A DNA stretch of 64,000 nucleotides from Amycolatopsis mongoliensis (lineage in GTDB: Bacteria; Actinomycetota; Actinomycetes; Mycobacteriales; Pseudonocardiaceae), in assembly GCF_030285665.1 (NCBI RefSeq), contig NZ_CP127295.1:9734001-9798000 (forward strand), written 5' to 3'. The position numbers and the translations under genes are program-made. The notes under the pieces are model-generated. The model worked only from the letters and a program-made list of their open reading frames with translations. It ran no database searches and was not told where the DNA came from. Below, one piece after another: positions 1 through 64,000 of this stretch. Numbering within the stretch: position 1 is the stretch's first letter; each line of letters begins with the position of its first letter.

Positions 1-1
1 G

Positions 2-757
2 GGCACCGCGGGCACGTCGGAGGAGTCCATCCGCTACGGCTGGAACTACGCCCGGCTGATCGCCGAGGGCCCCAGCGCCGCGGCGCTCGTCGAAAGCCCG
101 CTGCTGCACGCGATGCGGGACGGCAAGCTCGCCCGGCTCGAGGAGCTGACCCGCATCCCGGCCGACGTCCAGGACTCGCTGATCACGATCCTGTCCGAGA
201 AGACACTGCCCATCCCCGAGCTGGGCACCGAGATCCAGGCGCGGCCGGGCTTCAACCTGATCGCGACGGCGAACAACCGCGACAAGGGCGTCAACGAGCT
301 GTCGAGCGCGCTGCGGCGGCGGTTCAACACCGTGGTGCTGCCGCTGCCGGACAGCGCCGACGCGGAGGTCGAGATCGTCAGCCGCCGGGTCGCGGAGCTG
401 GGCACGTCGCTGCACCTGCCGGTGGAAGCCGCCGAGCTGGCCGAGATCCGTCGGGTGGTCACGGTGTTCCGCGAGCTGCGGTCGGGCCGCACCGAAGACG
501 GCCGCACGGCGGTGAAGTCCCCGTCCGGCACGCTCTCGACGGCCGAGGCGATCAGCGTGCTGACCGGCGGCCTCGCCCTGGCCACCCACTTCGGCGACGG
601 CGTGCTGCGCCCGCACGACATCGCGGCCGGCATCCACGGCGCGGTGGTCAAGGATCCGGTGGCCGACCGCGCGATCTGGATCGAGTACCTCGAGACGGTC
701 GTCCGCGAGCGCGACGGATGGGCCGACTTCTACCGGGCGGGCCAGGAGATTTCGTGA
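2..757 (+). CDS. MoxR-type AAA+ ATPase, 3' part
   Basis: The gene enters from the left edge; 251 residues are visible, open from base 2. The visible part carries the Walker-B-like stretch LARLEELTRIP (an E-E pair where MoxR proteins normally have D-E), the sensor-1 stretch ATANNRDKG, and ALRRRFN with the arginine-finger region, followed by the helical lid. MoxR ATPases act with VWA-domain partners as chaperone-like remodelling machines. The stop codon overlaps the GTG of the next gene (GTGA), and that gene overlaps the VWA gene, so the three are almost certainly one operon and one complex. The Walker A motif and the start lie outside the window. Confidence 0.9.
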   Translation, partial: GTAGTSEESIRYGWNYARLIAEGPSAAALVESPLLHAMRDGKLARLEELTRIPADVQDSLITILSEKTLPIPELGTEIQARPGFNLIATANNRDKGVNELSSALRRRFNTVVLPLPDSADAEVEIVSRRVAELGTSLHLPVEAAELAEIRRVVTVFRELRSGRTEDGRTAVKSPSGTLSTAEAISVLTGGLALATHFGDGVLRPHDIAAGIHGAVVKDPVADRAIWIEYLETVVRERDGWADFYRAGQEIS

Positions 758-2937
758 CCTCGACCCACCTGCTCGGCATCCGCCACCACGGCCCGGGTTC
801 GGCCCGGGCCGTGGCGACGCGGCTCGCCGAGCTCGAACCCGACGTCGTGCTGATCGAAGGTCCACCCGAAGCCGACGCCCTGGTCGAGCTGACCGAAGAC
901 CCGGCCATGGCGCCGCCGGTCGCGCTGCTGGCGTACGCGACCGACGACGTCTCACGGGCCGCCTTCTGGCCGTTCGCCGTCTTCAGCCCGGAGTGGCAGG
1001 CGCTCGCGTACGCGCGTGAGGCCGGGATTCCGGTGCGGTTCTGCGACCTCCCGGCCGCGAACACGTTCGCCGCGGGGCCGGACGAGCACGGCGGGCCGCC
1101 CGGCGACCCGCTGGCCGCGCTGGCCTCGGCCGGCGGCTACGACGACCCGGAACGCTGGTGGGACGACGTCGTCGAGTCGCGGCGCGGCGACGAGAACCCG
1201 TTCGACGTGATCGCCGAGGCGATGACCGCGTTGCGGGAAGACGAAGAACCGCCGCGCGGCACCGAAGCCCGGCGCGAGGCCTACATGCGCTCGGTGCTGC
1301 GCCGCACCCGCAAAGACGGCTTCGAGAACATCGCCGTCGTCTGCGGGGCCTGGCACGTGCCCGCACTGACCGACCCGCTGCCGCCGGCGGCCCACGACCA
1401 GACCGTCCTCAAAGGACTGCCGAAGCGGAAGGTCGCGTGCACCTGGGTTCCGTGGACCCACGGGCGCCTCGCGACGGCCAGCGGCTACGGCGCGGGCGTG
1501 CGGTCGCCGGGCTGGTACCACCACCTCTTCACCACGGCCGAGGACGTCACCGCGCGCTGGCTGACCGGCGTCGCGGCGGTGCTGCGGCAGGAGGACCTGC
1601 CCGTCTCGACCGCGCACGTCATCGAGGCGGTCCGGCTGTCCGAGACCCTGGCCACGCTGCGCGGGCGGTCGTCGGCCGGGCTGGCCGAGGTCACCGAAGC
1701 CACCCGGTCCGTGCTCTGCGGCGGGGACGAGGTGCAGGTCGAGCTGGTCACGCGGCGGCTGGTCGTCGGCGAACGGCTCGGGGAGGTGCCCGACCGGGTG
1801 CCGCAGCCGCCGCTGGCCGCGGACCTGACCGCGACGGCGAAACGCCTGCGGCTCAAGAAGGACCCGGTCGTCAAGGAGCTCGACCTCGACCTGCGCACGC
1901 CCGGCGGGCTCGACCGCTCGAAGCTGCTGCACCGCCTGCGGATCCTCGGCATCGAGTGGGGCAGCCGGGAGGCGTCGGCGCGGCGGAACAAGGGCACGTT
2001 CCGGGAGACCTGGGCGCTGTGCTGGGAACCGGCGTTCGAGGTCGACCTGGTCGCGGCCGCGGTGCACGGCACCACCGTGCCGTCGGCGGCAACCGCCGCG
2101 GTCCGCGACACCGTCGAGGGCACGCCCCCGCTGGACGAGGTGACCACGGCCGTCGAGAACTGCCTGCTCGCCGACCTGCCGGAGGCGCTGCCCGAAGCGC
2201 TGGCGGCGCTCGACGCGCGGGCGGCGGCGGACGCGGACGTCGCCCGGCTCATGTCGGCGCTGCCCGCACTGGCCAGGGCGACCCGGTACGGCAACGTGCG
2301 CGGCACCGACACGGGCGCGTTGCGTGCGGTCGCCGACCGCATGCTCGACCGGATCTGCGCCGGGCTGCCGCCGGCCACGCACGGGATCGACGACGACGCC
2401 GCGGCCCGGATGGCCCAGCTCGTCGACGGGGTGCACGACGCGACGTCCTTGCTGGGCGACGACCCGAAGGAGCGCTGGCTCGCGGCGCTGGCGCGGCTGG
2501 CCGAGCGGCCGTCGCTGCCGCCGCTGCTGGCCGGCCGGCTCACCCGGATCCTGCACGACGCCGGGCTGCTCGACGCGCTGGACGTCGAACTCCGGCTGGG
2601 CCGGGCGCTCACGCCGGGCATCGCGCCGTCGGCGGGCGCGGCGTACGTCGAGGGCTTCTTCGACGGCGGCGCGTTGCTGCTGGTGCACGACGAAGGCCTG
2701 CTGCGGGTGATCGACGCGTGGCTCGCGGCGATCCACGACGACGTCTTCACCGAGGTGCTTCCGTTGCTGCGCCGTACCTTCGGCGCGTTCAGCGGACCGG
2801 AGAAGCGGGCGATCGGGCAGCGCGCGGCCGGGCTCACCGGCACCGCGCGGGTCGTGGCGATGGCCGAAGAACTGGACGAGGACCGGGCCGAGCGCGTGCT
2901 GCCCGTCCTCGCGACGCTGCTGGGGGTGGGGGCATGA
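754..2937 (+). CDS. DUF5682 family protein with TraB/EreA-like N-terminus
   Basis: A 727-residue protein of the uncharacterised DUF5682 family. I chose GTG 754, which overlaps the previous stop as GTGA and has AGGAGA a few bases upstream, over an in-frame start 12 codons earlier that lies inside the ATPase gene. The first 205 residues carry GIRHHGPGSA (8-17), PDVVLIEGPPEA (29-40), CDLP (97-100) and GAWHVPAL (198-205). The order and spacing recall TraB/GumN/EreA (TIKI-like) enzymes, which have an N-terminal G-x-x-H, a conserved Glu after a PDVV strand, and a late GxxH. That assignment is my inference. The remaining 500 residues are helical, Ala/Leu/Arg-rich and unrecognised. No signal peptide or membrane segment is seen, so it should be cytoplasmic with its AAA and VWA partners. 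Confidence 0.88.
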   Translation: MTSTHLLGIRHHGPGSARAVATRLAELEPDVVLIEGPPEADALVELTEDPAMAPPVALLAYATDDVSRAAFWPFAVFSPEWQALAYAREAGIPVRFCDLPAANTFAAGPDEHGGPPGDPLAALASAGGYDDPERWWDDVVESRRGDENPFDVIAEAMTALREDEEPPRGTEARREAYMRSVLRRTRKDGFENIAVVCGAWHVPALTDPLPPAAHDQTVLKGLPKRKVACTWVPWTHGRLATASGYGAGVRSPGWYHHLFTTAEDVTARWLTGVAAVLRQEDLPVSTAHVIEAVRLSETLATLRGRSSAGLAEVTEATRSVLCGGDEVQVELVTRRLVVGERLGEVPDRVPQPPLAADLTATAKRLRLKKDPVVKELDLDLRTPGGLDRSKLLHRLRILGIEWGSREASARRNKGTFRETWALCWEPAFEVDLVAAAVHGTTVPSAATAAVRDTVEGTPPLDEVTTAVENCLLADLPEALPEALAALDARAAADADVARLMSALPALARATRYGNVRGTDTGALRAVADRMLDRICAGLPPATHGIDDDAAARMAQLVDGVHDATSLLGDDPKERWLAALARLAERPSLPPLLAGRLTRILHDAGLLDALDVELRLGRALTPGIAPSAGAAYVEGFFDGGALLLVHDEGLLRVIDAWLAAIHDDVFTEVLPLLRRTFGAFSGPEKRAIGQRAAGLTGTARVVAMAEELDEDRAERVLPVLATLLGVGA

Positions 2938-4145
2938 CGAGTACCGCCGACGCACTTCCGCCCGCGGAGGCGGCGGGGAGCACCGCCACCGAGCGCACGC
3001 GGCGCTGGCGGCTGGTCCTGGGCGCCGAGGGCGCGGGTCCCGGGTCGGGGCTGGCCGACACCGAACTGTCCGATGAGGACAGTGGGGTCGACGCGGTGCT
3101 GGCCGCCCTCTACGACAAGCCGGACGAGGAGGCGGCGGGCGGGCCGCGCAGCGCGAACCTGGGCGCGTCGGCGCCGCGGGTCGCGCGGTGGCTGGGTGAC
3201 ATCCGGCGCTACTTCCCCAGCACCGTCGTGCAGGTGATGCAGCGCGACGCCGTCGACCGGCTGGGGCTGACCCGGATGCTGCTGGAGAAGGAACTGCTCT
3301 CGGCGGTCGAGCCGGACGTGCACCTGGTCGGGACGCTGCTCTCGCTGAACGGCGTGCTGCCCGAGGAGACCAAGGAGACCGCGCGCGAGGTCGTCCGCAA
3401 GGTGGTCGAGGAGCTGGAGGAGCGGCTCGCCGAGCGCACGCGCGCGGCGATCAAGGGTGCGCTGGACAAGGCGTCGCGCACGCACCGGCCCCGGCCCGGC
3501 GACGTCGACTGGGCGCGCACGATCCACCGGAACCTCAAGCACTACTCCCCCGAGCTGGGCACGATCGTGCCGGAGCAGCTGGTCGGGTACGGCCGGCGGC
3601 AGCAGGCGGTGCAGCGCGACGTCATCCTGGCCGTGGACCAGTCGGGGTCGATGGCGGAGTCGGTGGTGTATTCGGGGCTGTTCGGTGCGGTGCTGGCGTC
3701 GATGCGGGCGCTGCGGACGTCGTTCGTCGCGTTCGACACCGAGGTCGCGGACCTGACCGAGCACCTCGCCGACCCGGTCGACGTGCTGTTCGGCACCCAG
3801 CTGGGCGGCGGCACGGACATCAACCGGGCGATCGCCTACTGCCAGGGCCTGGTCGGCCGGCCCGAGCAGACGCTGCTGGTGCTGATCAGCGACCTGTACG
3901 AGGGCGGCGACGAGGACGAGCTGCTGCACCGGATCACCGAGCTGGTCGGCGCGGGAGTCCAGGTGGTGACGCTGCTGGCCCTGTCCGACTCGGGCGCGCC
4001 GTCGTACGACCACGAGAACGCGGCAGCGCTGGTGGAGCTGGGCGTCCCGGCCTTCGCGTGCACCCCGGACCAGTTCCCGGAGCTGATGGCGGCGGCGATC
4101 CGCGGTGACGACCTGCAGGCCTGGGTGGCCCGGGAGACCAGCTGA
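2934..4145 (+). CDS. VWA domain-containing protein (MoxR partner)
   Basis: A 403-residue protein whose ATG overlaps the previous stop (ATGA). The C-terminal half is a von Willebrand A domain with an intact MIDAS: D235-x-S237-x-S239 in [10 protein letters not shown]294 in GGGTD and D320 in LISDLYEGG. The first 225 residues are helical and charged, with an acidic, probably disordered first 70. VWA proteins encoded beside MoxR ATPases bind a metal-dependent ligand and are thought to deliver substrates to the ATPase. This is the last gene of the three-gene module. Downstream is a 91-base gap before the L36 gene. Confidence 0.9.
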
Positions 4146-4236
4146 GTTGCGGAATGAAACCGACCCGACGGCGGTTCACACGAGAGCGGGACGCATCCGG
4201 GGCCCGCACCACCGACCCAGGAAGGGACGGCTCGCC

Positions 4237-4359
4237 ATGAAGGTTCGCAGCTCGGTCCGTTCGCTCGCCCGTCAGCCGGGCGCCCAGGTGATCCGGCGCG
4301 GCAACCGCGTGTTCGTGATCAACAAGGACAACCCGCGCCTGAAGGCTCGTCAGGGCTGA
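4237..4359 (+). CDS. rpmJ: 50S ribosomal protein L36, zinc-independent (type B) form
   Basis: A 40-residue protein beginning [10 protein letters not shown] and ending NPRLKARQG, the signature of the alternative, cysteine-free L36. No Cys is present, so it cannot hold the zinc ribbon of standard L36. In actinobacteria such C-minus paralogues usually replace the zinc form under zinc starvation. The start has the strong ribosome site AGGAAGGGA about 10 bases upstream. I looked for a Zur-type palindrome in 4146-4236 and did not see a convincing one. Its stop overlaps the 3' end of the convergent monooxygenase gene by 10 bases. Confidence 0.93.
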
Positions 4360-5831
4360 CTCGGCGCGGCGACCCGCTCCTCGGCGCGGCCGAAGCGCAT
4401 GACGCCGTCGTCGAGCCGGTTGAGCCGCATGTCCGCCAGATCCAGCAGGTAGTTCTGGCGCATCATCCAGGGCCGCCTCTCGCCCTGCTTCGGCAGGCCG
4501 GGGGCGGCCCTCTTGATGTACCCCGACGCCAGGTCCACGATCGGGCGCGGCCTCCCCGCCGACGACGCCGAAGCCACGTCCGGGGTGCACGACACGAAGC
4601 CGCGCCGGTCCAGGTACTGCAGGAGGCGGCAGACGTACTGGGACGTCAGGTCCGCCCGCAGCGTCCACGAGTTGTTCGTGTAGCCCACACACCACGCCAG
4701 GTTCGGGATGCCGCCGAACATCATGCCCTTGTAGGCCCGCTGCTCACCCGGCTCGATCGTGCGTCCGTCGACCGTCAGCGCGATCCCGCCGAAGGCCACC
4801 AGCCGCAGGCCCGTCGCCGTCACGATGACGTCCGCCGGCAGCTCGCGCCCCGACTCCAGGAGCACACCGGACACCGTGAACCGCGAAATCCGGTCCGTCA
4901 CGATGTCCGCCTTGCCCGAGCGCAGCGCCTGGAAGAGGTCGGCGTCCGGCACGAGGCACAGCCGCTGGTCCCACGGGTGGTAGTCCGGCACGAAGTGCGG
5001 GTCGACCGGGATCGACGCGGGCAGTTGCGCCGCCACGCGCTTGCGCAGCGCCAGGGACGCCCGGTCCGGCAGCCGCCGCAGCAGCTGGAAGAAGAACGTG
5101 CCCAGGACGACGTTCTTGCCGCGCACCACCCGGTGCGCGAGCTTCTCGGGCAGCAGCGCGCGGATCCGGTCGGCGAGCGCGTCCCGCCCCGGCCGCGCCA
5201 CGATGTACGACGGCGAGCGCTGCAGCATCGTCACGCGGGCCGCGCGCGGAGCCATCGCCGGGACGAGCGTCACCGCCGTCGCGCCGCTGCCGATCACGAC
5301 GACCTGCTTGCCGTCGTAGTCCAGCTCGTCCGGCCAGTGCTGCGGGTGCACGATGTCGCCCGCGAACTCGTCGCCGCCCGGGAAGTCGACGACGTGCCCG
5401 TTCTCGTACGAGTAGTAACCACTGCACAGGTACAGGAACCGGCAGGTGAACGTCACCCCGTGGGCGGTCGAGACCGTCCAGACCGCATCCGCGGACGACC
5501 AGCTCGCGCTGACGACCCGGTGCCCGAACCGGATGTGCCGCTCGATGTCGTGCGCGGCCGCGGTCTCCCGCACGTAAGCGAGGATCGACGGGCCGTCGGC
5601 GATCGCCTTCGGGTCCTTCCACGGCCGGAACGGGTAACCGAGGGTGAACATGTCCGAATCCGAGCGGATGCCCGGATAGCGGAACAGGTCCCAGGTGCCG
5701 CCGATCGTATCCCGCGCCTCGAGGATGGCGTAGGTCTTGCCCGGCAACCGCTCCTGCAGCCGGCAGGCCGCGCCGACGCCCGACAGGCCGGCGCCCACGA
5801 TCAGCACGTCCACGTGCTCGGCGGTGGTCAT
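4350..5831 (-). CDS. Flavin-containing monooxygenase, Baeyer-Villiger type
   Basis: A 493-residue NAD(P)/FAD monooxygenase. GAGLSG (13-18) is the FAD-binding Rossmann loop and GSGATA (181-186) the NADPH loop. Between them [11 protein letters not shown] (156-166) fits the type I Baeyer-Villiger fingerprint F-x-G-x3-H-x3-W. Such enzymes insert oxygen next to a carbonyl, or oxidise N/S atoms, using NADPH and O2; the substrate cannot be read from the sequence. No signal peptide is present. It stands alone: convergent with L36, and separated by 110 bases from the PL8 lyase gene on the same strand. Confidence 0.9.
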
Positions 5832-5941
5832 GAATTCCAGCGTAACGGAGGTGGGGACCCCGCCGGACCGGGTCGGGGCACCGGCCCGGCGGGGAGGACC
5901 TCTTCAGTTTTCGGGGGGTCCGGGTGGCGAAGCCCCGCATG

Positions 5942-8308
5942 TCACAGGGGCACGACCTTCGTCGCGCCGAAGCTGCCCTTGAGCGGCACCGTCACGGACT
6001 TGCCGTGCACGGTCACCGTCACGCTGTCCTGCGTCTGGGTCGGGTCCGAAACCACCAGCACGCGCCGGTACCCGGACCGCCCCACCGCGACCGACACGGG
6101 CCCGGAGACGCGCACGTCGTCGACCGAGCCCGCCGCGAAGAAGTTCGCCAGCAGCGTGTCGCCGACCCGGACCGCCTGCACCATCGGCGTGTTCGTCCGC
6201 ACCTGCCAAGCCCAGGACGCGGTCAGCGTGCCGACCACCGATGCGCCCGGGAGCACCGCGTACGCGTACTTCGCATCTGTCGGCTTCGCGCCGTGCTCCA
6301 GCACCAGCTTCTGGTAGCGGCGTGTGTTCGGCGTCGTCGTGCCCTTGGTGTTGGCGCCGGTGTCGATGTCGCGCCACGCGCCGGTCCGGTCTTCGCGCAG
6401 CGCCGTCACCGAGGCGTCGTCGAGGAGCACGTACCCGCCGACGTTCTCCAGGTGCACCCAATTCGGCCGCCGCAGCGCGGAAGCCTTCCCGAGGTCGGTC
6501 GGCACGCGCCGGAAGTCCGCCGTCAAGGCACCGCGACCGCCTTCGCCGAGGTTGCGGTTCTCGATCGTCGTGCGCACGTTCGACGCCGACGTGCTGGTGA
6601 TCCCGGCGCCCAGGCAGACGATCCCCGACGGTGTGAAGAACCACGACTTCTTCGCGACCAGCGACCCGTCCCAGGACTTGAAGTCGAACGCGTAGGTGCC
6701 GTGCTTGTCGTCCCAGCGGACGCCGCCGGTGTGCGGGTTCGGGCCGACCGGGACGCCGCCGAACTTCGGGTCGGCCGGGCCGTCGTTCTCGGTCGTGCCC
6801 GGCAGCAGCAGCGGGTCGACCGTCGGCCAGTAGGCGTCGGTGTAGTGGCCCTTGGCGTTGGGCAGGAACGTGTAGAGCACGCCGTCGCCGACGTGGTAGC
6901 CCTTGAGGTTCTGGCCGTTGATGGACTCGTAGCGCGAGATCCGCGTCGAGCTGACGCCCAGCGACGCCGACCAGCCGTCGGTGACGTGCACCATCCGGTC
7001 CTGCTGGCCGAAGTCCCGGTGCGTGGCGACGACCCGCGCCGGGCGCGCGCCCGAGGCCAGCATGTCCTGGGCGAACTCGATGCCCGGCGTCGCCACCAGG
7101 TCCGGGCCCGGCGCGAACCGCTCCGGGTCGGGGATCTTCAGGAACGGCGCGTACGTGCCTTCCTTGATCCACTTCGCGGCGAGCGCGTTGAGGTCGGTCT
7201 TCGTCTTCCCCGAAGCCGTGCGGGCCAGGACGAGTGTCGCGACCGTCAGCTGGTGGCCGATGTCGTGCCCGGTCTCGCCCTGCCGCGAAAGCATCCGGCC
7301 GCGAACCGGTTCCATCAGCGCGCCCGCGTAGACGAACGGCGCGAAGCTGTCCGCGACCAGCGCGTAGATCTTGTCCTTCAGCGGCTGCGGGAGGGCGAAC
7401 TCGGTACCCGCCGTCACGTGGATGGCGCTGGCCAACGCGGTGAGCAGGACGATGCCGTAGTGGCCGGGGTACGGGATGGTGTCGTGCTGGATGAACGAGC
7501 CGTCGACGTGGAAGCCGTCGCCCGCCGCGCGGTCCAGCTTGGCGACGACGCTCGCCGCACCCCCGCCCGCGACGTCGGTGAGCGCGTCGACGCCGGTCCT
7601 GATCCACGCGGTGTCGCCGATCAGCGCGCCCGCGACGATCGAGATCAGGCCCTTGTCCGCGCGGTTCGCGCCGGTCTCGACGAGCGCGGTGTTGTTCGCG
7701 CGGACGTTCGGGTTGCCGACGAACCGCTTGATCGGGCTTACGTACCGGGCCAGCTCGTCGGCGGCCAGCTCGTCGGCGACCACCGAAAGCGTGTGCAGCA
7801 CGTAGTACGGGACGCCGATCTCGTAGGTGTACCAGTTGCCGATCTCGCCGACCTGCGGGTTGTACTGGCTCGCGTAGATCAGCTCGAGCGCCGCCTTGAT
7901 CCGGTCGAGCACCACCGGGTCACCGGCCAGCGCACCGCCCGGCGTGCCCCAGTCGACGGCGATCGCGCGCAGCCGGGCGTACATCGACGTCGTGTAGTCG
8001 CTGCCCGGGCCGAGCGGCAGGTCCGTCCACAGTGGAGCGCCGCCGCCGGCGACGGACATGCTCGCGTTGTAGGCCTTGGCGACACGGCTCAGGTTGGCGA
8101 GTGCCTCGGTGCGTTCCGGCGACGGCCGGTTGATGCCGGTCTGCAGCTGCCGGTACGCGGCGACGATCGGCGCGGTGGCCGTCGGCACCCCACCCGCGGC
8201 GGGGGCCGCGGAAGGGGCCGCCGAAGCGAACGCGGGACGGGTGAGGAACACGGTGGAAGCGGCCGCCAGGGCGCCGCCGCGCAGGGCGTTTCTCCGGTTC
8301 ACGGGCAT
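5942..8308 (-). CDS. Secreted polysaccharide lyase family 8
   Basis: A 788-residue secreted lyase. The N-terminus MPVNRRNALRGGALAAAS is a twin-arginine-like signal with Ala-rich cleavage region. The alpha/alpha-toroid follows with the PL8 catalytic set: N215 in TGANR, H275 in SFIQHD and Y284 in PGHYG, plus an Arg pair in RGRMLSRQ; beta-sandwich domains fill the C-terminal half. PL8 enzymes cleave glucuronate-containing polymers (hyaluronan, chondroitin, xanthan) by beta-elimination; the exact substrate is not evident. GGAGG lies 8 bases before the ATG. A strong hairpin (8385-8430) separates it from the uronate operon, so it is its own unit, but the neighbourhood makes uronate scavenging a reasonable role. 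No unsaturated-glucuronyl hydrolase is seen nearby. Confidence 0.9.
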   Translation of the reverse strand: MPVNRRNALRGGALAAASTVFLTRPAFASAAPSAAPAAGGVPTATAPIVAAYRQLQTGINRPSPERTEALANLSRVAKAYNASMSVAGGGAPLWTDLPLGPGSDYTTSMYARLRAIAVDWGTPGGALAGDPVVLDRIKAALELIYASQYNPQVGEIGNWYTYEIGVPYYVLHTLSVVADELAADELARYVSPIKRFVGNPNVRANNTALVETGANRADKGLISIVAGALIGDTAWIRTGVDALTDVAGGGAASVVAKLDRAAGDGFHVDGSFIQHDTIPYPGHYGIVLLTALASAIHVTAGTEFALPQPLKDKIYALVADSFAPFVYAGALMEPVRGRMLSRQGETGHDIGHQLTVATLVLARTASGKTKTDLNALAAKWIKEGTYAPFLKIPDPERFAPGPDLVATPGIEFAQDMLASGARPARVVATHRDFGQQDRMVHVTDGWSASLGVSSTRISRYESINGQNLKGYHVGDGVLYTFLPNAKGHYTDAYWPTVDPLLLPGTTENDGPADPKFGGVPVGPNPHTGGVRWDDKHGTYAFDFKSWDGSLVAKKSWFFTPSGIVCLGAGITSTSASNVRTTIENRNLGEGGRGALTADFRRVPTDLGKASALRRPNWVHLENVGGYVLLDDASVTALREDRTGAWRDIDTGANTKGTTTPNTRRYQKLVLEHGAKPTDAKYAYAVLPGASVVGTLTASWAWQVRTNTPMVQAVRVGDTLLANFFAAGSVDDVRVSGPVSVAVGRSGYRRVLVVSDPTQTQDSVTVTVHGKSVTVPLKGSFGATKVVPL

Positions 8309-8384
8309 GACAATGCCTCCCAGGAAGACATCCTCGGCTTGCGGGGAATGGGGAACGGGATTCGGTGGTGCGGCGGCGGTAAGC

Positions 8385-8430
8385 GTCGTGAGTGTTTAGG
8401 GCGGTTAGAACCGCCCTAAACACTCACGAC
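8385..8430 (-). terminator. Perfect 22-bp inverted repeat ending the uronate operon
   Basis: Arms of 22 bases (starting GTCGTGAGTGTTTAGGGCGG) pair perfectly around a 2-base AG loop. It lies 4 bases past the stop of the ketoglutarate-semialdehyde dehydrogenase gene and 76 bases before the PL8 start. There is no T-run, as is usual for actinobacterial terminators. It most likely ends the minus-strand operon and insulates the lyase gene. Confidence 0.7.
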
Positions 8431-8434
8431 GGGG

Positions 8435-9889
8435 TCAGCGGGAGCCGTCGGTGCGGCGGGGCAGCTGCCAGGGGTTGGCCTCCTGGAGGGGTTCGGGCAG
8501 CAGCGCGTCGGGGAAGCCCTGCCACGCGATCGGACGCAGGAACCGCTCGATCGCGGCGGTGCCGACCGACGTCGTGGTCGGGGCCGTCGTGGCCGGGTAC
8601 GGGCCGCCGTGCTCCTGGGCCCAGCTCACCGTGACGCCGGTGGGCCAGTCGTTCCACAGCAGCCGCCCGGCGATGCGGCCCAGCGCCGGCAGCACCGGCC
8701 GGATCCAGTCCACATCGGACTCCTCGCCGTGGATCGTGGCGGTGAGCCCCGGTTCGATGACGTCGAGCAGGCGCAGCAGCTCGGCCTGGTCGGCGTAGGT
8801 GACGATCAGCGACGCCGGGCCGAAGCACTCTTCGTGCACCGTGTCGCCGCCCTCGAGGAACTGCTTGCCGGTGGTGGCCAGCAGCGTCGGCGTGAACGCG
8901 GGCGACTCCGAAGCCGCTTCCGACACGACGTCGACACCGGGCACCTCGCGCAGCTGCGCCAGCTTGTCGGCGTACCCGGCGGCGATGCGGTCGTTGAGCA
9001 TCGGCTGGGCCGCGGCGCCCGCCAGCGCCTCGCGCAGCGTCTCGGTCAGGCCGTGGTCCTCGGGCAGGAACAGCAGGCCCGGCTTGGTGCAGAACTGGCC
9101 GGCGCCGAGGGTGAACGACCCGGCGTAGCCCTTCGCGACGGCTTCCCCGCGCGCGGCGAGCGCGGCCTCGGTGACGACGACCGGGTTGACGCTGCCGAGC
9201 TCGCCGTAGAACGGGATCGGCCGCGGCCGAGCGTTCGCGATGTCGAACAGCGCCCGCCCGCCGGGGATCGAGCCGGTGAACGACGCCGCCGCGATCCGCG
9301 GGTCCTTCAGCGCGGTGACGCCCTCCTCCTGGCCGAAGATCACGTCGAAGATGCCTTCCGGCGCACCCGCGCCGACCAGGGCTTCGCGCACGATCCGGCC
9401 GGTCAGGGCGGACAGCTCGGGGTGGCCGGGGTGGGCCTTGAGGATCACCGGGCAGCCCGCGGCGAGCGCGGACGCCGTGTCGCCGCCGGCGACGCTGAAC
9501 GCGAACGGGAAGTTGCTGGCCGCGAACACCAGCACCGGCCCGATCGCGGTCTTCACGCGGCGGATGTCCGGACGCGGGCCCATCGGCCAGTCGGGGTCGG
9601 CGTGGTCGACGGTGGCGCCGAGGTACTCGCCGTCGGTGAGCACCTCGCCGAACAGGCGGAGCTGGAACGTCGTGCGCTTCAGCTCTCCGGCCAGCCGAGG
9701 GGTGGCGGGCAGGTGGGTCTCGCGGTGGGCGAGCGGGACGAGGTCGTCCGCGGCGGCGTCGAGGGCGTCGGCGGCCGCGACCAGCCAGCGGGCGCGCTCG
9801 GCCGGGGTGGCCTCGGCGGCGGGACGGGCGGCCGCGGCGGCTCCCGTCAGGATCTTCTCGAGCGTGGCGGCGTCGGTGGCCTGGCTCAT
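8435..9889 (-). CDS. 2,5-dioxovalerate (alpha-ketoglutarate semialdehyde) dehydrogenase
   Basis: A 484-residue aldehyde dehydrogenase. FAASNFPFAFSVAGGD is the cofactor/substrate strand typical of the ketoglutarate-semialdehyde branch, FTGSIPGG follows, and the catalytic Cys sits in GAGQFCTKPG. It would oxidise 2,5-dioxopentanoate to 2-oxoglutarate with NAD(P)+, the last step of oxidative uronate/glucarate catabolism. It is the final gene of an operon that also holds glucarate dehydratase and KdgD, which fixes the function well. The ATG has GAGGAGCTG upstream, and the gap to the preceding gene is 15 bases. Confidence 0.93.
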   Translation of the reverse strand: MSQATDAATLEKILTGAAAAARPAAEATPAERARWLVAAADALDAAADDLVPLAHRETHLPATPRLAGELKRTTFQLRLFGEVLTDGEYLGATVDHADPDWPMGPRPDIRRVKTAIGPVLVFAASNFPFAFSVAGGDTASALAAGCPVILKAHPGHPELSALTGRIVREALVGAGAPEGIFDVIFGQEEGVTALKDPRIAAASFTGSIPGGRALFDIANARPRPIPFYGELGSVNPVVVTEAALAARGEAVAKGYAGSFTLGAGQFCTKPGLLFLPEDHGLTETLREALAGAAAQPMLNDRIAAGYADKLAQLREVPGVDVVSEAASESPAFTPTLLATTGKQFLEGGDTVHEECFGPASLIVTYADQAELLRLLDVIEPGLTATIHGEESDVDWIRPVLPALGRIAGRLLWNDWPTGVTVSWAQEHGGPYPATTAPTTTSVGTAAIERFLRPIAWQGFPDALLPEPLQEANPWQLPRRTDGSR

Positions 9890-9904
9890 GGGGGGTACAG
9901 CTCC

Positions 9905-11044
9905 TCAGTGCATCTCGTGGGCGGCGGCGGTGGCCGTCTCCAGGTCGCGCCAGCGACCCGGGCCGGCCAGGCCGAGGTGGTACAGGTGCAGCTCGGCCGC
10001 GCCCGCCTTGGCCAGCTCGCCGGCGTAGGCGGCGATGTCCGGCACCGGCGCGGCGGCGACCGCGGTGATGTAGCTGCCGATCGCGACCCGCTCGGGCAGG
10101 GCCTCCCGGGCCGCCGCGACGGCTTCGGCACCCGTCGCGGGCGCCCAGCCGAACAGTACGACGGCGTCGACGTCGTCCGCGGCGGACGGCGTCAGCCCGG
10201 GCAGCGCGCCGGTGACCCACGGGTCGAGCGCGCCGTGCAGCACGATCCGCACGCCCGCGGGCAACGACGCCAGCACCGCGGCCCGCAGCTCGTCCGTGGC
10301 CCGCTGCCGGGTCCGCAGCAACGCCTGCGTCACCGACGGTGGCAGGTCGTCGGCCGTCACGCCCAGGTCGCCGGTCGCGACCAGCCGCCGGACCTCCTCG
10401 ACGAGCTGGGCGCGCACGGTGTCCGCGTCGAGGTCCCAGCCGGCCGCGCAGGCGTCGCAGCAGCAGATCGACAGCAGCCGGGCCACCGCCGGCGCCCAGA
10501 CGCCGTCGGTCTTCTCGTGCTGGTGCTGGTGGACCGCGCCGAGCGGGCCGCAGGCCTCGAGGATCACCGACGACAGCTCCAGCCCGGCGACGGCCTCGGC
10601 GGTCAGCGTCGCCGCGTACTCGCGCACCGCGGGCTGCGAAGGACACAGCGCCCAGGGGTAGGCCTCGCCGAAGCAGTTGCGCACCACGACGTCCGGGTGC
10701 TCGTACCCGAGCTGCGAGTTGTGGGTCAGCACGATCCACGCGGCCGCCGGGATCCCGGCCTCGTTCAGCACCCGGACGGCGTCAGAACCGCTGTCCTGGG
10801 CAGCTACCCAGTCCGGAATGGACGGACGCAAACGTTTGCCTTCCCAGGCTTCCGCACGCACCGGCCGGTAGAACGCCGCGTGCCGCGCGACCACGGCGGT
10901 CCGCGAAGCCGACCACGGCGTCGCCGCGCGGGCGCTGTGGTACGACAGCGCCACGGCCACCTCGTCGACGCCCAGGTCCCGGGCCCGCGAGGCGAACCCG
11001 GCCTCCAGGACATCCCAGGGGTAGGCGTATCCCGTCACCTTCAC
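9905..11044 (-). CDS. Unknown protein of the uronate operon (barrel-like, cysteine motif)
   Basis: A 379-residue cytoplasmic protein of unknown function. GTG 11044 lies 4 bases after the glucarate dehydratase stop, so it is translated with that operon. Visible features: an Ala-rich sequence with alternating strand/helix segments like a TIM barrel; THNSQLGYEHPD (108-119) followed by NCFGEAYPWALCPSQP; and a Cys cluster CCC-x2-C (194-199) in LLSICCCDACAAGW. This pattern resembles hypothetical glycoside-hydrolase-like families, where a Cys-x-x-Cys pair follows an N-F-G segment; that is a weak inference. Its place between glucarate dehydratase and the final dehydrogenase suggests a role with uronates, aldarates or a lactone intermediate. 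I do not assign a reaction. Confidence 0.85.
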   Translation of the reverse strand: MKVTGYAYPWDVLEAGFASRARDLGVDEVAVALSYHSARAATPWSASRTAVVARHAAFYRPVRAEAWEGKRLRPSIPDWVAAQDSGSDAVRVLNEAGIPAAAWIVLTHNSQLGYEHPDVVVRNCFGEAYPWALCPSQPAVREYAATLTAEAVAGLELSSVILEACGPLGAVHQHQHEKTDGVWAPAVARLLSICCCDACAAGWDLDADTVRAQLVEEVRRLVATGDLGVTADDLPPSVTQALLRTRQRATDELRAAVLASLPAGVRIVLHGALDPWVTGALPGLTPSAADDVDAVVLFGWAPATGAEAVAAAREALPERVAIGSYITAVAAAPVPDIAAYAGELAKAGAAELHLYHLGLAGPGRWRDLETATAAAHEMH

Positions 11045-11048
11045 CGGG

Positions 11049-12305
11049 TCACCACCTCGCCGTGTTCGGCTCGAAACCCTCGACGTACTTGCGCATGTAG
11101 GTCACGTCGTCCCGCTTGGTCAGTCCACATCGGACGTAGTTCTCGTGCAGCTTGGCCAGCGCGTCCTCGTCCAGCTTGACGCCCAGGCCCGGGGTGGACG
11201 GCACCGCCACGGCACCGTCGCGGAACTCCAGCACGCCCGGCTCGATGACGTCCTCGACCTTCCACGGCCAGTGCGTGTCGCAGGCGTAGGTCAGGTGCGG
11301 GGTCGCCGCGGCAACCTGGACCATCGCGGCCAGGCTGATCCCGAGGTGGCTGTTGGAGTGCATCGACAGGCCGACGCCGAAGCTCTCGCACGTCACCGAC
11401 AGGGACTGCGTCGCGCGCAGGCCACCCCAGAAGTGGTGGTCCGAGAGCAGCACGCCGATCGCCCGCGCCCGGAAGCCCGGCTCGATGTCCCCGAAGTTCA
11501 CGACGCACATGTTGGTGGCCAAGGGCATCGACGCCCGCTCGGCGACCTGGGCCATACCGTCGATGCCCGGCGTCGGGTCTTCGAGGTACTCCAGGACGCC
11601 GTCGAGCTCGGCCGCGACCCGGATGCCGGTCTCGACCGTCCACGCGGCGTTCGGGTCGATCCGGAGCGGGTGGCCGGGGAACGCCTCGGCCAGCGCGCGG
11701 ATCCCGTCGACCTCCTGGGCCGGCTCGAAGACCCCGCCCTTGAGCTTGATCGAGCGGAAGCCGTACTCGTCGATCATCCGCTTCGCCGAGCCCACCAGCG
11801 TCTCGGGCGTGGTGATCTCGCCCCAGGTGTCCGCACGGCCGTCGACGTGCCTGCCGTACTTGTAGAACAGGTAGGCGGAGAACTCGACGGCGTCGCGGGC
11901 CTTGCCGCCGAGCAGGTCGGTGACCGGGCGGCCGAGGTACTGCCCCTGCGCGTCCAGGCAGGCGACCTCGAACAGCGAGTAGACGCTCGCGACGGTCTTG
12001 CGGATGGAGAACCCGCCGATCAGCCCGTGGGCGTCGGTCAGCACGGTGTCCGAGAGCGCCCGCGCGACCAGCCGCTGCAGGCCGGGCAGGTCGAACACGT
12101 CGTGGCCGCGCAGCTGCGGCAGCACCTTGCGGACCTCGCCGAGGAACGCGTCGTCGCCGTAGGACTCACCGAGCCCGACGACGCCGTCCTCGCACTTGAC
12201 CTGCACGACGCTGCGCAGCGCGAACGGCTCGTGCACGCCCATGACGTTGAGCAGCGGCGGGTCGGCGAACGCGACCGGCGTCAGCACCACATCGAGGATC
12301 TTCAT
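11049..12305 (-). CDS. gudD: Glucarate dehydratase
   Basis: A 418-residue enolase-superfamily enzyme. SIKLKGG carries the K-x-K catalytic lysines, RIDPNAAW the first metal-binding Asp with its Asn, and SDHHFWGG and SMHSNSHLG the C-terminal barrel loops. It dehydrates D-glucarate to 5-keto-4-deoxyglucarate. The start overlaps the KdgD stop by one base (TGATG on the minus strand), a typical coupled pair. Length matches the family (about 420-450). It lies second or third in the operon from the symporter. Confidence 0.95.
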   Translation of the reverse strand: MKILDVVLTPVAFADPPLLNVMGVHEPFALRSVVQVKCEDGVVGLGESYGDDAFLGEVRKVLPQLRGHDVFDLPGLQRLVARALSDTVLTDAHGLIGGFSIRKTVASVYSLFEVACLDAQGQYLGRPVTDLLGGKARDAVEFSAYLFYKYGRHVDGRADTWGEITTPETLVGSAKRMIDEYGFRSIKLKGGVFEPAQEVDGIRALAEAFPGHPLRIDPNAAWTVETGIRVAAELDGVLEYLEDPTPGIDGMAQVAERASMPLATNMCVVNFGDIEPGFRARAIGVLLSDHHFWGGLRATQSLSVTCESFGVGLSMHSNSHLGISLAAMVQVAAATPHLTYACDTHWPWKVEDVIEPGVLEFRDGAVAVPSTPGLGVKLDEDALAKLHENYVRCGLTKRDDVTYMRKYVEGFEPNTARW

Positions 12306-13240
12306 CAGCCCAGCGCCTTCAGCGTGACGAAGCCGTCCTCCACGATCTTCTCCAGCCGGTGGATCTGCTCCGGCGTCGGCTCGACCAGCGGCGGCCGGAC
12401 CGGGCCGACCTTGTCGCCGCGCAACCGGGCAGCGGCCTTCACCAGGGACACGGCGAAGCCGGGCGTCTCGTCCCGCAACGCCACCAGCGGCAGGTAGAAG
12501 CCGGTCAGCAGGGCGTCCATCACGCGGGTGTCGCCCTCGCCGAGCGCGCGGTGGAAGCGGTGCGCGATCTCGGGCGCGAAGCAGTGCACGGCCGAGGAGT
12601 AGCGGGCGACGCCGATCGAGGCGTACGCCTTGGCGGAGACCTCGGCGGTCGGCAAGCCGTTGAAGAACAGGAAGTTCCGCGCCCGCTCGGTGTCCAGCGA
12701 CCGGATCGTGGTGACGATCCGGGTCATCACCTCGACGTCGCCGTAGCCGTCCTTGAGGCCTGCGACCGAGGGGATCTCGAGCAACGAGGCCGCGGTCGGC
12801 GCGGTGTACACGCCGGTGCCGCGGTGGTAGACGATCACCGGCACGGACGAGTCGCCGACGGCGTACCGGACGAAGTCGACCAGGCCCGAGGACGGCCCGG
12901 TGACGAGGTACGGCGGCAGCAGCAGGACACCGTCGGCGCCGCCGGCCTCGGCCAGGGCGATGCCCGCCCTGGCCGACGCGGCCCCGCCGCCGGCACCCAC
13001 CCAGACCGGCACCCGGCCGGCGGCCACCTCGCGGGACTTCGCGAGCACCGCCGCGTGCTCGTCCGGCGAGAGCGAGCTGAACTCGCCCGTGCCGCACGCG
13101 ACGAACAGCGCGCCCGCGCCCGCCGCGATGTGGCTCTCCACGTTCTCCGCGAGCGCATCGAGGTTGACCTCGAGGTCCTCGGTGAACGGGGTGAGGGGGA
13201 ACGCCAGCAGGCCGTCCAGCTCGATCTCGGTCTGTGCCAT
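12305..13240 (-). CDS. kdgD: 5-dehydro-4-deoxyglucarate dehydratase
   Basis: A 311-residue class I aldolase-like enzyme of the DapA/NAL family. The Schiff-base lysine is in AGLKDGYGD, the catalytic Tyr in VYHRGTG, and the substrate loop is GTGEFSSL. It converts 5-dehydro-4-deoxyglucarate to 2,5-dioxopentanoate with loss of water and CO2, feeding the dehydrogenase at the end of the operon. It is followed with one base overlap by glucarate dehydratase. The gap upstream to the symporter gene is 51 bases with no terminator seen. Confidence 0.94.
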   Translation of the reverse strand: MAQTEIELDGLLAFPLTPFTEDLEVNLDALAENVESHIAAGAGALFVACGTGEFSSLSPDEHAAVLAKSREVAAGRVPVWVGAGGGAASARAGIALAEAGGADGVLLLPPYLVTGPSSGLVDFVRYAVGDSSVPVIVYHRGTGVYTAPTAASLLEIPSVAGLKDGYGDVEVMTRIVTTIRSLDTERARNFLFFNGLPTAEVSAKAYASIGVARYSSAVHCFAPEIAHRFHRALGEGDTRVMDALLTGFYLPLVALRDETPGFAVSLVKAAARLRGDKVGPVRPPLVEPTPEQIHRLEKIVEDGFVTLKALG

Positions 13241-13291
13241 CAGTTCTCTGCTCTCTCGTCCTTAATCGGGTTCGGCCGGGTGTGGCCAACG

Positions 13292-14797
13292 TCAGGCGGG
13301 CACGGTCGTGCCTTCCTTCGTGCGGTCGACGTCGTCGTCGGTGTTCACGGTGTCGACGATCTCATCGGCGACCGCGCTGCGCTCGGGCGCGATCAGCCCG
13401 AGGCCGACGTAGAGGGCGAGCGAGACCAGGATCGGCGTCGCGATGAGCACCGTCTGGTTCGCGCTGAAGACGTAGTAGCAGAGCCCGTAGGCGATCAGGC
13501 CGCCCGCCCACGAGACCAGCGCCGCGCGCGGGCCGCACTTGCGGAACCACGGCAGCATGCCCAGCAGCAGCGGGATCGAGATCGGGCCCATCAGCGCGGC
13601 GACCCAGTTGACGACGATCTGCAGCACGCCGCCGAGGTTCTGCGCCTGCGTGGCCACGAGCATGGTCAGCGCGACGAAGATCACCGTGGTGATCCGCGCC
13701 GCCTTGAGGCCCTGGACGTCGGTCCACTGCCGGGTGCGGCGGACCATCGCCGGGATCATGTCGCGGGTGATCACCGCGGAGATCGCGTTGGCGTCGGAGG
13801 AGACCATCGCCATGGTGTGCGAGAAGATCCCGGCCAGCACCAGGCCGACCAGGCCCGGCGGCAGGAACGTCGTCGTCATGATGGCGTAGGACTGCGTCGG
13901 GTCCTTGATACCGGGGATGAGCAGCGGCGCCGCGAACATCGGGAACATCAGCACCAGCGGCCACAAGAGGTACAGCGCGGACGAAAGCCGCGCGCCGCGC
14001 CGGGCCTCGTGGGTGTTCGGCGCCGCCATGTAGCGCTGCGCCAGGTTCCACATGCCTCCGTTGTACTCCAGCGTCTTCACGAGCACGTAAACGAGCAAGA
14101 AGATGGTGGTGTACTTGGACGTCACCGGGTCGGTGTGGTTCTCGGGCAGCTTGTCCCACATCGTCCAGAGCGCGGAGATCCCGCCCAGCTTGCCCAGCAC
14201 CACCACGATCATCACGATCGCGGCGATGCCCTGGATGACGAACTGGCCGAAGTCGGTGAGCGCGTCGGCCCACAGACCGCCGATGGTGCAGTAGACGAGG
14301 GTGACGGCGCCGGTGATCAGGATGCCGAGGTTGTAGTCCAGCCCGGCGAAGACGTGCAGCAGCGTCGCGACGGCGAACCACTTGGCCGCGATGTCGAAGA
14401 TCTTCAGTAGGCTGCCGCTCCAGGCGAGCGCCTGCTGCGTCGGCACGTTGTACCGCTTCGCCAGGTATTCCAGCGGAGAGGCGACGCCGAGCTTCGAGCG
14501 CAGCCGGTTCCACCGGGCGGCGAACAGCCAGCTGCCGATCCCGACGCCGATACCGATGCTGGCGAAGCCCCAGAAGTACACGGTGACGCCGCTGGTGTAC
14601 GCCACGCCCGCGTACGCGACGAAGAGCACGGCGCTGTAGCCGGACATGTGGTGCGAGATCCCCGCCAGCCACCACGGCATCTTGCCGCCGGCCGTGAAGA
14701 AGTCCTTCACGTCGCTGACCCGTTTGTGCGACCACCAGCCGATCACGATCATCAGCGCGAAGTACGCGCAGACCATCGTCCAGTCGAGTGCGTGCAC
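13292..14797 (-). CDS. Sodium:solute symporter (SSS family), probable uronate/aldarate importer
   Basis: A 501-residue membrane protein with about 13 hydrophobic segments from residue 5 to 470 and a short acidic cytoplasmic tail. DFFTAGGKMPWWLAG and the GYSAVLF stretch are typical of the SSS family. GTG 14797 has AAAGGAG eight bases upstream. As first gene of the kdgD-gudD operon it probably imports glucuronate, galacturonate or glucarate with sodium; the substrate is inferred from context only. It is divergent from the IclR regulator, with two operator-like inverted repeats in between. Confidence 0.9.
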   Translation of the reverse strand: MHALDWTMVCAYFALMIVIGWWSHKRVSDVKDFFTAGGKMPWWLAGISHHMSGYSAVLFVAYAGVAYTSGVTVYFWGFASIGIGVGIGSWLFAARWNRLRSKLGVASPLEYLAKRYNVPTQQALAWSGSLLKIFDIAAKWFAVATLLHVFAGLDYNLGILITGAVTLVYCTIGGLWADALTDFGQFVIQGIAAIVMIVVVLGKLGGISALWTMWDKLPENHTDPVTSKYTTIFLLVYVLVKTLEYNGGMWNLAQRYMAAPNTHEARRGARLSSALYLLWPLVLMFPMFAAPLLIPGIKDPTQSYAIMTTTFLPPGLVGLVLAGIFSHTMAMVSSDANAISAVITRDMIPAMVRRTRQWTDVQGLKAARITTVIFVALTMLVATQAQNLGGVLQIVVNWVAALMGPISIPLLLGMLPWFRKCGPRAALVSWAGGLIAYGLCYYVFSANQTVLIATPILVSLALYVGLGLIAPERSAVADEIVDTVNTDDDVDRTKEGTTVPA

Positions 14798-14843
14798 CGC
14801 AGGCTCCTTTCCGCGTCCACGGTGATGCGGTCTCGCAAGAGAT

Positions 14844-14859
14844 GTTCACATCCATGAAC
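14844..14859. promoter_or_regulatory. IclR-type operator, copy 1
   Basis: GTTCACATCCATGAAC: inverted GTTCA/TGAAC arms with a 6-base spacer. It overlaps the TTCACA of the promoter read towards the regulator gene and lies 47 bases before the symporter start. Confidence 0.6.
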
Positions 14860-14874
14860 GGAGTCTGTTATAGT
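14845..14874 (+). promoter_or_regulatory. Candidate promoter of the iclR-udh operon
   Basis: TTCACA, an 18-base spacer, then TATAGT (14869-14874). The region is markedly AT-rich for this genome. The -35 is inside operator copy 1, and copy 2 begins 7 bases after the -10, so the regulator could block its own transcription. Confidence 0.5.
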
Positions 14875-14880
14875 GATTAT

Positions 14881-14896
14881 GTTCATCCATAAGAAC
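14881..14896. promoter_or_regulatory. IclR-type operator, copy 2
   Basis: GTTCATCCATAAGAAC: inverted GTTC/GAAC arms with the same ATCCAT core as copy 1, 37 bases further on. Two related sites between divergent genes are the usual IclR arrangement. Confidence 0.55.
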
Positions 14897-14956
14897 GTTG
14901 TTCGGGACGCTAATATGGCCGGAGTCACAAGTCAACGGCCGGACGGAGGAGCACAA

Positions 14957-15766
14957 ATGCCGCAGAAGGTGGACAACCCGGTAGCGGCCGACGGTGCCCC
15001 CGCCGAGTCGTCGGGAGTGAAGTCCGCGCGCCGGGCCGTCGACCTCATCGAGACCTTCGCGGCGAACGACGTCTGGCTGTCGCTGTCCGACCTGCACGCG
15101 CGCACGGGCTTCCCCCGCTCGTCGCTGCACGGCCTGCTGCGGACACTGCTGGAAGCCGGCTGGCTGGAGGCGGACGCCAACACCGCCCGCTACCGCCTGG
15201 GCGTCCGCGCGCTGATCTGCGGCACGGCGTACCTGGACCGCGACGCCGTCGTCCCGTTCGCCACCGAGGCCCTGGAACGCATCCGGGAGAAGACCGGCTT
15301 CACCGCGCACTTCGCGCGGCGCAACGGCACCGAGGTCGTCTACCTGGAGACGCGCGAATCGCAGCGTTCCACGCACCTCGTCTCCCGCGTCGGGCGCACG
15401 CTCCCCACGCACGCGACCGCGCTGGGCAAGGCGCTGCTGGCCGAGCTGACGCACGACGAGATCGAGGCGCTGATGCCGGCGACGCTGACCGCGCTCACGC
15501 CGAACACCATCACCACGCTCGAAGGCCTGCACGCCGAGTGCGCCGCCACCCGCGAGCGCGGGTACGCCGCCGAGGTCGAGGAAGGCACGCTCGGCGTCCG
15601 GTGCGTCGCCGCGGTGATCCCCTACCGGATCCCGGGCACGGACGCGATCAGCTGCTCGATGCCGATCTCCCAGGTGACCGACGCCGACGCCCAGCGCGTC
15701 GGCGAGCTGCTCGCCGAAACCACCGCCGAGCTCGGGCAGCAGCTGCGCCGGGCCGGGATTCGCTGA
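14957..15766 (+). CDS. IclR family transcriptional regulator of uronate catabolism
   Basis: A 269-residue regulator. An N-terminal winged helix (roughly residues 20-85; SLSDLHARTGFPRSSLHGLL) precedes the IclR effector domain with HAT..GKALLAEL and GVRCVAAVIPYR. I chose ATG 14957, which has GGAGGA seven bases upstream, over in-frame starts up to 84 bases earlier that fall in the promoter/operator region. It is divergent from the symporter-kdgD-gudD operon and cotranscribed with uronate dehydrogenase, so it most likely controls both, responding to a uronate or aldarate. Confidence 0.92.
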   Translation: MPQKVDNPVAADGAPAESSGVKSARRAVDLIETFAANDVWLSLSDLHARTGFPRSSLHGLLRTLLEAGWLEADANTARYRLGVRALICGTAYLDRDAVVPFATEALERIREKTGFTAHFARRNGTEVVYLETRESQRSTHLVSRVGRTLPTHATALGKALLAELTHDEIEALMPATLTALTPNTITTLEGLHAECAATRERGYAAEVEEGTLGVRCVAAVIPYRIPGTDAISCSMPISQVTDADAQRVGELLAETTAELGQQLRRAGIR

Positions 15767-15792
15767 CCGCCGCCCTTACCGAGAGGACCACC

Positions 15793-16599
15793 ATGACGGA
15801 CCAGCGTGTGCTCATCACCGGGTCGGCGGGCGTCGTCGGCACCCTGATGCGGCCCCGCTTGAAGCGCGACGGCCGGGTGCTGCGCCTGCTCGACCTGGCT
15901 CCGCAGACGGCGTCCGACGCCTCCGAAGAGATCGTGACGGCGTCGGTCACCGACCCGGAGGCGATGGCCGCGGCGTGCGAAGGGGTCGACGCGCTGATCC
16001 ACCTCGGCGGGCACAGCCGCGAGAACTCCTGGGAAGCGACCCTCGACGTCAACATCAACGGCACGCACACGGTGCTGGAGGCGGCGCGTTCCGCCGGGAT
16101 CAGCCGCGTGATCCTGGCGTCGAGCAACCACGCGGTCGGTTTCCGCCGGAACGACTCCGACCTCCCCGCGGATTCTTCCCCGCGCCCGGACACGTACTAC
16201 GGCGTCAGCAAGGCGGCGATCGAGGCGCTCGGCAGCCTGTACCACTCGCGGTTCGGCATGGACGTGATCGTGATCCGGATCGGCTCGTGCTTCGAGACGC
16301 CGTTGCCGCTGGGCCCGCGCGGCCTGACGACGTGGCTGTCGCCGGACGACGGCGCCCGGCTGTTCGAGGCGTGTCTCTCCGCGCCGTCGCCGGGGTACCG
16401 GCTGATCTGGGGCGTCTCGGACAACACGCGCCGGATCTACTCCCTGTCCGAAGCGGAGGCGCTGGGCTACAAGTCCCTGGACGACGCCGAGGTGTACGCG
16501 GAGCAGCTGGCTTCGAAGCCGGCCCCGACGGGCGCGGCGGCCGAGTACGTCGGCGGCCCGTTCTGCACCGCTCCCCTGGGCGTCTTCAACCCCCTCTGA
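15793..16599 (+). CDS. udh: Uronate dehydrogenase
   Basis: A 268-residue short-chain dehydrogenase/epimerase-fold protein. GSAGVVG is the NAD-binding loop and YYGVSK holds the catalytic Tyr-x3-Lys. Length, SSNHAVGF and the C-terminal GPFCTAPLGVF fit uronate dehydrogenases rather than UDP-sugar epimerases, which are longer. It would oxidise glucuronate or galacturonate to the aldaro-lactone, the first step of the pathway completed by the minus-strand operon. GAGAGGA precedes the ATG; the gap to the IclR gene is 26 bases. No dedicated lactonase is evident in the cluster. Confidence 0.88.
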   Translation: MTDQRVLITGSAGVVGTLMRPRLKRDGRVLRLLDLAPQTASDASEEIVTASVTDPEAMAAACEGVDALIHLGGHSRENSWEATLDVNINGTHTVLEAARSAGISRVILASSNHAVGFRRNDSDLPADSSPRPDTYYGVSKAAIEALGSLYHSRFGMDVIVIRIGSCFETPLPLGPRGLTTWLSPDDGARLFEACLSAPSPGYRLIWGVSDNTRRIYSLSEAEALGYKSLDDAEVYAEQLASKPAPTGAAAEYVGGPFCTAPLGVFNPL

Positions 16600-16603
16600 C
16601 GTT

Positions 16604-16654
16604 CCGTGAATGGCACATTGAGGGACTTCAAGTCCCTCAATGTGCCATTCACGG
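16604..16654. repeat. Perfect 51-base palindrome, copy A of a dispersed element
   Basis: Arms of 25 bases, starting CCGTGAATGGCACATTGAGG, pair without mismatch around a single C. It begins 4 bases after the uronate dehydrogenase stop. The same sequence occurs in reverse orientation at 58311-58367. It may act as a terminator, but sequence identity between two distant copies is not expected of ordinary terminators. Confidence 0.85.
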
Positions 16655-16714
16655 CTTTTGGTACTAGTACCTTGGCGGCTTTCCGTGTGACCGGACCGTC
16701 GCCAGGGTGGCGCC

Positions 16715-17446
16715 ATGATCTTGAAATCCCGCCGCGCGCGGAAGTGGACCATCGTCGTGGCGTGCGTGCTGGTCGTCGTGCTCGCCGGCGCGTTCACCCT
16801 GTTCGAGGTGTCGAAGTCGCGGACCTTCCAGTTCTTCGGCACCCTCGTGAACCGCGTCGACACCACCGAAAAGATCGTCGCGCTCACCTTCGACGACGGT
16901 CCCGACCCGGCCGGCACCCACGCGATCCTCGACACCCTGAAGAGCCGCCAGGTGCCCGCGACCTTCTTCCTCATCGGCCGGGACATCGCCGCGCACCCCG
17001 ACCTCGCGCGCGACATCGCCGCGGCCGGCCACGAACTCGGCAACCACAGCTTCAGCCACGAGCGGATGATCGGCGTGACGCCGGCCTGGGTCGCCGACGA
17101 GGTCGAGGCCACCGACGCGCTCATCCGCGGCACCGGCTACACCGGCGAGATCCTCTTCCGGCCCCCGAACGGCAAGAAGCTCTTCGCGCTCCCGCACTAC
17201 CTCGCCGAGCACGACCGCACCACGATCACCTGGGACGTCGAGCCGGACTCCGAGGGCACGCCCGACGCCGCCACCGTCGCACGCACCACGCTCGGCCAGG
17301 TCCGGCCCGGCTCGATCGTGCTGCTGCACGCCATGTACGCCTCCCGGGAGCAGACCCGGCAGGCGATCGGGCCGGTCGTCGACGGGCTCAAGCAGCGCGG
17401 CTACCGGTTCGTGACCGTGTCACAGCTGCTGGCAGCTCGACACTGA
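16715..17446 (+). CDS. Polysaccharide deacetylase (CE4 family)
   Basis: A 243-residue membrane-anchored or exported enzyme. Residues 11-31 form one hydrophobic segment with a basic N-terminus. The CE4 motifs follow: TFDDGPD (58-64, catalytic base and metal Asp), HSFSH (111-115, metal His pair) and RPPNG, with a C-terminal LLHA. It removes N- or O-acetyl groups from a polysaccharide, probably cell-wall peptidoglycan or a chitin-like polymer; the substrate is unknown. The last 59 bases overlap the 3' end of the convergent kinase gene. Confidence 0.9.
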   Translation: MILKSRRARKWTIVVACVLVVVLAGAFTLFEVSKSRTFQFFGTLVNRVDTTEKIVALTFDDGPDPAGTHAILDTLKSRQVPATFFLIGRDIAAHPDLARDIAAAGHELGNHSFSHERMIGVTPAWVADEVEATDALIRGTGYTGEILFRPPNGKKLFALPHYLAEHDRTTITWDVEPDSEGTPDAATVARTTLGQVRPGSIVLLHAMYASREQTRQAIGPVVDGLKQRGYRFVTVSQLLAARH

Positions 17447-18377
17447 CGACCCACTCGCCGTCCCGCGGCCCGTGCGTCAGCACTCCCCCGGCCGCCGCTG
17501 CCTGCTCCGCGAGCCCGGCGAGACCGTAGCCCTCGCCGGACCGCGGAGTCCCTTTGACCGTGTTGCGCGCGGTGATCGTCACCTGGTCGCCGGCTTCGAC
17601 GTCGAACCGCAGCCGGACGCCGGGACCGTTGTGCCGCAACGCGTTCACGGCCGTCTCCGCGACGAACCGGTCCGCCAGCTCCCGCAGCGGCCGGGGCAGG
17701 GCGGGCAGCACCGGGTCGCGGTCGAGGACGAGACCCGCGGTGCGGAGCCGGGCCAGCACCTCGGCGAGGTCGGGGGCGCGGTCTTCGTCCTCCCTGAGGT
17801 CGTCGAGCGTGCGCCGGACCAGCGTGAGCGCGCCACGCCCGGCGGCCAGGAGGGTGTCGAGACGTTCCCGGTCCGCGTCGGTCAGGTCGCCGACCGCGCG
17901 CAACGTCTCCGCCTGCACCAGCATCACGGCCGTCGTCTGGGCGAGCGTGTCGTGCAGCCGCCGGGCCGCGCGCTCGGCCCGGTCGGCGAGCGCACGCCGG
18001 CGTTCGGCGCCGAGCAGCCAGGCGACCGCGCAGATCGTGATGGCCACGAGGGTGCCGTCGAACGGGCCCTTCGCCGGGAACACGGCGCCGCCGACCACGA
18101 GCGCCGCCGCGGCCGCGAGCCACCGCTGCGGCGTGCTGTAGAGCGCGAGGAGCACCGGCACGTACATCGTGTTGCGCGGCTGGTCGTGCAGCAGGTGCCC
18201 GGCCGTCGCGAGGGTGACGGCCACCAGCACGACGGCGGGCGCGCGGCGCGACCACAGCAGCGGGACCAGCTGGACCGCGCTGAGCAGCGCGGCGACCCAG
18301 CCCTGGTGCGGGGTCCAGGCGCCGCTGGCGAAGAACACCGCCGCGGCCGCGACCGTCGTGACGAGAGACTGGCGCAT
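17388..18377 (-). CDS. Two-component sensor histidine kinase (NarL-type)
   Basis: A 329-residue kinase. Four or five membrane segments fill residues 5-125. The HisKA_3 dimerisation helix has the phospho-acceptor H142 in RRLHDTLAQTTAVM. The ATPase domain has ETAVNALRHNGPG (N-box) and GEGYGLAGLAEQA (G-box). It is divergent from the NarL-type regulator gene by only 23 bases, so the two form a pair. No extracellular sensory domain is seen, so the signal is likely membrane-borne. The 3' end runs 59 bases into the convergent deacetylase gene. Confidence 0.9.
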   Translation of the reverse strand: MRQSLVTTVAAAAVFFASGAWTPHQGWVAALLSAVQLVPLLWSRRAPAVVLVAVTLATAGHLLHDQPRNTMYVPVLLALYSTPQRWLAAAAALVVGGAVFPAKGPFDGTLVAITICAVAWLLGAERRRALADRAERAARRLHDTLAQTTAVMLVQAETLRAVGDLTDADRERLDTLLAAGRGALTLVRRTLDDLREDEDRAPDLAEVLARLRTAGLVLDRDPVLPALPRPLRELADRFVAETAVNALRHNGPGVRLRFDVEAGDQVTITARNTVKGTPRSGEGYGLAGLAEQAAAAGGVLTHGPRDGEWVVSVELPAAVTRSRTGSRAA

Positions 18378-18388
18378 GCGCCCGACAC

Positions 18389-18394
18389 TAGAGT
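18389..18394 (+). promoter_or_regulatory. -10 hexamer of a leaderless response-regulator transcript
   Basis: TAGAGT ends 6 bases before ATG 18401 and no ribosome site is present. In actinobacteria this spacing predicts transcription starting at the start codon. Confidence 0.5.
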
Positions 18395-18400
18395 GCGGGC

Positions 18401-18979
18401 ATGATCCGGGTTCAGGTCGTCGACGACCACGCGCTCGTGCGCGAGGGCATCGCGCTGATCCTGGGTGCGCAGCCGGACCTCGACGTCGTCGCGCAGTACG
18501 CGAGCGGCCCGGAGCTGCTCGCCTCCGCTGTCGACGCCGACGTCGTCCTGCTCGACCTCTACCTGCCCGGCATGGACGGCCTCGAAGTCCTGCGCCGCCT
18601 GGCCGCCCCCGCGCCGCGCGTCCTCATGCTGACCACGGTCGGCCGGCCCCGCGAAATCCGCGAAGCGCTCGCCGCGGGCGCGGCCGGGTTCGTGCTGAAG
18701 GACTCCTCCGGCGACGAGCTCGCGGCCGCCGTCCGGGCCGCCCACCAGGGCGTGACCGCGCTGAGCCCGGCGGTGGCCTCGGCGCTGAGCGGCGGTGGTG
18801 CGCTGACCCCGCGCGAACGGGACGTGCTGGAGCTGCTCGGCGAGGGACTGTCCAATCGGGACATCGCGGCGCGGCTGCGGCTGGCCGAGCGGACGGTCAA
18901 GGTGCACGTCGGGAACGTCCTCGCCAAGCTGGGCGTCACCAGCCGCACGCAGGCCGCGCTCGTGGCGCGGGACCGGTGA
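18401..18979 (+). CDS. LuxR/NarL-type response regulator
   Basis: A 192-residue regulator. The receiver domain has the acidic pair DD (8-9), phospho-acceptor D52 in LLDLYLPGMDG, and K100 in FVLKDSS. The C-terminal LuxR helix-turn-helix is complete (LTPRERDVLELLGEGLSN ... RTVKVHVGNVLAKL). It pairs with the divergent kinase. Its stop overlaps the GTG of the phosphotransferase gene (GTGA), so the two are translated together. Confidence 0.93.
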   Translation: MIRVQVVDDHALVREGIALILGAQPDLDVVAQYASGPELLASAVDADVVLLDLYLPGMDGLEVLRRLAAPAPRVLMLTTVGRPREIREALAAGAAGFVLKDSSGDELAAAVRAAHQGVTALSPAVASALSGGGALTPRERDVLELLGEGLSNRDIAARLRLAERTVKVHVGNVLAKLGVTSRTQAALVARDR

Positions 18980-19884
18980 CCTGGCTTTCGCCCTGGTGCG
19001 CGGAGCACCTGGGGAGCACGCCGGCCGAAGTGCTCTTCGCACGGCAATCCCTTTCCTCGGTCTGCGGCGTGCGGCCGGCCGACGGCCGAGAGGTCGTGGT
19101 GAAGGCCCGTGAGGACGACGGCCGGGCCACGTCGTGCGTCACCGCGCAGGCCCGGCTGGCGGAGCGCGGGTTCCCGTGTCCCCGGCCGCTCACCGCGGTG
19201 TCCGTCACCGGCGGCCTGGCCGTGCACGCCGAGGAGTACCGGCCCGGTGGTGAAGTGCTGCGCGGCGACACCCCGGACGTCGCCGTGCGCTACGCGGCGG
19301 TGTTCGCGCGGCTGATGACCGAGCTGGCCGACGTGGTCGTCGCACCGCCGCTGCCGAACCCGCGCTGGGCACGGTGGGACCACGCCGATCCCGGGCTGTG
19401 GCCCGCGATCGGGTTCCTCGACGAACGGGACCAGAGCGCCGTTCCCCGCCACGTCGTCGACACGGCCGTCCAGGCCCGTGACCGGCTGCTCGCCGCCGAG
19501 CTGCCGTGCGTGCTGGGCCACGCCGACTTCGAAGCGCAGAACCTCCGCTGGCACGACGAGGTCCGGGCGGTGCACGACTGGGACAGCCTGGCGTGGCAGC
19601 CGGAAGCGGCGCTCGCAGGCGCGGCCTCCGGGGCGTTCGCCAGTGACTCGCCCCCGACGCTGGCCCCGATCGGAAGTTCCGCGGCTTTCCTGGCGGCGTA
19701 CCAGGAGTTCCGCGGACGGCGGTTCACGGCGGAGGAGCACGAAGTCGCCTGGGCGGCCGGCCTCTGGCCCGCGCTGCACAACGCCCGCTGGGAAGCGCTG
19801 CACGGCGATCCCCCGGTGTGCGGCGAGGCCGTCCGCGCGCAGGCGGCCGAGCGGCTGGCTAACGGCGGCCGTAGGCGGCCATGA
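18976..19884 (+). CDS. Phosphotransferase of the aminoglycoside/choline kinase family
   Basis: A 302-residue APH-fold protein. GTG 18976 overlaps the response-regulator stop, which decides the start. The catalytic loop is H182-A-D184-F-E-A-Q-N189 and the metal-binding D201-W-D203 follows, as in APH/choline kinases; the N-lobe Lys is in VVVKAR. The substrate is unknown; a resistance function cannot be claimed. Its last 26 bases overlap the convergent TetR gene. Confidence 0.87.
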   Translation: MTWLSPWCAEHLGSTPAEVLFARQSLSSVCGVRPADGREVVVKAREDDGRATSCVTAQARLAERGFPCPRPLTAVSVTGGLAVHAEEYRPGGEVLRGDTPDVAVRYAAVFARLMTELADVVVAPPLPNPRWARWDHADPGLWPAIGFLDERDQSAVPRHVVDTAVQARDRLLAAELPCVLGHADFEAQNLRWHDEVRAVHDWDSLAWQPEAALAGAASGAFASDSPPTLAPIGSSAAFLAAYQEFRGRRFTAEEHEVAWAAGLWPALHNARWEALHGDPPVCGEAVRAQAAERLANGGRRRP

Positions 19885-20437
19885 ACATGTTCAGCAGCGC
19901 GTCGACGGTCGTCTCGTCGGCGACGCGGTTCGACAGCAGGTAGCGGTAGTAGAGCGTGCCGCACAGGACCTCGGCCGGGAACGTCAGGTCGACCCCGCCG
20001 ACGAGCTCCCCGGCCTCCTGGGCCCGGGTGATCCGGGCGAGGGTGCTTTCCTCGACGGTGCGCAGGAACCGGTCGTGCAGCGTGGCCCGCAGCCCCTCGT
20101 CGGCCTGCGCCTCGGCGATCACCGCCCGGTAGACGGGCCCGATCGGCGGAGCGGCGAGCGCGGGGGCCGACCGCAGGAACTGCTCACGCAGGTCGGCGCG
20201 GACGTCCCCGGTGTCGTGGTAGCCGAGGTCGGTGGTCCACGCGCGGCTGAGCGCGTCCAGCAGGAGCGCCGCCATGGTCGGCCAGCGCCGGTAGATCGTG
20301 TGCTTCCCGACGCCGGCCCGGCGCGCGACGGCCTCGATGCTGAGGCCCGCGTACCCGACCTCGGCCGCCAGGTCGAGCGTCACCTGGAGCAGTTCGTCGG
20401 TCCGGGCGGCGCCCCGGCGGCGCGGTTCCTCGGCCAT
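19859..20437 (-). CDS. TetR family transcriptional regulator
   Basis: A 192-residue regulator starting MAEEPRRRG. I preferred ATG 20437 to an upstream in-frame start that would run through the operators. The DNA-binding helices are GYAGLSIEAVARRAGVGKHT, followed by IYRRWPTM, and a C-terminal domain like TetR_C_11/16 proteins. Two CGGCACG-N3-CGTGCC palindromes occupy the space to the divergent DUF1801 gene, so it probably controls both. Confidence 0.92.
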   Translation of the reverse strand: MAEEPRRRGAARTDELLQVTLDLAAEVGYAGLSIEAVARRAGVGKHTIYRRWPTMAALLLDALSRAWTTDLGYHDTGDVRADLREQFLRSAPALAAPPIGPVYRAVIAEAQADEGLRATLHDRFLRTVEESTLARITRAQEAGELVGGVDLTFPAEVLCGTLYYRYLLSNRVADETTVDALLNMFMAAYGRR

Positions 20438-20451
20438 GCCGCGATCATAAC

Positions 20452-20466
20452 GGCACGCACCGTGCC
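20452..20466. promoter_or_regulatory. TetR operator, copy 1
   Basis: GGCACGCACCGTGCC: 6-base arms around CAC. It sits 15 bases upstream of the TetR start and just before a TTGACA (20468-20473) that may be a -35 for the DUF1801 gene. Confidence 0.6.
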
Positions 20467-20503
20467 ATTGACATCCCCACCGTTCGCCGGGCAAGCTGGC
20501 GCC

Positions 20504-20526
20504 TATCGGCACGCGTCGTGCCGATA
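20504..20526. promoter_or_regulatory. TetR operator, copy 2
   Basis: TATCGGCACG-CGT-CGTGCCGATA: perfect 10-base arms, the same core as copy 1. It lies 19 bases before the DUF1801 start, where it would block transcription or elongation. Confidence 0.7.
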
Positions 20527-20544
20527 GACCGAAGGAGAACTGCC

Positions 20545-20973
20545 ATGGGGACATTCACCGCCGAAGAGCGGGCCGCGATGAAGGAGCACGCCAAGGAGCT
20601 GAAGACCGCGGCGCGCCGCGCGTCCCAGGCGGACAAGGCGGCGCAGGCGGAGCGGGACGTGCTCGCGAAGATCGCCGAGATGCAGCCGGCGGACCGGGTC
20701 CTGGCCGAGCGCGTCCACGCCGTCGTCACCGCGACCGCGCCGGTCCTGGAGCCGAAGCTGTGGTACGGCATGCCGTCCTACGCGCTCGACGGCAAGATCG
20801 TCTGCTTCTTCCAGAGCGCGGAGAAGTTCAAGGCGCGCTACGCGACCCTGGGCTTCAGCGACCAGGCAAACCTGGACGACGGCCCGATGTGGCCGGCGGG
20901 CTTCGCGCTGACGGACGTCACCCCGGCGGTGGAGAAGAGAATCGCCGCGCTGGTCGCGCAAGCGGTGAAGTGA
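20545..20973 (+). CDS. DUF1801 (YdhG-like) family protein
   Basis: A 142-residue protein starting MGTFTAEERA, with GAAGGAG 7-8 bases upstream. Its N-terminal 50 residues are charged and helical; the rest carries the DUF1801 core (LEPKLWYGMPSYALDGKIVC and a late MWPAGFAL). Bacterial members are small, soluble and of uncertain function; some have been called iron chaperones. It is divergent from a TetR gene with shared operators, the usual arrangement of a repressor and its regulated target. Confidence 0.85.
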   Translation: MGTFTAEERAAMKEHAKELKTAARRASQADKAAQAERDVLAKIAEMQPADRVLAERVHAVVTATAPVLEPKLWYGMPSYALDGKIVCFFQSAEKFKARYATLGFSDQANLDDGPMWPAGFALTDVTPAVEKRIAALVAQAVK

Positions 20974-20979
20974 GCCGGT

Positions 20980-21012
20980 GCCGGGCTTGTACAACCCGTG
21001 TACGGGCCCGGC
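20980..21012 (+). terminator. GC-rich hairpin after the DUF1801 gene
   Basis: GCCGGGC and GCCCGGC pair across a 19-base loop that itself contains TGTAC repeats. It starts 6 bases after the stop and reaches the promoter of the next gene. Confidence 0.35.
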
Positions 21013-21027
21013 TTACCGTCGCGCGGC

Positions 21028-22296
21028 ATGTCGAAGAAACTGCTCTCGCTGGGTTTGTTCGCTGCACTCGCGGCCACGGTCGTCGCCGCGCCCGACGCCT
21101 CCGCCGCCGTGAAGACCTACTACGTCGACCAGACCCTCGGCAGCGACAGCGCGGCCGGCACCTCCCAGTCCGCGCCGTGGAAGTCGCTCGCCAAGGTCGC
21201 CGCGACCACCCTCGCCCCCGGCGACACCGTGCTGCTGCGCCGCGGCCGGACCTGGAGCGGCGGGCTCGCGGTGCGCGGCTCCGGCAGCGCGTCGGCCCCC
21301 GTCACGATCGGCGCGTACGGCGACGGCGCACGCCCGATCGTCCAGGGCAACGAGGAAGCGTGCGTCACCCTGCCCGGCGACTACGTGACGGTGCAGGACC
21401 TGCAGGTCGGCGTCGCGGCCGACGCCGGGCGCTGCTCCTGGGCCGGCGTCGAGGTCGGCGGTGACCACGACAAGGTGCTGTCGAACTACGTCACCGGCGC
21501 CGGCGCCGGCGTCTACATCGCGCCATCCGCCGACGGCACCGAGGTCACGCAGAACGACCTCGTCGACAACAACCACATGACCGTCGTGACGCCGGGCGGC
21601 AACGACGACTCCGGCGCGTTCGCGATCCTGGTGCAGGGCAACGGGTCCGACATCGGCTGGAACCGGATCAGCGGGTCGATCGCGGTGAGCGAAGACTTCG
21701 GCGGCCTCGACGGCGCCGCCGTGGAGATCTTCTACGGCTCGGACAACGTCATCCACCACAACATCGCCGAGGACAACGAGTCCTTCACCGAGCTCGGCAC
21801 CGACGCCGACGACCCGGACGGGGTGTCCCGCAACAACGTCTACGAGTACAACGCGGTCTTCGGCGCCAAGACGCGCGGCGGCATCGTGACGCGCAGCGCC
21901 GAGGACGGCAACGGCCCGGTGACCGGCACGGTCTTCCGCAACAACTCCGTGCGGCTGAGCAACGCCGAGTCCGAGGGCTTCGTCTGCTACGGCGGCTGCA
22001 CGAACCAGACGCTGAAGCTCACGCAGAACGTCATCCAGTCCGCCATGAAGGTCGGGTACGCCGACGACGGCTGGACCGCGACCGATCACAACGTCTTCTT
22101 CGGCGGGCAACGGCAGTTCACGCCGGGCGCCACGGACAAGGTCGCCGACCCGAAGTTCACCTCCGCCGCGAACCTGGTCCTCACCGCGGGCAGCCCGGCC
22201 ATCGGCCTGGGCACGACGAAGTACGCCGACATCGACGTCGACGGGAACGCCGTCGGCACGCGGGTCGACGCCGGCGCCTACCAGTTCACCCCCTGA
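21028..22296 (+). CDS. Secreted right-handed parallel beta-helix protein
   Basis: A 422-residue secreted protein. I chose ATG 21028 (MSKKLLSLG), which starts a clear Sec signal peptide cleaved near ASAAVKTYYVD; TACCGT lies 8 bases upstream and no ribosome site is seen, so it may be leaderless. The mature N-terminus YYVDQTLGSDSAAGTSQSAPW is the opening of DUF1565/pectate-lyase-like helices, and NxV/NxI-rich turns (SDNVIHHNIAEDN, RNNVYEYNAVF) repeat through to residue 350. Such folds bind or cleave polysaccharides; I see no decisive catalytic residue set. The 3' end overlaps the convergent TetR gene by 11 bases. Confidence 0.82.
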   Translation: MSKKLLSLGLFAALAATVVAAPDASAAVKTYYVDQTLGSDSAAGTSQSAPWKSLAKVAATTLAPGDTVLLRRGRTWSGGLAVRGSGSASAPVTIGAYGDGARPIVQGNEEACVTLPGDYVTVQDLQVGVAADAGRCSWAGVEVGGDHDKVLSNYVTGAGAGVYIAPSADGTEVTQNDLVDNNHMTVVTPGGNDDSGAFAILVQGNGSDIGWNRISGSIAVSEDFGGLDGAAVEIFYGSDNVIHHNIAEDNESFTELGTDADDPDGVSRNNVYEYNAVFGAKTRGGIVTRSAEDGNGPVTGTVFRNNSVRLSNAESEGFVCYGGCTNQTLKLTQNVIQSAMKVGYADDGWTATDHNVFFGGQRQFTPGATDKVADPKFTSAANLVLTAGSPAIGLGTTKYADIDVDGNAVGTRVDAGAYQFTP

Positions 22297-22903
22297 CGTA
22301 CCGGGTCAGCATCGCCACCAGCTCGGTCTCCAGCTTCCCGGTGTCCACCGGCTCGTGGTCGGCGACGAGCTGGTGGATCACCAGCTCGACCGTCGTGACG
22401 ATCAGCCGGGCCGCCGTCTCCGTGTCGGCGACCCGGACCGCGGGGTGGCCGTCCAGGAGCTCCCGCATGTAGGCGACCAGGTTCTTCTTGAGCACCTCGA
22501 CCTTCTCGAGGACGTCGGTCGACTTCGGGGCCTGCTCCAGCAGCACCCGCAACAGCCGGGGCTCGTCGAGGTGGCTTTCGATCGCGCCGCGGACGAAGAG
22601 GCGGAAGATCTCCTCGATCGGGCCGGGCAGCTCTTCGCGCTGGACCCGTTCGGCGATCGCCGCGCCGTCGTCGAGGTGGCGGACGAGCAGCTCGGCGAGG
22701 ATCGCGTCCTTGTTCGGGAAGTACTGGTAGAGCGAGCCGATGGAGATCCCGGCCCGCTCGGCGATGCGGTTCGTGGTGCCCGCGGCGTAGCCGTGCTCGC
22801 CGAAAACGTGAGCAGCCGCCGTCAGGATCCGCTGCCGGGTCAGCTCGGCGCGGACCTGCCGGGGCTGTTTACGTGGCTGGATGCGGCGCTGGTCCGGCGT
22901 CAC
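22286..22903 (-). CDS. TetR family transcriptional regulator
   Basis: A 205-residue regulator. I chose GTG 22903 because GGAAGGGAG stands at the right distance; a TTG 13 codons upstream has no ribosome site. The HTH reads GTTNRIAERAGISIGSLYQYF. The C-terminal domain resembles TetR_C_17-like members. It is divergent from the three-gene redox operon and a TGAG-N6-CTCA box overlaps that operon's -10, so it is probably its repressor. Confidence 0.9.
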   Translation of the reverse strand: MTPDQRRIQPRKQPRQVRAELTRQRILTAAAHVFGEHGYAAGTTNRIAERAGISIGSLYQYFPNKDAILAELLVRHLDDGAAIAERVQREELPGPIEEIFRLFVRGAIESHLDEPRLLRVLLEQAPKSTDVLEKVEVLKKNLVAYMRELLDGHPAVRVADTETAARLIVTTVELVIHQLVADHEPVDTGKLETELVAMLTRYVRG

Positions 22904-22946
22904 GGCACTCCCTTCCGCGCGGCTCGAAAGCGAGTAGCGCAAGACC

Positions 22947-22964
22947 TGAGTATTTGCTCATAAT
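22947..22964 (+). promoter_or_regulatory. Operator overlapping a leaderless promoter
   Basis: TGAGTATTTGCTCA (22947-22960) is an imperfect inverted repeat. CATAAT (22959-22964) is a -10 ending 6 bases before ATG 22971, and no ribosome site is present. A repressor bound here would cover the promoter. Confidence 0.5.
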
Positions 22965-22970
22965 TGTGCC

Positions 22971-23609
22971 ATGACCAGCACAAACACGCTGAGCACCCGG
23001 TACCGGCGGGTGTCCATGGCCGAAGTGCGGAGCCGGCTGGGCACGCCCGAGGAGATGCTCGAGGGCAAGAAGCTCGACCACGTCGACAAGCACGCCCGCC
23101 GGTTCATCGCGCACGCGCCGTTCCTCGCGCTGGCCACCTCCGACACCGCGGGCCGTGCGGACTGCTCGCCCCGCGGCGACTACCCCGGCTTCGTGAAGGT
23201 CCTCGACGAGCACACGCTCGCGCTGCCCGACCGGCCCGGCAACAAGATCGCCGACTCGTTCCGCAACATCGCCGAGAACGACGGCGTCGGCCTGCTGTTC
23301 CTCGTCCCCGGCATGCGGGAAACGCTGCGCGTCAACGGAAGCGCGTACGTCACCGACGACCCGGACGTGCTCGCCCGGATGCGCACCGAGGCCAAGGCAC
23401 CGGTGCTGGCCGTCATCGTCGAGGTCGCCGAGGCGTACTTCCACTGCGGCCGGGCGCTGCTGCGGTCGCGGCTGTGGGACCCGGCCAGTCAGGCGCTGGC
23501 CGCGGAACTGCCGTCGGCCGGCGAGATCGTCACCGACCAGCTGGGCCTGGCCGTCGACCCGGCGGTGTTCGAGCAGGTCCTCGAAGACAGCTACCGGAAG
23601 TTGTACTGA
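22971..23609 (+). CDS. Pyridoxamine-phosphate-oxidase-fold flavin protein, MSMEG_1061 type
   Basis: A 212-residue split-beta-barrel protein. FLALATSDTAGRADCSPRGDYPGF is shortened here: the key parts are LATS, DCSPRGD and the later NKIADSF and GLLFLVPGMRETLRVNG, which bind flavin or a related cofactor in PPOX proteins. YFHCGRALLRSRLWDP near the C-terminus is the MSMEG_1061-type ending. The reaction is unknown. It is the first gene of an operon with an iron-sulfur oxidoreductase (2-base gap) and a siderophore-interacting protein. Confidence 0.87.
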   Translation: MTSTNTLSTRYRRVSMAEVRSRLGTPEEMLEGKKLDHVDKHARRFIAHAPFLALATSDTAGRADCSPRGDYPGFVKVLDEHTLALPDRPGNKIADSFRNIAENDGVGLLFLVPGMRETLRVNGSAYVTDDPDVLARMRTEAKAPVLAVIVEVAEAYFHCGRALLRSRLWDPASQALAAELPSAGEIVTDQLGLAVDPAVFEQVLEDSYRKLY

Positions 23610-23611
23610 CC

Positions 23612-24499
23612 ATGCAGAAAACGATGCTGGAGAGCGTCGAGCGGGTCGCCGACGACGTCGTCTCGTTGGTGCTTCGCGGTGATGAAGGGCTCCTCGAGGC
23701 GTGGGAGCCGGGGGCGCACATCGACCTCGCGCTGCCGAACTGGCTGACGCGGCAGTACTCGCTGTGCGGTGACCCCGGTGACCTCTCGGCGTACCGGATC
23801 GCCGTCCGGCTCGACCCGCTGAGCCGGGGCGGGTCGGAGTACGTCCATTGCTACCTCCGCCCGGGACGGACGCTCGAAGTCTCCTCGCCGCGCAACCACT
23901 TCCCGCTCGTTCCCGCACCGGAGTACCTGTTCCTGGCCGGCGGGATCGGGATCACGCCGATCGTGCCGATGCTGCAGGCGGCCGTCACCGCCGGGGCGGC
24001 CGCTTCGCTGGTGTACGTGGGACGGTCGGCTTCGAGCATGCCGTTCGCGGCGGAACTCGTTGACACGTATGGCGAACGCGTTTCGCTGTTCTCCCGAGGC
24101 CGGCCGGATCTCGCCTCTCTTGCCGTGGCCCCCGAGGCCGAGGTCTACTGCTGCGGACCGGCGTCGATGCTGGCCACGGCGGAGGCGGTGTTCCCGCGGG
24201 TGCACACCGAACGCTTCCAGCCGACGCAGCGCGTTTTCGGGCCGGACTCCGCGTTCGAGGTCGTCTGCGCGCGGTCCGGGGCGACGATCCAGGTCCCGGC
24301 CGACGAGTCGCTGCTCGACGCCCTGAACCACGCCGGGCGCCCGGTGCCCTCCGGGTGCCGCGAAGGCGTCTGCGGGAGCTGCGAGCTGGCGGTGCTCGAC
24401 GGCGAACCCGAGCACCGGGACGACATCGGCACACCGCCGGGGCGCATGTACGCGTGCGTGTCGCGGGCGTTGTCGCCGCGGCTCGTGCTGGACGTCTGA
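23612..24499 (+). CDS. PDR/VanB-type ferredoxin-NAD(P)H oxidoreductase
   Basis: A 295-residue reductase. Domains in order: FMN/FAD-binding barrel with RQYSLCG, NAD(P)-binding domain with LAGGIGITPI and YCCGPASM, then a C-terminal plant-type [2Fe-2S] ferredoxin with Cys in SGCREGVCGSC and MYACVSRA. Such proteins carry electrons from NAD(P)H to a partner oxygenase. No oxygenase lies in the operon; the flavin protein upstream could be the partner. Starts 2 bases after the upstream stop. Confidence 0.9.
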   Translation: MQKTMLESVERVADDVVSLVLRGDEGLLEAWEPGAHIDLALPNWLTRQYSLCGDPGDLSAYRIAVRLDPLSRGGSEYVHCYLRPGRTLEVSSPRNHFPLVPAPEYLFLAGGIGITPIVPMLQAAVTAGAAASLVYVGRSASSMPFAAELVDTYGERVSLFSRGRPDLASLAVAPEAEVYCCGPASMLATAEAVFPRVHTERFQPTQRVFGPDSAFEVVCARSGATIQVPADESLLDALNHAGRPVPSGCREGVCGSCELAVLDGEPEHRDDIGTPPGRMYACVSRALSPRLVLDV

Positions 24500-25293
24500 T
24501 GATCCCGAAGGTGCGCCGCCCTTCTTCCCGGCGGATGATCACGCTCGAAGTCCTCGCGAACACCGCGCCCAGCCCGGCGTTCCGGACCATCACGCTGGGC
24601 GGCCCCGGGGTGGCGGACCTCGAGGTGGCCGGCGACGACCAGGCCGTCCGGCTGTTCTTCCCGCGGGTGGGCCAGGACGGGCTGCGAATGCCGACCCTGC
24701 ACAACGAGGGCTGGATGGCCGAAGTGCTGATGCTGCCGAAGTCGCGCCGGCCGTGGGTGCGCAACTACACGGTCCGGCGAGCGCGTCCCGGGGAGATCGA
24801 CATCGAGTTCGCGCTCCACGACGGGGACGCCCCGGCGGCCGCGTGGGCCCGGCGCGCCCGCCCCGGCGACCCGGCGGGCATCTTCGACCTGGGCGTGAGC
24901 TACCTGCCACCGCCCGGGGTGGCGTGGCAGCTGCTGGCCGGGGACGAGAGCGCGGTGCCGGCGATCCTGGCGATCCTCGAGCACGCTCCGGCCGACCTGG
25001 TGGCCGAGGTGTTCCTGGAGGTGCCGTCGGCCGCGGACGTCCGGGCGGTCTCGGCCCCGCCGGGGGTGCGGGTGCACTGGCTGCCGCGTCCCCGGCCGGG
25101 CCGCCCGGGGGTGCTGGCGCTGGAGACGGTCCTCGCGGCCGACCTGCCCGGTGGCCGGGCCTACGCGTGGGTCGCCGGCGAAGCCGCGCTGGCCACGGGA
25201 GTGCGCCGTCACCTGGTGCGCGACCGCGGCTGGGCGAAGTCCGGCATCGCGTTCCTGGGCTACTGGCGCCACGGCCGGGCCGCACCGGGCTGA
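24499..25293 (+). CDS. Siderophore-interacting protein (ferric-siderophore reductase family)
   Basis: A 264-residue flavoprotein. ATG 24499 overlaps the previous stop by one base. RNYTVRRARPGEIDIEF contains the FAD-binding R-x-Y-[ST] motif; GDESAVPAIL and the late YAWVAGEAALATGVRRHL are the NAD(P)H-domain motifs; AFLGYWRHGRA is the usual C-terminus. The family reduces ferric siderophores in the cytoplasm. With the upstream reductase it suggests an iron or redox role for the TetR-controlled operon. The 3' end overlaps the next gene, on the other strand, by 34 bases. Confidence 0.9.
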   Translation: MIPKVRRPSSRRMITLEVLANTAPSPAFRTITLGGPGVADLEVAGDDQAVRLFFPRVGQDGLRMPTLHNEGWMAEVLMLPKSRRPWVRNYTVRRARPGEIDIEFALHDGDAPAAAWARRARPGDPAGIFDLGVSYLPPPGVAWQLLAGDESAVPAILAILEHAPADLVAEVFLEVPSAADVRAVSAPPGVRVHWLPRPRPGRPGVLALETVLAADLPGGRAYAWVAGEAALATGVRRHLVRDRGWAKSGIAFLGYWRHGRAAPG

Positions 25294-26045
25294 GCACCCG
25301 GAGAGCCGGCTCGTGAGCCGACGGTCCGGGTACGCGAACCGACCGTCCAGGCGAGCACGTAGACCGCCGCGGCCAGGGCGAACCCGCGGACCGCGCCGAG
25401 CAGCAGGCACCGCACCCAGTCGTAGCCGCTCACCCGGCTCACCGGATCGGTCAGGCCGAGCAGCGCGCCGGCCACCAGACCCACGCCGAGCCCGGCGAGC
25501 ACGAGCGTCCGGAGGGCGCGCGGGAGCACCGGCCAGGCGCGGTCCGCCCGCGGCGTCCGGCGGTACCAGCGCACCGACACGACCCCGAGCAGGACGAGAC
25601 CCAGCACCGAGGAGACGTAGCCGACGACGTTGTACAACCGGTGCGGCCCGGTCACCGGCACCCCCAGCAGCGGCCAGTGCCGGACCATGAAGCCGGCCGT
25701 GTGCGTGAAGGCGTCCCAGAGCAGGTGGGTGGCCGCTCCCACCACGATCGCCACCACCGCTGCGGGCCACCGCACGCGCACGGCCGGCCGCGGCACCCGG
25801 TCCCGCAGGCCCGCCGGGCCGAGCGCCAGGACCGGGCCGGGCACGGCGTAACCCGCCACGACCAGGACCAGCCCCAGCAGCAGGTCCAGCGTCACGAGCC
25901 CGAGCGGCTCGTGGGTGAGCTCGCCGCCGGGCACGGGCAGGTAGTAGGCGACGTCGGGCGCCAGCGAGCCCGCCACGAGGCCCGGCAGCCACAGCCGGCG
26001 GGCCAGCGGCAGCACGGCGGCCGGGTGGGCGAAGGTGAACGGCAA
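25260..26045 (-). CDS. DUF4184 family membrane protein
   Basis: A 261-residue protein. I chose TTG 26045: it is preceded by GGGGAG four bases upstream and gives the family's usual N-terminus, LPFTFAHPAAVLPL. The upstream extension to 26225 would be low-complexity and overlaps the AraC gene. About six membrane segments; HLLWDAFTH and APDVAYY hold the conserved His/Asp residues of metal-dependent-hydrolase-like membrane proteins. Function unknown. Its 3' end overlaps the siderophore-interacting gene by 34 bases. Confidence 0.82.
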   Translation of the reverse strand: MPFTFAHPAAVLPLARRLWLPGLVAGSLAPDVAYYLPVPGGELTHEPLGLVTLDLLLGLVLVVAGYAVPGPVLALGPAGLRDRVPRPAVRVRWPAAVVAIVVGAATHLLWDAFTHTAGFMVRHWPLLGVPVTGPHRLYNVVGYVSSVLGLVLLGVVSVRWYRRTPRADRAWPVLPRALRTLVLAGLGVGLVAGALLGLTDPVSRVSGYDWVRCLLLGAVRGFALAAAVYVLAWTVGSRTRTVGSRAGSPGAQPGAARPWRQ

Positions 26046-26157
26046 CGGACTCCCCGGGATTCGGACGGACAGCAGGAGGACGCCTGGCCTGCGTACCCGG
26101 TTGGCCGGGCGCGCGTCGCGTACCATCGCGGGCAGCCTCGACGTCGAGGAGGCAGGC

Positions 26158-27033
26158 GTGGGCGAACTCGGGCTGACCGACACCAACGGCATCCTCGCGC
26201 TGCCCTGGGTCCGGCCCGAACGCACCAGCGCCGGGCTCGGCTGGGACCGGGTCTACGTCTCCAAGCAGCGGGAACGTCCCTACCGCGCCGAGTTCGCGCC
26301 CGCCCGCAGCCACCAGCTGATCCTGCACCTCGACGGGCCCGTGACGGTCCGGCGCGGCGTCGGGACCCCGCGCGAGCGCAGCCACCGGATGCCCGCCGGC
26401 GGGCTGTTCCTGCAGCCTTCGCACGCGGACCTGTCGGTCGAGCTCGGCGGGGACCTCGAAACCGTGCACGTGTACGTCGCCGACGACGCCGTGCAGGAGG
26501 CCGCCGGCGAGCACGCGCCGGTGCGGCTCGCCGAAGAGCTCGGCAGCTCCGACCCCCTGCTCGAACAGCTGGTGCTCAGCCTCGACGGCGTGGTCCGCGA
26601 CTGGGAGCCGAGCGCCCGCACGTACGCCGACCAGCTGGGCGCGCTCGTCGCGGCGCAGCTGGTCCGCCGCCACCGCGCCGGCCCGGCCCGCGAGCCCGAG
26701 CCGGCGCGGGGTCTCTCCGACCGCCAGTTCGCGCGGGTCCGCGACCTGATGGCGGAGCGCCTGGCCGAGCCGGTGCCGCTGGCGGAGCTGGCCGCGCTCG
26801 CCGGGCTGAGCGTGAGCCAGTTTTCGCGGCAGTTCAAGGCCCGCACGGGCGTGCCACCCCACCGGTTCCTGCTGCGGCTGCGGGTGGAGCAGGCGGGGCT
26901 GCTGCTGCGCACGGGCACCGACCCGATCGCCGAGATAGCGGTCCGCTGCGGCTTTTCCCACCAGGAGCATCTGACGCGGGTGCTGCGTGCCCAGCTGGGC
27001 ACGACCCCGGCAGCGCTGCGCCGGGCACGCTGA
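26158..27033 (+). CDS. AraC family transcriptional regulator
   Basis: A 291-residue regulator. GTG 26158 (VGELGLTD) has GAGGAGG eight bases upstream; an earlier in-frame start lies in the divergent gene. The C-terminal double HTH is clear: VPLAELAALAGLSVSQFSRQ and TDPIAEIAVRCGFSHQEHLT. The N-terminal 190 residues are a cupin-like sensing domain. It stands 133 bases before the maleylacetate reductase/dioxygenase fusion gene, so it may control the aromatic pathway genes; that is inferred from position. Confidence 0.88.
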   Translation: MGELGLTDTNGILALPWVRPERTSAGLGWDRVYVSKQRERPYRAEFAPARSHQLILHLDGPVTVRRGVGTPRERSHRMPAGGLFLQPSHADLSVELGGDLETVHVYVADDAVQEAAGEHAPVRLAEELGSSDPLLEQLVLSLDGVVRDWEPSARTYADQLGALVAAQLVRRHRAGPAREPEPARGLSDRQFARVRDLMAERLAEPVPLAELAALAGLSVSQFSRQFKARTGVPPHRFLLRLRVEQAGLLLRTGTDPIAEIAVRCGFSHQEHLTRVLRAQLGTTPAALRRAR

Positions 27034-27153
27034 CCCGGATCACGTGAGTTCCGGCTTGGTCACGCCGATCACGGCGCGGAGCCCGTCGGGCGGCACGCGC
27101 GTTTCGTGCCGCTCCGCAGCACGAACGTGCAGGACCCCACCGCGCGGCAACCG

Positions 27154-27159
27154 GATACT
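27154..27159 (+). promoter_or_regulatory. -10 hexamer of the hydroxyquinol operon
   Basis: GATACT ends 7 bases before ATG 27167 and no ribosome site is present, so the fusion gene is probably leaderless. Confidence 0.4.
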
Positions 27160-27166
27160 CCCCCGC

Positions 27167-28942
27167 ATGACCTCGTTCACCTACGCCGCGAACCCCGTCC
27201 GGGTGGTCTTCGGCCGCGGCACTCTCGGCACCCTCGGTGACGAGGCGCGCCGCCTCGGGCTGCGCCGCGTCCTGCTCGTCGGCAGTCCCCGGTACGCCGA
27301 CCGCGCCGCCGAGGTGCTCGGCCCGCTGCTGGCCGCGCGCTTCGAAGACGCTGCCATGCACACCCCCGTCGACGTCACCGAGCGCGCGCTCAAGGTCGTC
27401 GCCGAGTACGACGTCGACGGCGTCGTCGCCATCGGCGGCGGCTCGGCCACCGGGCTGGCCAAGGCGATCGCCCTGCACACCGACCTGCCGCAGCTGATCG
27501 TCCCGACGACGTACGCGGGCTCCGAACTCACCGAGGTCCTCGGCCAGACCGCCGACGGCCGCAAGACCACCCAGAAGAACCCGAAGGTCCGGCCGGAGAC
27601 GGTCGTCTACGACGTCGACCTCACGCTCGGGCTGCCCGTGCCCCTCTCCGCCGCCAGCGGCCTCAACGCGCTCGCCCACGCCGTCGAGGCCCGCTACGCC
27701 CCCGACGCCAACCCGATGACCGACCTGCTCGCCGCGGAAGCGGCGAAGCTGCTCACGAGCGCCTTGCCCCGCATCGCGAAGGATCCGTCCGATGTGGACG
27801 CCCGCACCGACGCCCTGCGCGGCGCGTGGCTGGCCGGCACCTGTCTCGACGCCGTCTCGATGGGCCTGCACCACCAGCTCTGCCACCTCCTCGGCGGCAA
27901 GTTCGGCCTTCCCCATGCGGAGACGCACGCGGTCCTGCTCCCGTACGTCATGGCTCACAAGGGGCTCGAGGACGCCGGTGAGATCTTCGAACTCGCCGCG
28001 AGCCTCCCGATCCCGCACTCGCTGGCCGAGCTGGGCCTCACCGAAGCCGACATCGCCGACGAGCCGGAAGCAGGCCTGCTCCGCGAAGCGGTCAACGGCA
28101 CCCGCCCGGCCAGTCCCCCGAGCCTCAAGGCGCTGACGAAACAGGTCGTCGACAGCTTCGCCGGCGCGCCGGACCGCGTCCGCGAACTCCTCACGGACCT
28201 GGTCGAGACGCTGCACGGCTACGCCATCCGCACCGACCTCACGCAGGACGAGTGGGAATACGCGATCGGGTTCCTGACCCGGGCCGGCCACATCACCACC
28301 GAGACCCGGCAGGAGTTCATCCTGCTGTCGGACACTCTCGGCGTGTCGAGCGTCGTCGACGTCCTGACGAACTCGCGCACGCCGGACACGACGCCGTCGG
28401 CCGTGCTCGGCCCGTTCTACGTCGAAGGACCGCCCGAGACCCCGCAGGGCGCCGACATCGCGGAGGGGCTGACGGGCACTCCCCTGTGGACTGACGTCCG
28501 GGTCACCGACACCGATGACCGGCCGGTGCCGGACGCGATCGTGGACGTCTGGCAGTCCAATGAGGACGGCTTCTACGACGTCCAGCTGCCCGACGTCGAC
28601 GGCCCGGTGCTGCGCGCCCGGTTCCGCACCGACGCCGAGGGCCGGCTGCGGTTCCGGACCATCGTGCCGAGCGCGTACCCGATCCCCGCCGACGGCCCGG
28701 TCGGGCAGCTGCTCGACGCCGTCGGGCGGCACCCCTACCGGGCGCCCCACGTGCACTTCATGATCGCCAAGCCCGGCTACCGGACGCTGATCACCCAGCT
28801 GTTCGTCGCCGGGGGCGAATACCTCGACTCGGACACCGTGTTCGGCGTCAAGGACGGCCTGATCGTCGACTTCACCGAGCAGCCCGGCGAAGTCGGGCGG
28901 CGGCTCGAGTTCACCTTCCGGATCTCAGGGAGCACGAGATGA
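27167..28942 (+). CDS. Fusion: maleylacetate reductase + hydroxyquinol 1,2-dioxygenase
   Basis: A 591-residue bifunctional protein. Residues 1-320 are a maleylacetate reductase of the iron-alcohol-dehydrogenase fold: IGGGSATGLAKAIA (89-102), PTTYAGSE (113-120) and the metal-binding His region HHQLCHLLGGKFGLPHAETH, from H235. Residues 325-591 are an intradiol dioxygenase: helical N-terminus, then the four ferric ligands Y418 (GPFY), Y504 (SAYPIP), H528 and H530 (APHVHF). The C-terminal half would open hydroxyquinol to maleylacetate and the N-terminal half would reduce maleylacetate to 3-oxoadipate: two consecutive steps in one chain. Its stop overlaps the monooxygenase gene (ATGA), which would supply hydroxyquinol. 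Confidence 0.93.
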   Translation: MTSFTYAANPVRVVFGRGTLGTLGDEARRLGLRRVLLVGSPRYADRAAEVLGPLLAARFEDAAMHTPVDVTERALKVVAEYDVDGVVAIGGGSATGLAKAIALHTDLPQLIVPTTYAGSELTEVLGQTADGRKTTQKNPKVRPETVVYDVDLTLGLPVPLSAASGLNALAHAVEARYAPDANPMTDLLAAEAAKLLTSALPRIAKDPSDVDARTDALRGAWLAGTCLDAVSMGLHHQLCHLLGGKFGLPHAETHAVLLPYVMAHKGLEDAGEIFELAASLPIPHSLAELGLTEADIADEPEAGLLREAVNGTRPASPPSLKALTKQVVDSFAGAPDRVRELLTDLVETLHGYAIRTDLTQDEWEYAIGFLTRAGHITTETRQEFILLSDTLGVSSVVDVLTNSRTPDTTPSAVLGPFYVEGPPETPQGADIAEGLTGTPLWTDVRVTDTDDRPVPDAIVDVWQSNEDGFYDVQLPDVDGPVLRARFRTDAEGRLRFRTIVPSAYPIPADGPVGQLLDAVGRHPYRAPHVHFMIAKPGYRTLITQLFVAGGEYLDSDTVFGVKDGLIVDFTEQPGEVGRRLEFTFRISGSTR

Positions 28943-30681
28943 GCTACGACACCGACGTCATCGTGGTCGGCAGCGGCCCGGCGGGCGGTTCCGCCGCGCT
29001 GCTGCTCGCCACCTACGGCGTGCCGACCGTGCTGGCCACCAAGTACGGCTGGATGGCCAACACGCCCCGCGCGCACATCACCAACCAGCGCACCATGGAG
29101 GTGCTGCGCGACCTCGGCGTCGAGCAGAAGGCCCTGGACGTCGGCACGCCGCCGGAGCTGATGGGCGACACCGTGCTCTGCACGTCCCTGACCGGGCCGG
29201 AGATCGGCCGCATCGCCAGCTGGGGCACCGGCGACGCCTCGGCGGCCGAGTACGCCGCGGCGAGCCCGTGCCACATGATCGACCTGCCGCAGACCTACCT
29301 CGAGCCGATCCTGGCCAGTGAGGCCGCCGCGCGCGGCGCGAAACTGCGGCTGGACACCGAGTTCCTCGACTTCACCCAGGACGCCGACGGCGTCACGGCC
29401 AGGTTCCGCGACCGCGTCCGCGGCGACGAGTTCACCCTGCGCGCCCGGTACCTGATCGGCGCGGACGGCGCGCGCAGCCGCGTCGCCGAGCAGGCCGGCC
29501 TGCCGATCGCCGGGCAGACCGGCAAGGCGGGCAGCATGAACATCACGTTCACCGCCGACCTCGCGCCGTACGTGGCGCACCGCCCGAGCGTCCTGTACTG
29601 GGTGATGCGGCCGGGCGCGCACCTCGGCGGGATCGGGATGGGCCTGGTCCGGATGGTGCGGCCGTGGAACGAGTGGCTGCTGACCTGGGGCTACGACATC
29701 GAGCAGGCCCCGCCCGAGGTCGACGTCGAAGAGGCGACCCGGCTGGTGCGCGACCTGGTCGGCGACCCGGACCTGGACGTCGAGATCACCTCGACGTCGC
29801 TGTGGACGGTCAACCACAACTACGCGACCGAGTACCGCAGCGGCCGGGTGTTCTGCGCCGGGGACGCGGTGCACCGGCACCCGCCGTCCAACGGGCTCGG
29901 CTCGAACACTTCGATCCAGGACTCCTACAACCTCGCGTGGAAGCTCGCGATGGTGCTTCGCGGCGAAGCGGGCGAAGGGCTTCTGGACAGCTACAGCGCG
30001 GAGCGGGCGCCGGTCGGCAAGCAGATCGTCGACCGCGCGAACCTGAGCCGCGACCAGTTCGGGCCGATCTTCGCCGCGCTGGGCATCACCGGCGACACCG
30101 ACGCCGACGGCATCACCGCCGGGCTCGAGACCTGCCTCGCGCCCACGGCCGAGGGCGCGGCGAAACGGCGTGAACTGGAGAAGGCCATCGAGCTGAAGCA
30201 CTACGAGTTCAACGCCCACGGTGTCGAGATGGACCAGCGGTACTCGTCGGGCGCGGTGCTGCCCGACGGGGTCGTGGCGCTCGCCGAGCGTGATCCCGAG
30301 CTGTTCCACCGGCCGAGCACCGAGCCGGGGGCGAAGCTGCCGCACGCCTGGCTGGTCGGCCCGCACGGGCGTCGGGTGTCCACTTTGGACCTCGTGGGCG
30401 GCGGCCGCTGGACGGTGCTGACCGGGCTGACCGGCACGGCGTGGTGCGACGCGGCGGCCAAGGCGGGCGCCGAGCTGGGCCTCGACCTGCGCGCGGTGCG
30501 CGTCGGCGACCCGGAAGGCCGCGACGCGTACGGCGACTGGTCCCGCCTCAGCGGCATCGACGAAGACGGCTGTCTCCTGGTCCGCCCGGACGGCTACGTC
30601 GCCTGGCGCCACCACACCGCGTCCCTCGAGGCGGCAAAGTCCCTCCTGACCGCCTTGCGAACCCTCCTCGACCGTGCGTGA
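28939..30681 (+). CDS. FAD-dependent aromatic hydroxylase (phenol/resorcinol type)
   Basis: A 580-residue class A flavoprotein hydroxylase. GSGPAGGSAAL is the FAD Rossmann loop, IGADGARS the DG motif and CAGDAVHRHPPSNGLGSN the GD motif with the second FAD site; the C-terminal 170 residues are a thioredoxin-like phenol-hydroxylase domain. Such enzymes add a hydroxyl to phenols using NAD(P)H and O2. With the ring-cleavage fusion gene upstream (4-base overlap), the likely substrate is resorcinol or a related phenol giving hydroxyquinol; this is inferred. Confidence 0.9.
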   Translation: MSYDTDVIVVGSGPAGGSAALLLATYGVPTVLATKYGWMANTPRAHITNQRTMEVLRDLGVEQKALDVGTPPELMGDTVLCTSLTGPEIGRIASWGTGDASAAEYAAASPCHMIDLPQTYLEPILASEAAARGAKLRLDTEFLDFTQDADGVTARFRDRVRGDEFTLRARYLIGADGARSRVAEQAGLPIAGQTGKAGSMNITFTADLAPYVAHRPSVLYWVMRPGAHLGGIGMGLVRMVRPWNEWLLTWGYDIEQAPPEVDVEEATRLVRDLVGDPDLDVEITSTSLWTVNHNYATEYRSGRVFCAGDAVHRHPPSNGLGSNTSIQDSYNLAWKLAMVLRGEAGEGLLDSYSAERAPVGKQIVDRANLSRDQFGPIFAALGITGDTDADGITAGLETCLAPTAEGAAKRRELEKAIELKHYEFNAHGVEMDQRYSSGAVLPDGVVALAERDPELFHRPSTEPGAKLPHAWLVGPHGRRVSTLDLVGGGRWTVLTGLTGTAWCDAAAKAGAELGLDLRAVRVGDPEGRDAYGDWSRLSGIDEDGCLLVRPDGYVAWRHHTASLEAAKSLLTALRTLLDRA

Positions 30682-30807
30682 AGGGTCGACACGCGTGATC
30701 AGGGAGCCGACACGCGTGATTGAAGCGACGACACGCCGGGACCGGCCGCGGTAGCTCGTGTCGACCCTTCAATCACGCGTGTCGACCTCTCAATCACGCG
30801 TGTCGGC
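30680..30807. repeat. Cluster of inverted and direct repeats between convergent genes
   Basis: The motif CGACACGCGTGAT occurs twice forward (30688-30700 region and 30708-30720) and twice inverted (30772-30785 and 30792-30806). AAGGGTCGACAC (30681-30692) pairs with GTGTCGACCCTT (30758-30769), and GCCGACACGCGTGATTG (30706-30722) with its complement at 30791-30807. It fills nearly the whole gap between the monooxygenase stop and the cyclophilin stop and may form alternative stem-loops acting as a two-way terminator. Confidence 0.75.
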
Positions 30808-30814
30808 CCTTCTG

Positions 30815-31795
30815 TCACGGGGTGGTGACCTGGGTGAAGGTGACCGGGATCTTCGGGGGGCCGCTGCCGTCGCCGATGCCGGGGCGGGACGGGTCGATGC
30901 CGCCGCGGGCGACGTTGTCCAGCACACCGAGGCCGGCGTCATCGATGCTGCCGAACACCGTGTACTCCGGCGAAATCCGGACGTCGCCGAAGACGAGGAA
31001 GAACTGGGACCCACCCGAGTCGGGCTCGGCCGTCTTCGCCATGGCGAGGACGCCGCGGCCGTAGGTCAGCTCGGGGAAAACCTCGTCGCGGATCGTGTAC
31101 CCGGGGCCGCCGGTGCCGTCGCCCACCGGGTCGCCGCACTGGAGCATCTGCAGCCCGGACGTCACCGACAGCCGGTGGCACGACGTGCCGTCGTAGAACC
31201 CCTGCTTCACCAGGCTCAGGAAGTTGACCACGGTGCACGGCGCGAGCGCGCGGTCGAGGGTGAGCCCGATGGTGCCCGCGCTCGTCGCGAGCCGCACGGG
31301 GACGGTGCCGGACGACGACGCGGGGCCGTCGGGCGGTGGCGCGACCTTCTTCGGCGCCGGTGACGTCGAGTCCGGGGTGAAGGCGCAGGTCACCGGGTCG
31401 GCCAGCGGCTTCGACCGCTTCGGCATCCGGGCCGGGCCGATATTGGGCAGCGTGTACGCAGCGCTCGGGGCGGTGGTCGTCGACGACGACGGGGCGAGGA
31501 ACGGGGGCGACGTCGCGGGCCCCGTCCCGATGGCGCTCTTGGCCTCGTCGTCGCGCAGGAAGCCGGGATAGCCCCAGGCCAGGAAGGCCAGCGCCATCAC
31601 GATGACGACGACGACCGAACCGGTGATCAGCACGACGGCGGCGGGCGAGGTCTTCTTCGGCGGGACCGGCGGCTGCCACTGCGGGTACTGGGAGAACTGC
31701 TGGCGAGGCTGCTGCGGGCCGGATCCCGGACCGGGCGGCCACGGCGGTGCCCCGCCCGGACTGTCCCCGCCTGGTCGCTCCCCCGGCTCGCTCAT
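30815..31795 (-). CDS. Membrane-anchored cyclophilin-type peptidyl-prolyl isomerase
   Basis: A 326-residue protein. I chose ATG 31795 (MSEPGERPGG), which follows a purine-rich GAGGGGAGCGGGG. Residues 1-50 are Pro/Gln/Gly-rich and cytoplasmic, followed by one membrane helix (about 55-80), a Ser/Thr/Pro linker, and a C-terminal cyclophilin domain with NFLSLVKQGFYDGTSCHR, GGPGYTIRDE, GVLAMAK and SGGSQFFLVFGD. It would catalyse prolyl isomerisation outside the membrane. The catalytic Arg is conserved (CHRL). It stands alone between repeat structures. Confidence 0.9.
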   Translation of the reverse strand: MSEPGERPGGDSPGGAPPWPPGPGSGPQQPRQQFSQYPQWQPPVPPKKTSPAAVVLITGSVVVVIVMALAFLAWGYPGFLRDDEAKSAIGTGPATSPPFLAPSSSTTTAPSAAYTLPNIGPARMPKRSKPLADPVTCAFTPDSTSPAPKKVAPPPDGPASSSGTVPVRLATSAGTIGLTLDRALAPCTVVNFLSLVKQGFYDGTSCHRLSVTSGLQMLQCGDPVGDGTGGPGYTIRDEVFPELTYGRGVLAMAKTAEPDSGGSQFFLVFGDVRISPEYTVFGSIDDAGLGVLDNVARGGIDPSRPGIGDGSGPPKIPVTFTQVTTP

Positions 31796-31832
31796 CCCCG
31801 CTCCCCTCGTCAGGAAGCCCATTCTGCCGGGC

Positions 31833-31870
31833 GGGCCGGCTCCCCGGGCACGAACGCGGAAAGCCGGCCC
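31833..31870 (-). terminator. Hairpin after the GH95-like operon
   Basis: GGGCCGGCT and AGCCGGCCC (9-base arms) pair around a 20-base loop, 10 bases past the stop of the second hydrolase gene. Confidence 0.5.
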
Positions 31871-31880
31871 GATCGTCCCC

Positions 31881-34157
31881 TCACGGCAGCCCCCACGGCA
31901 CGCTCGGCCCGGACGGCTCGACCGGCCGCACCCCGAAGTCCGGCCGGTCCCCCTTCCGGTACACGAAGGCGTCCTCACCGCGCCCCAGCTCCACCTGCAC
32001 GTCCCCGTTCGCCAACCGCCGCCGGCGCCGCGCACGACCTCGCGCGTCCGTCACCACGAGCTCGCCCTCGATGCCGGGCCGCAGCACGCAGGGCGCCCCG
32101 GCCTCGCTGTGCACCTTCAGCCAGCGCGTCTTCCCGCCCGCCCGGGACGCGCTCAGCAGGAACGCGCCTTCGGTGCGGAAGTCCCGCAGCGCGATGTCAC
32201 CCCAGGCCGCGGGCACCGCCGGGAACAGCCGGACCACGCCACCCCAGCTCTGCACCAGCATGTCCTGCATCGACTTCGCCGCCGACAACGGCGTCTCGAT
32301 GACCGGCCCCGACTCCTTGTACATCGTGTTCGGCTGGATGAACCGCCGCTGCAGCTCGCCGAGGTAGAACGCCGCCTGCTCGCCGCGCAGCATCTGCGCC
32401 GAGATCGACGCGGCCCCGGTGAACGTGTAGCCCTGCAGCGCGCCCTCGAAGCCGACCCAGTGGTTCAACGACGTCTCGATGATCTGCCGGTGCTCCGGCT
32501 GCTCCCACGTGACGTCGTGGAGCGGGTAGATCTGCAGCAGGTGTGAGTAGTGCCGGTGCGACTTCGCGAACGGCACGCCGGCCCCGATCATGTACCCGTT
32601 CGCATCGGCCGGGTAGCCCACCAGCGACGCCAGGACGTTCCGCCACTTCGGCGCCAGCGGGTCGCCCGGCGCGGTCTGCAGCAGCGTCTTGCACCCCCAG
32701 CGGATCAGCGAGAGGTCGTAGTTGCAGTCCGGCGCGTCGACGCCGTATTCGGGCGAGAACGTCGGCGGCAGGTGCAGCTTCCCGTCCGGGCCCGGCGCGA
32801 GGAAGTGCAGGTAGTAGCTGATCGCCTTGCGCAGCAACGGGACCAGCGTGCCGGTCAGCAGCTTCCGGTCCATGGTGTGGCGGTAGGACAGCCACACGTT
32901 GTGCAGCGCCCAGGTCAGGTTGCCGACCTCCGGGGTCGGCGGGTCCTGCCCCGGCACCCCGACGGGAAACCCGCTCGTGGCGTTCGAAACACCGTTGAGC
33001 AGCGTCATGTCGGTCGTGCGCGGGATGCCCGCGGAATCGGCCTGGTACGGGGTCGCGACCTGGCTGGTCAGGTTGGCGCGGTACTTGTCGAGGGCGAAGC
33101 TGACGGCGTCCAGTTCCAGGTGGTTCGAGCCGTGGATCAGCCAGTACTCGAGCTGGACGTTGAGGTTCCACCACGTCGCCGGCCACGGCGTGTTCTCCAG
33201 CCACGGCCCGGACGTCGCCATCACCGGTGCCTCGCGCCGGGCCGCCGACGCGATCTTGTACAGCTGGATCCAGTAGAAGCCCTGCAGCCGGGTGTCCGGA
33301 ATGGACACGAAGCTCGCCCGGTAGTAGTCGTGCCACCAGCGCCGGTGGTCCTGGGTCAGCGCACCGAACGGCTCGGCGCGGCGGACCGTGCCGAGCGCCC
33401 GCGCCGCCGCCGTCTTCGCCGGGTGCGACCACGCCACCGACGTGTACAGCGTGCGCGTGCCGCCGCGGGTGACCTCCCGCCAGGCCGTCACGTGCTCGCC
33501 GCCGGCCAGCAGCGGCTGGACGGCCAGCCGCGCGTCGCCGCTGCCGGACAGCTGCACCGCCGGGTTCGCGGTGTAGCCGGCGGGCGGCGGCTTGTTCCAC
33601 ACCGGGTCGGCGCGCGGGCTGACGGCGACCGCCGGGTGGAACACCCACGCGAACGCCCGTTCCCCCTCGGACGGGCGGACCTCGACGGCCAGCAGCGACT
33701 GTCCGGTGTGGACGATCGCGCGCAGGCTCAGGCTGCCGGCCGCGGTCGTGATCGTGCCGGTCAGCTCGGCGTTCCACAGGTCCATCCGCCAGTCGATCGC
33801 GGTGATCGCCCCGACCGGTTCGAGGGTGAAGTACCCGATCGGCAGCCGGGCCAGGCCGAACAGCGAGCCGAACTCCGGGCGGTGGTCCTGGACCTGGCTG
33901 TGCTGGACGGTGAAGCGGATGGCGTTCCGCCCCGGTTCGGCGTAGCTGCCCGAGCCGAGGAACCCGTTGCCCAGGAACGGGCCCTCGTACCAGGTCTTCG
34001 GCAGCCGTCGCCAGTACAGGTCCGCGGTGCCGAGGAACCCGGCCCAGCCGAAGTCGTCGCTGCCGGGGGCGTCGGCGAAGGCGGGCGTGATCCCCGCCGC
34101 GCCCGCCGCGATCCCGGCGAGTGCCCCGCCGAGCACGGTTCTGCGGGTGATGTCCAT
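31881..34157 (-). CDS. Secreted GH95-like glycoside hydrolase, second of a tandem pair
   Basis: A 758-residue exported enzyme starting MDITRRTVLGGALAG, a twin-arginine signal; AAGGAGGT stands at ideal distance before this ATG, which decides the start. A beta-sandwich (residues 30-250) precedes an alpha/alpha-barrel with WWNLNVQLEYW (the paired Asn of GH95), FSPEY (general-acid Glu) and HRHYSHLL. Where GH95 fucosidases have I-D-G-N-F-G, this protein has VIETPLS, with Glu at the Asp position. Such enzymes remove alpha-L-fucose or alpha-L-galactose from glycans; the substrate here is uncertain. Its paralogue lies 20 bases upstream in the same operon. Confidence 0.85.
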   Translation of the reverse strand: MDITRRTVLGGALAGIAAGAAGITPAFADAPGSDDFGWAGFLGTADLYWRRLPKTWYEGPFLGNGFLGSGSYAEPGRNAIRFTVQHSQVQDHRPEFGSLFGLARLPIGYFTLEPVGAITAIDWRMDLWNAELTGTITTAAGSLSLRAIVHTGQSLLAVEVRPSEGERAFAWVFHPAVAVSPRADPVWNKPPPAGYTANPAVQLSGSGDARLAVQPLLAGGEHVTAWREVTRGGTRTLYTSVAWSHPAKTAAARALGTVRRAEPFGALTQDHRRWWHDYYRASFVSIPDTRLQGFYWIQLYKIASAARREAPVMATSGPWLENTPWPATWWNLNVQLEYWLIHGSNHLELDAVSFALDKYRANLTSQVATPYQADSAGIPRTTDMTLLNGVSNATSGFPVGVPGQDPPTPEVGNLTWALHNVWLSYRHTMDRKLLTGTLVPLLRKAISYYLHFLAPGPDGKLHLPPTFSPEYGVDAPDCNYDLSLIRWGCKTLLQTAPGDPLAPKWRNVLASLVGYPADANGYMIGAGVPFAKSHRHYSHLLQIYPLHDVTWEQPEHRQIIETSLNHWVGFEGALQGYTFTGAASISAQMLRGEQAAFYLGELQRRFIQPNTMYKESGPVIETPLSAAKSMQDMLVQSWGGVVRLFPAVPAAWGDIALRDFRTEGAFLLSASRAGGKTRWLKVHSEAGAPCVLRPGIEGELVVTDARGRARRRRRLANGDVQVELGRGEDAFVYRKGDRPDFGVRPVEPSGPSVPWGLP

Positions 34158-34177
34158 TCCGACCTCCTTGTCGAAAC

Positions 34178-36478
34178 TCAGCTGGGCAGACCCCATGCCG
34201 GGGCGGAGCCGAGGGCGGGGACGTCCCGGGGCGCGAAGTCACCCCGCCCGCCGCGCGGGGTGACGACGGCGGTGCCGCCGCGCCGCAGCCCGATCGCGAT
34301 CCGGCCCGGCCCGGCCGGGCGCCACGGCAGCCGTCGGCCGTGCTCGTCACGGACGTCGACGTCCCCGGTGACGCCGTGCTGCAGCACCAGCGGCTCGCCG
34401 GCTTCGCTGTGCACGCGCACGAACTCCGTCTTCCCGTCGCGGCGGGAGGCGTCCACGAGGAACGCGCCCTCCGCGCGCAGGCCCGCGATCGAGGCGTCGC
34501 GCCAGGTCGCCGACACCGACGGGAAGACCTTGAGCACGCCACCGGAGCCCTGCATCAGCATGTCCACCACGGACTGGGCGGCGGTGATCGGGCTTTCGAC
34601 GGCGAAGTTGGAGCCCTCGCGGTACATCGTGTTCGCGGTCAGCTCGGTGTCGGCCACGACGTTCCGGTCGAGGAAGAACTTCAGGTAGCGCAACGCCTCC
34701 TCGGGCGCGTCCATCACCGAGCTCATCGACGACGCGGCCGCGTAGCTGTAGCCGTGCCACGCCGTCCGGTCGGTGATCCAGTGCCGGAACGTCCTCGTCA
34801 TGAGGTCGCGGTCGCCCGCCCGGTCCCAGACCTTCTCCCGCAGCGGGTACAGCCACAGCAGGTGCGAGAAGTGCCGGTGCGAGGCGGCCAGCGGCACGCC
34901 GTCGCCGATCAGGACACCGTCGGTCGCGGTTTCGTGGTAGGGCACCAGTTTCGTGCCGATCTCCTGCCAGATCGGGACGCGCGGCTCGTCGAGGCGCAGG
35001 ATCCGCGCGGAGTCGACGAGCGTGCGGGCGGCCCACCGGATCAGCGACAGGTCGTAGGTGCAGTCGGCCGCGTCGGCGTACTCCGGCGAGCGGGTCAGCG
35101 GCAGGTGCAGGTACCCGTCGGGGCCGGTGAAGAGGAAGTGGCGGTAGAAGTTCAGCGCCTTCGCCAGCGTCGGGTACAGGACGTCGCGCAGCACGCGCCG
35201 GTCCAGGTGGTGCCGGTAGGCGAGCCAGACGTTGTGCAGGCCCCACAGCAGGTTCCCGGTCTGGTCCGTCTTGGACGTCGTCCCGGGGACGCCGACCGAG
35301 CGCGTGCCGCCGGGGCGCAGCCGCCAGTCACCGGGGTGCGAGAGCGCGTAGGTGTCGCCGTCGCGGTAGGCCGGCGGCACGGACGTCTCCAGGTTCGCGT
35401 GGTCGCGCCGGAAGGTCTCGGTGACGGCGTCGAGCTCGGGGTGGTTGCTGCTGTTGACGATCGGGTAGGTGACCTGGACGTTGAGGTTCCACCAGACCGC
35501 GGTCCAGCTGTTGCCGACCTCGGGGAACCACGGGCCCCACTCGGACACGACCGGCCCGTCCGCCCGCGTCGCGGCCGCGATCTTGTAGAGCTGGATCCAG
35601 TAGAACCGCTGGACCTGCTTGTCCGGCACCGAAACGAAGCTGCGCGCGTGGTAGTCGTTCCACCAGCGGCGGTGGCGGGCGAGCAGCGCGTCCGGGTTCG
35701 CGGCAAGCGCTTTCCGGACGGCCGAGAGGGCGTCCGCCGTGTGCGTCGTGCCCGGGAAGCTGTAGGCGACGGTCGCGGCGAGCAGCCGTCGCGCCCCGAT
35801 CGTGCGTTCGCGCCAGGCCGTCGTGTAGCCGCCCCCGGCGAGCATCGGCTGGGCGCAGTAGCCGTCGCCGAGCTCGGGCGCGGGGTTCGCGACGTACTCG
35901 GGGGGCTTGCGCACGGTCCGGGTCGTCGCCGACTCCAGCGGCTGGAACGCCCAGGCCGCGCCGGCCTCACCCGCGCTCGGAGTCAGCGAGACGAGCAGCA
36001 CGCCCAGGTCGTTGTGCACCACCGCGGAGAACGCGACCGACCCCTGGGTCGTGGTGATCGTGCCGCCGAGCTCGGCGTTGTAGAGGTCGAGCGTCCAGTC
36101 GACGGCGGTGATCGCGCCGGCCAGGGTCAGCGTCAGGAAGCCGATCGGCAGCCGGGACAACCCGATCCCGGCCTCCCACTGGATGCGCTGGTCCTGCACC
36201 TGGGTGTGGCTCAGCATCACCTTGAGCACCTGCGGCGTCTTCCCGGCGTAGACCTGCGCGCCGAGGTAGCCGTTGGCCAGGAACGGGCCTTCCTGCCAGT
36301 TCTTCGGCAGTCGCTTCCAGATCATCCGCGCGTCGGCGGCGACGTCCCGGTGTGGGTTCGCCGGGTGCGCGGCGGCCAGCGCGGGCGCGGCCGCCCTCGC
36401 CCACAGGCCACCGAACGCGGCAGCTCCCGCCACGACCGAGGCAGAGCGGAGCACGGTACGCCGCGACACTGCGTCCAT
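34178..36478 (-). CDS. Secreted GH95-like glycoside hydrolase, first of a tandem pair
   Basis: A 766-residue exported enzyme starting MDAVSRRTVLRSASVV (twin-arginine signal; AAAGGA upstream of the ATG). The same architecture as its downstream paralogue: N-terminal beta-sandwich, barrel with WWNLNVQ (N331 and N333), SPEY (E466), HRHFSHL (534-540), then a C-terminal sandwich. FAVESPIT (625-632) replaces the family's I-D-G-N-F-G, again Glu for the catalytic-region Asp. The paralogues share order of motifs throughout but differ in length of loops, so the duplication is old. First gene of the operon; a TetR gene lies upstream on the same strand. Confidence 0.85.
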   Translation of the reverse strand: MDAVSRRTVLRSASVVAGAAAFGGLWARAAAPALAAAHPANPHRDVAADARMIWKRLPKNWQEGPFLANGYLGAQVYAGKTPQVLKVMLSHTQVQDQRIQWEAGIGLSRLPIGFLTLTLAGAITAVDWTLDLYNAELGGTITTTQGSVAFSAVVHNDLGVLLVSLTPSAGEAGAAWAFQPLESATTRTVRKPPEYVANPAPELGDGYCAQPMLAGGGYTTAWRERTIGARRLLAATVAYSFPGTTHTADALSAVRKALAANPDALLARHRRWWNDYHARSFVSVPDKQVQRFYWIQLYKIAAATRADGPVVSEWGPWFPEVGNSWTAVWWNLNVQVTYPIVNSSNHPELDAVTETFRRDHANLETSVPPAYRDGDTYALSHPGDWRLRPGGTRSVGVPGTTSKTDQTGNLLWGLHNVWLAYRHHLDRRVLRDVLYPTLAKALNFYRHFLFTGPDGYLHLPLTRSPEYADAADCTYDLSLIRWAARTLVDSARILRLDEPRVPIWQEIGTKLVPYHETATDGVLIGDGVPLAASHRHFSHLLWLYPLREKVWDRAGDRDLMTRTFRHWITDRTAWHGYSYAAASSMSSVMDAPEEALRYLKFFLDRNVVADTELTANTMYREGSNFAVESPITAAQSVVDMLMQGSGGVLKVFPSVSATWRDASIAGLRAEGAFLVDASRRDGKTEFVRVHSEAGEPLVLQHGVTGDVDVRDEHGRRLPWRPAGPGRIAIGLRRGGTAVVTPRGGRGDFAPRDVPALGSAPAWGLPS

Positions 36479-36582
36479 GAAGCGTCCTTTCACATTCATA
36501 CTACGTTTCACGAGATCCACAGGCGGCGTCCGGCCATGTTTGCAGACAGAGTCCCCAAAGACCAGGGTTGTTCACCCAGAAA

Positions 36583-36611
36583 GCCGCAGATACATCCGAT
36601 GTATCTGCGGC
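36583..36611 (-). terminator. Perfect 29-base palindrome after the TetR gene
   Basis: GCCGCAGATACATC and its exact complement (14-base arms) surround one C. It lies 12 bases after the TetR stop and about 104 bases before the GH95-like operon start, so it probably ends the TetR transcript. An operator role for the hydrolase operon is possible. Confidence 0.6.
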
Positions 36612-36623
36612 ACGACGAGAGAG

Positions 36624-37259
36624 TCAGCCCTTCTGGCAGAGCTGGGAGACCAGGGTGTCGGCGGCCCAGCCCGCCCACCGCGCGGGCGACCAGCCGCGGT
36701 CGCGGACGAACACCTGGTAGAGCTCCGGGCTGAGCACTCCGAACAACAGGTCGGCGGCGTGCTCGGCGGTCACCCCGGCCCGCGCCCCCGGTTTGACCAC
36801 CAGGGACCGGGCGGCTTCGAGGTGGACGGCGAACCGTGGATCGGCGTCGTCGTCCCACTGCCCGGCGAGCGCCGGGTCGGCGGCGGTGGCCGCGCGCAGC
36901 ATCTCGACGATCGGGGCCACGCGCTCGAGGATCCCGCGCGTCCCGCGGACGTGCAGCCGCAGGTGCGATTCGGCCGTCGTGGCCGCCAGGACCTCCTGGA
37001 ACCACGGCCGATCCAGCGTCGCGACCGGTTCGAGGTCACCCGCGATCGCCACGTCGACCAGCTCCTTGAGCAGCACGCGCTTGTTGCCGAAGGTGAAGTA
37101 GATCGTCTGCACGGCGACGCCGGCCCGGTCGGCGATCTCCTTGAGGGTCGTCGCGCCGTAGCCGTTGTGCACGAACAGCTCGCGTGCCGCGTCCAGCATC
37201 CGCTTGCGCGTCTGAGCGGCGTCACGGACCCGCTTCGGCCCTTCCTTGCGCTGTGCCAT
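36624..37259 (-). CDS. TetR family transcriptional regulator
   Basis: A 211-residue regulator starting MAQRKEGPKR. A start 15 bases upstream would use the -10 itself; TACACT (37271-37266 on the minus strand) ends 6 bases before ATG 37259, so I infer a leaderless gene with this start. HTH: ATTLKEIADRAGVAVQTIY. Divergent from a methyltransferase gene, with a long inverted repeat in between. Confidence 0.9.
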   Translation of the reverse strand: MAQRKEGPKRVRDAAQTRKRMLDAARELFVHNGYGATTLKEIADRAGVAVQTIYFTFGNKRVLLKELVDVAIAGDLEPVATLDRPWFQEVLAATTAESHLRLHVRGTRGILERVAPIVEMLRAATAADPALAGQWDDDADPRFAVHLEAARSLVVKPGARAGVTAEHAADLLFGVLSPELYQVFVRDRGWSPARWAGWAADTLVSQLCQKG

Positions 37260-37294
37260 TACTAGAGTGTACATCTAGAGTCTCACTCTAGTAA
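37259..37294. promoter_or_regulatory. TetR operator between divergent genes
   Basis: TTACTAGAGTG (37259-37269) and CACTCTAGTAA (37284-37294) are exact complements 14 bases apart, with another CTAGAG in the middle. The left arm covers the TetR -10 and start codon. Confidence 0.65.
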
Positions 37295-37308
37295 GCACGG
37301 GAGGTCCC

Positions 37309-38145
37309 ATGCGAACCATCGCCAACACCCGGCAAGCCGAAGCCTGGAACGGCTGGGAGGGTGCGCACTGGGCGCGCAACCGCGCCCGCTACAACGCGAC
37401 TGTCGGCGCCTTCAACGACGGCCTCTTCCGCGCCGCCGCGATCGCCCCGGACGACCGGGTCCTCGACGTCGGCTGCGGGACCGGCCACGTCACGCTGCTG
37501 GCGGCACGGCGGGCCGGCCGGGGAACCGTCGTCGGAGTCGATCTCTCGGCCCCGATGCTGGAGCGCGCCCGCGCCGACGCGGCGGCCCAGGGCCTCGCCA
37601 ACGTCCGGTTCGAGCAGGGGGACGCCCAGGTCCACTCCTTCCCGGACGCCGGCTTCGACGTCGCGATCAGCCAGGGCGGGGTGATGTTCTTCGAGGACGA
37701 GGTCGCCGCGTTCGCCAACATCCGGCGCGGGCTGCGGCCCGGCGGGCGGCTGGTGTTCATGGGTCCGCAGGCCGGCGGGCCCGAGAGCGACTACGCCCGC
37801 GCCACCAGCGCGCTCAAGCCCCTGCTGCGCGCACCGTCGCCCGCTTCGCGGGGCATGGGCTCCCTGACCGACCCGGCCCGCATCCGGGAAGTGCTCGACG
37901 CGGCCGGGTTCACCGGCGCAGCGGTCGAACCGGTCACCGCGCTCATGGACTACGGTCGCGACGCCGCCGACGCGGCCGAGTTCATCCTCGGGCAGGGACC
38001 GGTGCGCAGCAATCTGGCCGGACTCGACCCGAGCGTCGTCGAACCGGCGCGGGCCCGGCTGCGGGAAGGGCTCGAGGCGTACGAAACCCCCGAAGGCGTC
38101 CGCATCCCCGGCGCGGTCTGGCTGGTCAGCGCCGCCCGTCCCTGA
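37309..38145 (+). CDS. Class I SAM-dependent methyltransferase
   Basis: A 278-residue methyltransferase. VLDVGCGTGHVT is SAM motif I, GVDLSAPML the acidic-loop motif II, and the family's LRPGGRLVFM follows. GGGAGGT precedes the ATG. The substrate is unknown; length and motifs fit ubiquinone/sterol-type (methyltransf_11) members. It is divergent from the TetR gene and shares its operator, so probably is regulated by it. Confidence 0.9.
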   Translation: MRTIANTRQAEAWNGWEGAHWARNRARYNATVGAFNDGLFRAAAIAPDDRVLDVGCGTGHVTLLAARRAGRGTVVGVDLSAPMLERARADAAAQGLANVRFEQGDAQVHSFPDAGFDVAISQGGVMFFEDEVAAFANIRRGLRPGGRLVFMGPQAGGPESDYARATSALKPLLRAPSPASRGMGSLTDPARIREVLDAAGFTGAAVEPVTALMDYGRDAADAAEFILGQGPVRSNLAGLDPSVVEPARARLREGLEAYETPEGVRIPGAVWLVSAARP

Positions 38146-38152
38146 CCGGGGG

Positions 38153-39568
38153 TCAGGCGCCCGGAAGGGCGGGGAGCGCCGGCGTCTCCAGCCAGCGCGT
38201 GAAGAACGAGTCCAGCGACCGGGCCGCATACGCTTCCGCCATGGCCACGAAGCCCTCCGTCGTGACCAGGCCGTGCCGGTGTTCCCCCGTCCACGCCTTC
38301 AGCAACGCGAAGAACGCCGGATCGCCGATCTCCGCGCGCAGCGCGTGCAGCGTCAGCGCGCCCCGCTTGTAGACGCGCTCGTCGAACATGCGGGCCACGC
38401 CCGGGTCGGCGATCCGGACGTCCGCCGGCTTGGCCTTGATCCGCGTGTGCCAGCCGCGGGCCAGCGCCTGCGCCGACTGCCCGCCCGACTCCTCCGACCA
38501 CAGCCACTCGGCGTAGGTCGCGAAGCCTTCGTTCAGCCAGATGTGGCTCCAGTCGGCCACCGTCAGGCTGTTGCCGAACCACTGGTGGGCCAGCTCGTGC
38601 ACCACGAGCCGCTCGTGGGTGCGGCGGCCGTCGACGTGGTTGGCGCCGAAGATCGCCATGCCCTGCGCCTCGATCGGGTCGTCGAGCTCGTCGTCGGTGA
38701 CGACGATGACGTACTCGCCGAACGGGTACGGGCCGAACAGCCGCTGCAGCATCTCCAGCATCCGGCCCTGCCGCCCGAAGTCGCGCTCGAAGAGGCGACG
38801 CAGCCGAGGCGGGACGGCCGCGCGCTGCGGCACGGCTTCGAGGACCGACTCCACGCGCCCGCTCGCGCGCCCGAAGCCGAGGCTCAGCCGCCGCGAGCTG
38901 ACCCCCGTGTGCGGGAACCAGCCGCGGCCGGTCAGCTCGAGCTCGTCGTAGCGGCCGATCTGCACGCTCATCAGGTACGTCGCGGTCGGCTCGGGACGTT
39001 CGTACACCCACCTCGTGGTGCTCGCCGCGGTGTAGCGGTCCACCAGGTTGCCGGTGACCGCGACCAGGTACGGCGACGCCGTCGTCACGGTCACGCGGTA
39101 GGTCGCCTTGTCCGCCGGGTGGTCGTTGCACGGGAACCACGACGGCGCGCCGACCGGCTGGCTCGCCACGAGCGCGCCGTCGGTCAGCTCGTCCCAGCCG
39201 ACGTCGCCCCAGCGGCTCCGCACCGGGCGCGGGTTGCCGACGTAGTGCACCTCGACGAGGAACGCGGCACCCGCCGCGATCGACCGCGCCGGCCTGACGT
39301 GCAGCTTGGCGCCGCGCTTCAGGTACTTGGCGGGCTTGCCGTCGACCAGCACGCGGTTGATCCGGAACTCGCCGAAGTCCAGGCTGACGCGGGAAAGCGC
39401 CTGCGTCGCCTCCGCGGTGATCGCCGCCGAGGCCGAGAGCCGGTTCGGCGCGACCTTGTAGTCGAGGTTCAGCTCGTAGTGCCGGACCCGGTAGCCGCCG
39501 TTGCCGTGCGCGGGCAGGTAGGGGTCACCGGAAGTATCCGCGCCGGGTGCCGGAGCCTTCGAAATCAC
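38153..39568 (-). CDS. M1-type zinc metallopeptidase beside the polymer synthetase
   Basis: A 471-residue peptidase. The zinc site is H324-E-L-A-H328 plus E347 in LNEGFATYAEW, as in M1 aminopeptidases, and the N-terminal 200 residues form the M1 beta-saddle. The exopeptidase GAMEN motif is not present; EAQGMAIFG stands at that place. No signal peptide is obvious. GTG 39568 lies 90 bases after the polymer synthetase stop on the same strand, so they may be cotranscribed. In epsilon-polylysine producers a membrane-associated M1-type peptidase encoded beside the synthetase degrades the polymer (established knowledge, recalled); this gene is a candidate equivalent. Confidence 0.9.
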   Translation of the reverse strand: MISKAPAPGADTSGDPYLPAHGNGGYRVRHYELNLDYKVAPNRLSASAAITAEATQALSRVSLDFGEFRINRVLVDGKPAKYLKRGAKLHVRPARSIAAGAAFLVEVHYVGNPRPVRSRWGDVGWDELTDGALVASQPVGAPSWFPCNDHPADKATYRVTVTTASPYLVAVTGNLVDRYTAASTTRWVYERPEPTATYLMSVQIGRYDELELTGRGWFPHTGVSSRRLSLGFGRASGRVESVLEAVPQRAAVPPRLRRLFERDFGRQGRMLEMLQRLFGPYPFGEYVIVVTDDELDDPIEAQGMAIFGANHVDGRRTHERLVVHELAHQWFGNSLTVADWSHIWLNEGFATYAEWLWSEESGGQSAQALARGWHTRIKAKPADVRIADPGVARMFDERVYKRGALTLHALRAEIGDPAFFALLKAWTGEHRHGLVTTEGFVAMAEAYAARSLDSFFTRWLETPALPALPGA

Positions 39569-39658
39569 CCGTGCCGAACCTTTCCTCGTGCCGACGTACC
39601 AATCCAGGCTCGCACGGACGGGTGAGTCCGGCGAGCCAGGCGCGTACTTCGTGACCTT

Positions 39659-42600
39659 CTACTTACCCGTCCACGCGGAGATCGGGTTGCCGAGCCAGCG
39701 GGTGTCGGCCGGCACCTCGTCGCCGCGGGTCACCAGGGAACCCGGGCCGACCGTGGTGCGCGCGCCGATGCCGGCGCCCGGCAGCACGATGCCGTGCGGG
39801 CCGAGCGTCGCGCCCTCGCCGAGCGCCACCCGCGACATGCTCATGATCCGGTCGTGGAACAGGTGCGTCTGCACGACGCAGCCGCGGTTGATCGTCGCGC
39901 CGTCGCCGAGCTCGACGAGATCGGCTTCGGGCAGCCAGTACGTCTCGAGCCACACGCCGCGGCCGATCTTGACGCCCATCGTGCGCAGCCAGGCCGGCAG
40001 CAGCGGGGTACCGGCGATCGAGCCGATCAGCCACGGCACCGCGAGGGCCTCGACGAAGGTGTCGGCCAGCTCGTTGCGCCAGACGAAGGAGCTCCACAGC
40101 GGGTGGTCGACCTCGCGGAACTTGCCGACCAGCAGCCACTTCATGACGGTCGCGGTCAGTGCCGCGACGATCCCGGCGGCCAGCAGGACGGGCCCGGCCA
40201 GCAGCGCGGCCACCGCGAAGCCGAACGCCGACGCCGCCCCCAGCAGCCCGAAGGCGACCGTGACGGTCAGCGCGACCGCGCACATGACCGGGATGATCCG
40301 GCACAGCTCGACCAGCGCCCGCGCCGCCTTGAGGTGCAGCGCCGGGGTGTAGGTGCGGCTCGTGTCGGCGTCGCCGATCGCGCGGCGGACCGGCAGCGGC
40401 GGCATCCCGAGGTACGACGAGCCCTTCTTCGCCTTCAGCGGCGTCGAGGACAGGACGCCGACCAGGCCGCGCTTCGGCACCGAACGGCCGGGCGCGGTCA
40501 TCCCCGAGTTGCCGAGGAAGGCCTGCTTGCCGATCCGGGCCGGGGCGACGTGCAGCCAGCCGTGGCCGAGCTCGTAGGTGGCGACCATGGTGTCGTCGGC
40601 CAGGAACGCGCCGCTGTCGACCTTGGTCATCTTCGGCAGCGCGAGCACGGTGGACGCCTCGACGTTGCGGCCGACCTTCGCGCCGAGCAGCCGCAGCCAC
40701 ACCGGCGTGAACAGGCTGGCGTACAGCGGGAACAGGCCCTCGCGGGCCATGCTCATCAGACGTTCGGTGGCCCAGACCTGCCACGCCACGCGGCCGTGCA
40801 CCGGGTGGTAGCCCTCGACCATGCCGATGCTCAGCGCCCGGACGCCGGCGAGCACGAGCAGCATGTACGCGGCGAAGTACACCACGGTCGCGACCGGGAC
40901 GAAGATCAGCGCCTGGGTGAACGCGGCCAGGAGCGTCGGGGCGCCCGCGATCGCGTACCCGAGCACGGCGACGCCCGCCAGCGCGGCGACGCCGGGCAGG
41001 AAGCCGAGCGCGAGGGAGGTCGCGCCGTAGACGGCGGCCCAGAAGTGCGACCGCGGCGGACGGCTCGACGGCCACTTCAGCGCGTCCTTCGCGTCCTTGC
41101 CGTCCTTCCCGACGGGCGCCGCGGGCGAACCGGCGAAGTGCTGACCGGCCTTGACCACGCCGCGGACGGTCGACCCGGCCGCGATCTCCGCGCCCTTGCC
41201 GATCCGGACGCCGGGGAACAGCGTGCTGCGCGCGCCGATGCGGGCCTCCGCGCCGACGCGGACCTTGCCGATGTGCACGACGTCGCCGTCGACCCAGTGG
41301 CCGGTCAGGTCGACCTCGGGCTCGATCGCCGCGCCGCGGCCCAGCTTGAGGAAGCCGGTGACCGGCGGCGGCGAGTGCAGGTCGACGTCCTTGCCGATCC
41401 GCGCGCCGAGCGCCTTGGCGTAGGTGGTCATCCAGGACGCGCCGGCGACGCTGTCCGCGCCGCTGAACTCCGCGAGCTTCTCGGCCGTCCACAGTCGCAA
41501 GTGGACACTGCCACCGCGCGGGTAGGTGCCGGGGCGGACGCCGGACAGCAGCACGCGCGCGCCGCCCGCGGCGATGGCGATCCGGCCCGCGGGGCTGAAC
41601 AGCGCGACCCAGGCCAGGCCGACCCACGCCCAGTTCAGCGTCGGCGCCCAGGCGAACCCGAGCAGGGACAGCACGTTCGACAGCGCGGCGGCGAGGGTCG
41701 CCCAGCGCAGGCCGACGAGGCCCATCAGAGGGACCATCAGCAGCGTCTGGATCACCCCGGCGCGACGCGGGGTCGGCGCGATCTCGCGGCGCTCGGTGGC
41801 CTGGCCGGACAGCGCGTCCAGCATCGCGGCCAGCGCGCCCAGCTTGGGGTGGGAGTAGATGTCGGCGACCGACACCTGCGGGTGCCGGGTGCGGATCCGG
41901 GCCACCACCTGCGCGGCGGTCAGGCTGCCGCCGCCGTGGGTGAAGAAGTCGGCCTTCGGGTCGTCGACCGACACGCCGAGGATCTCGGCCCAGCCTTCGG
42001 CGAGCCACGTCTCGGTCGGCGACAGCCCGGTGGCGTCCACTGTGGACAGCGGCCACGGGAGGGCGTTGCGGTCGACCTTGCCGGAGGTGCGGGTCGGCAG
42101 GTCGTCGACGACGGCCAGCAGCGGCACCAGCGCGGCGGGCAGGTGCTCGCGCAGCCGGGTCGCGGACTCGTCGAGGTCGAACGGGACACCGGCGGCGGGC
42201 ACGACGTAGCCGACGAGGACCTGGTTGCCGGCCTTGGTGCGGCGGATCGCGGCGGCCGCGCCCTGCACGCCCGGCAGGGCCTGCAGCGCGGCGTCGACCT
42301 CGCCCAGCTCGATGCGGCGGCCGCCGAGCTTGACCTGCTCGTCGAGGCGGCCGAGGAACAGCAGGCCCTCGGCCTCGGCGCGGACCATGTCGCCGGAGCG
42401 GTAGGCGCGCTGCCAGCCCAGCGACGGCAGCGGCGCGAACTTCTCGGCGTCCTTCTCGGCGTCGAGGTAGCGGGCCAGGCCGGCGCCGCCGATGACGAGC
42501 TCACCGGTCTCGCCCATGGCGACCGGCCGCCCGTCGTCGTCGACCACGGCCAGCTGCCAGCCCGCCAGCGGCAGGCCGATGCGGACCGGGCCTTCGCCGG

Positions 42601-43609
42601 TCAGCTGCGCGGCGCAGGCGACGACGGTGGCCTCGGTCGGGCCGTAGGTGTTCCAGACTTCGCGGCCTTCGACGGCGACGCGCTCGGCCAGCTCCGGCGG
42701 GCACGCTTCGCCGCCGAAGATGAGCAGGCGGACGTCTTCGAGCGCGTCGGCGGGCCACAGCGCGGCCAGCGTCGGCACGGTCGAGACGACGGTGATGCGC
42801 TGTGCGACCAGCCACGGGCCGAGGTCGACGCCGGTGCGGACCAGCGCGCGCGGCGCCGGGACCAGGCAGGCGCCGTGGCGCCAGGCCAGCCACATCTCTT
42901 CGCAGGAGGCGTCGAAGGCGACGCTCAGGCCGGCCAGCACCCGGTCACCCGGGCCGATCGGCTCCTCGGTGAGGAACAGCTCGGCTTCGGCGTCGACGAA
43001 CGCGGCGGCACTCGCGTGGCTCACTGCGACGCCCTTGGGCTTGCCGGTGGAGCCGGAGGTGAAGATGATCCAGGCGTCGTCGGCGGGTCCGGGGACGCCG
43101 TGGCGGCCGCCCGGGGTGCTGTGGACGGTGATCTTGCCGTCGGTGGCGACGGCCGCGACCTGGGCCTCTTCGAAAACCAGCTCGGCGCGCTCGTCCGGGT
43201 CGTCCGCGTCGACCGGCACGTAGGCGGCGCCGACGGACAGGGTGGCGAGGATCGCGACGTACAGCTCGGCGGTGCCGGAGGAGATCCGGATGCCGACGCG
43301 GTCGCCGAGGCCGACGCCGTAACCGCGCAGGCGGCGACCGTAGACCTCGATCTCCTCGAGCAGGCGGCGGTAGGTCAGGGTGGTGGTGCCGTCGTCGATC
43401 GCGGCGGCGTTGGGGTGCCGCTCCGCCGTGGCGGCGAGGACGTCGAGCAGGGTGCGCTCGCTGGCGCCGAGACCGGACCAGAACAGGGCCCGGTCGGCGA
43501 CCGGCGTGGCCGAGGGCGCGTGCGTCACCTCGGCGACGCAGGCGAGCGGCGCGGTGATCTCCGCGTCGGTCTCCGGGACCGATCCGGCGGGTTCGATCGT
43601 GACGGTCAT
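39659..43609 (-). CDS. Pls/PosA-family non-ribosomal poly(amino acid) synthetase
   Basis: A 1316-residue single-chain NRPS, the length and layout of epsilon-polylysine synthetase. Residues 40-520 are the adenylation domain (FTSGSTGKPKG 183-193; TYGPTE 321-326; K511). A carrier protein follows, with pantetheine Ser562 in HGGGSL. From about 620 to the end, three hexapeptide-repeat (left-handed beta-helix) condensation modules alternate with six membrane segments. Aligned to the GrsA code positions, specificity residues are D233, A234, E237, S276, I297, G299, T321, V329, V330, K511: DAESIGTVVK, close to the DAESIGSVCK I recall for lysine in bacitracin synthetase. Expected product: a polymer of a basic amino acid joined through its side chain, made at the membrane. 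An M1 peptidase gene follows. Confidence 0.93.
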   Translation of the reverse strand: MTVTIEPAGSVPETDAEITAPLACVAEVTHAPSATPVADRALFWSGLGASERTLLDVLAATAERHPNAAAIDDGTTTLTYRRLLEEIEVYGRRLRGYGVGLGDRVGIRISSGTAELYVAILATLSVGAAYVPVDADDPDERAELVFEEAQVAAVATDGKITVHSTPGGRHGVPGPADDAWIIFTSGSTGKPKGVAVSHASAAAFVDAEAELFLTEEPIGPGDRVLAGLSVAFDASCEEMWLAWRHGACLVPAPRALVRTGVDLGPWLVAQRITVVSTVPTLAALWPADALEDVRLLIFGGEACPPELAERVAVEGREVWNTYGPTEATVVACAAQLTGEGPVRIGLPLAGWQLAVVDDDGRPVAMGETGELVIGGAGLARYLDAEKDAEKFAPLPSLGWQRAYRSGDMVRAEAEGLLFLGRLDEQVKLGGRRIELGEVDAALQALPGVQGAAAAIRRTKAGNQVLVGYVVPAAGVPFDLDESATRLREHLPAALVPLLAVVDDLPTRTSGKVDRNALPWPLSTVDATGLSPTETWLAEGWAEILGVSVDDPKADFFTHGGGSLTAAQVVARIRTRHPQVSVADIYSHPKLGALAAMLDALSGQATERREIAPTPRRAGVIQTLLMVPLMGLVGLRWATLAAALSNVLSLLGFAWAPTLNWAWVGLAWVALFSPAGRIAIAAGGARVLLSGVRPGTYPRGGSVHLRLWTAEKLAEFSGADSVAGASWMTTYAKALGARIGKDVDLHSPPPVTGFLKLGRGAAIEPEVDLTGHWVDGDVVHIGKVRVGAEARIGARSTLFPGVRIGKGAEIAAGSTVRGVVKAGQHFAGSPAAPVGKDGKDAKDALKWPSSRPPRSHFWAAVYGATSLALGFLPGVAALAGVAVLGYAIAGAPTLLAAFTQALIFVPVATVVYFAAYMLLVLAGVRALSIGMVEGYHPVHGRVAWQVWATERLMSMAREGLFPLYASLFTPVWLRLLGAKVGRNVEASTVLALPKMTKVDSGAFLADDTMVATYELGHGWLHVAPARIGKQAFLGNSGMTAPGRSVPKRGLVGVLSSTPLKAKKGSSYLGMPPLPVRRAIGDADTSRTYTPALHLKAARALVELCRIIPVMCAVALTVTVAFGLLGAASAFGFAVAALLAGPVLLAAGIVAALTATVMKWLLVGKFREVDHPLWSSFVWRNELADTFVEALAVPWLIGSIAGTPLLPAWLRTMGVKIGRGVWLETYWLPEADLVELGDGATINRGCVVQTHLFHDRIMSMSRVALGEGATLGPHGIVLPGAGIGARTTVGPGSLVTRGDEVPADTRWLGNPISAWTGK

Positions 43610-43863
43610 CGGGCCTTCACCTCGACCACGACGAAGACGTGCAGGGACGAACTATGGGCGCGCAAGCCCACCACTCACCTTCCGGGAGCCTCACCGGGCT
43701 TGCACTCCTGAATGAGGCGCCCGCAACGACCCTCCACCATACTCGCAGATGAAGGAAACATATCTTCGAGATCACGACGGAGTGTCGGACCTCACCACAA
43801 CCGCCCTGACCAGCGTGATCCAGGTCGCATTCGGCGGATCACGCCGGCCGGGACGTCAAGAAA
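43610..43863 (-). promoter_or_regulatory. Leader region upstream of the polymer synthetase gene
   Basis: 254 bases between der and the synthetase, the longest gap of the window. An AT-rich patch at 43740-43770 holds, on the minus strand, TATGGT (43742-43737) with a weak GATATG 17 bases upstream, giving a possible promoter and a leader of about 120 bases. No reading frame or clear hairpin is seen in it. Confidence 0.3.
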
Positions 43864-45336
43864 TCACCGGGACTTGGCGGGCCTGGCCGCTTTTCCGCCG
43901 ACCTTCGGTTTCGCCTTCTTTTCGCGGACGCGCACATTCACCCGAACGGGGCTGCCTTCGAAGCCGAACTTCTCGCGGAACTTGCGCTCGATGAACCGGC
44001 GGTAGCCCGCCTCGAGGAAGCCGGTGGTGAACAGCACCAGCGTCGGCGGCCGGATGCCCGCCTGCGTCGCGAACAGCACCTTCGGCTGCTTGCCGCCCCG
44101 GACCGGCGGCGGGGTGGCCGCGATCAGGTCGGACAGCCAGGCGTTGAGCTGGCCGGTCGGCACCCGCTTGTCCCACGACGCCAGCGCCGTCCGCAGCGCC
44201 GGGGCGATCTTGCGCACCGAGCGGCCGGTCAGCGCCGAGACGTTGACCTTCTCCGCCCACGGCACGCGGACCAGGCCGCGCTCCAGCTCCCGGACCATCG
44301 CGTGCCGCCGGTCCTCGTCGACCAGGTCCCACTTGTTGAACGCCAGCACGCAGGCGCGGCCGGCCTCGACGACCATGGTCAGCACCCGCAGGTCCTGCTC
44401 CGAGATCGGCTCGGCCGCGTCCAGCAGCACGATCGCGACCTCGGCCGCGTCGATCGCGGTCTTGGTGCGCAGCGAGGCGTAGTACTCGGCGCCGGCGGCG
44501 AAGTTGACGCGCTTGCGCAGGCCCGCCGTGTCGACGAACCGCCAGGTCTCGCCGTCCAGCTCGACCAGCGAGTCGACCGGGTCGACGGTGGTGCCGGCGA
44601 CCGAGTCGACGACCGAGCGCTCCTCGCCCGACAGCTTGTTCAGCAGGCTCGACTTGCCGACGTTCGGCTTGCCGACCAGCGCGACGCGCCGCGGGCCCGA
44701 CGTCGCGGCGACGCCCTCGCGCGGCGCCTCCGGCAGGGTCTTGAGGATGGCGTCGAGCAGGTCGCCGGAGCTGCGGCCGTGCAGCGCGCTGACCGGGTGC
44801 GGCTCGCCGAGGCCGAGCGACCACAGCGACGCGGTGTCCGCGAGCAGCCGGTCGTCGTCGACCTTGTTCGCCACCAGCAGCACCGGCTTCTTCGAGCGGC
44901 GCAGCACCTTGGAGGCGGCTTCGTCGGTGGCGGTGGCACCGACCGAAGCGTCGATCACCAGCAAGATCGCGTCCGCGGTCTGCATGGCCAGCTCGGCCTG
45001 GGCGGCGACGGAGGCCTGCAGCCCGGTCGCGTCCGGCTCCCAGCCGCCGGTGTCGACCAGGGTGAACTTGCGCCCGCCCCAGTAGGCGTCGTAGGCGACG
45101 CGGTCGCGGGTGACGCCCGGCACGTCCTGCACCACGGCTTCGCGGCGGCCGATGATGCGGTTGACCAGCGTGGACTTGCCCACGTTCGGCCGGCCGACCA
45201 CGGCGAGCACCGGTTGCGCGAGCGCGGCCTCCTCGGCCGCTTCCGCCGCCTCGATCTGCGCGTCGAGCCTGGCGAACTCGGTCTCGTCCGACCAAGTGCC
45301 GTCGACTTCGCCGACGCTGTCCAACTCTTCCATCAC
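43864..45336 (-). CDS. der: Ribosome biogenesis GTPase Der (EngA)
   Basis: A 490-residue double GTPase. Two G domains, each with its own P-loop ([13 protein letters not shown] and [13 protein letters not shown]), DxxG switch and NKxD (ANKVDD, FNKWDL), are followed by a KH-like C-terminal domain. It assembles the 50S subunit. The start is either GTG 45336 or the adjacent ATG 45333; the ribosome site AAGGGA is 9 and 12 bases away respectively. It lies 13 bases after the acyltransferase stop in the cmk operon. Confidence 0.96.
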
Positions 45337-45349
45337 TACCCAATTTCCC

Positions 45350-46009
45350 TTATGGCGTAGCGAATCCGTTTTCGCTGCGCCAATCGTCCAAAGTCTTCAC
45401 GAGCGCCGCGAGCTCACCGCGCAGCTCTTCGGTGCCCTGGTCGAGCCCGGTCTTCCCGGGTCCGACCTTCGGCGAGAACGGCTCCCCCACGAGGATGTCC
45501 ACGCGCGGGCGCCAGCGCCGCTTGCCGTCCGCGGGCTTGAGCGTCCCCCGCGTCGCGACCGGGAGCACGATCGCGCCGGACGCCCGGACCAGCCAGGCCG
45601 CGCCGCGTTCGGCCGCACCGACGTCCCCGGCACCGCGGGTGCCCTCGGGGAAGATCCCGACGACCCCGCCGTCCTTGAGCACGCCGACCGCCGTCAGCAG
45701 CGGCTTCCGGTCGATCTCGCCGCGCTTGAGCGGGATCTGCCCGATGGCCACCAGGAACTTCCCGACCACGCCCTTGAACAGCTCGGCCTTGACCAGGAAC
45801 GCCGAACGCCGCGGCAGCATTCCGAAGATCAGCTGCGGCTCGATCATCGAACTGTGGTTGGCGATCACCAGCACCGGCCCGGAGGCCGGCATCCGCTCGC
45901 GGCCGTGCACGCGGATGCGGAACGCCGATCGCAGATGGTACCGGGCGAAGACCCGCCCGGCGTCGTGGAGCCAGCCGACGGAGCCTTCCGGCAGTCCGTC
46001 AGCGCTCAT
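45350..46009 (-). CDS. 1-acyl-glycerol-3-phosphate acyltransferase (PlsC family)
   Basis: A 219-residue acyltransferase. ATG 46009 overlaps the cmk stop (ATGA), which decides the start. Motif I reads N-H52-S-S-M-I-E57, so the usual Asp of H-x4-D is Glu here; motif [10 protein letters not shown] and motif IV LPVATRG are intact. It transfers acyl chains to lysophosphatidate in phospholipid synthesis, probably at the membrane. The cmk-plsC-der order is common in actinobacteria. Confidence 0.9.
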
Positions 46010-46731
46010 CGCGCGACCTCGGCGTTGCACCCCGCCAGCAGGCCGCGGTGGCTGGCCAGTTCGCTGAGGGCGACGATCACCTGGTCGATCGACAGTTCCG
46101 AGGTGTCGACGTGGACCGCGTCGTCGGCCGCGCGCAGCGGCGAGGCGGTGCGGGTGGAGTCGAGGTGGTCGCGGCGCTCGACGCTCGCCAGCGCATCGGC
46201 GACCGACAACTTCCGCCCGGCCGCGGTGTCCTGGGTGCTGCGGCGCGAGGCGCGGACATCGGCGGAGGCGGTCAGGTAGACCTTCAGCGGCGAGTCCGGC
46301 GCGACGACGGTGCCGATGTCCCGGCCCTCGACGACGATCCCGCCGATGCCGTCCAGGACCTCGTCGATGATCTGCCGCTGCCGGGCGACGAGCAGCTCAC
46401 GCACGTGGGGCACGGCCGAGACGGGCGAGACGGCCTTGGTGACCTCGGGACCGCGGATGTCGGTGGCGACGTCCTCGCCGGCCAGCCGGATCTCCAGCCG
46501 GTCGGGGCTGGTGCCGATGCCGAAGTCGGTCTTGTCGGCGAGCGCGGCGACGGCGGCCGAGTCGGCCGGGTCGACGCCGGCCCGCAGCACGGCGAGGGTG
46601 ACCATCCGGTACATGGCGCCGGTGTCGAGGTACCCGGCCCCGAGCCGCTGGGCGAGCTTGCGCGCGACGGTGGTCTTCCCGGTCCCCGACGGGCCGTCCA
46701 GCGCGACCACACCACGTAGGGCTCCCGTCAC
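46006..46731 (-). CDS. cmk: Cytidylate kinase
   Basis: A 241-residue kinase that phosphorylates CMP and dCMP. I chose GTG 46731, seven bases after AGGAG; another GTG two codons earlier overlaps that site. GPSGTGKTTVARKLA is the P-loop, YLDTGAMYRMVT the CMP-binding segment and VVEGRDIGTVVAPD the conserved middle motif. First gene of the cmk-plsC-der operon, coupled to the next by ATGA. Confidence 0.95.
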   Translation of the reverse strand: MTGALRGVVALDGPSGTGKTTVARKLAQRLGAGYLDTGAMYRMVTLAVLRAGVDPADSAAVAALADKTDFGIGTSPDRLEIRLAGEDVATDIRGPEVTKAVSPVSAVPHVRELLVARQRQIIDEVLDGIGGIVVEGRDIGTVVAPDSPLKVYLTASADVRASRRSTQDTAAGRKLSVADALASVERRDHLDSTRTASPLRAADDAVHVDTSELSIDQVIVALSELASHRGLLAGCNAEVAR

Positions 46732-46802
46732 CGGCACTCTCCTCGCGTTCTCGTCATCGTTCTCCGCCGGTGTCCATTCTGCCGGTCGGGCCGCGGAGGA
46801 GA

Positions 46803-47369
46803 TCAGTCGCCCCGCGCGCCGAAGCGGGCGACCACCAGCGCGAGCCGCTCGTCGCGGTTCTCCGGGGACAGCCGGTGCCCGCGGTCCAGCGTGATCAGGC
46901 CGTGCAGCGCGCCCCAGAAGACCTCGGCGAGGATCCCGGGCTCCCCCTCGCCCGCCACCGGCGCGACCACCGCGAGCAGCCCGTCGAAGGCGTCCTTCAT
47001 GACGTCCGGCGTGTCGTCCTGGGCGAACGGCAGATCGGAAGCCAGCGAGAACATGGCGTCGTAGAGCGCGGGCTTGGCGTCCGCGAAGGCCATGTACGCG
47101 GCCGCCACCCCCGCGATCCCGCTGTCGCGAGCGGCCGCCAATGCCGAGGCCAGCTCGGCGAAGCCCTCCAGCGCGGCCGCCGTCATGATCGCGTCCTTGC
47201 CGCCCGGGAAGTGGCTGTACAGCACCGGCTGGCTGTACTCGATGAGCGCCGCCAGCCGCCGGGTGGTGACGGCGTCCCAGCCCTCCGCTTCGGCGAGCTC
47301 CCGGGCCGCGGACACGATCCGCTGCCCGCGCTCGGTCCGGTCGCGCACTCGGCGCTGTCGCTGGGTCAT
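46803..47369 (-). CDS. TetR family transcriptional regulator
   Basis: A 188-residue regulator with HTH WDAVTTRRLAALIEYSQPVL and a WHG-type C-terminal domain (EVFWGALHGLITLDRG). Upstream, between it and the divergent DUF4267 gene, stand four CTAGC-type palindromes in 63 bases, so strong repression of both genes is likely. Confidence 0.93.
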   Translation of the reverse strand: MTQRQRRVRDRTERGQRIVSAARELAEAEGWDAVTTRRLAALIEYSQPVLYSHFPGGKDAIMTAAALEGFAELASALAAARDSGIAGVAAAYMAFADAKPALYDAMFSLASDLPFAQDDTPDVMKDAFDGLLAVVAPVAGEGEPGILAEVFWGALHGLITLDRGHRLSPENRDERLALVVARFGARGD

Positions 47370-47379
47370 GCGTCACATG

Positions 47380-47442
47380 CTAGCACCGCTAGACAAACTA
47401 GCGCCGCTAGGTTAGCGTTGCTAGCAATCCTAGCGATGCTAG
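47380..47442. promoter_or_regulatory. Four-copy operator array CTAGC-N3-GCTAG
   Basis: 13-base palindromes: CTAGCACCGCTAG (47380-47392), CTAGCGCCGCTAG (47398-47410), TTAGCGTTGCTAG (47412-47424) and CTAGCGATGCTAG (47430-47442), spaced 18, 14 and 18. CTAGCAATCCTAG (47421-47433) bridges the last two. They fill almost the entire gap between the TetR and DUF4267 genes. Confidence 0.85.
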
Positions 47443-47462
47443 AAAACTCTGGAGGGAACACC

Positions 47463-47831
47463 ATGGTCATCGCCGGCTACGTCCTCGTCGCGATCGTCGC
47501 GCTCGGCATCATCTACGTCGGCCTCAACTACCTCTTCGCGCCGGCGAAGATCGCCTCGGGCTTCGGCTTCACCGAGGTCCCCGAAAACGCCGAAAGCTTC
47601 CTCAACGTCAAGGGCGGCCGCGACATCGGAGCCGGCCTGATCCCGCTGGCGCTGATGATCTACGGCGACCCGCACGCGCTGGGCTGGGTCATCCTCACCG
47701 CGGCCGCGTGGCCCGTCTTCGACATGCTGATCGTCCTGCGCCACCGGGGAAAGAAGGCCATCGCCTTCGGAGTCCACGGCCTGACCGCCGTGGTGATGGT
47801 CGTCGCGGCGGCGTTGCTGCTGCTCGGCTGA
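47463..47831 (+). CDS. DUF4267 family small membrane protein
   Basis: A 122-residue protein with four hydrophobic segments covering most of its length; FNVKGGRD-like FLNVKGGRDIGAG between the first two is the family's conserved loop. GGAGGGA precedes the ATG. Function unknown. It is divergent from the TetR gene and lies just beyond the operator array, so it is probably the main target of that repressor. Confidence 0.87.
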   Translation: MVIAGYVLVAIVALGIIYVGLNYLFAPAKIASGFGFTEVPENAESFLNVKGGRDIGAGLIPLALMIYGDPHALGWVILTAAAWPVFDMLIVLRHRGKKAIAFGVHGLTAVVMVVAAALLLLG

Positions 47832-47867
47832 ACGTCGCGAATCGGACACGTGGGTTACGGTGGTTGG

Positions 47868-48350
47868 GTGAACGTCGAAGTAACTCCCCTGCCCGGCATC
47901 GGGGTCCGCAAGGACTTCGCCACCCGTACCGGCCGCCGCATCGGCGTCGTCACCCAGCGGGACGGCCACACCGAGCTCATCGTGTCCAAAGCGGACGACG
48001 CCGACGCCTGTGCCGCCTCGATCCCGCTGACCGCGGACGAGGCGGGGACGCTGGCCAACCTGCTCGGCGCACCGCAGCTGGTCGCCCAGCTCACCGAGGA
48101 ACACCGGGATCTGCCGGGCATCAGCACCCGGCAGCTGCCGATCAAGCCGTCCGGCCCGTTCGACGGCCGGACGCTCGGGGACACGGCGATGCGCACGCGC
48201 ACGGGGGTTTCGGTGGTCGCGGTGGCGCGGGCGGGGCAGGTGCACCCGTCGCCCACGCCCGACTTCACCCTCACCGGGGGCGATCTGCTGGTCGCGGTCG
48301 GCACGGGCGAGGGCCTGGAAGCCGCCGTCAAGATCCTGAAGTACGGCTGA
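47868..48350 (+). CDS. Regulatory (TrkA-C/RCK-like) subunit of a cation:proton antiporter
   Basis: A 160-residue soluble protein. GTG 47868 (VNVEVTPLPGIG) is preceded by TACGGT 6 bases upstream, suggesting a leaderless start. The N-terminal 70 residues are the family-typical GIGVRKDFATRTGRRIGVV stretch; residues 85-160 are a TrkA C-terminal ligand-binding domain ending TLTGGDLLVAVGTGEGL. It gates the antiporter encoded 7 bases downstream, probably in response to a nucleotide. Confidence 0.9.
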   Translation: MNVEVTPLPGIGVRKDFATRTGRRIGVVTQRDGHTELIVSKADDADACAASIPLTADEAGTLANLLGAPQLVAQLTEEHRDLPGISTRQLPIKPSGPFDGRTLGDTAMRTRTGVSVVAVARAGQVHPSPTPDFTLTGGDLLVAVGTGEGLEAAVKILKYG

Positions 48351-48357
48351 GCCCAGG

Positions 48358-49551
48358 ATGGACCACACCGCGCTGTCCCTGATCGAACTGGGGGCGGTCT
48401 TCTTCGTGCTGGGCGCTCTCGGGCGCCTGGCCGGGAAGATCGGCCTCTCCCCCATCCCGCTCTACCTGCTCGGCGGCCTCTGCTTCGGCTCGGGTGGGCT
48501 GATCCCGCTGACCGACATCGGCGGCTTCACCCACCTGGCCAGCGAAATCGGCGTCGTGCTGCTGCTCCTGCTGCTCGGCCTCGAGTATTCGGCGGCCGAG
48601 CTGTTCACCGGGCTGCGCCGGTCCTGGACGGCGGGCCTGCTCGACATCGTCCTCAACGCCGCCCCCGGCGCGGCCGTGGCGCTGCTGCTGGGCTGGGGCC
48701 CGGTCGGCGCGATGGTGATGGCGGGCGTCACGTACATCTCGTCGTCCGGGATCGTCGCGAAGGTCCTCGGCGACCTCGGCCGGCTCGGCAACCGCGAAAC
48801 GCCGGTGGTGCTGTCGATCCTCGTGTTCGAGGACCTGGTGATGGCGCTCTACCTGCCGATCCTGACGGCGGTGCTGGGCGGCGTGTCGCTCCTCGGCGGC
48901 ATGGAGGCCGTCGGGATCTCGCTGCTGGTGATCACCGTGGTGCTGGTGATCGCGCTGAAGTTCGGCCGGTACGTCTCGGCCGCCGTCGACAGCCCGGACC
49001 GCGAGGTGTTCCTGCTCAAGGTGCTCGGCGCGGCGCTGCTGGTGGCGGGGCTCGCGTCGGCGATGCAGGTGTCGGCCGCGGTCGGCGCGTTCCTGCTCGG
49101 CATCGCGATCTCGGGCTCGACGGCGGAGAACGCGACGCACCTGCTGGAGCCGCTGCGGGACCTGTTCGCCGCGGTGTTCTTCGTGGTGTTCGGGCTCAAC
49201 ACGAACCCGGCGTCGATCCCGCCGGTGCTCGGCTGGGCGGTGGTCCTGGCGGTGATCACGACGCTGACGAAGGTCGGCACGGGCTGGTGGGCGGCGCGCC
49301 GGCAGGGCATCGGGAAGATGGGCCGGGCGCGCGCCGGAGCGGCTTTGGTGGCCCGCGGCGAGTTCTCGATCGTGATCGCGGGCCTGGCGGTGACGGCGGG
49401 AGCGGTGGACGGCGAGCTGGCGGCGCTGGCAACGGCGTACGTGCTGCTGATGGCGATCCTGGGTCCGACGGCGGCGCGGGTCGTGGAGCCGATCGCCCGC
49501 GCACTGCAACGGAAGTCGGCCCCGAAGACCGCCCCGGCCGAGGCCAGTTAG
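48358..49551 (+). CDS. Cation:proton antiporter, CPA2 (KefB-like)
   Basis: A 397-residue membrane protein with about 12 hydrophobic segments. LSPIPLYLLGGL and the later LLLLLLGLEYSAAEL fit the CPA2 family, and ISSSGIVAKVLGDL with VLVFEDLVMALYL carries the conserved Glu-Asp of the transport site. It exchanges K+ or Na+ for protons. Cotranscribed with its regulatory subunit (7-base gap). A compound inverted repeat follows the stop. Confidence 0.92.
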   Translation: MDHTALSLIELGAVFFVLGALGRLAGKIGLSPIPLYLLGGLCFGSGGLIPLTDIGGFTHLASEIGVVLLLLLLGLEYSAAELFTGLRRSWTAGLLDIVLNAAPGAAVALLLGWGPVGAMVMAGVTYISSSGIVAKVLGDLGRLGNRETPVVLSILVFEDLVMALYLPILTAVLGGVSLLGGMEAVGISLLVITVVLVIALKFGRYVSAAVDSPDREVFLLKVLGAALLVAGLASAMQVSAAVGAFLLGIAISGSTAENATHLLEPLRDLFAAVFFVVFGLNTNPASIPPVLGWAVVLAVITTLTKVGTGWWAARRQGIGKMGRARAGAALVARGEFSIVIAGLAVTAGAVDGELAALATAYVLLMAILGPTAARVVEPIARALQRKSAPKTAPAEAS

Positions 49552-49562
49552 CGCCGGTCCCG

Positions 49563-49649
49563 AGCGCCCCAATGTGGCGTTGGTTGCGTCAGACGCACCC
49601 AATGTGGCGTTCGGTGCGTCTGACGCACCGAACGCCACATTGGGGCGCT
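49563..49649. repeat. Compound inverted repeat between convergent genes
   Basis: Inner palindrome 49598-49644: 23-base arms around a single T. Outer arm AGCGCCCCAATGTGGCGTT (49563-49581) repeats the first part of the inner left arm and also pairs exactly with 49631-49649, so two stem-loops compete. It fills the gap between the antiporter stop and the S15 peptidase stop and probably terminates in both directions. Confidence 0.8.
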
Positions 49650-49653
49650 GGGG

Positions 49654-51495
49654 TCAGCGCAAGTCGGCTCGGCCCGATGACGGCACGTGGGCACCGTTCT
49701 CGAGGCTCGGGTGGGTCGACGCCGCCGGGGCGACCCCGGCCAGCGGGACCGACACCGAGGTCTTCGCCAGGTCCAGCGTCACCCGGCCCGGCTGGGCCGG
49801 TCCGCGGATGAAACTGCCGTCCGTGCCGCCGATGATCAGCGCCAGCGCGTGCCCCTTCGGCACGACGTGGTCGGTCGAAGCCAGGTCGAACGTCATCGTG
49901 TACGCCGTGCCCGGGGTCAGGACCTGTTCCTGGGTCAGGGAAGCGTAGTTCGCGAGATCCGCCCAGCCGCGGCTGAGGATCGTGTAGCTCACCTTCTTCG
50001 GATCCGCCGTGGCGATCTTGTAGCAGGCGTCGTCGCCCGTCGCCGACGAGCCCCAGCAGTTCTCCGTGGTGCCCGTCTTGATTCCTTCGCCACTGCCCGC
50101 GAAATTGCGGATCGTCGCGGCGCCGAGGTCCACGAGCAGCGCCGACAGCCGGGCCGACGCGGTGCTCGGCGTGGCCGTGACCGTGATCTTCGACGTGCCG
50201 GACACCTGCAGGTCCGACGCCAGTGTCCCGGTCGCGTAGGTCAGCGCCGCGCTGCCGGGGTTGGTCACCCAGGTGTCCTCGCCGAGGTTCGGGTTGTCGG
50301 TGAACGACGCCGTCCCGGACGCCGGCGAGGTGCCCAGCCTGCCGGACGCGCCCGGTCGCAACGTCGTCGTCACCGCGTTCGACGCCGGGTACGCGCTCTG
50401 GTCCACCCACTGGTCCGGCTGCCGCTCGACGCTCGCCTGCGGCCCGTTCTGGACGCCGTTGTCGATCCCGAGCAGATAGTGGTCGAACCACCGGTGCAAC
50501 AGGTCGACCCAGTCGGCGCGGCGGTAGTCGAAGGGGTCGACGTGCCCGGTCTGCGACAGCCAGATCTTCTTCTCGACGTTCAGCCCGCTCCACCACTGTC
50601 CGAAGTGGATGGTCTTGACGTTCAGGTCGTTGACGCCGTGGGAAAGCAGCACGCTGGCCCGCACGTCCCCCGCGTGCGTGACGTAGTCCCGGTCCGCCCA
50701 CAACGGCCCGTAGTCGCCGTTGGCCGTCGCGCCCTGCGTCAGGACCTGGTTCTGCGCCGAGCAGTTCTGCCCGCTGTTGCGCGCCTCGACGGTCTGCGCG
50801 AGCCCCGCCGGGTTGAAGCCGAAGGTCGCGCCGTCGGAACGGTAGTAGTCGTACCAGGAGCTGATCGCCGAGATCGGCACGATCGTCTTCAGCCCGTCGA
50901 CGCCGGTCGCCGCGACACCGTTGGCGATCGTGCCGTCGTAGGACTTCCCGATCATCCCGACGTTCCCGGTGCTCCAGCCCGCGGTCACCGCGCTGCCGCC
51001 GGTCTTGGCGCTGTAGCCGGTCGCACGCCCGTTGAGCCAGTCGACGACCTTGCGCGCCGAGTCGACGTCCGACGCGCCGCCGACGTCCGCGCAGCCGGCC
51101 GAGCGGTTCGTCCCGGCCAGGTCGACGAGCACCACGGCGTACCCGCGCGGCACGAAGTAGTTGTCGTAGAACAGCGGGAACTTCACCGGTTTTCCGGCGC
51201 TGTCGTACGTCTTGAGCTCGCTCTCGTTGCCGCGCCCGCAGCACGAGTAGTACGGGCTCGCGTCCATGATCACCGGCACCCGCGAAGTGGCTTCACTCGG
51301 CCGCACGATGTCGGCGGCGACGCGGTCGGAGCGGCCGTCGCCGTCGCCGTCGTGGCCGATGTCGACCCAGACGGTTTCGCGGATCGCTTTCGCGTAGTCG
51401 TAGACCGGCTCACTCGCCCGGGGCGCCGCGGCGGCCGGAGCCACCGCACCGGACAGGAGCACCGCGAGGACCCCGCACACCACCCCGAGTCGCAT
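49654..51495 (-). CDS. Secreted Xaa-Pro dipeptidyl-peptidase (S15-like)
   Basis: A 613-residue exported hydrolase. I chose ATG 51495 (MRLGVVCGVLA); TAGCGT ends 7 bases upstream, suggesting a leaderless start. A signal peptide (1-25) is followed by a calcium-loop-like HDGDGDGRSD (48-57). The alpha/beta-hydrolase core has nucleophile S185 in GKSYDG, a Asp in HGVNDLNV and a His in QTGHVDPFD; the C-terminal jelly-roll is typical of S15 and cocaine-esterase relatives. It would release X-Pro dipeptides from peptides outside the cell. Confidence 0.9.
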   Translation of the reverse strand: MRLGVVCGVLAVLLSGAVAPAAAAPRASEPVYDYAKAIRETVWVDIGHDGDGDGRSDRVAADIVRPSEATSRVPVIMDASPYYSCCGRGNESELKTYDSAGKPVKFPLFYDNYFVPRGYAVVLVDLAGTNRSAGCADVGGASDVDSARKVVDWLNGRATGYSAKTGGSAVTAGWSTGNVGMIGKSYDGTIANGVAATGVDGLKTIVPISAISSWYDYYRSDGATFGFNPAGLAQTVEARNSGQNCSAQNQVLTQGATANGDYGPLWADRDYVTHAGDVRASVLLSHGVNDLNVKTIHFGQWWSGLNVEKKIWLSQTGHVDPFDYRRADWVDLLHRWFDHYLLGIDNGVQNGPQASVERQPDQWVDQSAYPASNAVTTTLRPGASGRLGTSPASGTASFTDNPNLGEDTWVTNPGSAALTYATGTLASDLQVSGTSKITVTATPSTASARLSALLVDLGAATIRNFAGSGEGIKTGTTENCWGSSATGDDACYKIATADPKKVSYTILSRGWADLANYASLTQEQVLTPGTAYTMTFDLASTDHVVPKGHALALIIGGTDGSFIRGPAQPGRVTLDLAKTSVSVPLAGVAPAASTHPSLENGAHVPSSGRADLR

Positions 51496-51563
51496 GCCCG
51501 TCACGCTAGCGAGCCGGCGCCGATCACCGCCACGGCGGAAAGTCGGGGGTACGGTGAGCGATC

Positions 51564-52382
51564 GTGACGGAGTCCCTGCCCGCGGTGAGCCGCACGGCTG
51601 TCGGCGTCGCCGCGCTGCGCGCCTACGAAAGCAGCCGCCCGGACCGGCTGTTCGACGACCCGTACGCGGCCGCCTTCTTCGAAGCGGGCCGCTCGGCGCT
51701 CCCCGACCTGGACCGCGGCAGCAAGCAGGCGGGCCTGGGCGCCCTGATGTACCCGCAGGTCGTGATCCGGACCCGGTTCTTCGACGACTACCTGCTCGGC
51801 GCCGGCTGCGCGCAGGTCGTGCTCCTCGCGGCCGGGCTCGACGCGCGGGCGTTCCGGCTGGCCTGGCCGCCGGGCACCCGGCTGTTCGAGCTCGACCTGC
51901 CGGACGTGCTGGCGTTCAAGGACGACGTGCTCGCCGCGCGGGGCGCGACACCGGCGTGCGAGCGGATCGTCGTGCGCGCCGACCTGCGGGAGGACTGGGC
52001 CACGGCGCTGCGCGAAGCGGGGTTCGATCCCGCCGTGCCGACGGCGTGGCTGGCCGAGGGGCTGTTGATCTACCTGACGTACGAGGAGGCTTCCCGGCTC
52101 CTGACCACCGTGGGCGAGCTGTCCGCACCGGGCAGCAGGGTGTCGTTCGAGCACCGGCCGGGCGACGCGCCGGACAGCCTCGTCTCGCGCGCCCGCGCGA
52201 CCGAAGACGGCGAGCACGTCACCGCCCTGTGGCGCGGCGGCCTGCGGGACACCGCGCCGGAGTGGCTGGCCGCCCACGGCTGGGAGCCGTCGACGGTCAC
52301 CCGTGCCGAGCTGGCCACCGCCTACGGCCGGCCGTCGGACGGCGACGCCACCGCCGGCGGGTTCGTCACCGCCGTGCGGTGA
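51564..52382 (+). CDS. LCM/TIGR00027-type SAM-dependent methyltransferase
   Basis: A 272-residue methyltransferase starting at GTG 51564 (VTESLPAVSRTAVGVA), with TACGGT 8 bases upstream. R-x-R-FFDDYL and VLLAAGLDARAFRL are the family's SAM-binding stretch, and FELDLPDVLAFK plus AEGLLIYLTYEEASRL follow. Members often act on small polyketide or fatty acyl carboxyls; the substrate is unknown. The stop codon lies in a hairpin shared with the convergent gene. Confidence 0.9.
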   Translation: MTESLPAVSRTAVGVAALRAYESSRPDRLFDDPYAAAFFEAGRSALPDLDRGSKQAGLGALMYPQVVIRTRFFDDYLLGAGCAQVVLLAAGLDARAFRLAWPPGTRLFELDLPDVLAFKDDVLAARGATPACERIVVRADLREDWATALREAGFDPAVPTAWLAEGLLIYLTYEEASRLLTTVGELSAPGSRVSFEHRPGDAPDSLVSRARATEDGEHVTALWRGGLRDTAPEWLAAHGWEPSTVTRAELATAYGRPSDGDATAGGFVTAVR

Positions 52383-52410
52383 CACCCGGATCCCCGAAGA
52401 GCGGGTGTCA
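52380..52410. terminator. Shared hairpin containing both convergent stop codons
   Basis: TGACACCCG (52380-52388) pairs with CGGGTGTCA (52402-52410) around 13 bases. The first three bases are the methyltransferase stop; the last three, read on the other strand, are the pseudouridine synthase stop. One structure serves both transcripts. Confidence 0.7.
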
Positions 52411-53160
52411 GAGCTCGACGTTGCGGTAGAGCGCGCCGACCTCGCCCTTGGTCAGCCGCCGGATCGAGCCGACGCGCTGGTTGCCGAGCTGGACGTCGCC
52501 GACCGCCGTGCGGACCAGCTTGAGCACCGGGTGCCCGGTGTCCTTGAGCAGGCGGCGCACGATGTGCTTCTTGCCCTCGTGGATGACCAGCTCCACCAGC
52601 GACTTGCCGGAGTGCATGTCCTTCACCCGGAACTGGTCGACCTTGATGATGCCGTCCGGCAGCTCCCAGCCGTTGCGCAGCTCCTTTCCGAGCCCGCGCG
52701 GCACGAGGCCGTCGACCTCGGCGAGGTAGGTCTTGAGCACCCGGTAGGACGGGTGCATCAGCCGGTGCCCGAGGTCGCCGTCGTTGGTGAGCAGCAGCAG
52801 GCCCTCGGTGTTCTCGTCGAGCCGGCCGACGTGCACGACGCCGGGGGTCTCCTCGTAGCGGCCGGCCAGGTAGTCGCCGACGCACGGACGGCCGCGGTCG
52901 TCCGACATGGTCGAGTGCACGCCCTTGGGCTTGTTCAGGGCGAGGTAGATCAGGTCGTCGCGCAGGTTCACGCGGGTGCCGTCGACGTGGATGATCGCCT
53001 CGTCCGGGTGCACCCGGCGGCCCAGCTCGGTGACGACCTCCCCGTTCACCTCGACCCGGCCGGCCGCGATCAGGTCCTCCGCCGCACGCCGGGAGGCGAC
53101 CCCGGCCTGCGACAGCACCTTCTGCAGCCGGATGCCGTCGGGGTGTTCACTGGATGTCAT
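52408..53160 (-). CDS. Ribosomal large-subunit pseudouridine synthase (RluB/RsuA family)
   Basis: A 250-residue enzyme. An N-terminal S4 RNA-binding domain (IRLQKVLSQAGVASRRAAE) precedes the catalytic domain with nucleophilic Asp in GRLDENTEGLLLLTNDG and the late VIHEGKKHIVRR. It converts uridine to pseudouridine in 23S (or 16S) rRNA. Its start overlaps the 3' end of scpB by 14 bases, part of the parA-scpA-scpB operon. Confidence 0.94.
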   Translation of the reverse strand: MTSSEHPDGIRLQKVLSQAGVASRRAAEDLIAAGRVEVNGEVVTELGRRVHPDEAIIHVDGTRVNLRDDLIYLALNKPKGVHSTMSDDRGRPCVGDYLAGRYEETPGVVHVGRLDENTEGLLLLTNDGDLGHRLMHPSYRVLKTYLAEVDGLVPRGLGKELRNGWELPDGIIKVDQFRVKDMHSGKSLVELVIHEGKKHIVRRLLKDTGHPVLKLVRTAVGDVQLGNQRVGSIRRLTKGEVGALYRNVEL

Positions 53161-54307
53161 CGATGGTGTCCACTTCGGGTAGCAACGGAGCGATGGCCGG
53201 CAGGTCGTTCAGTGACGACAGCCCCAGTCGCTCCAGGAACAGCTCGGTCGTCACGTACAGCGTCCCGGTCGTCTCGGGGTCGGTTCCCATCTCTTCGATG
53301 AGGCCGCGCGCGAGCAGCGTCCGGATCACGCCGTCCACGTTCACGCCGCGCACCGCGGCGACCCTGGCACGGGTCACCGGCTGCCGGTACGCGATCACGG
53401 CGAGGCTCTCCAGCGCGGCCCGGGTCAGCTTCGACCGCTGGCCGTCCAACAGGAGCTTCTCCACGAACGGGGCGTAGACGTCTCTAGTGTAGAACCGCCA
53501 CCCTTCGCCGACGCGGCGCAGGTCGATCCCGCTGGCCCGATCGGTGAACTTCTGCGCCATGGTGCGGAGGGCGACGACGATCCGCGCCCGGGGCTGACCG
53601 ACGGTATCGGCGAGCGATTCCTCGCTGGCGGGCGAGTCGACGACGAGCAGGAGAGCTTCGAGCGCGGCTTCGAGCGCCTCGTCGGAGCTGACGTCGGGCA
53701 GGGAGTCGGCATCCCCGGCGGCGACGAGATCGGACTCGGGATCGGCGGGGCGGAGGTCGGCCGGCTCGGCGGCGGCAGCCTCGGCCTCGGGCTCGGCGGC
53801 GGCTTCCGCGGGCTCGGCCGGCTCGGCGGCGGCAGCCTCGGCCTCGGGCTCGGCGGCGGCTTCCGCGGGCTCGGCCGGCTCAGCGGCGACGGCATCGGGG
53901 TCGGGCTCGGCGGCCGTCTCCGCGGGTTCGCCCGGCTCGGCAGTGACGGCTTCCGCGGGCTCGACCGGCTCGGCAGCGGCGGCCTCGGGCTCGCCCGGCT
54001 CGGCACTGATGGCTTCCGCGGGCTCAGCCTCAGACTCGGTCGGCTCAGCGACAGCATCAGCCTCGGCGGCCGTGTCCGCGGCTTCGTCCGGCTCGGCGGC
54101 GACGGGGTCTTCCTCCGCGTGAGCCTCTTCGACCGAAGCCTCCTCGGCCGAAGCTTCAGCCGTCTCGGCCACCGTCTCCACGCCCAGCGGCTCCACCGGC
54201 TCGCCGTCCTCGGTCACCGGCTCGCCGGACAGCGCCTCTTCCAGCGCCAGTTCCGCCGCCGTCGCCGATGGTTCGGCGGCCGGCCGCTCGTTGTCTTCGG
54301 GGCTCAC
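53147..54307 (-). CDS. scpB: Segregation and condensation protein B with long acidic extension
   Basis: A 386-residue protein. The C-terminal 185 residues are the normal ScpB with paired winged helices (ALEALLLVVDSPASEESLA; VAAVRGVNVDGVIRTLLARG). The first 200 residues are an added Glu/Ala/Pro segment with EPAEPAEAAAEPEAEAA tandem repeats, probably disordered. ScpB forms the SMC-ScpAB condensin ring that compacts and separates chromosomes. ATG overlaps the scpA stop (ATGA). The repeat is encoded by a 57-base direct repeat. Confidence 0.94.
   Translation of the reverse strand: MSPEDNERPAAEPSATAAELALEEALSGEPVTEDGEPVEPLGVETVAETAEASAEEASVEEAHAEEDPVAAEPDEAADTAAEADAVAEPTESEAEPAEAISAEPGEPEAAAAEPVEPAEAVTAEPGEPAETAAEPDPDAVAAEPAEPAEAAAEPEAEAAAAEPAEPAEAAAEPEAEAAAAEPADLRPADPESDLVAAGDADSLPDVSSDEALEAALEALLLVVDSPASEESLADTVGQPRARIVVALRTMAQKFTDRASGIDLRRVGEGWRFYTRDVYAPFVEKLLLDGQRSKLTRAALESLAVIAYRQPVTRARVAAVRGVNVDGVIRTLLARGLIEEMGTDPETTGTLYVTTELFLERLGLSSLNDLPAIAPLLPEVDTIDDIQ
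53761..53880. repeat. 57-base tandem repeat inside scpB
   Basis: CCGGCTCGGCGGCGGCAGCC starts at 53761 and recurs exactly at 53818; each unit encodes 19 residues, two full copies plus a degenerate flank. The identity at DNA level suggests recent expansion by slippage or unequal crossing-over. Confidence 0.85.
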
Positions 54308-55233
54308 CCGTACTCCTCTTCGTCTCCGGCGGTGCGGTCCAGCTCGGCCGCCGCGGAGGCCTCGGCCATCGAGCCGCCCGTCCAGCGGACGTGCAGCTCC
54401 GCCAGCGCCTCCGTCTGCTCGAACTGGACCGTCGCCTCGCGGTAGAGCTCCAGCAGCGCCAGGAAGCGCGCCACGATCTCGACCGTGTGCTCGCAGTCGT
54501 CGACCAGCTCACCGAACGTCGCCTGGCCGCGTTCGGCCAGCATCACCCGCAGCACCGCCGCGTGCTCGCGCACCGAGATGCGGCCCATGTGGATGTGCGC
54601 GATCGACACCGTCGGCGGCGGCTTCGGCCGGAACACCGCCACCGCGATCTCGGCGAACTTCTCCGGCGTCACGCCCAGCATCACCTCGGGCAGCAGCCCG
54701 ACGAACCGCTCCTCCAGCGCCACCGACCGCGGGTAGCGCCGCAGCGCACCCTGCTCCAGCTCGCCGAACAGCGCCGCCACCTGCTTGTACGCGCGGTACT
54801 GCAGGATCCGCGCGAACAGCAGGTCACGAGCCTCGAGCAGGGCCAGGTCGTCCTCGCTCTCGACCTCCGCCGACGGCAGCAGCCGCGCGGCCTTGAGGTC
54901 GAGCAGGGTCGCCGCGATGACCAGGAACTCGGTCGTCTCGTCGAGGTTCCAGTCCGCACCCAGCGCCCGCGTGTAGGCGATGAAGTCGTCGGTGACCCGG
55001 TGCAGCGCGACCTCGGTGACATCGAGCTGGTGCTGCGAGATCAGCTGCAGCAGCAGGTCGAACGGACCTTCGAAGTTGGCCAGCCGCACCTTGAACTTCG
55101 ACGTGCTCAGTTCCTCGTTGGCCAGGCCCTCGGGGACCATGCCGCCGTGCACCGTCTGGTGCTCGTGCGGCTGCTCTTCCGGGGCCTGCTCGACCGGCTC
55201 CGGCGGCGTTTCGGCCGATGCCGGGGTGTCCAT
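54304..55233 (-). CDS. scpA: Segregation and condensation protein A
   Basis: A 309-residue kleisin. After an acidic, Pro-rich first 45 residues comes the ScpA signature FKVRLANFEGPFDLLLQLIS and the helix LLDLKAARLLP; the C-terminal winged helix (ATFGELVDDCEHTVEIVARF) binds the SMC head. It bridges SMC and ScpB. Coupled by ATGA to both neighbours. Confidence 0.95.
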   Translation of the reverse strand: MDTPASAETPPEPVEQAPEEQPHEHQTVHGGMVPEGLANEELSTSKFKVRLANFEGPFDLLLQLISQHQLDVTEVALHRVTDDFIAYTRALGADWNLDETTEFLVIAATLLDLKAARLLPSAEVESEDDLALLEARDLLFARILQYRAYKQVAALFGELEQGALRRYPRSVALEERFVGLLPEVMLGVTPEKFAEIAVAVFRPKPPPTVSIAHIHMGRISVREHAAVLRVMLAERGQATFGELVDDCEHTVEIVARFLALLELYREATVQFEQTEALAELHVRWTGGSMAEASAAAELDRTAGDEEEYG

Positions 55234-55652
55234 CAGCCCTCGGTTTCGCCGCCGTCTGAGCCGACCACCCGCAGCCGCTGCACCAGCACCGACTCCTCGC
55301 CGTTCTGGTCGAAGTCGGCCAGCAGCACCGCGACGGCCTCACGGACCAGCCGGCCGCGGTCGACGACCAGCTCGTGCTTGGCGCGCAGCGTCAGCCGGGC
55401 CTGCTCCATGGCCACGAGCTCGTCGCCGGAGACGTAGACGGTGATCTTCGCGTCGTGCTTGGTCCGGCCGGACCCGTGCGGCGCCGCGCTGCGGGCGAGC
55501 TGTTCCGTCCGGCCGTTGCCTGAGGACTTCGGCTTGGCGTCTTCGGCCGGCTCGGCGGACGCGGGCGGCGCCTGGGGCGGAAGGTCGAGAGCGGGGCTGG
55601 AGGTGAGACGGAAGAGTTCCGACGCTCCGGGCAGGGAGGCGCGCCTGCTCAC
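55233..55652 (-). CDS. Small ribbon-helix-helix-like protein between ParA and ScpA
   Basis: A 139-residue protein. The first 65 residues are Pro/Ala-rich and probably disordered. Residues 70-115 (DAKITVYVSGDELVAMEQAR then LVREAVAVLLADF) have the strand-helix-helix pattern of a ribbon-helix-helix DNA-binding or ParG/CopG-type protein; that is my inference. Homologues are sometimes mislabelled as cobyrinate synthases, by association with ParA. ATGA overlaps on both sides put it in the ParA-ScpAB operon, where it may be a ParA partner in place of ParB. Confidence 0.85.
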   Translation of the reverse strand: MSRRASLPGASELFRLTSSPALDLPPQAPPASAEPAEDAKPKSSGNGRTEQLARSAAPHGSGRTKHDAKITVYVSGDELVAMEQARLTLRAKHELVVDRGRLVREAVAVLLADFDQNGEESVLVQRLRVVGSDGGETEG

Positions 55653-56620
55653 CGAGCGATCACCTCGCGGGCCAGCTGGCGGTACGCCGCGGCGCCGGCC
55701 GACTTGGGCGCCCAGGTCGTGATCGGCTCACCCGCGACCGTCGTCTCGGGGAACCGCACGGTGCGGTTGATGACCGTGTCGAACACGGTCTCGCCGAATG
55801 CCTCCACCACGCGAGCCATGACCTCCTTCGAGTGCAGGGTTCTCGGGTCGTACATGGTGGCGAGAATCCCGACTATGTCCAGTTTGGGGTTGAGCCGTTC
55901 CTGCACCTTCTCGATCGTGTCGATCAGGAGCGCGACGCCTCGGAGACTGAAGAACTCGCACTCGAGCGGGATGATCACGCCGTCCGCGGCGGTCAGCGCG
56001 TTCACCGTGAGCAAGCCGAGTGAGGGCTGGCAGTCGACAAGAACATAGTCGTAGTCGTTCATGACCGGACGAAGGACCCGTAACAACGTGTGCTCGCGCC
56101 CTACCTCAGCGACGAGCTGGACCTCCGCCGCGGACAGGTCGATGTTGCTCGGCAGCAGGTCAACGCCGTCGACGCGGGTTTTCATCAGCACGTCGGTGGC
56201 GCTGACCGACCGCTCCATGATGGCGTTGTAGACCGTCTGGTCCAGTTCGTGCGGCTGGATGCCGAGACCGACCGCGAGGGCGCCCTGCGGGTCGAAGTCG
56301 ACGAGCAGCACCTTGCGCCCGCACTCGGCCAGGGCGGCCCCCAGGTTGATGGTCGACGTCGTCTTGCCGACGCCGCCCTTCTGGTTGCACATCGCCATGA
56401 TCTTGGCCGGGCCGTGGCTCTCGAGCGGCGGCGGTTCGGGGATCTCGCGGATCGGGCGGCCGGTCGGCCCGATGCCCTCGAGCTTGACCTTCTTGCCGTT
56501 GCGCTCCTGCGGTTCGTCGCCGTCGTGGACCGCCGGGGTCGCGATCTTGACGTCGTTGAGGTTCGCCGCCGCCGACCCGGCGGACTCGGCCGGGTGGGCC
56601 GGCTGGTTCGGTGTCGACAT
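55649..56620 (-). CDS. ParA family ATPase of the condensin operon
   Basis: A 323-residue protein. I chose ATG 56620 (MSTPNQPAHP), 10 bases after AAGGAG. The first 75 residues are a variable tail. The deviant Walker A is CNQKGGVGKTTS with the signature Lys, then LLVDFDPQG (A') and YDYVLVDCQPSLG (Walker B). Chromosomal members in this position (Rv1708-like) work with SMC-ScpAB rather than with ParB. First gene of the operon; 146 bases separate it from xerD and I saw no parS (TGTTTCACGTGAAACA) there. Confidence 0.93.
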   Translation of the reverse strand: MSTPNQPAHPAESAGSAAANLNDVKIATPAVHDGDEPQERNGKKVKLEGIGPTGRPIREIPEPPPLESHGPAKIMAMCNQKGGVGKTTSTINLGAALAECGRKVLLVDFDPQGALAVGLGIQPHELDQTVYNAIMERSVSATDVLMKTRVDGVDLLPSNIDLSAAEVQLVAEVGREHTLLRVLRPVMNDYDYVLVDCQPSLGLLTVNALTAADGVIIPLECEFFSLRGVALLIDTIEKVQERLNPKLDIVGILATMYDPRTLHSKEVMARVVEAFGETVFDTVINRTVRFPETTVAGEPITTWAPKSAGAAAYRQLAREVIAR

Positions 56621-56766
56621 GGCGGGAAAGCTCCTTGTTCGTCGCGTCCGCCGCAGCCTATGCGCGGAGTCGGAGCCCCGGCAAAGCAACGCGCCGGACC
56701 CGAGGGGGCAATGTCACTCGACCGTCGGTCCAGCGTAGGAAGGCTGTAGGCGCCCTTTTGGGCCGT

Positions 56767-57708
56767 CTAGCCCAGCGCCCGCGGGTGCGCCGTCGCGTAC
56801 ACCTCGCGCAGGGTGTTGACCGTGACCAGCGTGTACACCTGCGTCGTCGTCACCGACGCGTGACCGAGCAGTTCCTGGACGACCCGGACGTCCGCGCCGC
56901 CTTCGAGCAGGTGCGTGGCGAAGGAGTGGCGGAGGGTGTGCGGCGAAACCGCGGCGACGATCCCCGCCCGTTCGGCGGTGTCCTTGAGGACCTGCCACGC
57001 GCTCTGCCGCGAAAGCCTGCTGCCGCGGGCGTTGAGGAACAGCGCCGCGGTGCCGCGGCCGTGGGCGGCGAGCGCCGGCCGCGCGCGGACGGTGTAGGCG
57101 TGCAGCGCGGCGAGCGCGGGGCGCCCGATCGGGACGAGCCGCTGCTTGCCGCCCTTGCCGTCGAGCAGCACGGTGCGTTCGACGTCGTCGACGTCGTCGA
57201 CGTCCAGGCCGACGGCTTCGGAGATCCGGGCGCCGGTCGAGTAGAGCACTTCCAGCAGGGCCCGGTCGCGCAGCGGGCGTTCGCCGTCCGGCGGTGGGGT
57301 CTCCAGCAACCGCAGGACGTCGTCGACGGGCAAGGCCTTGGGCAGCCGCTTCGCCGGTGTCGGCGGCCGGACCTCGCGGGCCGGGTTGTGCTCGGTGAGG
57401 CCCTCGGCGTGGGCGAACTTGTGCAGCCCCCGCACGGCGACCAGCGCCCGCGCGGCCGAGGAGGCAGCCAGCGGCTGGTGCTCGCCGTCGCCTTCCCGGA
57501 GCGCGGCGCCGAAGGACGTCACGTGCGCGGACGTGACGTCGGCGATCTTCGCGACACCGACGCCGTCGAGATGGGCGGCGTATCGGCGCAGGTCACGGGC
57601 GTAGCTGTCCAGGGTGTTGCGCGCGGTCCCGCGTTCGACGACCAGGTGGTCGAGGTAGGCGGCGATCACGTCGGCCGTGCTGTGCGGGCTGGAGGCCACG
57701 CGGGTCAC
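56767..57708 (-). CDS. xerD: Site-specific tyrosine recombinase XerD
   Basis: A 313-residue recombinase starting at GTG 57708. The N-terminal SAM-like domain is [22 protein letters not shown]. The catalytic set is intact: Arg in [20 protein letters not shown] (His and Arg), His in GHASVTTTQ and the Tyr nucleophile in QVYTLV. It resolves chromosome dimers at dif with XerC. Position beside parA-scpAB and NUDIX-pyrG matches mycobacterial gene order, so it is the housekeeping enzyme, not a phage integrase. Confidence 0.94.
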
Positions 57709-57778
57709 CTTAGGCCGCCCGGGGCTCGTGACCCGGCAGAAACCCCGTTCTCAGCTCCACGCGGTTACCTTGGACTGC

Positions 57779-58297
57779 ATGGAGTCGGACGAACTCCGCA
57801 TCGGCACGGCCGAGCGGGAGGAAGCGGCGAGGCTGCTCGCCGACCACTTCGGCATGGGCCGCATCACGCCGGACGAGTACGAGACGCGGGTGACGGACGC
57901 CTACGCGGCGACCACCCTGGGCGATCTGCGGCCGCTGTTCCGCGACCTGCCGCACCCGCACCCGGGGTTCTTCGGGCCGCCGCCGGCGTACCCGCAGCCG
58001 ACGATGCAGGTGCCGATGTACGGGCCGCCGGACCAGTATGCGCCGCCGGCCCCGATGCCGTACGCGCAGCAGCCGGTGCCGTACTCCTACCGGTCCAAGA
58101 CCGTGGCCGGGGTGCTGCAGATCGTGCTGCCGTTCGGCGTCGGCCGGTTCTACACCGGCCAGGTCGGGCTCGGCCTGCTCCAGCTGTTCGTCTGCCTGAT
58201 CACCCTCGGCTTCGGTGCGATCTGGCCGTTGATCGACGGCATCGTGCTGCTCGCCAACGGCGGCCTCGACGCCGAAGGCCGCCCACTACGCCCCTGA
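57779..58297 (+). CDS. DUF1707/TM2 domain membrane protein
   Basis: A 172-residue protein. I chose ATG 57779 (MESDELRIGTAERE), with TACCTT 7 bases upstream and no ribosome site. Residues 1-52 are the DUF1707 (SHOCT-like) domain (RIGTAEREEAARLLADHFGMGRI); a Pro/Tyr-rich linker follows; residues 105-160 are a TM2 pair of membrane helices with GVGRFYTGQVGLGLLQL. Its role is unknown. It interrupts the conserved NUDIX-xerD order on the opposite strand, and a palindrome follows its stop. Confidence 0.85.
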   Translation: MESDELRIGTAEREEAARLLADHFGMGRITPDEYETRVTDAYAATTLGDLRPLFRDLPHPHPGFFGPPPAYPQPTMQVPMYGPPDQYAPPAPMPYAQQPVPYSYRSKTVAGVLQIVLPFGVGRFYTGQVGLGLLQLFVCLITLGFGAIWPLIDGIVLLANGGLDAEGRPLRP

Positions 58298-58310
58298 CCC
58301 CGCACCTCCG

Positions 58311-58367
58311 AGTCCGTGAATGGCACATTGAGGGACTTGAAGTCCCTCAATGTGCCATTCACGGACT
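58311..58367. repeat. Perfect 57-base palindrome, copy B of a dispersed element
   Basis: 28-base arms around a single G. The inner 51 bases are the exact reverse complement of copy A at 16604-16654 (the centre base is C there). It lies 13 bases after the DUF1707/TM2 stop and 8 bases before the NUDIX stop, between convergent genes. Confidence 0.88.
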
Positions 58368-58375
58368 TTCGCGGG

Positions 58376-59005
58376 TCAGGCTTCCTTGCGCTTGGCGAAC
58401 GCCGTCGGACGGTCTTCCCATGGGGCGTCCGCGGGACGCGCCGGAGCCGCGCCCGAGAGCACCGCGTGCGCGGCCAGCACGCCGGACACCGTGGCGCCGT
58501 TGATCAGCTCACCCGCCAGGGCCATCCGGACGGCCTCGGCGAGCGGGAACTTGCGGATCACCAGGTCCGCCTCCTCCTCGCCGAGCACGTCGCGGTCCAC
58601 ATCGGACAGTCCGCGGGCCAGGAAGACCCGCACGACCTCGTCGGTGAAGCCGGGTGACGCCGCGACGTCGACCAGCGTCACCCAGTCCGAAGCGGTCAGG
58701 CCGACCTCTTCGACGAGCTCCCGGCGAGCCGTGCCGACCGGGTCCTCGCCGAGGTGGTCGATCAGGCCGGCGGGCAGCTCCCACAGCCGGTGCCCGATCG
58801 GGTGCCGGTACTGGTGGATCAGCGTGACCTGCTGCTCGTCGTCCAGCGCGACGATCGCGACCGCGCCGAGGTGCTCGATCACCTCGCGGACCGCGGTGTC
58901 GCCACCCGGCATCACGACGTCGTCGATCCGCAGGCCGACGACGCGTCCGATGTGGACGTCACGGCTGGCCGCGACGCTGAACTCGTGCTCGCCCGGCGCG
59001 GTCAC
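58376..59005 (-). CDS. NUDIX hydrolase, ADP-ribose pyrophosphatase type
   Basis: A 209-residue hydrolase. GTG 59005 overlaps the pyrG stop (GTGA), which decides the start. The NUDIX box runs from [20 protein letters not shown] with the EEVG that follows, and [15 protein letters not shown] precedes it, as in ADP-ribose pyrophosphatases. It removes ADP-ribose or a similar nucleotide diphosphate. The pyrG-NUDIX-xerD order is shared with mycobacteria. Confidence 0.92.
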
Positions 59006-60702
59006 CGGGCCGCCACGGGGGCCTCGGGCAGCTCGACCGGCAGCCGCTCGGCGACCTTGCGGTCCACCACGGCCTTGACGAACGCGCTGAACAGCGGGTG
59101 CGGCCGGGTCGGGCGGCTCTTGAGCTCCGGGTGCGCCTGCGTGCCGACGAAGAACGGGTGCACGTCGGCGGGCAGCTCGACGAACTCGACCAGGCGGTCG
59201 TCCGGCGACGTGCCGGAGAACACCAGGCCCGCGTCGGTGAGCTGCTTGCGGTAGGCGTTGTTCACCTCGTAGCGGTGCCGGTGCCGCTCGGACACCTCGG
59301 TGGTGCCGTACGCCTTGGCGACCTGCGAACCCGGCTTGAGCTTCGCCGGGTAGGCGCCCAGGCGCATGGTGCCGCCCATGTCCCGCTCCCCCGCGACGAC
59401 GTCGCGCTGGTCGGCCATCGTCGAGATCACCGGGTGCTTGGTGTTCTCGTCGAACTCCGACGACCCGGCGTCGGCGATGCCGGCCAGGTGCCGGGCCGCC
59501 TCGATGACCATGCACTGCAGGCCGAGGCACAGCCCGAGCAGCGGCACGCCGCGGGTGCGGGCGTACTCGATCGCGCCGACCTTGCCCTCGATGCCGCGGA
59601 TGCCGAAGCCGCCCGGGATCAGCACACCGTCCACATCGGACAGCACCGATGCCGCACCGGACGCGGTCTGCGCGTCGTCGGAGGCGACCCAGACGATCTC
59701 GACCTTGGCGCGGTGGGCGAACCCGCCCGCGCGCAGCGCCTCGGTGACCGACAGGTAGGCGTCCGGCAGGTCGATGTACTTGCCGACGACGGCGACCCGC
59801 ACGGTCTCGCTCGGGTTGTGCACCCGGTCGAGCAGGTCGCCCCACACCGTCCAGTCGACGTCGCGGAACGGCAGCCCGAGGCGGCGGACGACGTAGGCGT
59901 CGAGCGCCTCGCCGTGCAGCACCTTCGGGATGTCGTAGATGGACCGCGCGTCGGGGCAGGCGATGACGGCCTCGGTGTCGACGTCGCACATCAGGCCGAT
60001 CTTGCGCTTGAGGTCCTCGGGGATCTCGCGGTCGGCCCGGCAGACCAGCGCGTCGGGCTGGATGCCGATGTTGCGCAGCGCGGCGACCGAGTGCTGGGTC
60101 GGCTTCGTCTTGAGCTCGCCCGACGGCGCCAGGTACGGCACCAGCGAGACGTGCAGGAAGAAGCAGTGGTCGCGGCCGACGTCGTGGCGGACCTGGCGGC
60201 AGGCCTCCAGGAACGGCAGGGACTCGATGTCGCCGACCGTGCCGCCGACCTCGGTGATGACGACGTCCGGGGCGGTCCCGGCCTCGTCCGGCTCGGCGGC
60301 CGCGGTGATCCGGGCCTTGATCTCGTCGGTGATGTGCGGAATGACCTGCACGGTGTCGCCGAGGTACTCGCCGCGGCGCTCCTTGGCGATCACCTCGGAG
60401 TAGACCTGGCCGGTCGTGACGTTGGCCTTGCCGTCGAGGTCGCGGTCGAGGAAGCGCTCGTAGTGCCCGATGTCGAGGTCGGTCTCGGCGCCGTCGTCGG
60501 TGACGAACACCTCACCGTGCTGGAACGGGTTCATCGTCCCGGGGTCGACGTTGAGGTACGGATCGAGCTTCTGCATCGTGACGCGAAGCCCGCGCGCGGT
60601 AAGGAGTTGTCCCAGGCTGGAAGCCGTGAGTCCCTTACCCAGAGAGGAGGCGACGCCTCCGGTGACAAATACGTACTTGGTAGCCCGCGACTGAAGTCCC
60701 AC
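59002..60702 (-). CDS. pyrG: CTP synthase
   Basis: A 566-residue enzyme. I chose GTG 60702 ([16 protein letters not shown]), which matches the family's usual N-terminus; upstream sequence in the same frame belongs to a different gene's antisense. The synthase domain starts [19 protein letters not shown]; the glutaminase domain has its Cys in [11 protein letters not shown] and the His-Glu pair in THPEL-type [10 protein letters not shown]. It makes CTP from UTP, ATP and glutamine. Confidence 0.96.
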
Positions 60703-60791
60703 GGGCCGCCAGCATATCCCAAGCCGGCCGAACCGCTCGCCGGGACATGCCCGAACTGTCTTTTGTGCCCTTGACCACCCGCAGGGGTGAG

Positions 60792-61952
60792 TCAGGCGGC
60801 GGCCTTCGCCGGACGCAGGCGCGGGCGCCCGGTGAGCGCGCGGCTGCCCGGCAGGCGGCGCAACGCCTCGACGATCACGATCGTCAGCGCGATCGTGGCC
60901 ACGTAGATGATCACGCTCAGCCACGGTGCGCCGAAGCGCTCGGCCACGTGCGGGATCGCCGGGCCCAGGAGGGCCAGGGCCAGCGGATGGACGAGGAACA
61001 CGCTGAACGACCGGTTCGCCGCCCACGAGACCACCCGGGCGCCCCGGCTGCCGTCCCGGCGGCGGCCCGCCCACCAGGTGGCGAACGCGTAGATCGCCGC
61101 GATGACGGTGACGCACCACGGGATCAGGTAGGGCTGGAACGGGTCGCTGGCCACCTGCGGGAACGTTCCACTGTGGACGGTGCGCAGGTAGTACCACTCG
61201 GTGCCGGCGAGCACCGCCACGAGCGCGCCGCCGAGCAGCAGCCGGTGCCGGCCGACCCAGGCGTGCACGGCCTCGAAGTGCATGGCCACCACGGCGCCGA
61301 ACACGGTGTAGAACTGGTACGGCAGCAGCGTGGCGTACAGGTGGGTGATCGTCTCGTAGCCGACGCCGAACGGCTGGTAGGTCATGAACAGCGTCACGCC
61401 GACCTGCAGCACCCCGCTGCCGAGCAGCAGCCACTTGTGCTTTCCCGCGGTCGCGCGCAACAGCTTCATCAGCACCGGGAACAGCAGGTACACCTGCATC
61501 GTCACGAGCAGGAAGTACAGGTGGTACCAGGCGCCGCCGGTGACGAGGTCCTTGACCAGCAGGCGCATCGACGCCTCGAGCGAGTCCGGCTGCTGCGTGC
61601 CGGTGACCAGCGAGAACGCCCAGAAGAACATCGACCAGGCCAGGTACGGCGTCGCGACCAGCGGCAGCCGGCGGCGCCAGAAGTCGCCGGGGGTGATCTC
61701 GCGGCCGCGGTTCTGGAACACCAGCACGAACCCGGTCAGCGCGAAGAACGCCTCCCGCGTGAAGTGCAGCGGAGTCTCGACGGCGTTGGCGCCGACGTCC
61801 TGCGCGAAGTTGGTCGCGCCGACCACGTGGATGAGGATCACGCAGGCGAACGTGACCAATCGGAACAGGTCGATCTGGTGCAGGTACGGCGCTTTCCCAC
61901 CCGGTCTCGCGATCCGGGAGGGAGCTTCGAGAGTGGCCTGGGCAGTCGTCAT
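60792..61952 (-). CDS. Acyltransferase family 3 membrane protein
   Basis: A 386-residue membrane protein with about ten hydrophobic segments from residue 25 to 370. [20 protein letters not shown] is the family opening with its catalytic-region Arg and His, and [16 protein letters not shown] follows. Such enzymes O-acylate sugars or cell-wall polymers at the membrane. The substrate is not evident. It lies 89 bases from pyrG on the same strand. Confidence 0.88.
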
Positions 61953-62168
61953 CGTGCCGCCGTTCCGGCACCGTCGTCGGCGTGGTTCACGTTGTCAGAC
62001 TTGCCACCCATTCTGTGAATTTCCCATGAAGGCACTGGGAAGCGCCTGTTGGCGGAGGTCCCGCGGGCTGTTGGATATGCCACTCCCGCTCACGGAGCGA
62101 GGACCCGCCGATCATGTTAATACGTGAGCTCTCCGGCACCGAGCGTGACCTTCGTCATCCCGCCGTGA

Positions 62169-63500
62169 TCAGCGGAAAACCTCCTGCTCGACCTCCTGCC
62201 GGACCGCCGAAAGCGCGTCGCGGAGTTCGGCGTGTCCCACCGAGCCCAGCGCCAGCCGGAGCGCCTGCGGCACCGCCGGGGTCGTCGCGAACGGCTCGGC
62301 CGTGGAGACCGCGACGCGCCGCCGGGCGAGCGCCGCCACGATGCGGTCCGGCCGGGAGTCGCGGGCGAGCGGCAGCCACCGGAAGTACGACGACGGGTGC
62401 CCGGTCCACGGAAGCCCGGCCAGCACCTCCGAGGCGAGTGCCTGCCGCTGTCGCGCGTCTTCGCGCTTGCGGACCTCCAAGCGTGCCACGGTACCGTCGT
62501 CGAGCCATCGGCGCGCGATGGCCGCGGTCAGGGCGGGCGTGTTCCACGTCGTGGCCCGGATCGCGCTTTCGAGCGCCGGCACGAGCCCGGCCGGCGCGAC
62601 AGCGAACCCGAAGCGCAACCCGGTCGCGACGCTCTTCGACAGCCCCGAAACGTGGACGGTGGCTTCCGGCGCGAGCATCGCCAACGGCGGGGGCGCGTCC
62701 TCGGCGAGGTAGGCGTACGACCCGTCCTCGATGATCGTCAGCCCGTGCCGCCGGGCGATCTCGGCGAGCCGCGCGCGCTGCTCGGCGGCGAGCACCCAGC
62801 CCAGCGGGTTGTGCAGGGTCGGCATCGCGTACAGCGCGCGGACCCGGCGACGGCGGCACAGCCGGTCGAGCGCGTCGAGGTCGGGCCCCTCGGCGGTCAC
62901 CGGGAGCGGCGCGAGGTCGAGCCCGAGCGTGCGCGCGAGCACCCGGAACCCCGGGTAGGTGAGGGCGTCCACCGCGACGACGTCGCCGGGCCGCAGCAGC
63001 GCCATCGCCGTCACCGCCAGCCCGTGCTGCGCGCCGTCGACGATCAGCACGCGCTCGCGGCCGGCTTCGAGCCCGCGCCGACGCAGGTGGCGGGCGACGG
63101 CGGCCCGGTCGTCCGCGCGCCCCCGGTGCGGCTGGTAGCGCAGCAGCGCGTCGAGGTCCCCGGCCGTCGCGAGGTCCCGCAGCGCCTGGCGCAGCAGGTC
63201 GGCCTGGCCGGGGATCGACGGCGAGTTGAAGCTGAGGTCCACGGCGTCGGCCGCGACCGAGCGTTCGTCGGCGCCGTCGCCGGCGGCGAGGTCGCGGACG
63301 AACGTGCCCCGCCCCTGCTCGCAGCTGACCAGGCCCATCGCTTCGAGCTCGGCGTACACCCGGGACGCCGTCACGACGGCGATGCCTTCGTCGGCCGCGA
63401 GCCGGCGGTGGGTGGGCAGCCGGGTGCCGGCCGGCCACTGCCCGCCGCGGATCTTCGCCGCGAACGCGTCCACGACGACCTTGTACTTCGGCACCCGCAC
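62169..63500 (-). CDS. MocR-type GntR/aminotransferase transcriptional regulator
   Basis: A 443-residue regulator starting at GTG 63500. Residues 1-75 are a GntR winged helix (AGTRLPTHRRLAADEGIAVV), joined to an aminotransferase fold whose PLP Lys is in SGLSKSVATGLRFG and whose NPLGW and DGSYAY motifs bind the cofactor. MocR proteins usually sense an amine or PLP itself. It is divergent from a DJ-1/PfpI gene with an inverted repeat in between. Confidence 0.92.
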   Translation of the reverse strand: MRVPKYKVVVDAFAAKIRGGQWPAGTRLPTHRRLAADEGIAVVTASRVYAELEAMGLVSCEQGRGTFVRDLAAGDGADERSVAADAVDLSFNSPSIPGQADLLRQALRDLATAGDLDALLRYQPHRGRADDRAAVARHLRRRGLEAGRERVLIVDGAQHGLAVTAMALLRPGDVVAVDALTYPGFRVLARTLGLDLAPLPVTAEGPDLDALDRLCRRRRVRALYAMPTLHNPLGWVLAAEQRARLAEIARRHGLTIIEDGSYAYLAEDAPPPLAMLAPEATVHVSGLSKSVATGLRFGFAVAPAGLVPALESAIRATTWNTPALTAAIARRWLDDGTVARLEVRKREDARQRQALASEVLAGLPWTGHPSSYFRWLPLARDSRPDRIVAALARRRVAVSTAEPFATTPAVPQALRLALGSVGHAELRDALSAVRQEVEQEVFR

Positions 63501-63514
63501 GCCGCGATTGTAGG

Positions 63515-63538
63515 CAGGACAATTTGTGGACTGTCCTG
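63515..63538. promoter_or_regulatory. MocR-type operator
   Basis: CAGGACA (63515-63521) and TGTCCTG (63532-63538) are exact complements separated by 10 bases, midway between the divergent MocR and DJ-1/PfpI genes. Confidence 0.6.
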
Positions 63539-63550
63539 GATCGGCGGTCC

Positions 63551-63556
63551 TAGCGT
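63551..63556 (+). promoter_or_regulatory. -10 hexamer of the leaderless DJ-1/PfpI gene
   Basis: TAGCGT ends 6 bases before ATG 63563, with no ribosome site. Confidence 0.45.
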
Positions 63557-63562
63557 GCGGGC

Positions 63563-64000
63563 ATGCACACCGCGATCCTGACCTTCGACGGCTACAACGA
63601 ACTCGACTCGCTCATCGCGCTCGGCGTCCTCAACCGGGCGCCCGGTTCGCGGGTGTCGATCGCAAGCCCGGCCCCGCGGGTGACGTCGATGAACGGCGTC
63701 ACGATCGACGCCATGATCGGCCTGGAGGAGGCCTGCACGGCCGACGCCGTGATCGTCGGCAGCGGCTCGAAGACCCGCGAGGTCGTCGAAGACCCCGCGA
63801 TCATGAGCACCCTGGCGCGGCTCGATCCCGCCCGGCAACTGCTCGCCGCGCAGTGCTCGGGCACGCTCGTCCTGGCCAGGCTGGGACTGCTCGACGACGT
63901 GCCCGCCTGCACCGACCTGACGACGAAGCCGTGGGTGCTCGCGGCCGGCGTCGAGGTGCTGAACCAGCCGTTCTTCGCCCGCGGCACGCTCGCCACCGCA
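63563..64000 (+). CDS. DJ-1/PfpI family protein, 5' part
   Basis: 146 codons are visible, open to the right edge. MHTAILTFDGYNELDSL is the usual opening of the family, with the Glu in NELD, and the nucleophile-elbow Cys is in AAQCSGTLVLA. Family members include isonitrile hydratases and AraC-linked glyoxalase/peptidase relatives. It is divergent from the MocR regulator, which probably controls it. Confidence 0.88.
   Translation, partial: MHTAILTFDGYNELDSLIALGVLNRAPGSRVSIASPAPRVTSMNGVTIDAMIGLEEACTADAVIVGSGSKTREVVEDPAIMSTLARLDPARQLLAAQCSGTLVLARLGLLDDVPACTDLTTKPWVLAAGVEVLNQPFFARGTLATA

Follow-up and report, generated by a model that had tools for sequence, protein, structure and literature searches.

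Whether Amycolatopsis mongoliensis, a soil actinomycete, carries the genes both to make and to trim a basic isopeptide polymer, from which amino acid such a polymer would be built, and whether the metallopeptidase gene beside the synthetase is its partner or merely a neighbor are the questions raised by this locus, which an earlier note had taken for a candidate epsilon-polylysine locus. In an attempt to answer them, we analyzed the genes within the window, a stretch of 64,000 nucleotides (positions 9734001-9798000 of the single-contig 10.81-Mb genome), and compared them with solved structures, with related loci and with described polymer systems. The coordinates of the features are collected in Table 1.

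Table 1. Features of the synthetase (pls) and M1 peptidase genes, in window coordinates.
Feature	Coordinates	Strand	Evidence
pls, Pls/PosA-family epsilon-poly-L-lysine synthetase (predicted), 1316 aa	39659..43609	(-)	TIGR02353, 7wew, code
adenylation domain, ~residues 55-522, holding the ten pocket positions (residues 233-511)	42044..43447	(-)	PF00501, PF13193, 7wew alignment
carrier domain, residues 535-597; Ser562 at 41924-41926	41819..42007	(-)	PF00550, residue check
C1 domain, residues 672-860, boundaries chosen by us	41030..41596	(-)	hhalign to C2 and C3; PF00132
C2 domain, residues 935-1095, boundaries chosen by us	40325..40807	(-)	hhalign to C1 and C3
C3 domain, residues 1165-1314, boundaries chosen by us	39668..40117	(-)	hhalign to C1 and C2; solved hexapeptide acetyltransferases
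pldII-type M1 metallopeptidase, 471 aa; HELAH residues 324-328 (38585-38599)	38153..39568	(-)	PF01433, PF17900, motifs

The synthetase reading frame that had been described for this locus was recovered at its full length, and its protein scored 714.8 bits against TIGR02353, the model of the Pls/PosA family (cut-off 423.1), which places it in that family. Among the matches listed (the best 120 of 7709 proteins), its nearest named relatives were from Amycolatopsis, with up to 95% identity over the full length. Pfam recognized AMP-binding, AMP-binding_C and carrier domains and, in addition, a single hexapeptide stretch at residues 783-817 (38.0 bits, cut-off 27). Residue 562, previously named as the carrier serine, is a serine within FFTHGGGSLTAAQ, with the PF00550 domain around it. 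The overall layout is one adenylation and one carrier domain followed by a C1-C2-C3 tandem, in which C2 was recognized via profile comparison only. In these comparisons, hhalign gave probabilities of 99.06% (C1-C2), 99.41% (C1-C3) and 98.29% (C2-C3), which indicates that the three C domains are mutually homologous, and the two control comparisons with a membrane stretch gave 0.52 and 0.50%. Among solved structures, C3 matched hexapeptide acetyltransferases (E 1.7e-5) and C1 showed weak similarity to GlmU and to serine acetyltransferases (E 0.005 to 0.01); of the best 60 of 83 solved matches, none covers the entire C-terminal region. The claim of three hexapeptide-type condensation modules thus holds as to three homologous C domains; the hexapeptide character was found by Pfam for C1 and through solved acetyltransferases for C3, and C2 shares it solely by likeness to these two. 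Pls enzymes have six membrane helices around the C domains; in this protein simple hydropathy, which marks stretches and does not count helices, located membrane-like stretches at residues 623-644, 862-934 and 1095-1164.

To define the substrate pocket, the ten code positions (residues 233, 234, 237, 276, 297, 299, 321, 329, 330 and 511) were placed by motif and by the Stachelhaus spacing, and they read DAESIGTVVK. The earlier note had read the same ten letters as a lysine-like code and had proposed checking them by alignment with an epsilon-polylysine synthetase. The top match (E 3.5e-202) among 185 matched solved sequences was 7wew, the crystallized adenylation domain of an epsilon-poly-L-lysine synthase; aligned jointly, the two share 328 of 491 residues (67%), and the pocket of 7wew reads DAESIGTVVK as well, with identical residues at all ten positions (10/10). 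This code fits pls more closely than DAESIGSVCK, the bacitracin lysine code, which the earlier note had cited for lysine. A tree of 66 adenylation domains united pls, 7wew and 58 other lysine-coded rows in a 100/100 clade, with codes of DAESIGTVVK or, in three rows, DAESVGTVVK; within it 7wew branches outside the other 59, and three paralogue and three outgroup rows, some of them long-branched, lie outside the clade. The spacing used also agrees with the numbering of the code residues of PosA (PMC10522769), except for a one-residue offset between positions 4 and 5.

According to PMC10522769, code position 2 tracks the side-chain length of the substrate, being Ala in lysine enzymes, Met in the ornithine enzyme PosA, Phe in diaminopropionate and diaminobutyrate enzymes, and Gly in a beta-lysine enzyme (code DGESISVVNK). 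Position 2 of pls is Ala, and L-lysine is predicted as its substrate with high confidence. That pls would instead polymerize ornithine, diaminobutyrate, diaminopropionate or beta-lysine was considered, since such enzymes share the architecture, PosA is described as modestly active with lysine too (PMC10522769), and ten-residue codes are imperfect predictors. We regard these substrates as very improbable because of position 2 and the code identity with 7wew, and in this genome Phe at position 2 belongs to another synthetase, encoded in an ask-dat operon.

Comparison with described systems places the L-lysine reading in context. The pls-pldII operon has already been described in Streptomyces albulus and Corynebacterium (PMC8117764, PMC9223678). 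With S. albulus Pls/PldII the locus shares the ten-residue code, the A-T-C1-C2-C3 order with membrane stretches and a peptidase directly downstream, whose reading frame is 1404 bp there (PMC9223678) and 1416 bp with the stop codon here; it differs in an adenylation-domain identity of 67% and in a 90-base gap, compared with the translational coupling reported for S. albulus (PMC9223678). The Corynebacterium variabile pair has, by description, the same operon layout and Pls architecture (PMC8117764), and belongs to another family of the class. PosA, the delta-poly-L-ornithine synthetase of Acinetobacter baumannii, has the same family, domain order and Asp/Glu at positions 1/3, but its code is DMEHNGTVSK and its operon is described as a single gene (PMC10522769). 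Poly-diaminobutyrate and poly-diaminopropionate synthetases again share the family architecture and differ by Phe at position 2 (PMC10522769), and the diaminobutyrate type further by its ask and dat neighbors (PMC8117764), whereas pls has Ala at position 2 and is flanked by der, acyltransferase and M1 genes; the diaminobutyrate type in A. mongoliensis is represented by a synthetase outside the window (L003, below).

The second gene of the pair begins 90 bases beyond pls, directly downstream on the same strand, where a HELAH metallopeptidase had been claimed. Its protein matched PF01433 (98.3 bits, cut-off 27.7) and, also above cut-off, PF17900, and the zinc-site motifs are intact, with HELAH at residue 324, NEGF from residue 346 and Tyr400. 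The likeness to PldII, known here for S. albulus by description, lies in family, position and length. Other M1 enzymes carry GAMEN; the corresponding slot of this protein reads PIEAQGM (region 38585-38680). Among 81 aligned pls-linked M1 rows, HExxH is kept in all 81, HELAH in 78, and P-x-EAQ in at least 72 (counted over the eight commonest patterns), and P-x-EAQ may be a mark of M1 enzymes that cleave isopeptide polymers.

Aminopeptidases of the M1 family are common, and the closest solved relative of this protein, the putative zinc metalloprotease 6a8z (474 aa, E 4.1e-52), has no stated link to polylysine, so that the gene might encode a general aminopeptidase that merely neighbors pls. We evaluated this through the conservation of the pair. 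A search of genome contigs found at least 594 stretches encoding a pls relative, of which the best 80 loci were analyzed up to 10 kb each way. In all 80 the M1 gene follows pls on the same strand and the code is DAESIGTVVK, while der and plsC-like acyltransferase neighbors were each found in only 8. In A. mongoliensis itself, der (a ribosome biogenesis GTPase gene) and an acyltransferase gene lie on the strand of pls and upstream of it (43864-46030), and der is near pls in 7/7 named Amycolatopsis loci. Since the M1 gene stays as the other neighbors change, a chance neighborhood is most improbable, and the M1 protein as partner of the synthetase, the reading we prefer, agrees with what the earlier note had supposed.

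Because the 80 loci are the best matches only, a genus set and a phylum set were examined too. In 80 Amycolatopsis genomes, a Pls match at E <= 1e-290 was present in 80/80, an M1 match at E <= 1e-70 in 79/80, and both genes adjacent on one strand in 78/80. The two exceptions were a genome with the pls and M1 genes on separate contigs (G037) and a fragmented assembly with neither gene of the pair, the sole Pls match of which is a 56% second copy (G062). Of 246 genomes drawn evenly from the phylum, 13 matched at the strict threshold of the genus search with A. mongoliensis included, and 12 of 245 without it; all 12 of these remaining holders have the code DAESIGTVVK and a neighboring M1 gene, which further argues against a general aminopeptidase. 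The idea that the pair is peculiar to Amycolatopsis was rejected, because the loci span many actinobacterial genera, including Streptomyces, Actinoplanes, Nocardia, Rhodococcus and Mycobacterium.

Based on these comparisons, the locus is very probably a pls-pldII operon by which the antimicrobial polymer epsilon-poly-L-lysine would be made and trimmed, a function predicted from the gene sequences, and it is an ordinary member of an already described two-gene system. On the model of homologous enzymes, from which catalysis, linkage, degradation and self-protection are all read across, the adenylation domain would activate L-lysine and load it onto Ser562 of the carrier domain, and the membrane part with its three acyltransferase-like C domains would link the bound lysine, via epsilon-amino bonds, to free lysine or to the polymer under construction, so that epsilon-poly-L-lysine results; an acceptor-donor mechanism of Pls is described in PMC3937719. 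The adjacent M1 metallopeptidase would hydrolyze the isopeptide bonds, and could thereby limit chain length and protect the producer. In PMC9223678, repression of pldII in S. albulus is reported to have altered polymer length and reduced tolerance, and PldII is said there to act in an endo-type manner and also to proceed stepwise from the N-terminus.

Such an operon could also be silent in A. mongoliensis and yield no polymer in nature; in C. variabile, the synthetase gene was functional yet no polymer was detected from culture (PMC8117764). A scan of 38000-43900 found nothing promoter-like or terminator-like, including no sigma-70-type site, and the sigma-70-type model says little in a GC-rich host. 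Against silence, no internal stop occurs in the listed Pls matches of the 80 Amycolatopsis genomes, and one would expect an unused gene pair to degenerate; we consider a silent locus quite improbable.

The analysis settles how the locus should be annotated and documents that a pls-pldII pair keeps its lysine pocket unchanged throughout a genus. One study reported an epsilon-poly-L-lysine cluster in each of its four Amycolatopsis strains (PMC11004387); by title, a literature search that covers few subscription journals returned neither a polymer isolated from Amycolatopsis nor a genus-wide count of pls. The near-universal presence of the pair in Amycolatopsis (78/80) contrasts with the 12/245 phylum genomes holding the synthetase, and the purpose of epsilon-polylysine is called unclear in PMC9606270. 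If this near-universality reflects a physiological role, Amycolatopsis could reveal the purpose of the polymer. It is possible, if rather doubtful, that pls-pldII is a core, vertically kept pair of the genus and not an occasional antibiotic cluster; the polymer might therefore have a constant role, for example as a polycation related to the envelope or to stress that the cell makes and trims, either in addition to killing competitors or in place of it.

Lysine-type synthetases also occur in the genus as second copies. Seventeen other Amycolatopsis genomes contain 19 further Pls matches of 52-57% identity (L103-L121); 16 of these carry the code DAESIGTVVK and 3 carry DAESVGTVVK. No M1 gene lies beside the second copy in any of the 19 stretches, of which 18 are informative, each with at least 3 kb downstream, and one (L117) stops 99 bases past the gene; beside three of them (L104, L110 and L118), no other degrading enzyme stood out among ten annotated neighbor proteins. 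Since these copies lack an adjacent M1 gene, the peptidase is not required by every lysine-type synthetase. Lysine-type synthetases can stand without it, which counts against a strict need.

Outside the window, the A. mongoliensis genome encodes two more Pls/PosA-type synthetases. One of them (L003; C1:9087055-9090927, stretch L090:6650-13571) has the code DFECLSVVTK, with Phe at position 2, scores 690.5 bits against TIGR02353 and sits between aspartate kinase and diaminobutyrate-2-oxoglutarate transaminase genes (an ask-dat operon), neighbors that PMC8117764 describes for diaminobutyrate polymer operons. It is likely a poly-diaminobutyrate operon, and more than one cationic polymer may therefore come from this genome. 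The other (L002; C1:9127966-9131826, within C1:9127789-9131886, stretch L089:7784-11884) has the code DSECYGGVTK and falls below the TIGR02353 cut-off (367.8 against 423.1 bits), and a 190-aa SET-domain reading frame (26.7 bits, cut-off 22.4) abuts it 3 bases upstream. In PMC10522769 this code is that of a Bdellovibrionales enzyme that modestly activates L-arginine and does not favor the four diamino acids tested. Among 59 other genomes searched, one (G075) has a close relative, with the same code. The locus possibly directs an unreported cationic polymer and, with its SET-domain neighbor, is the more novel lead of the two paralogues. Elsewhere in the window, two adjacent, overlapping reading frames at 31881-36520 (-) both match the catalytic domain of glycoside hydrolase family 95.
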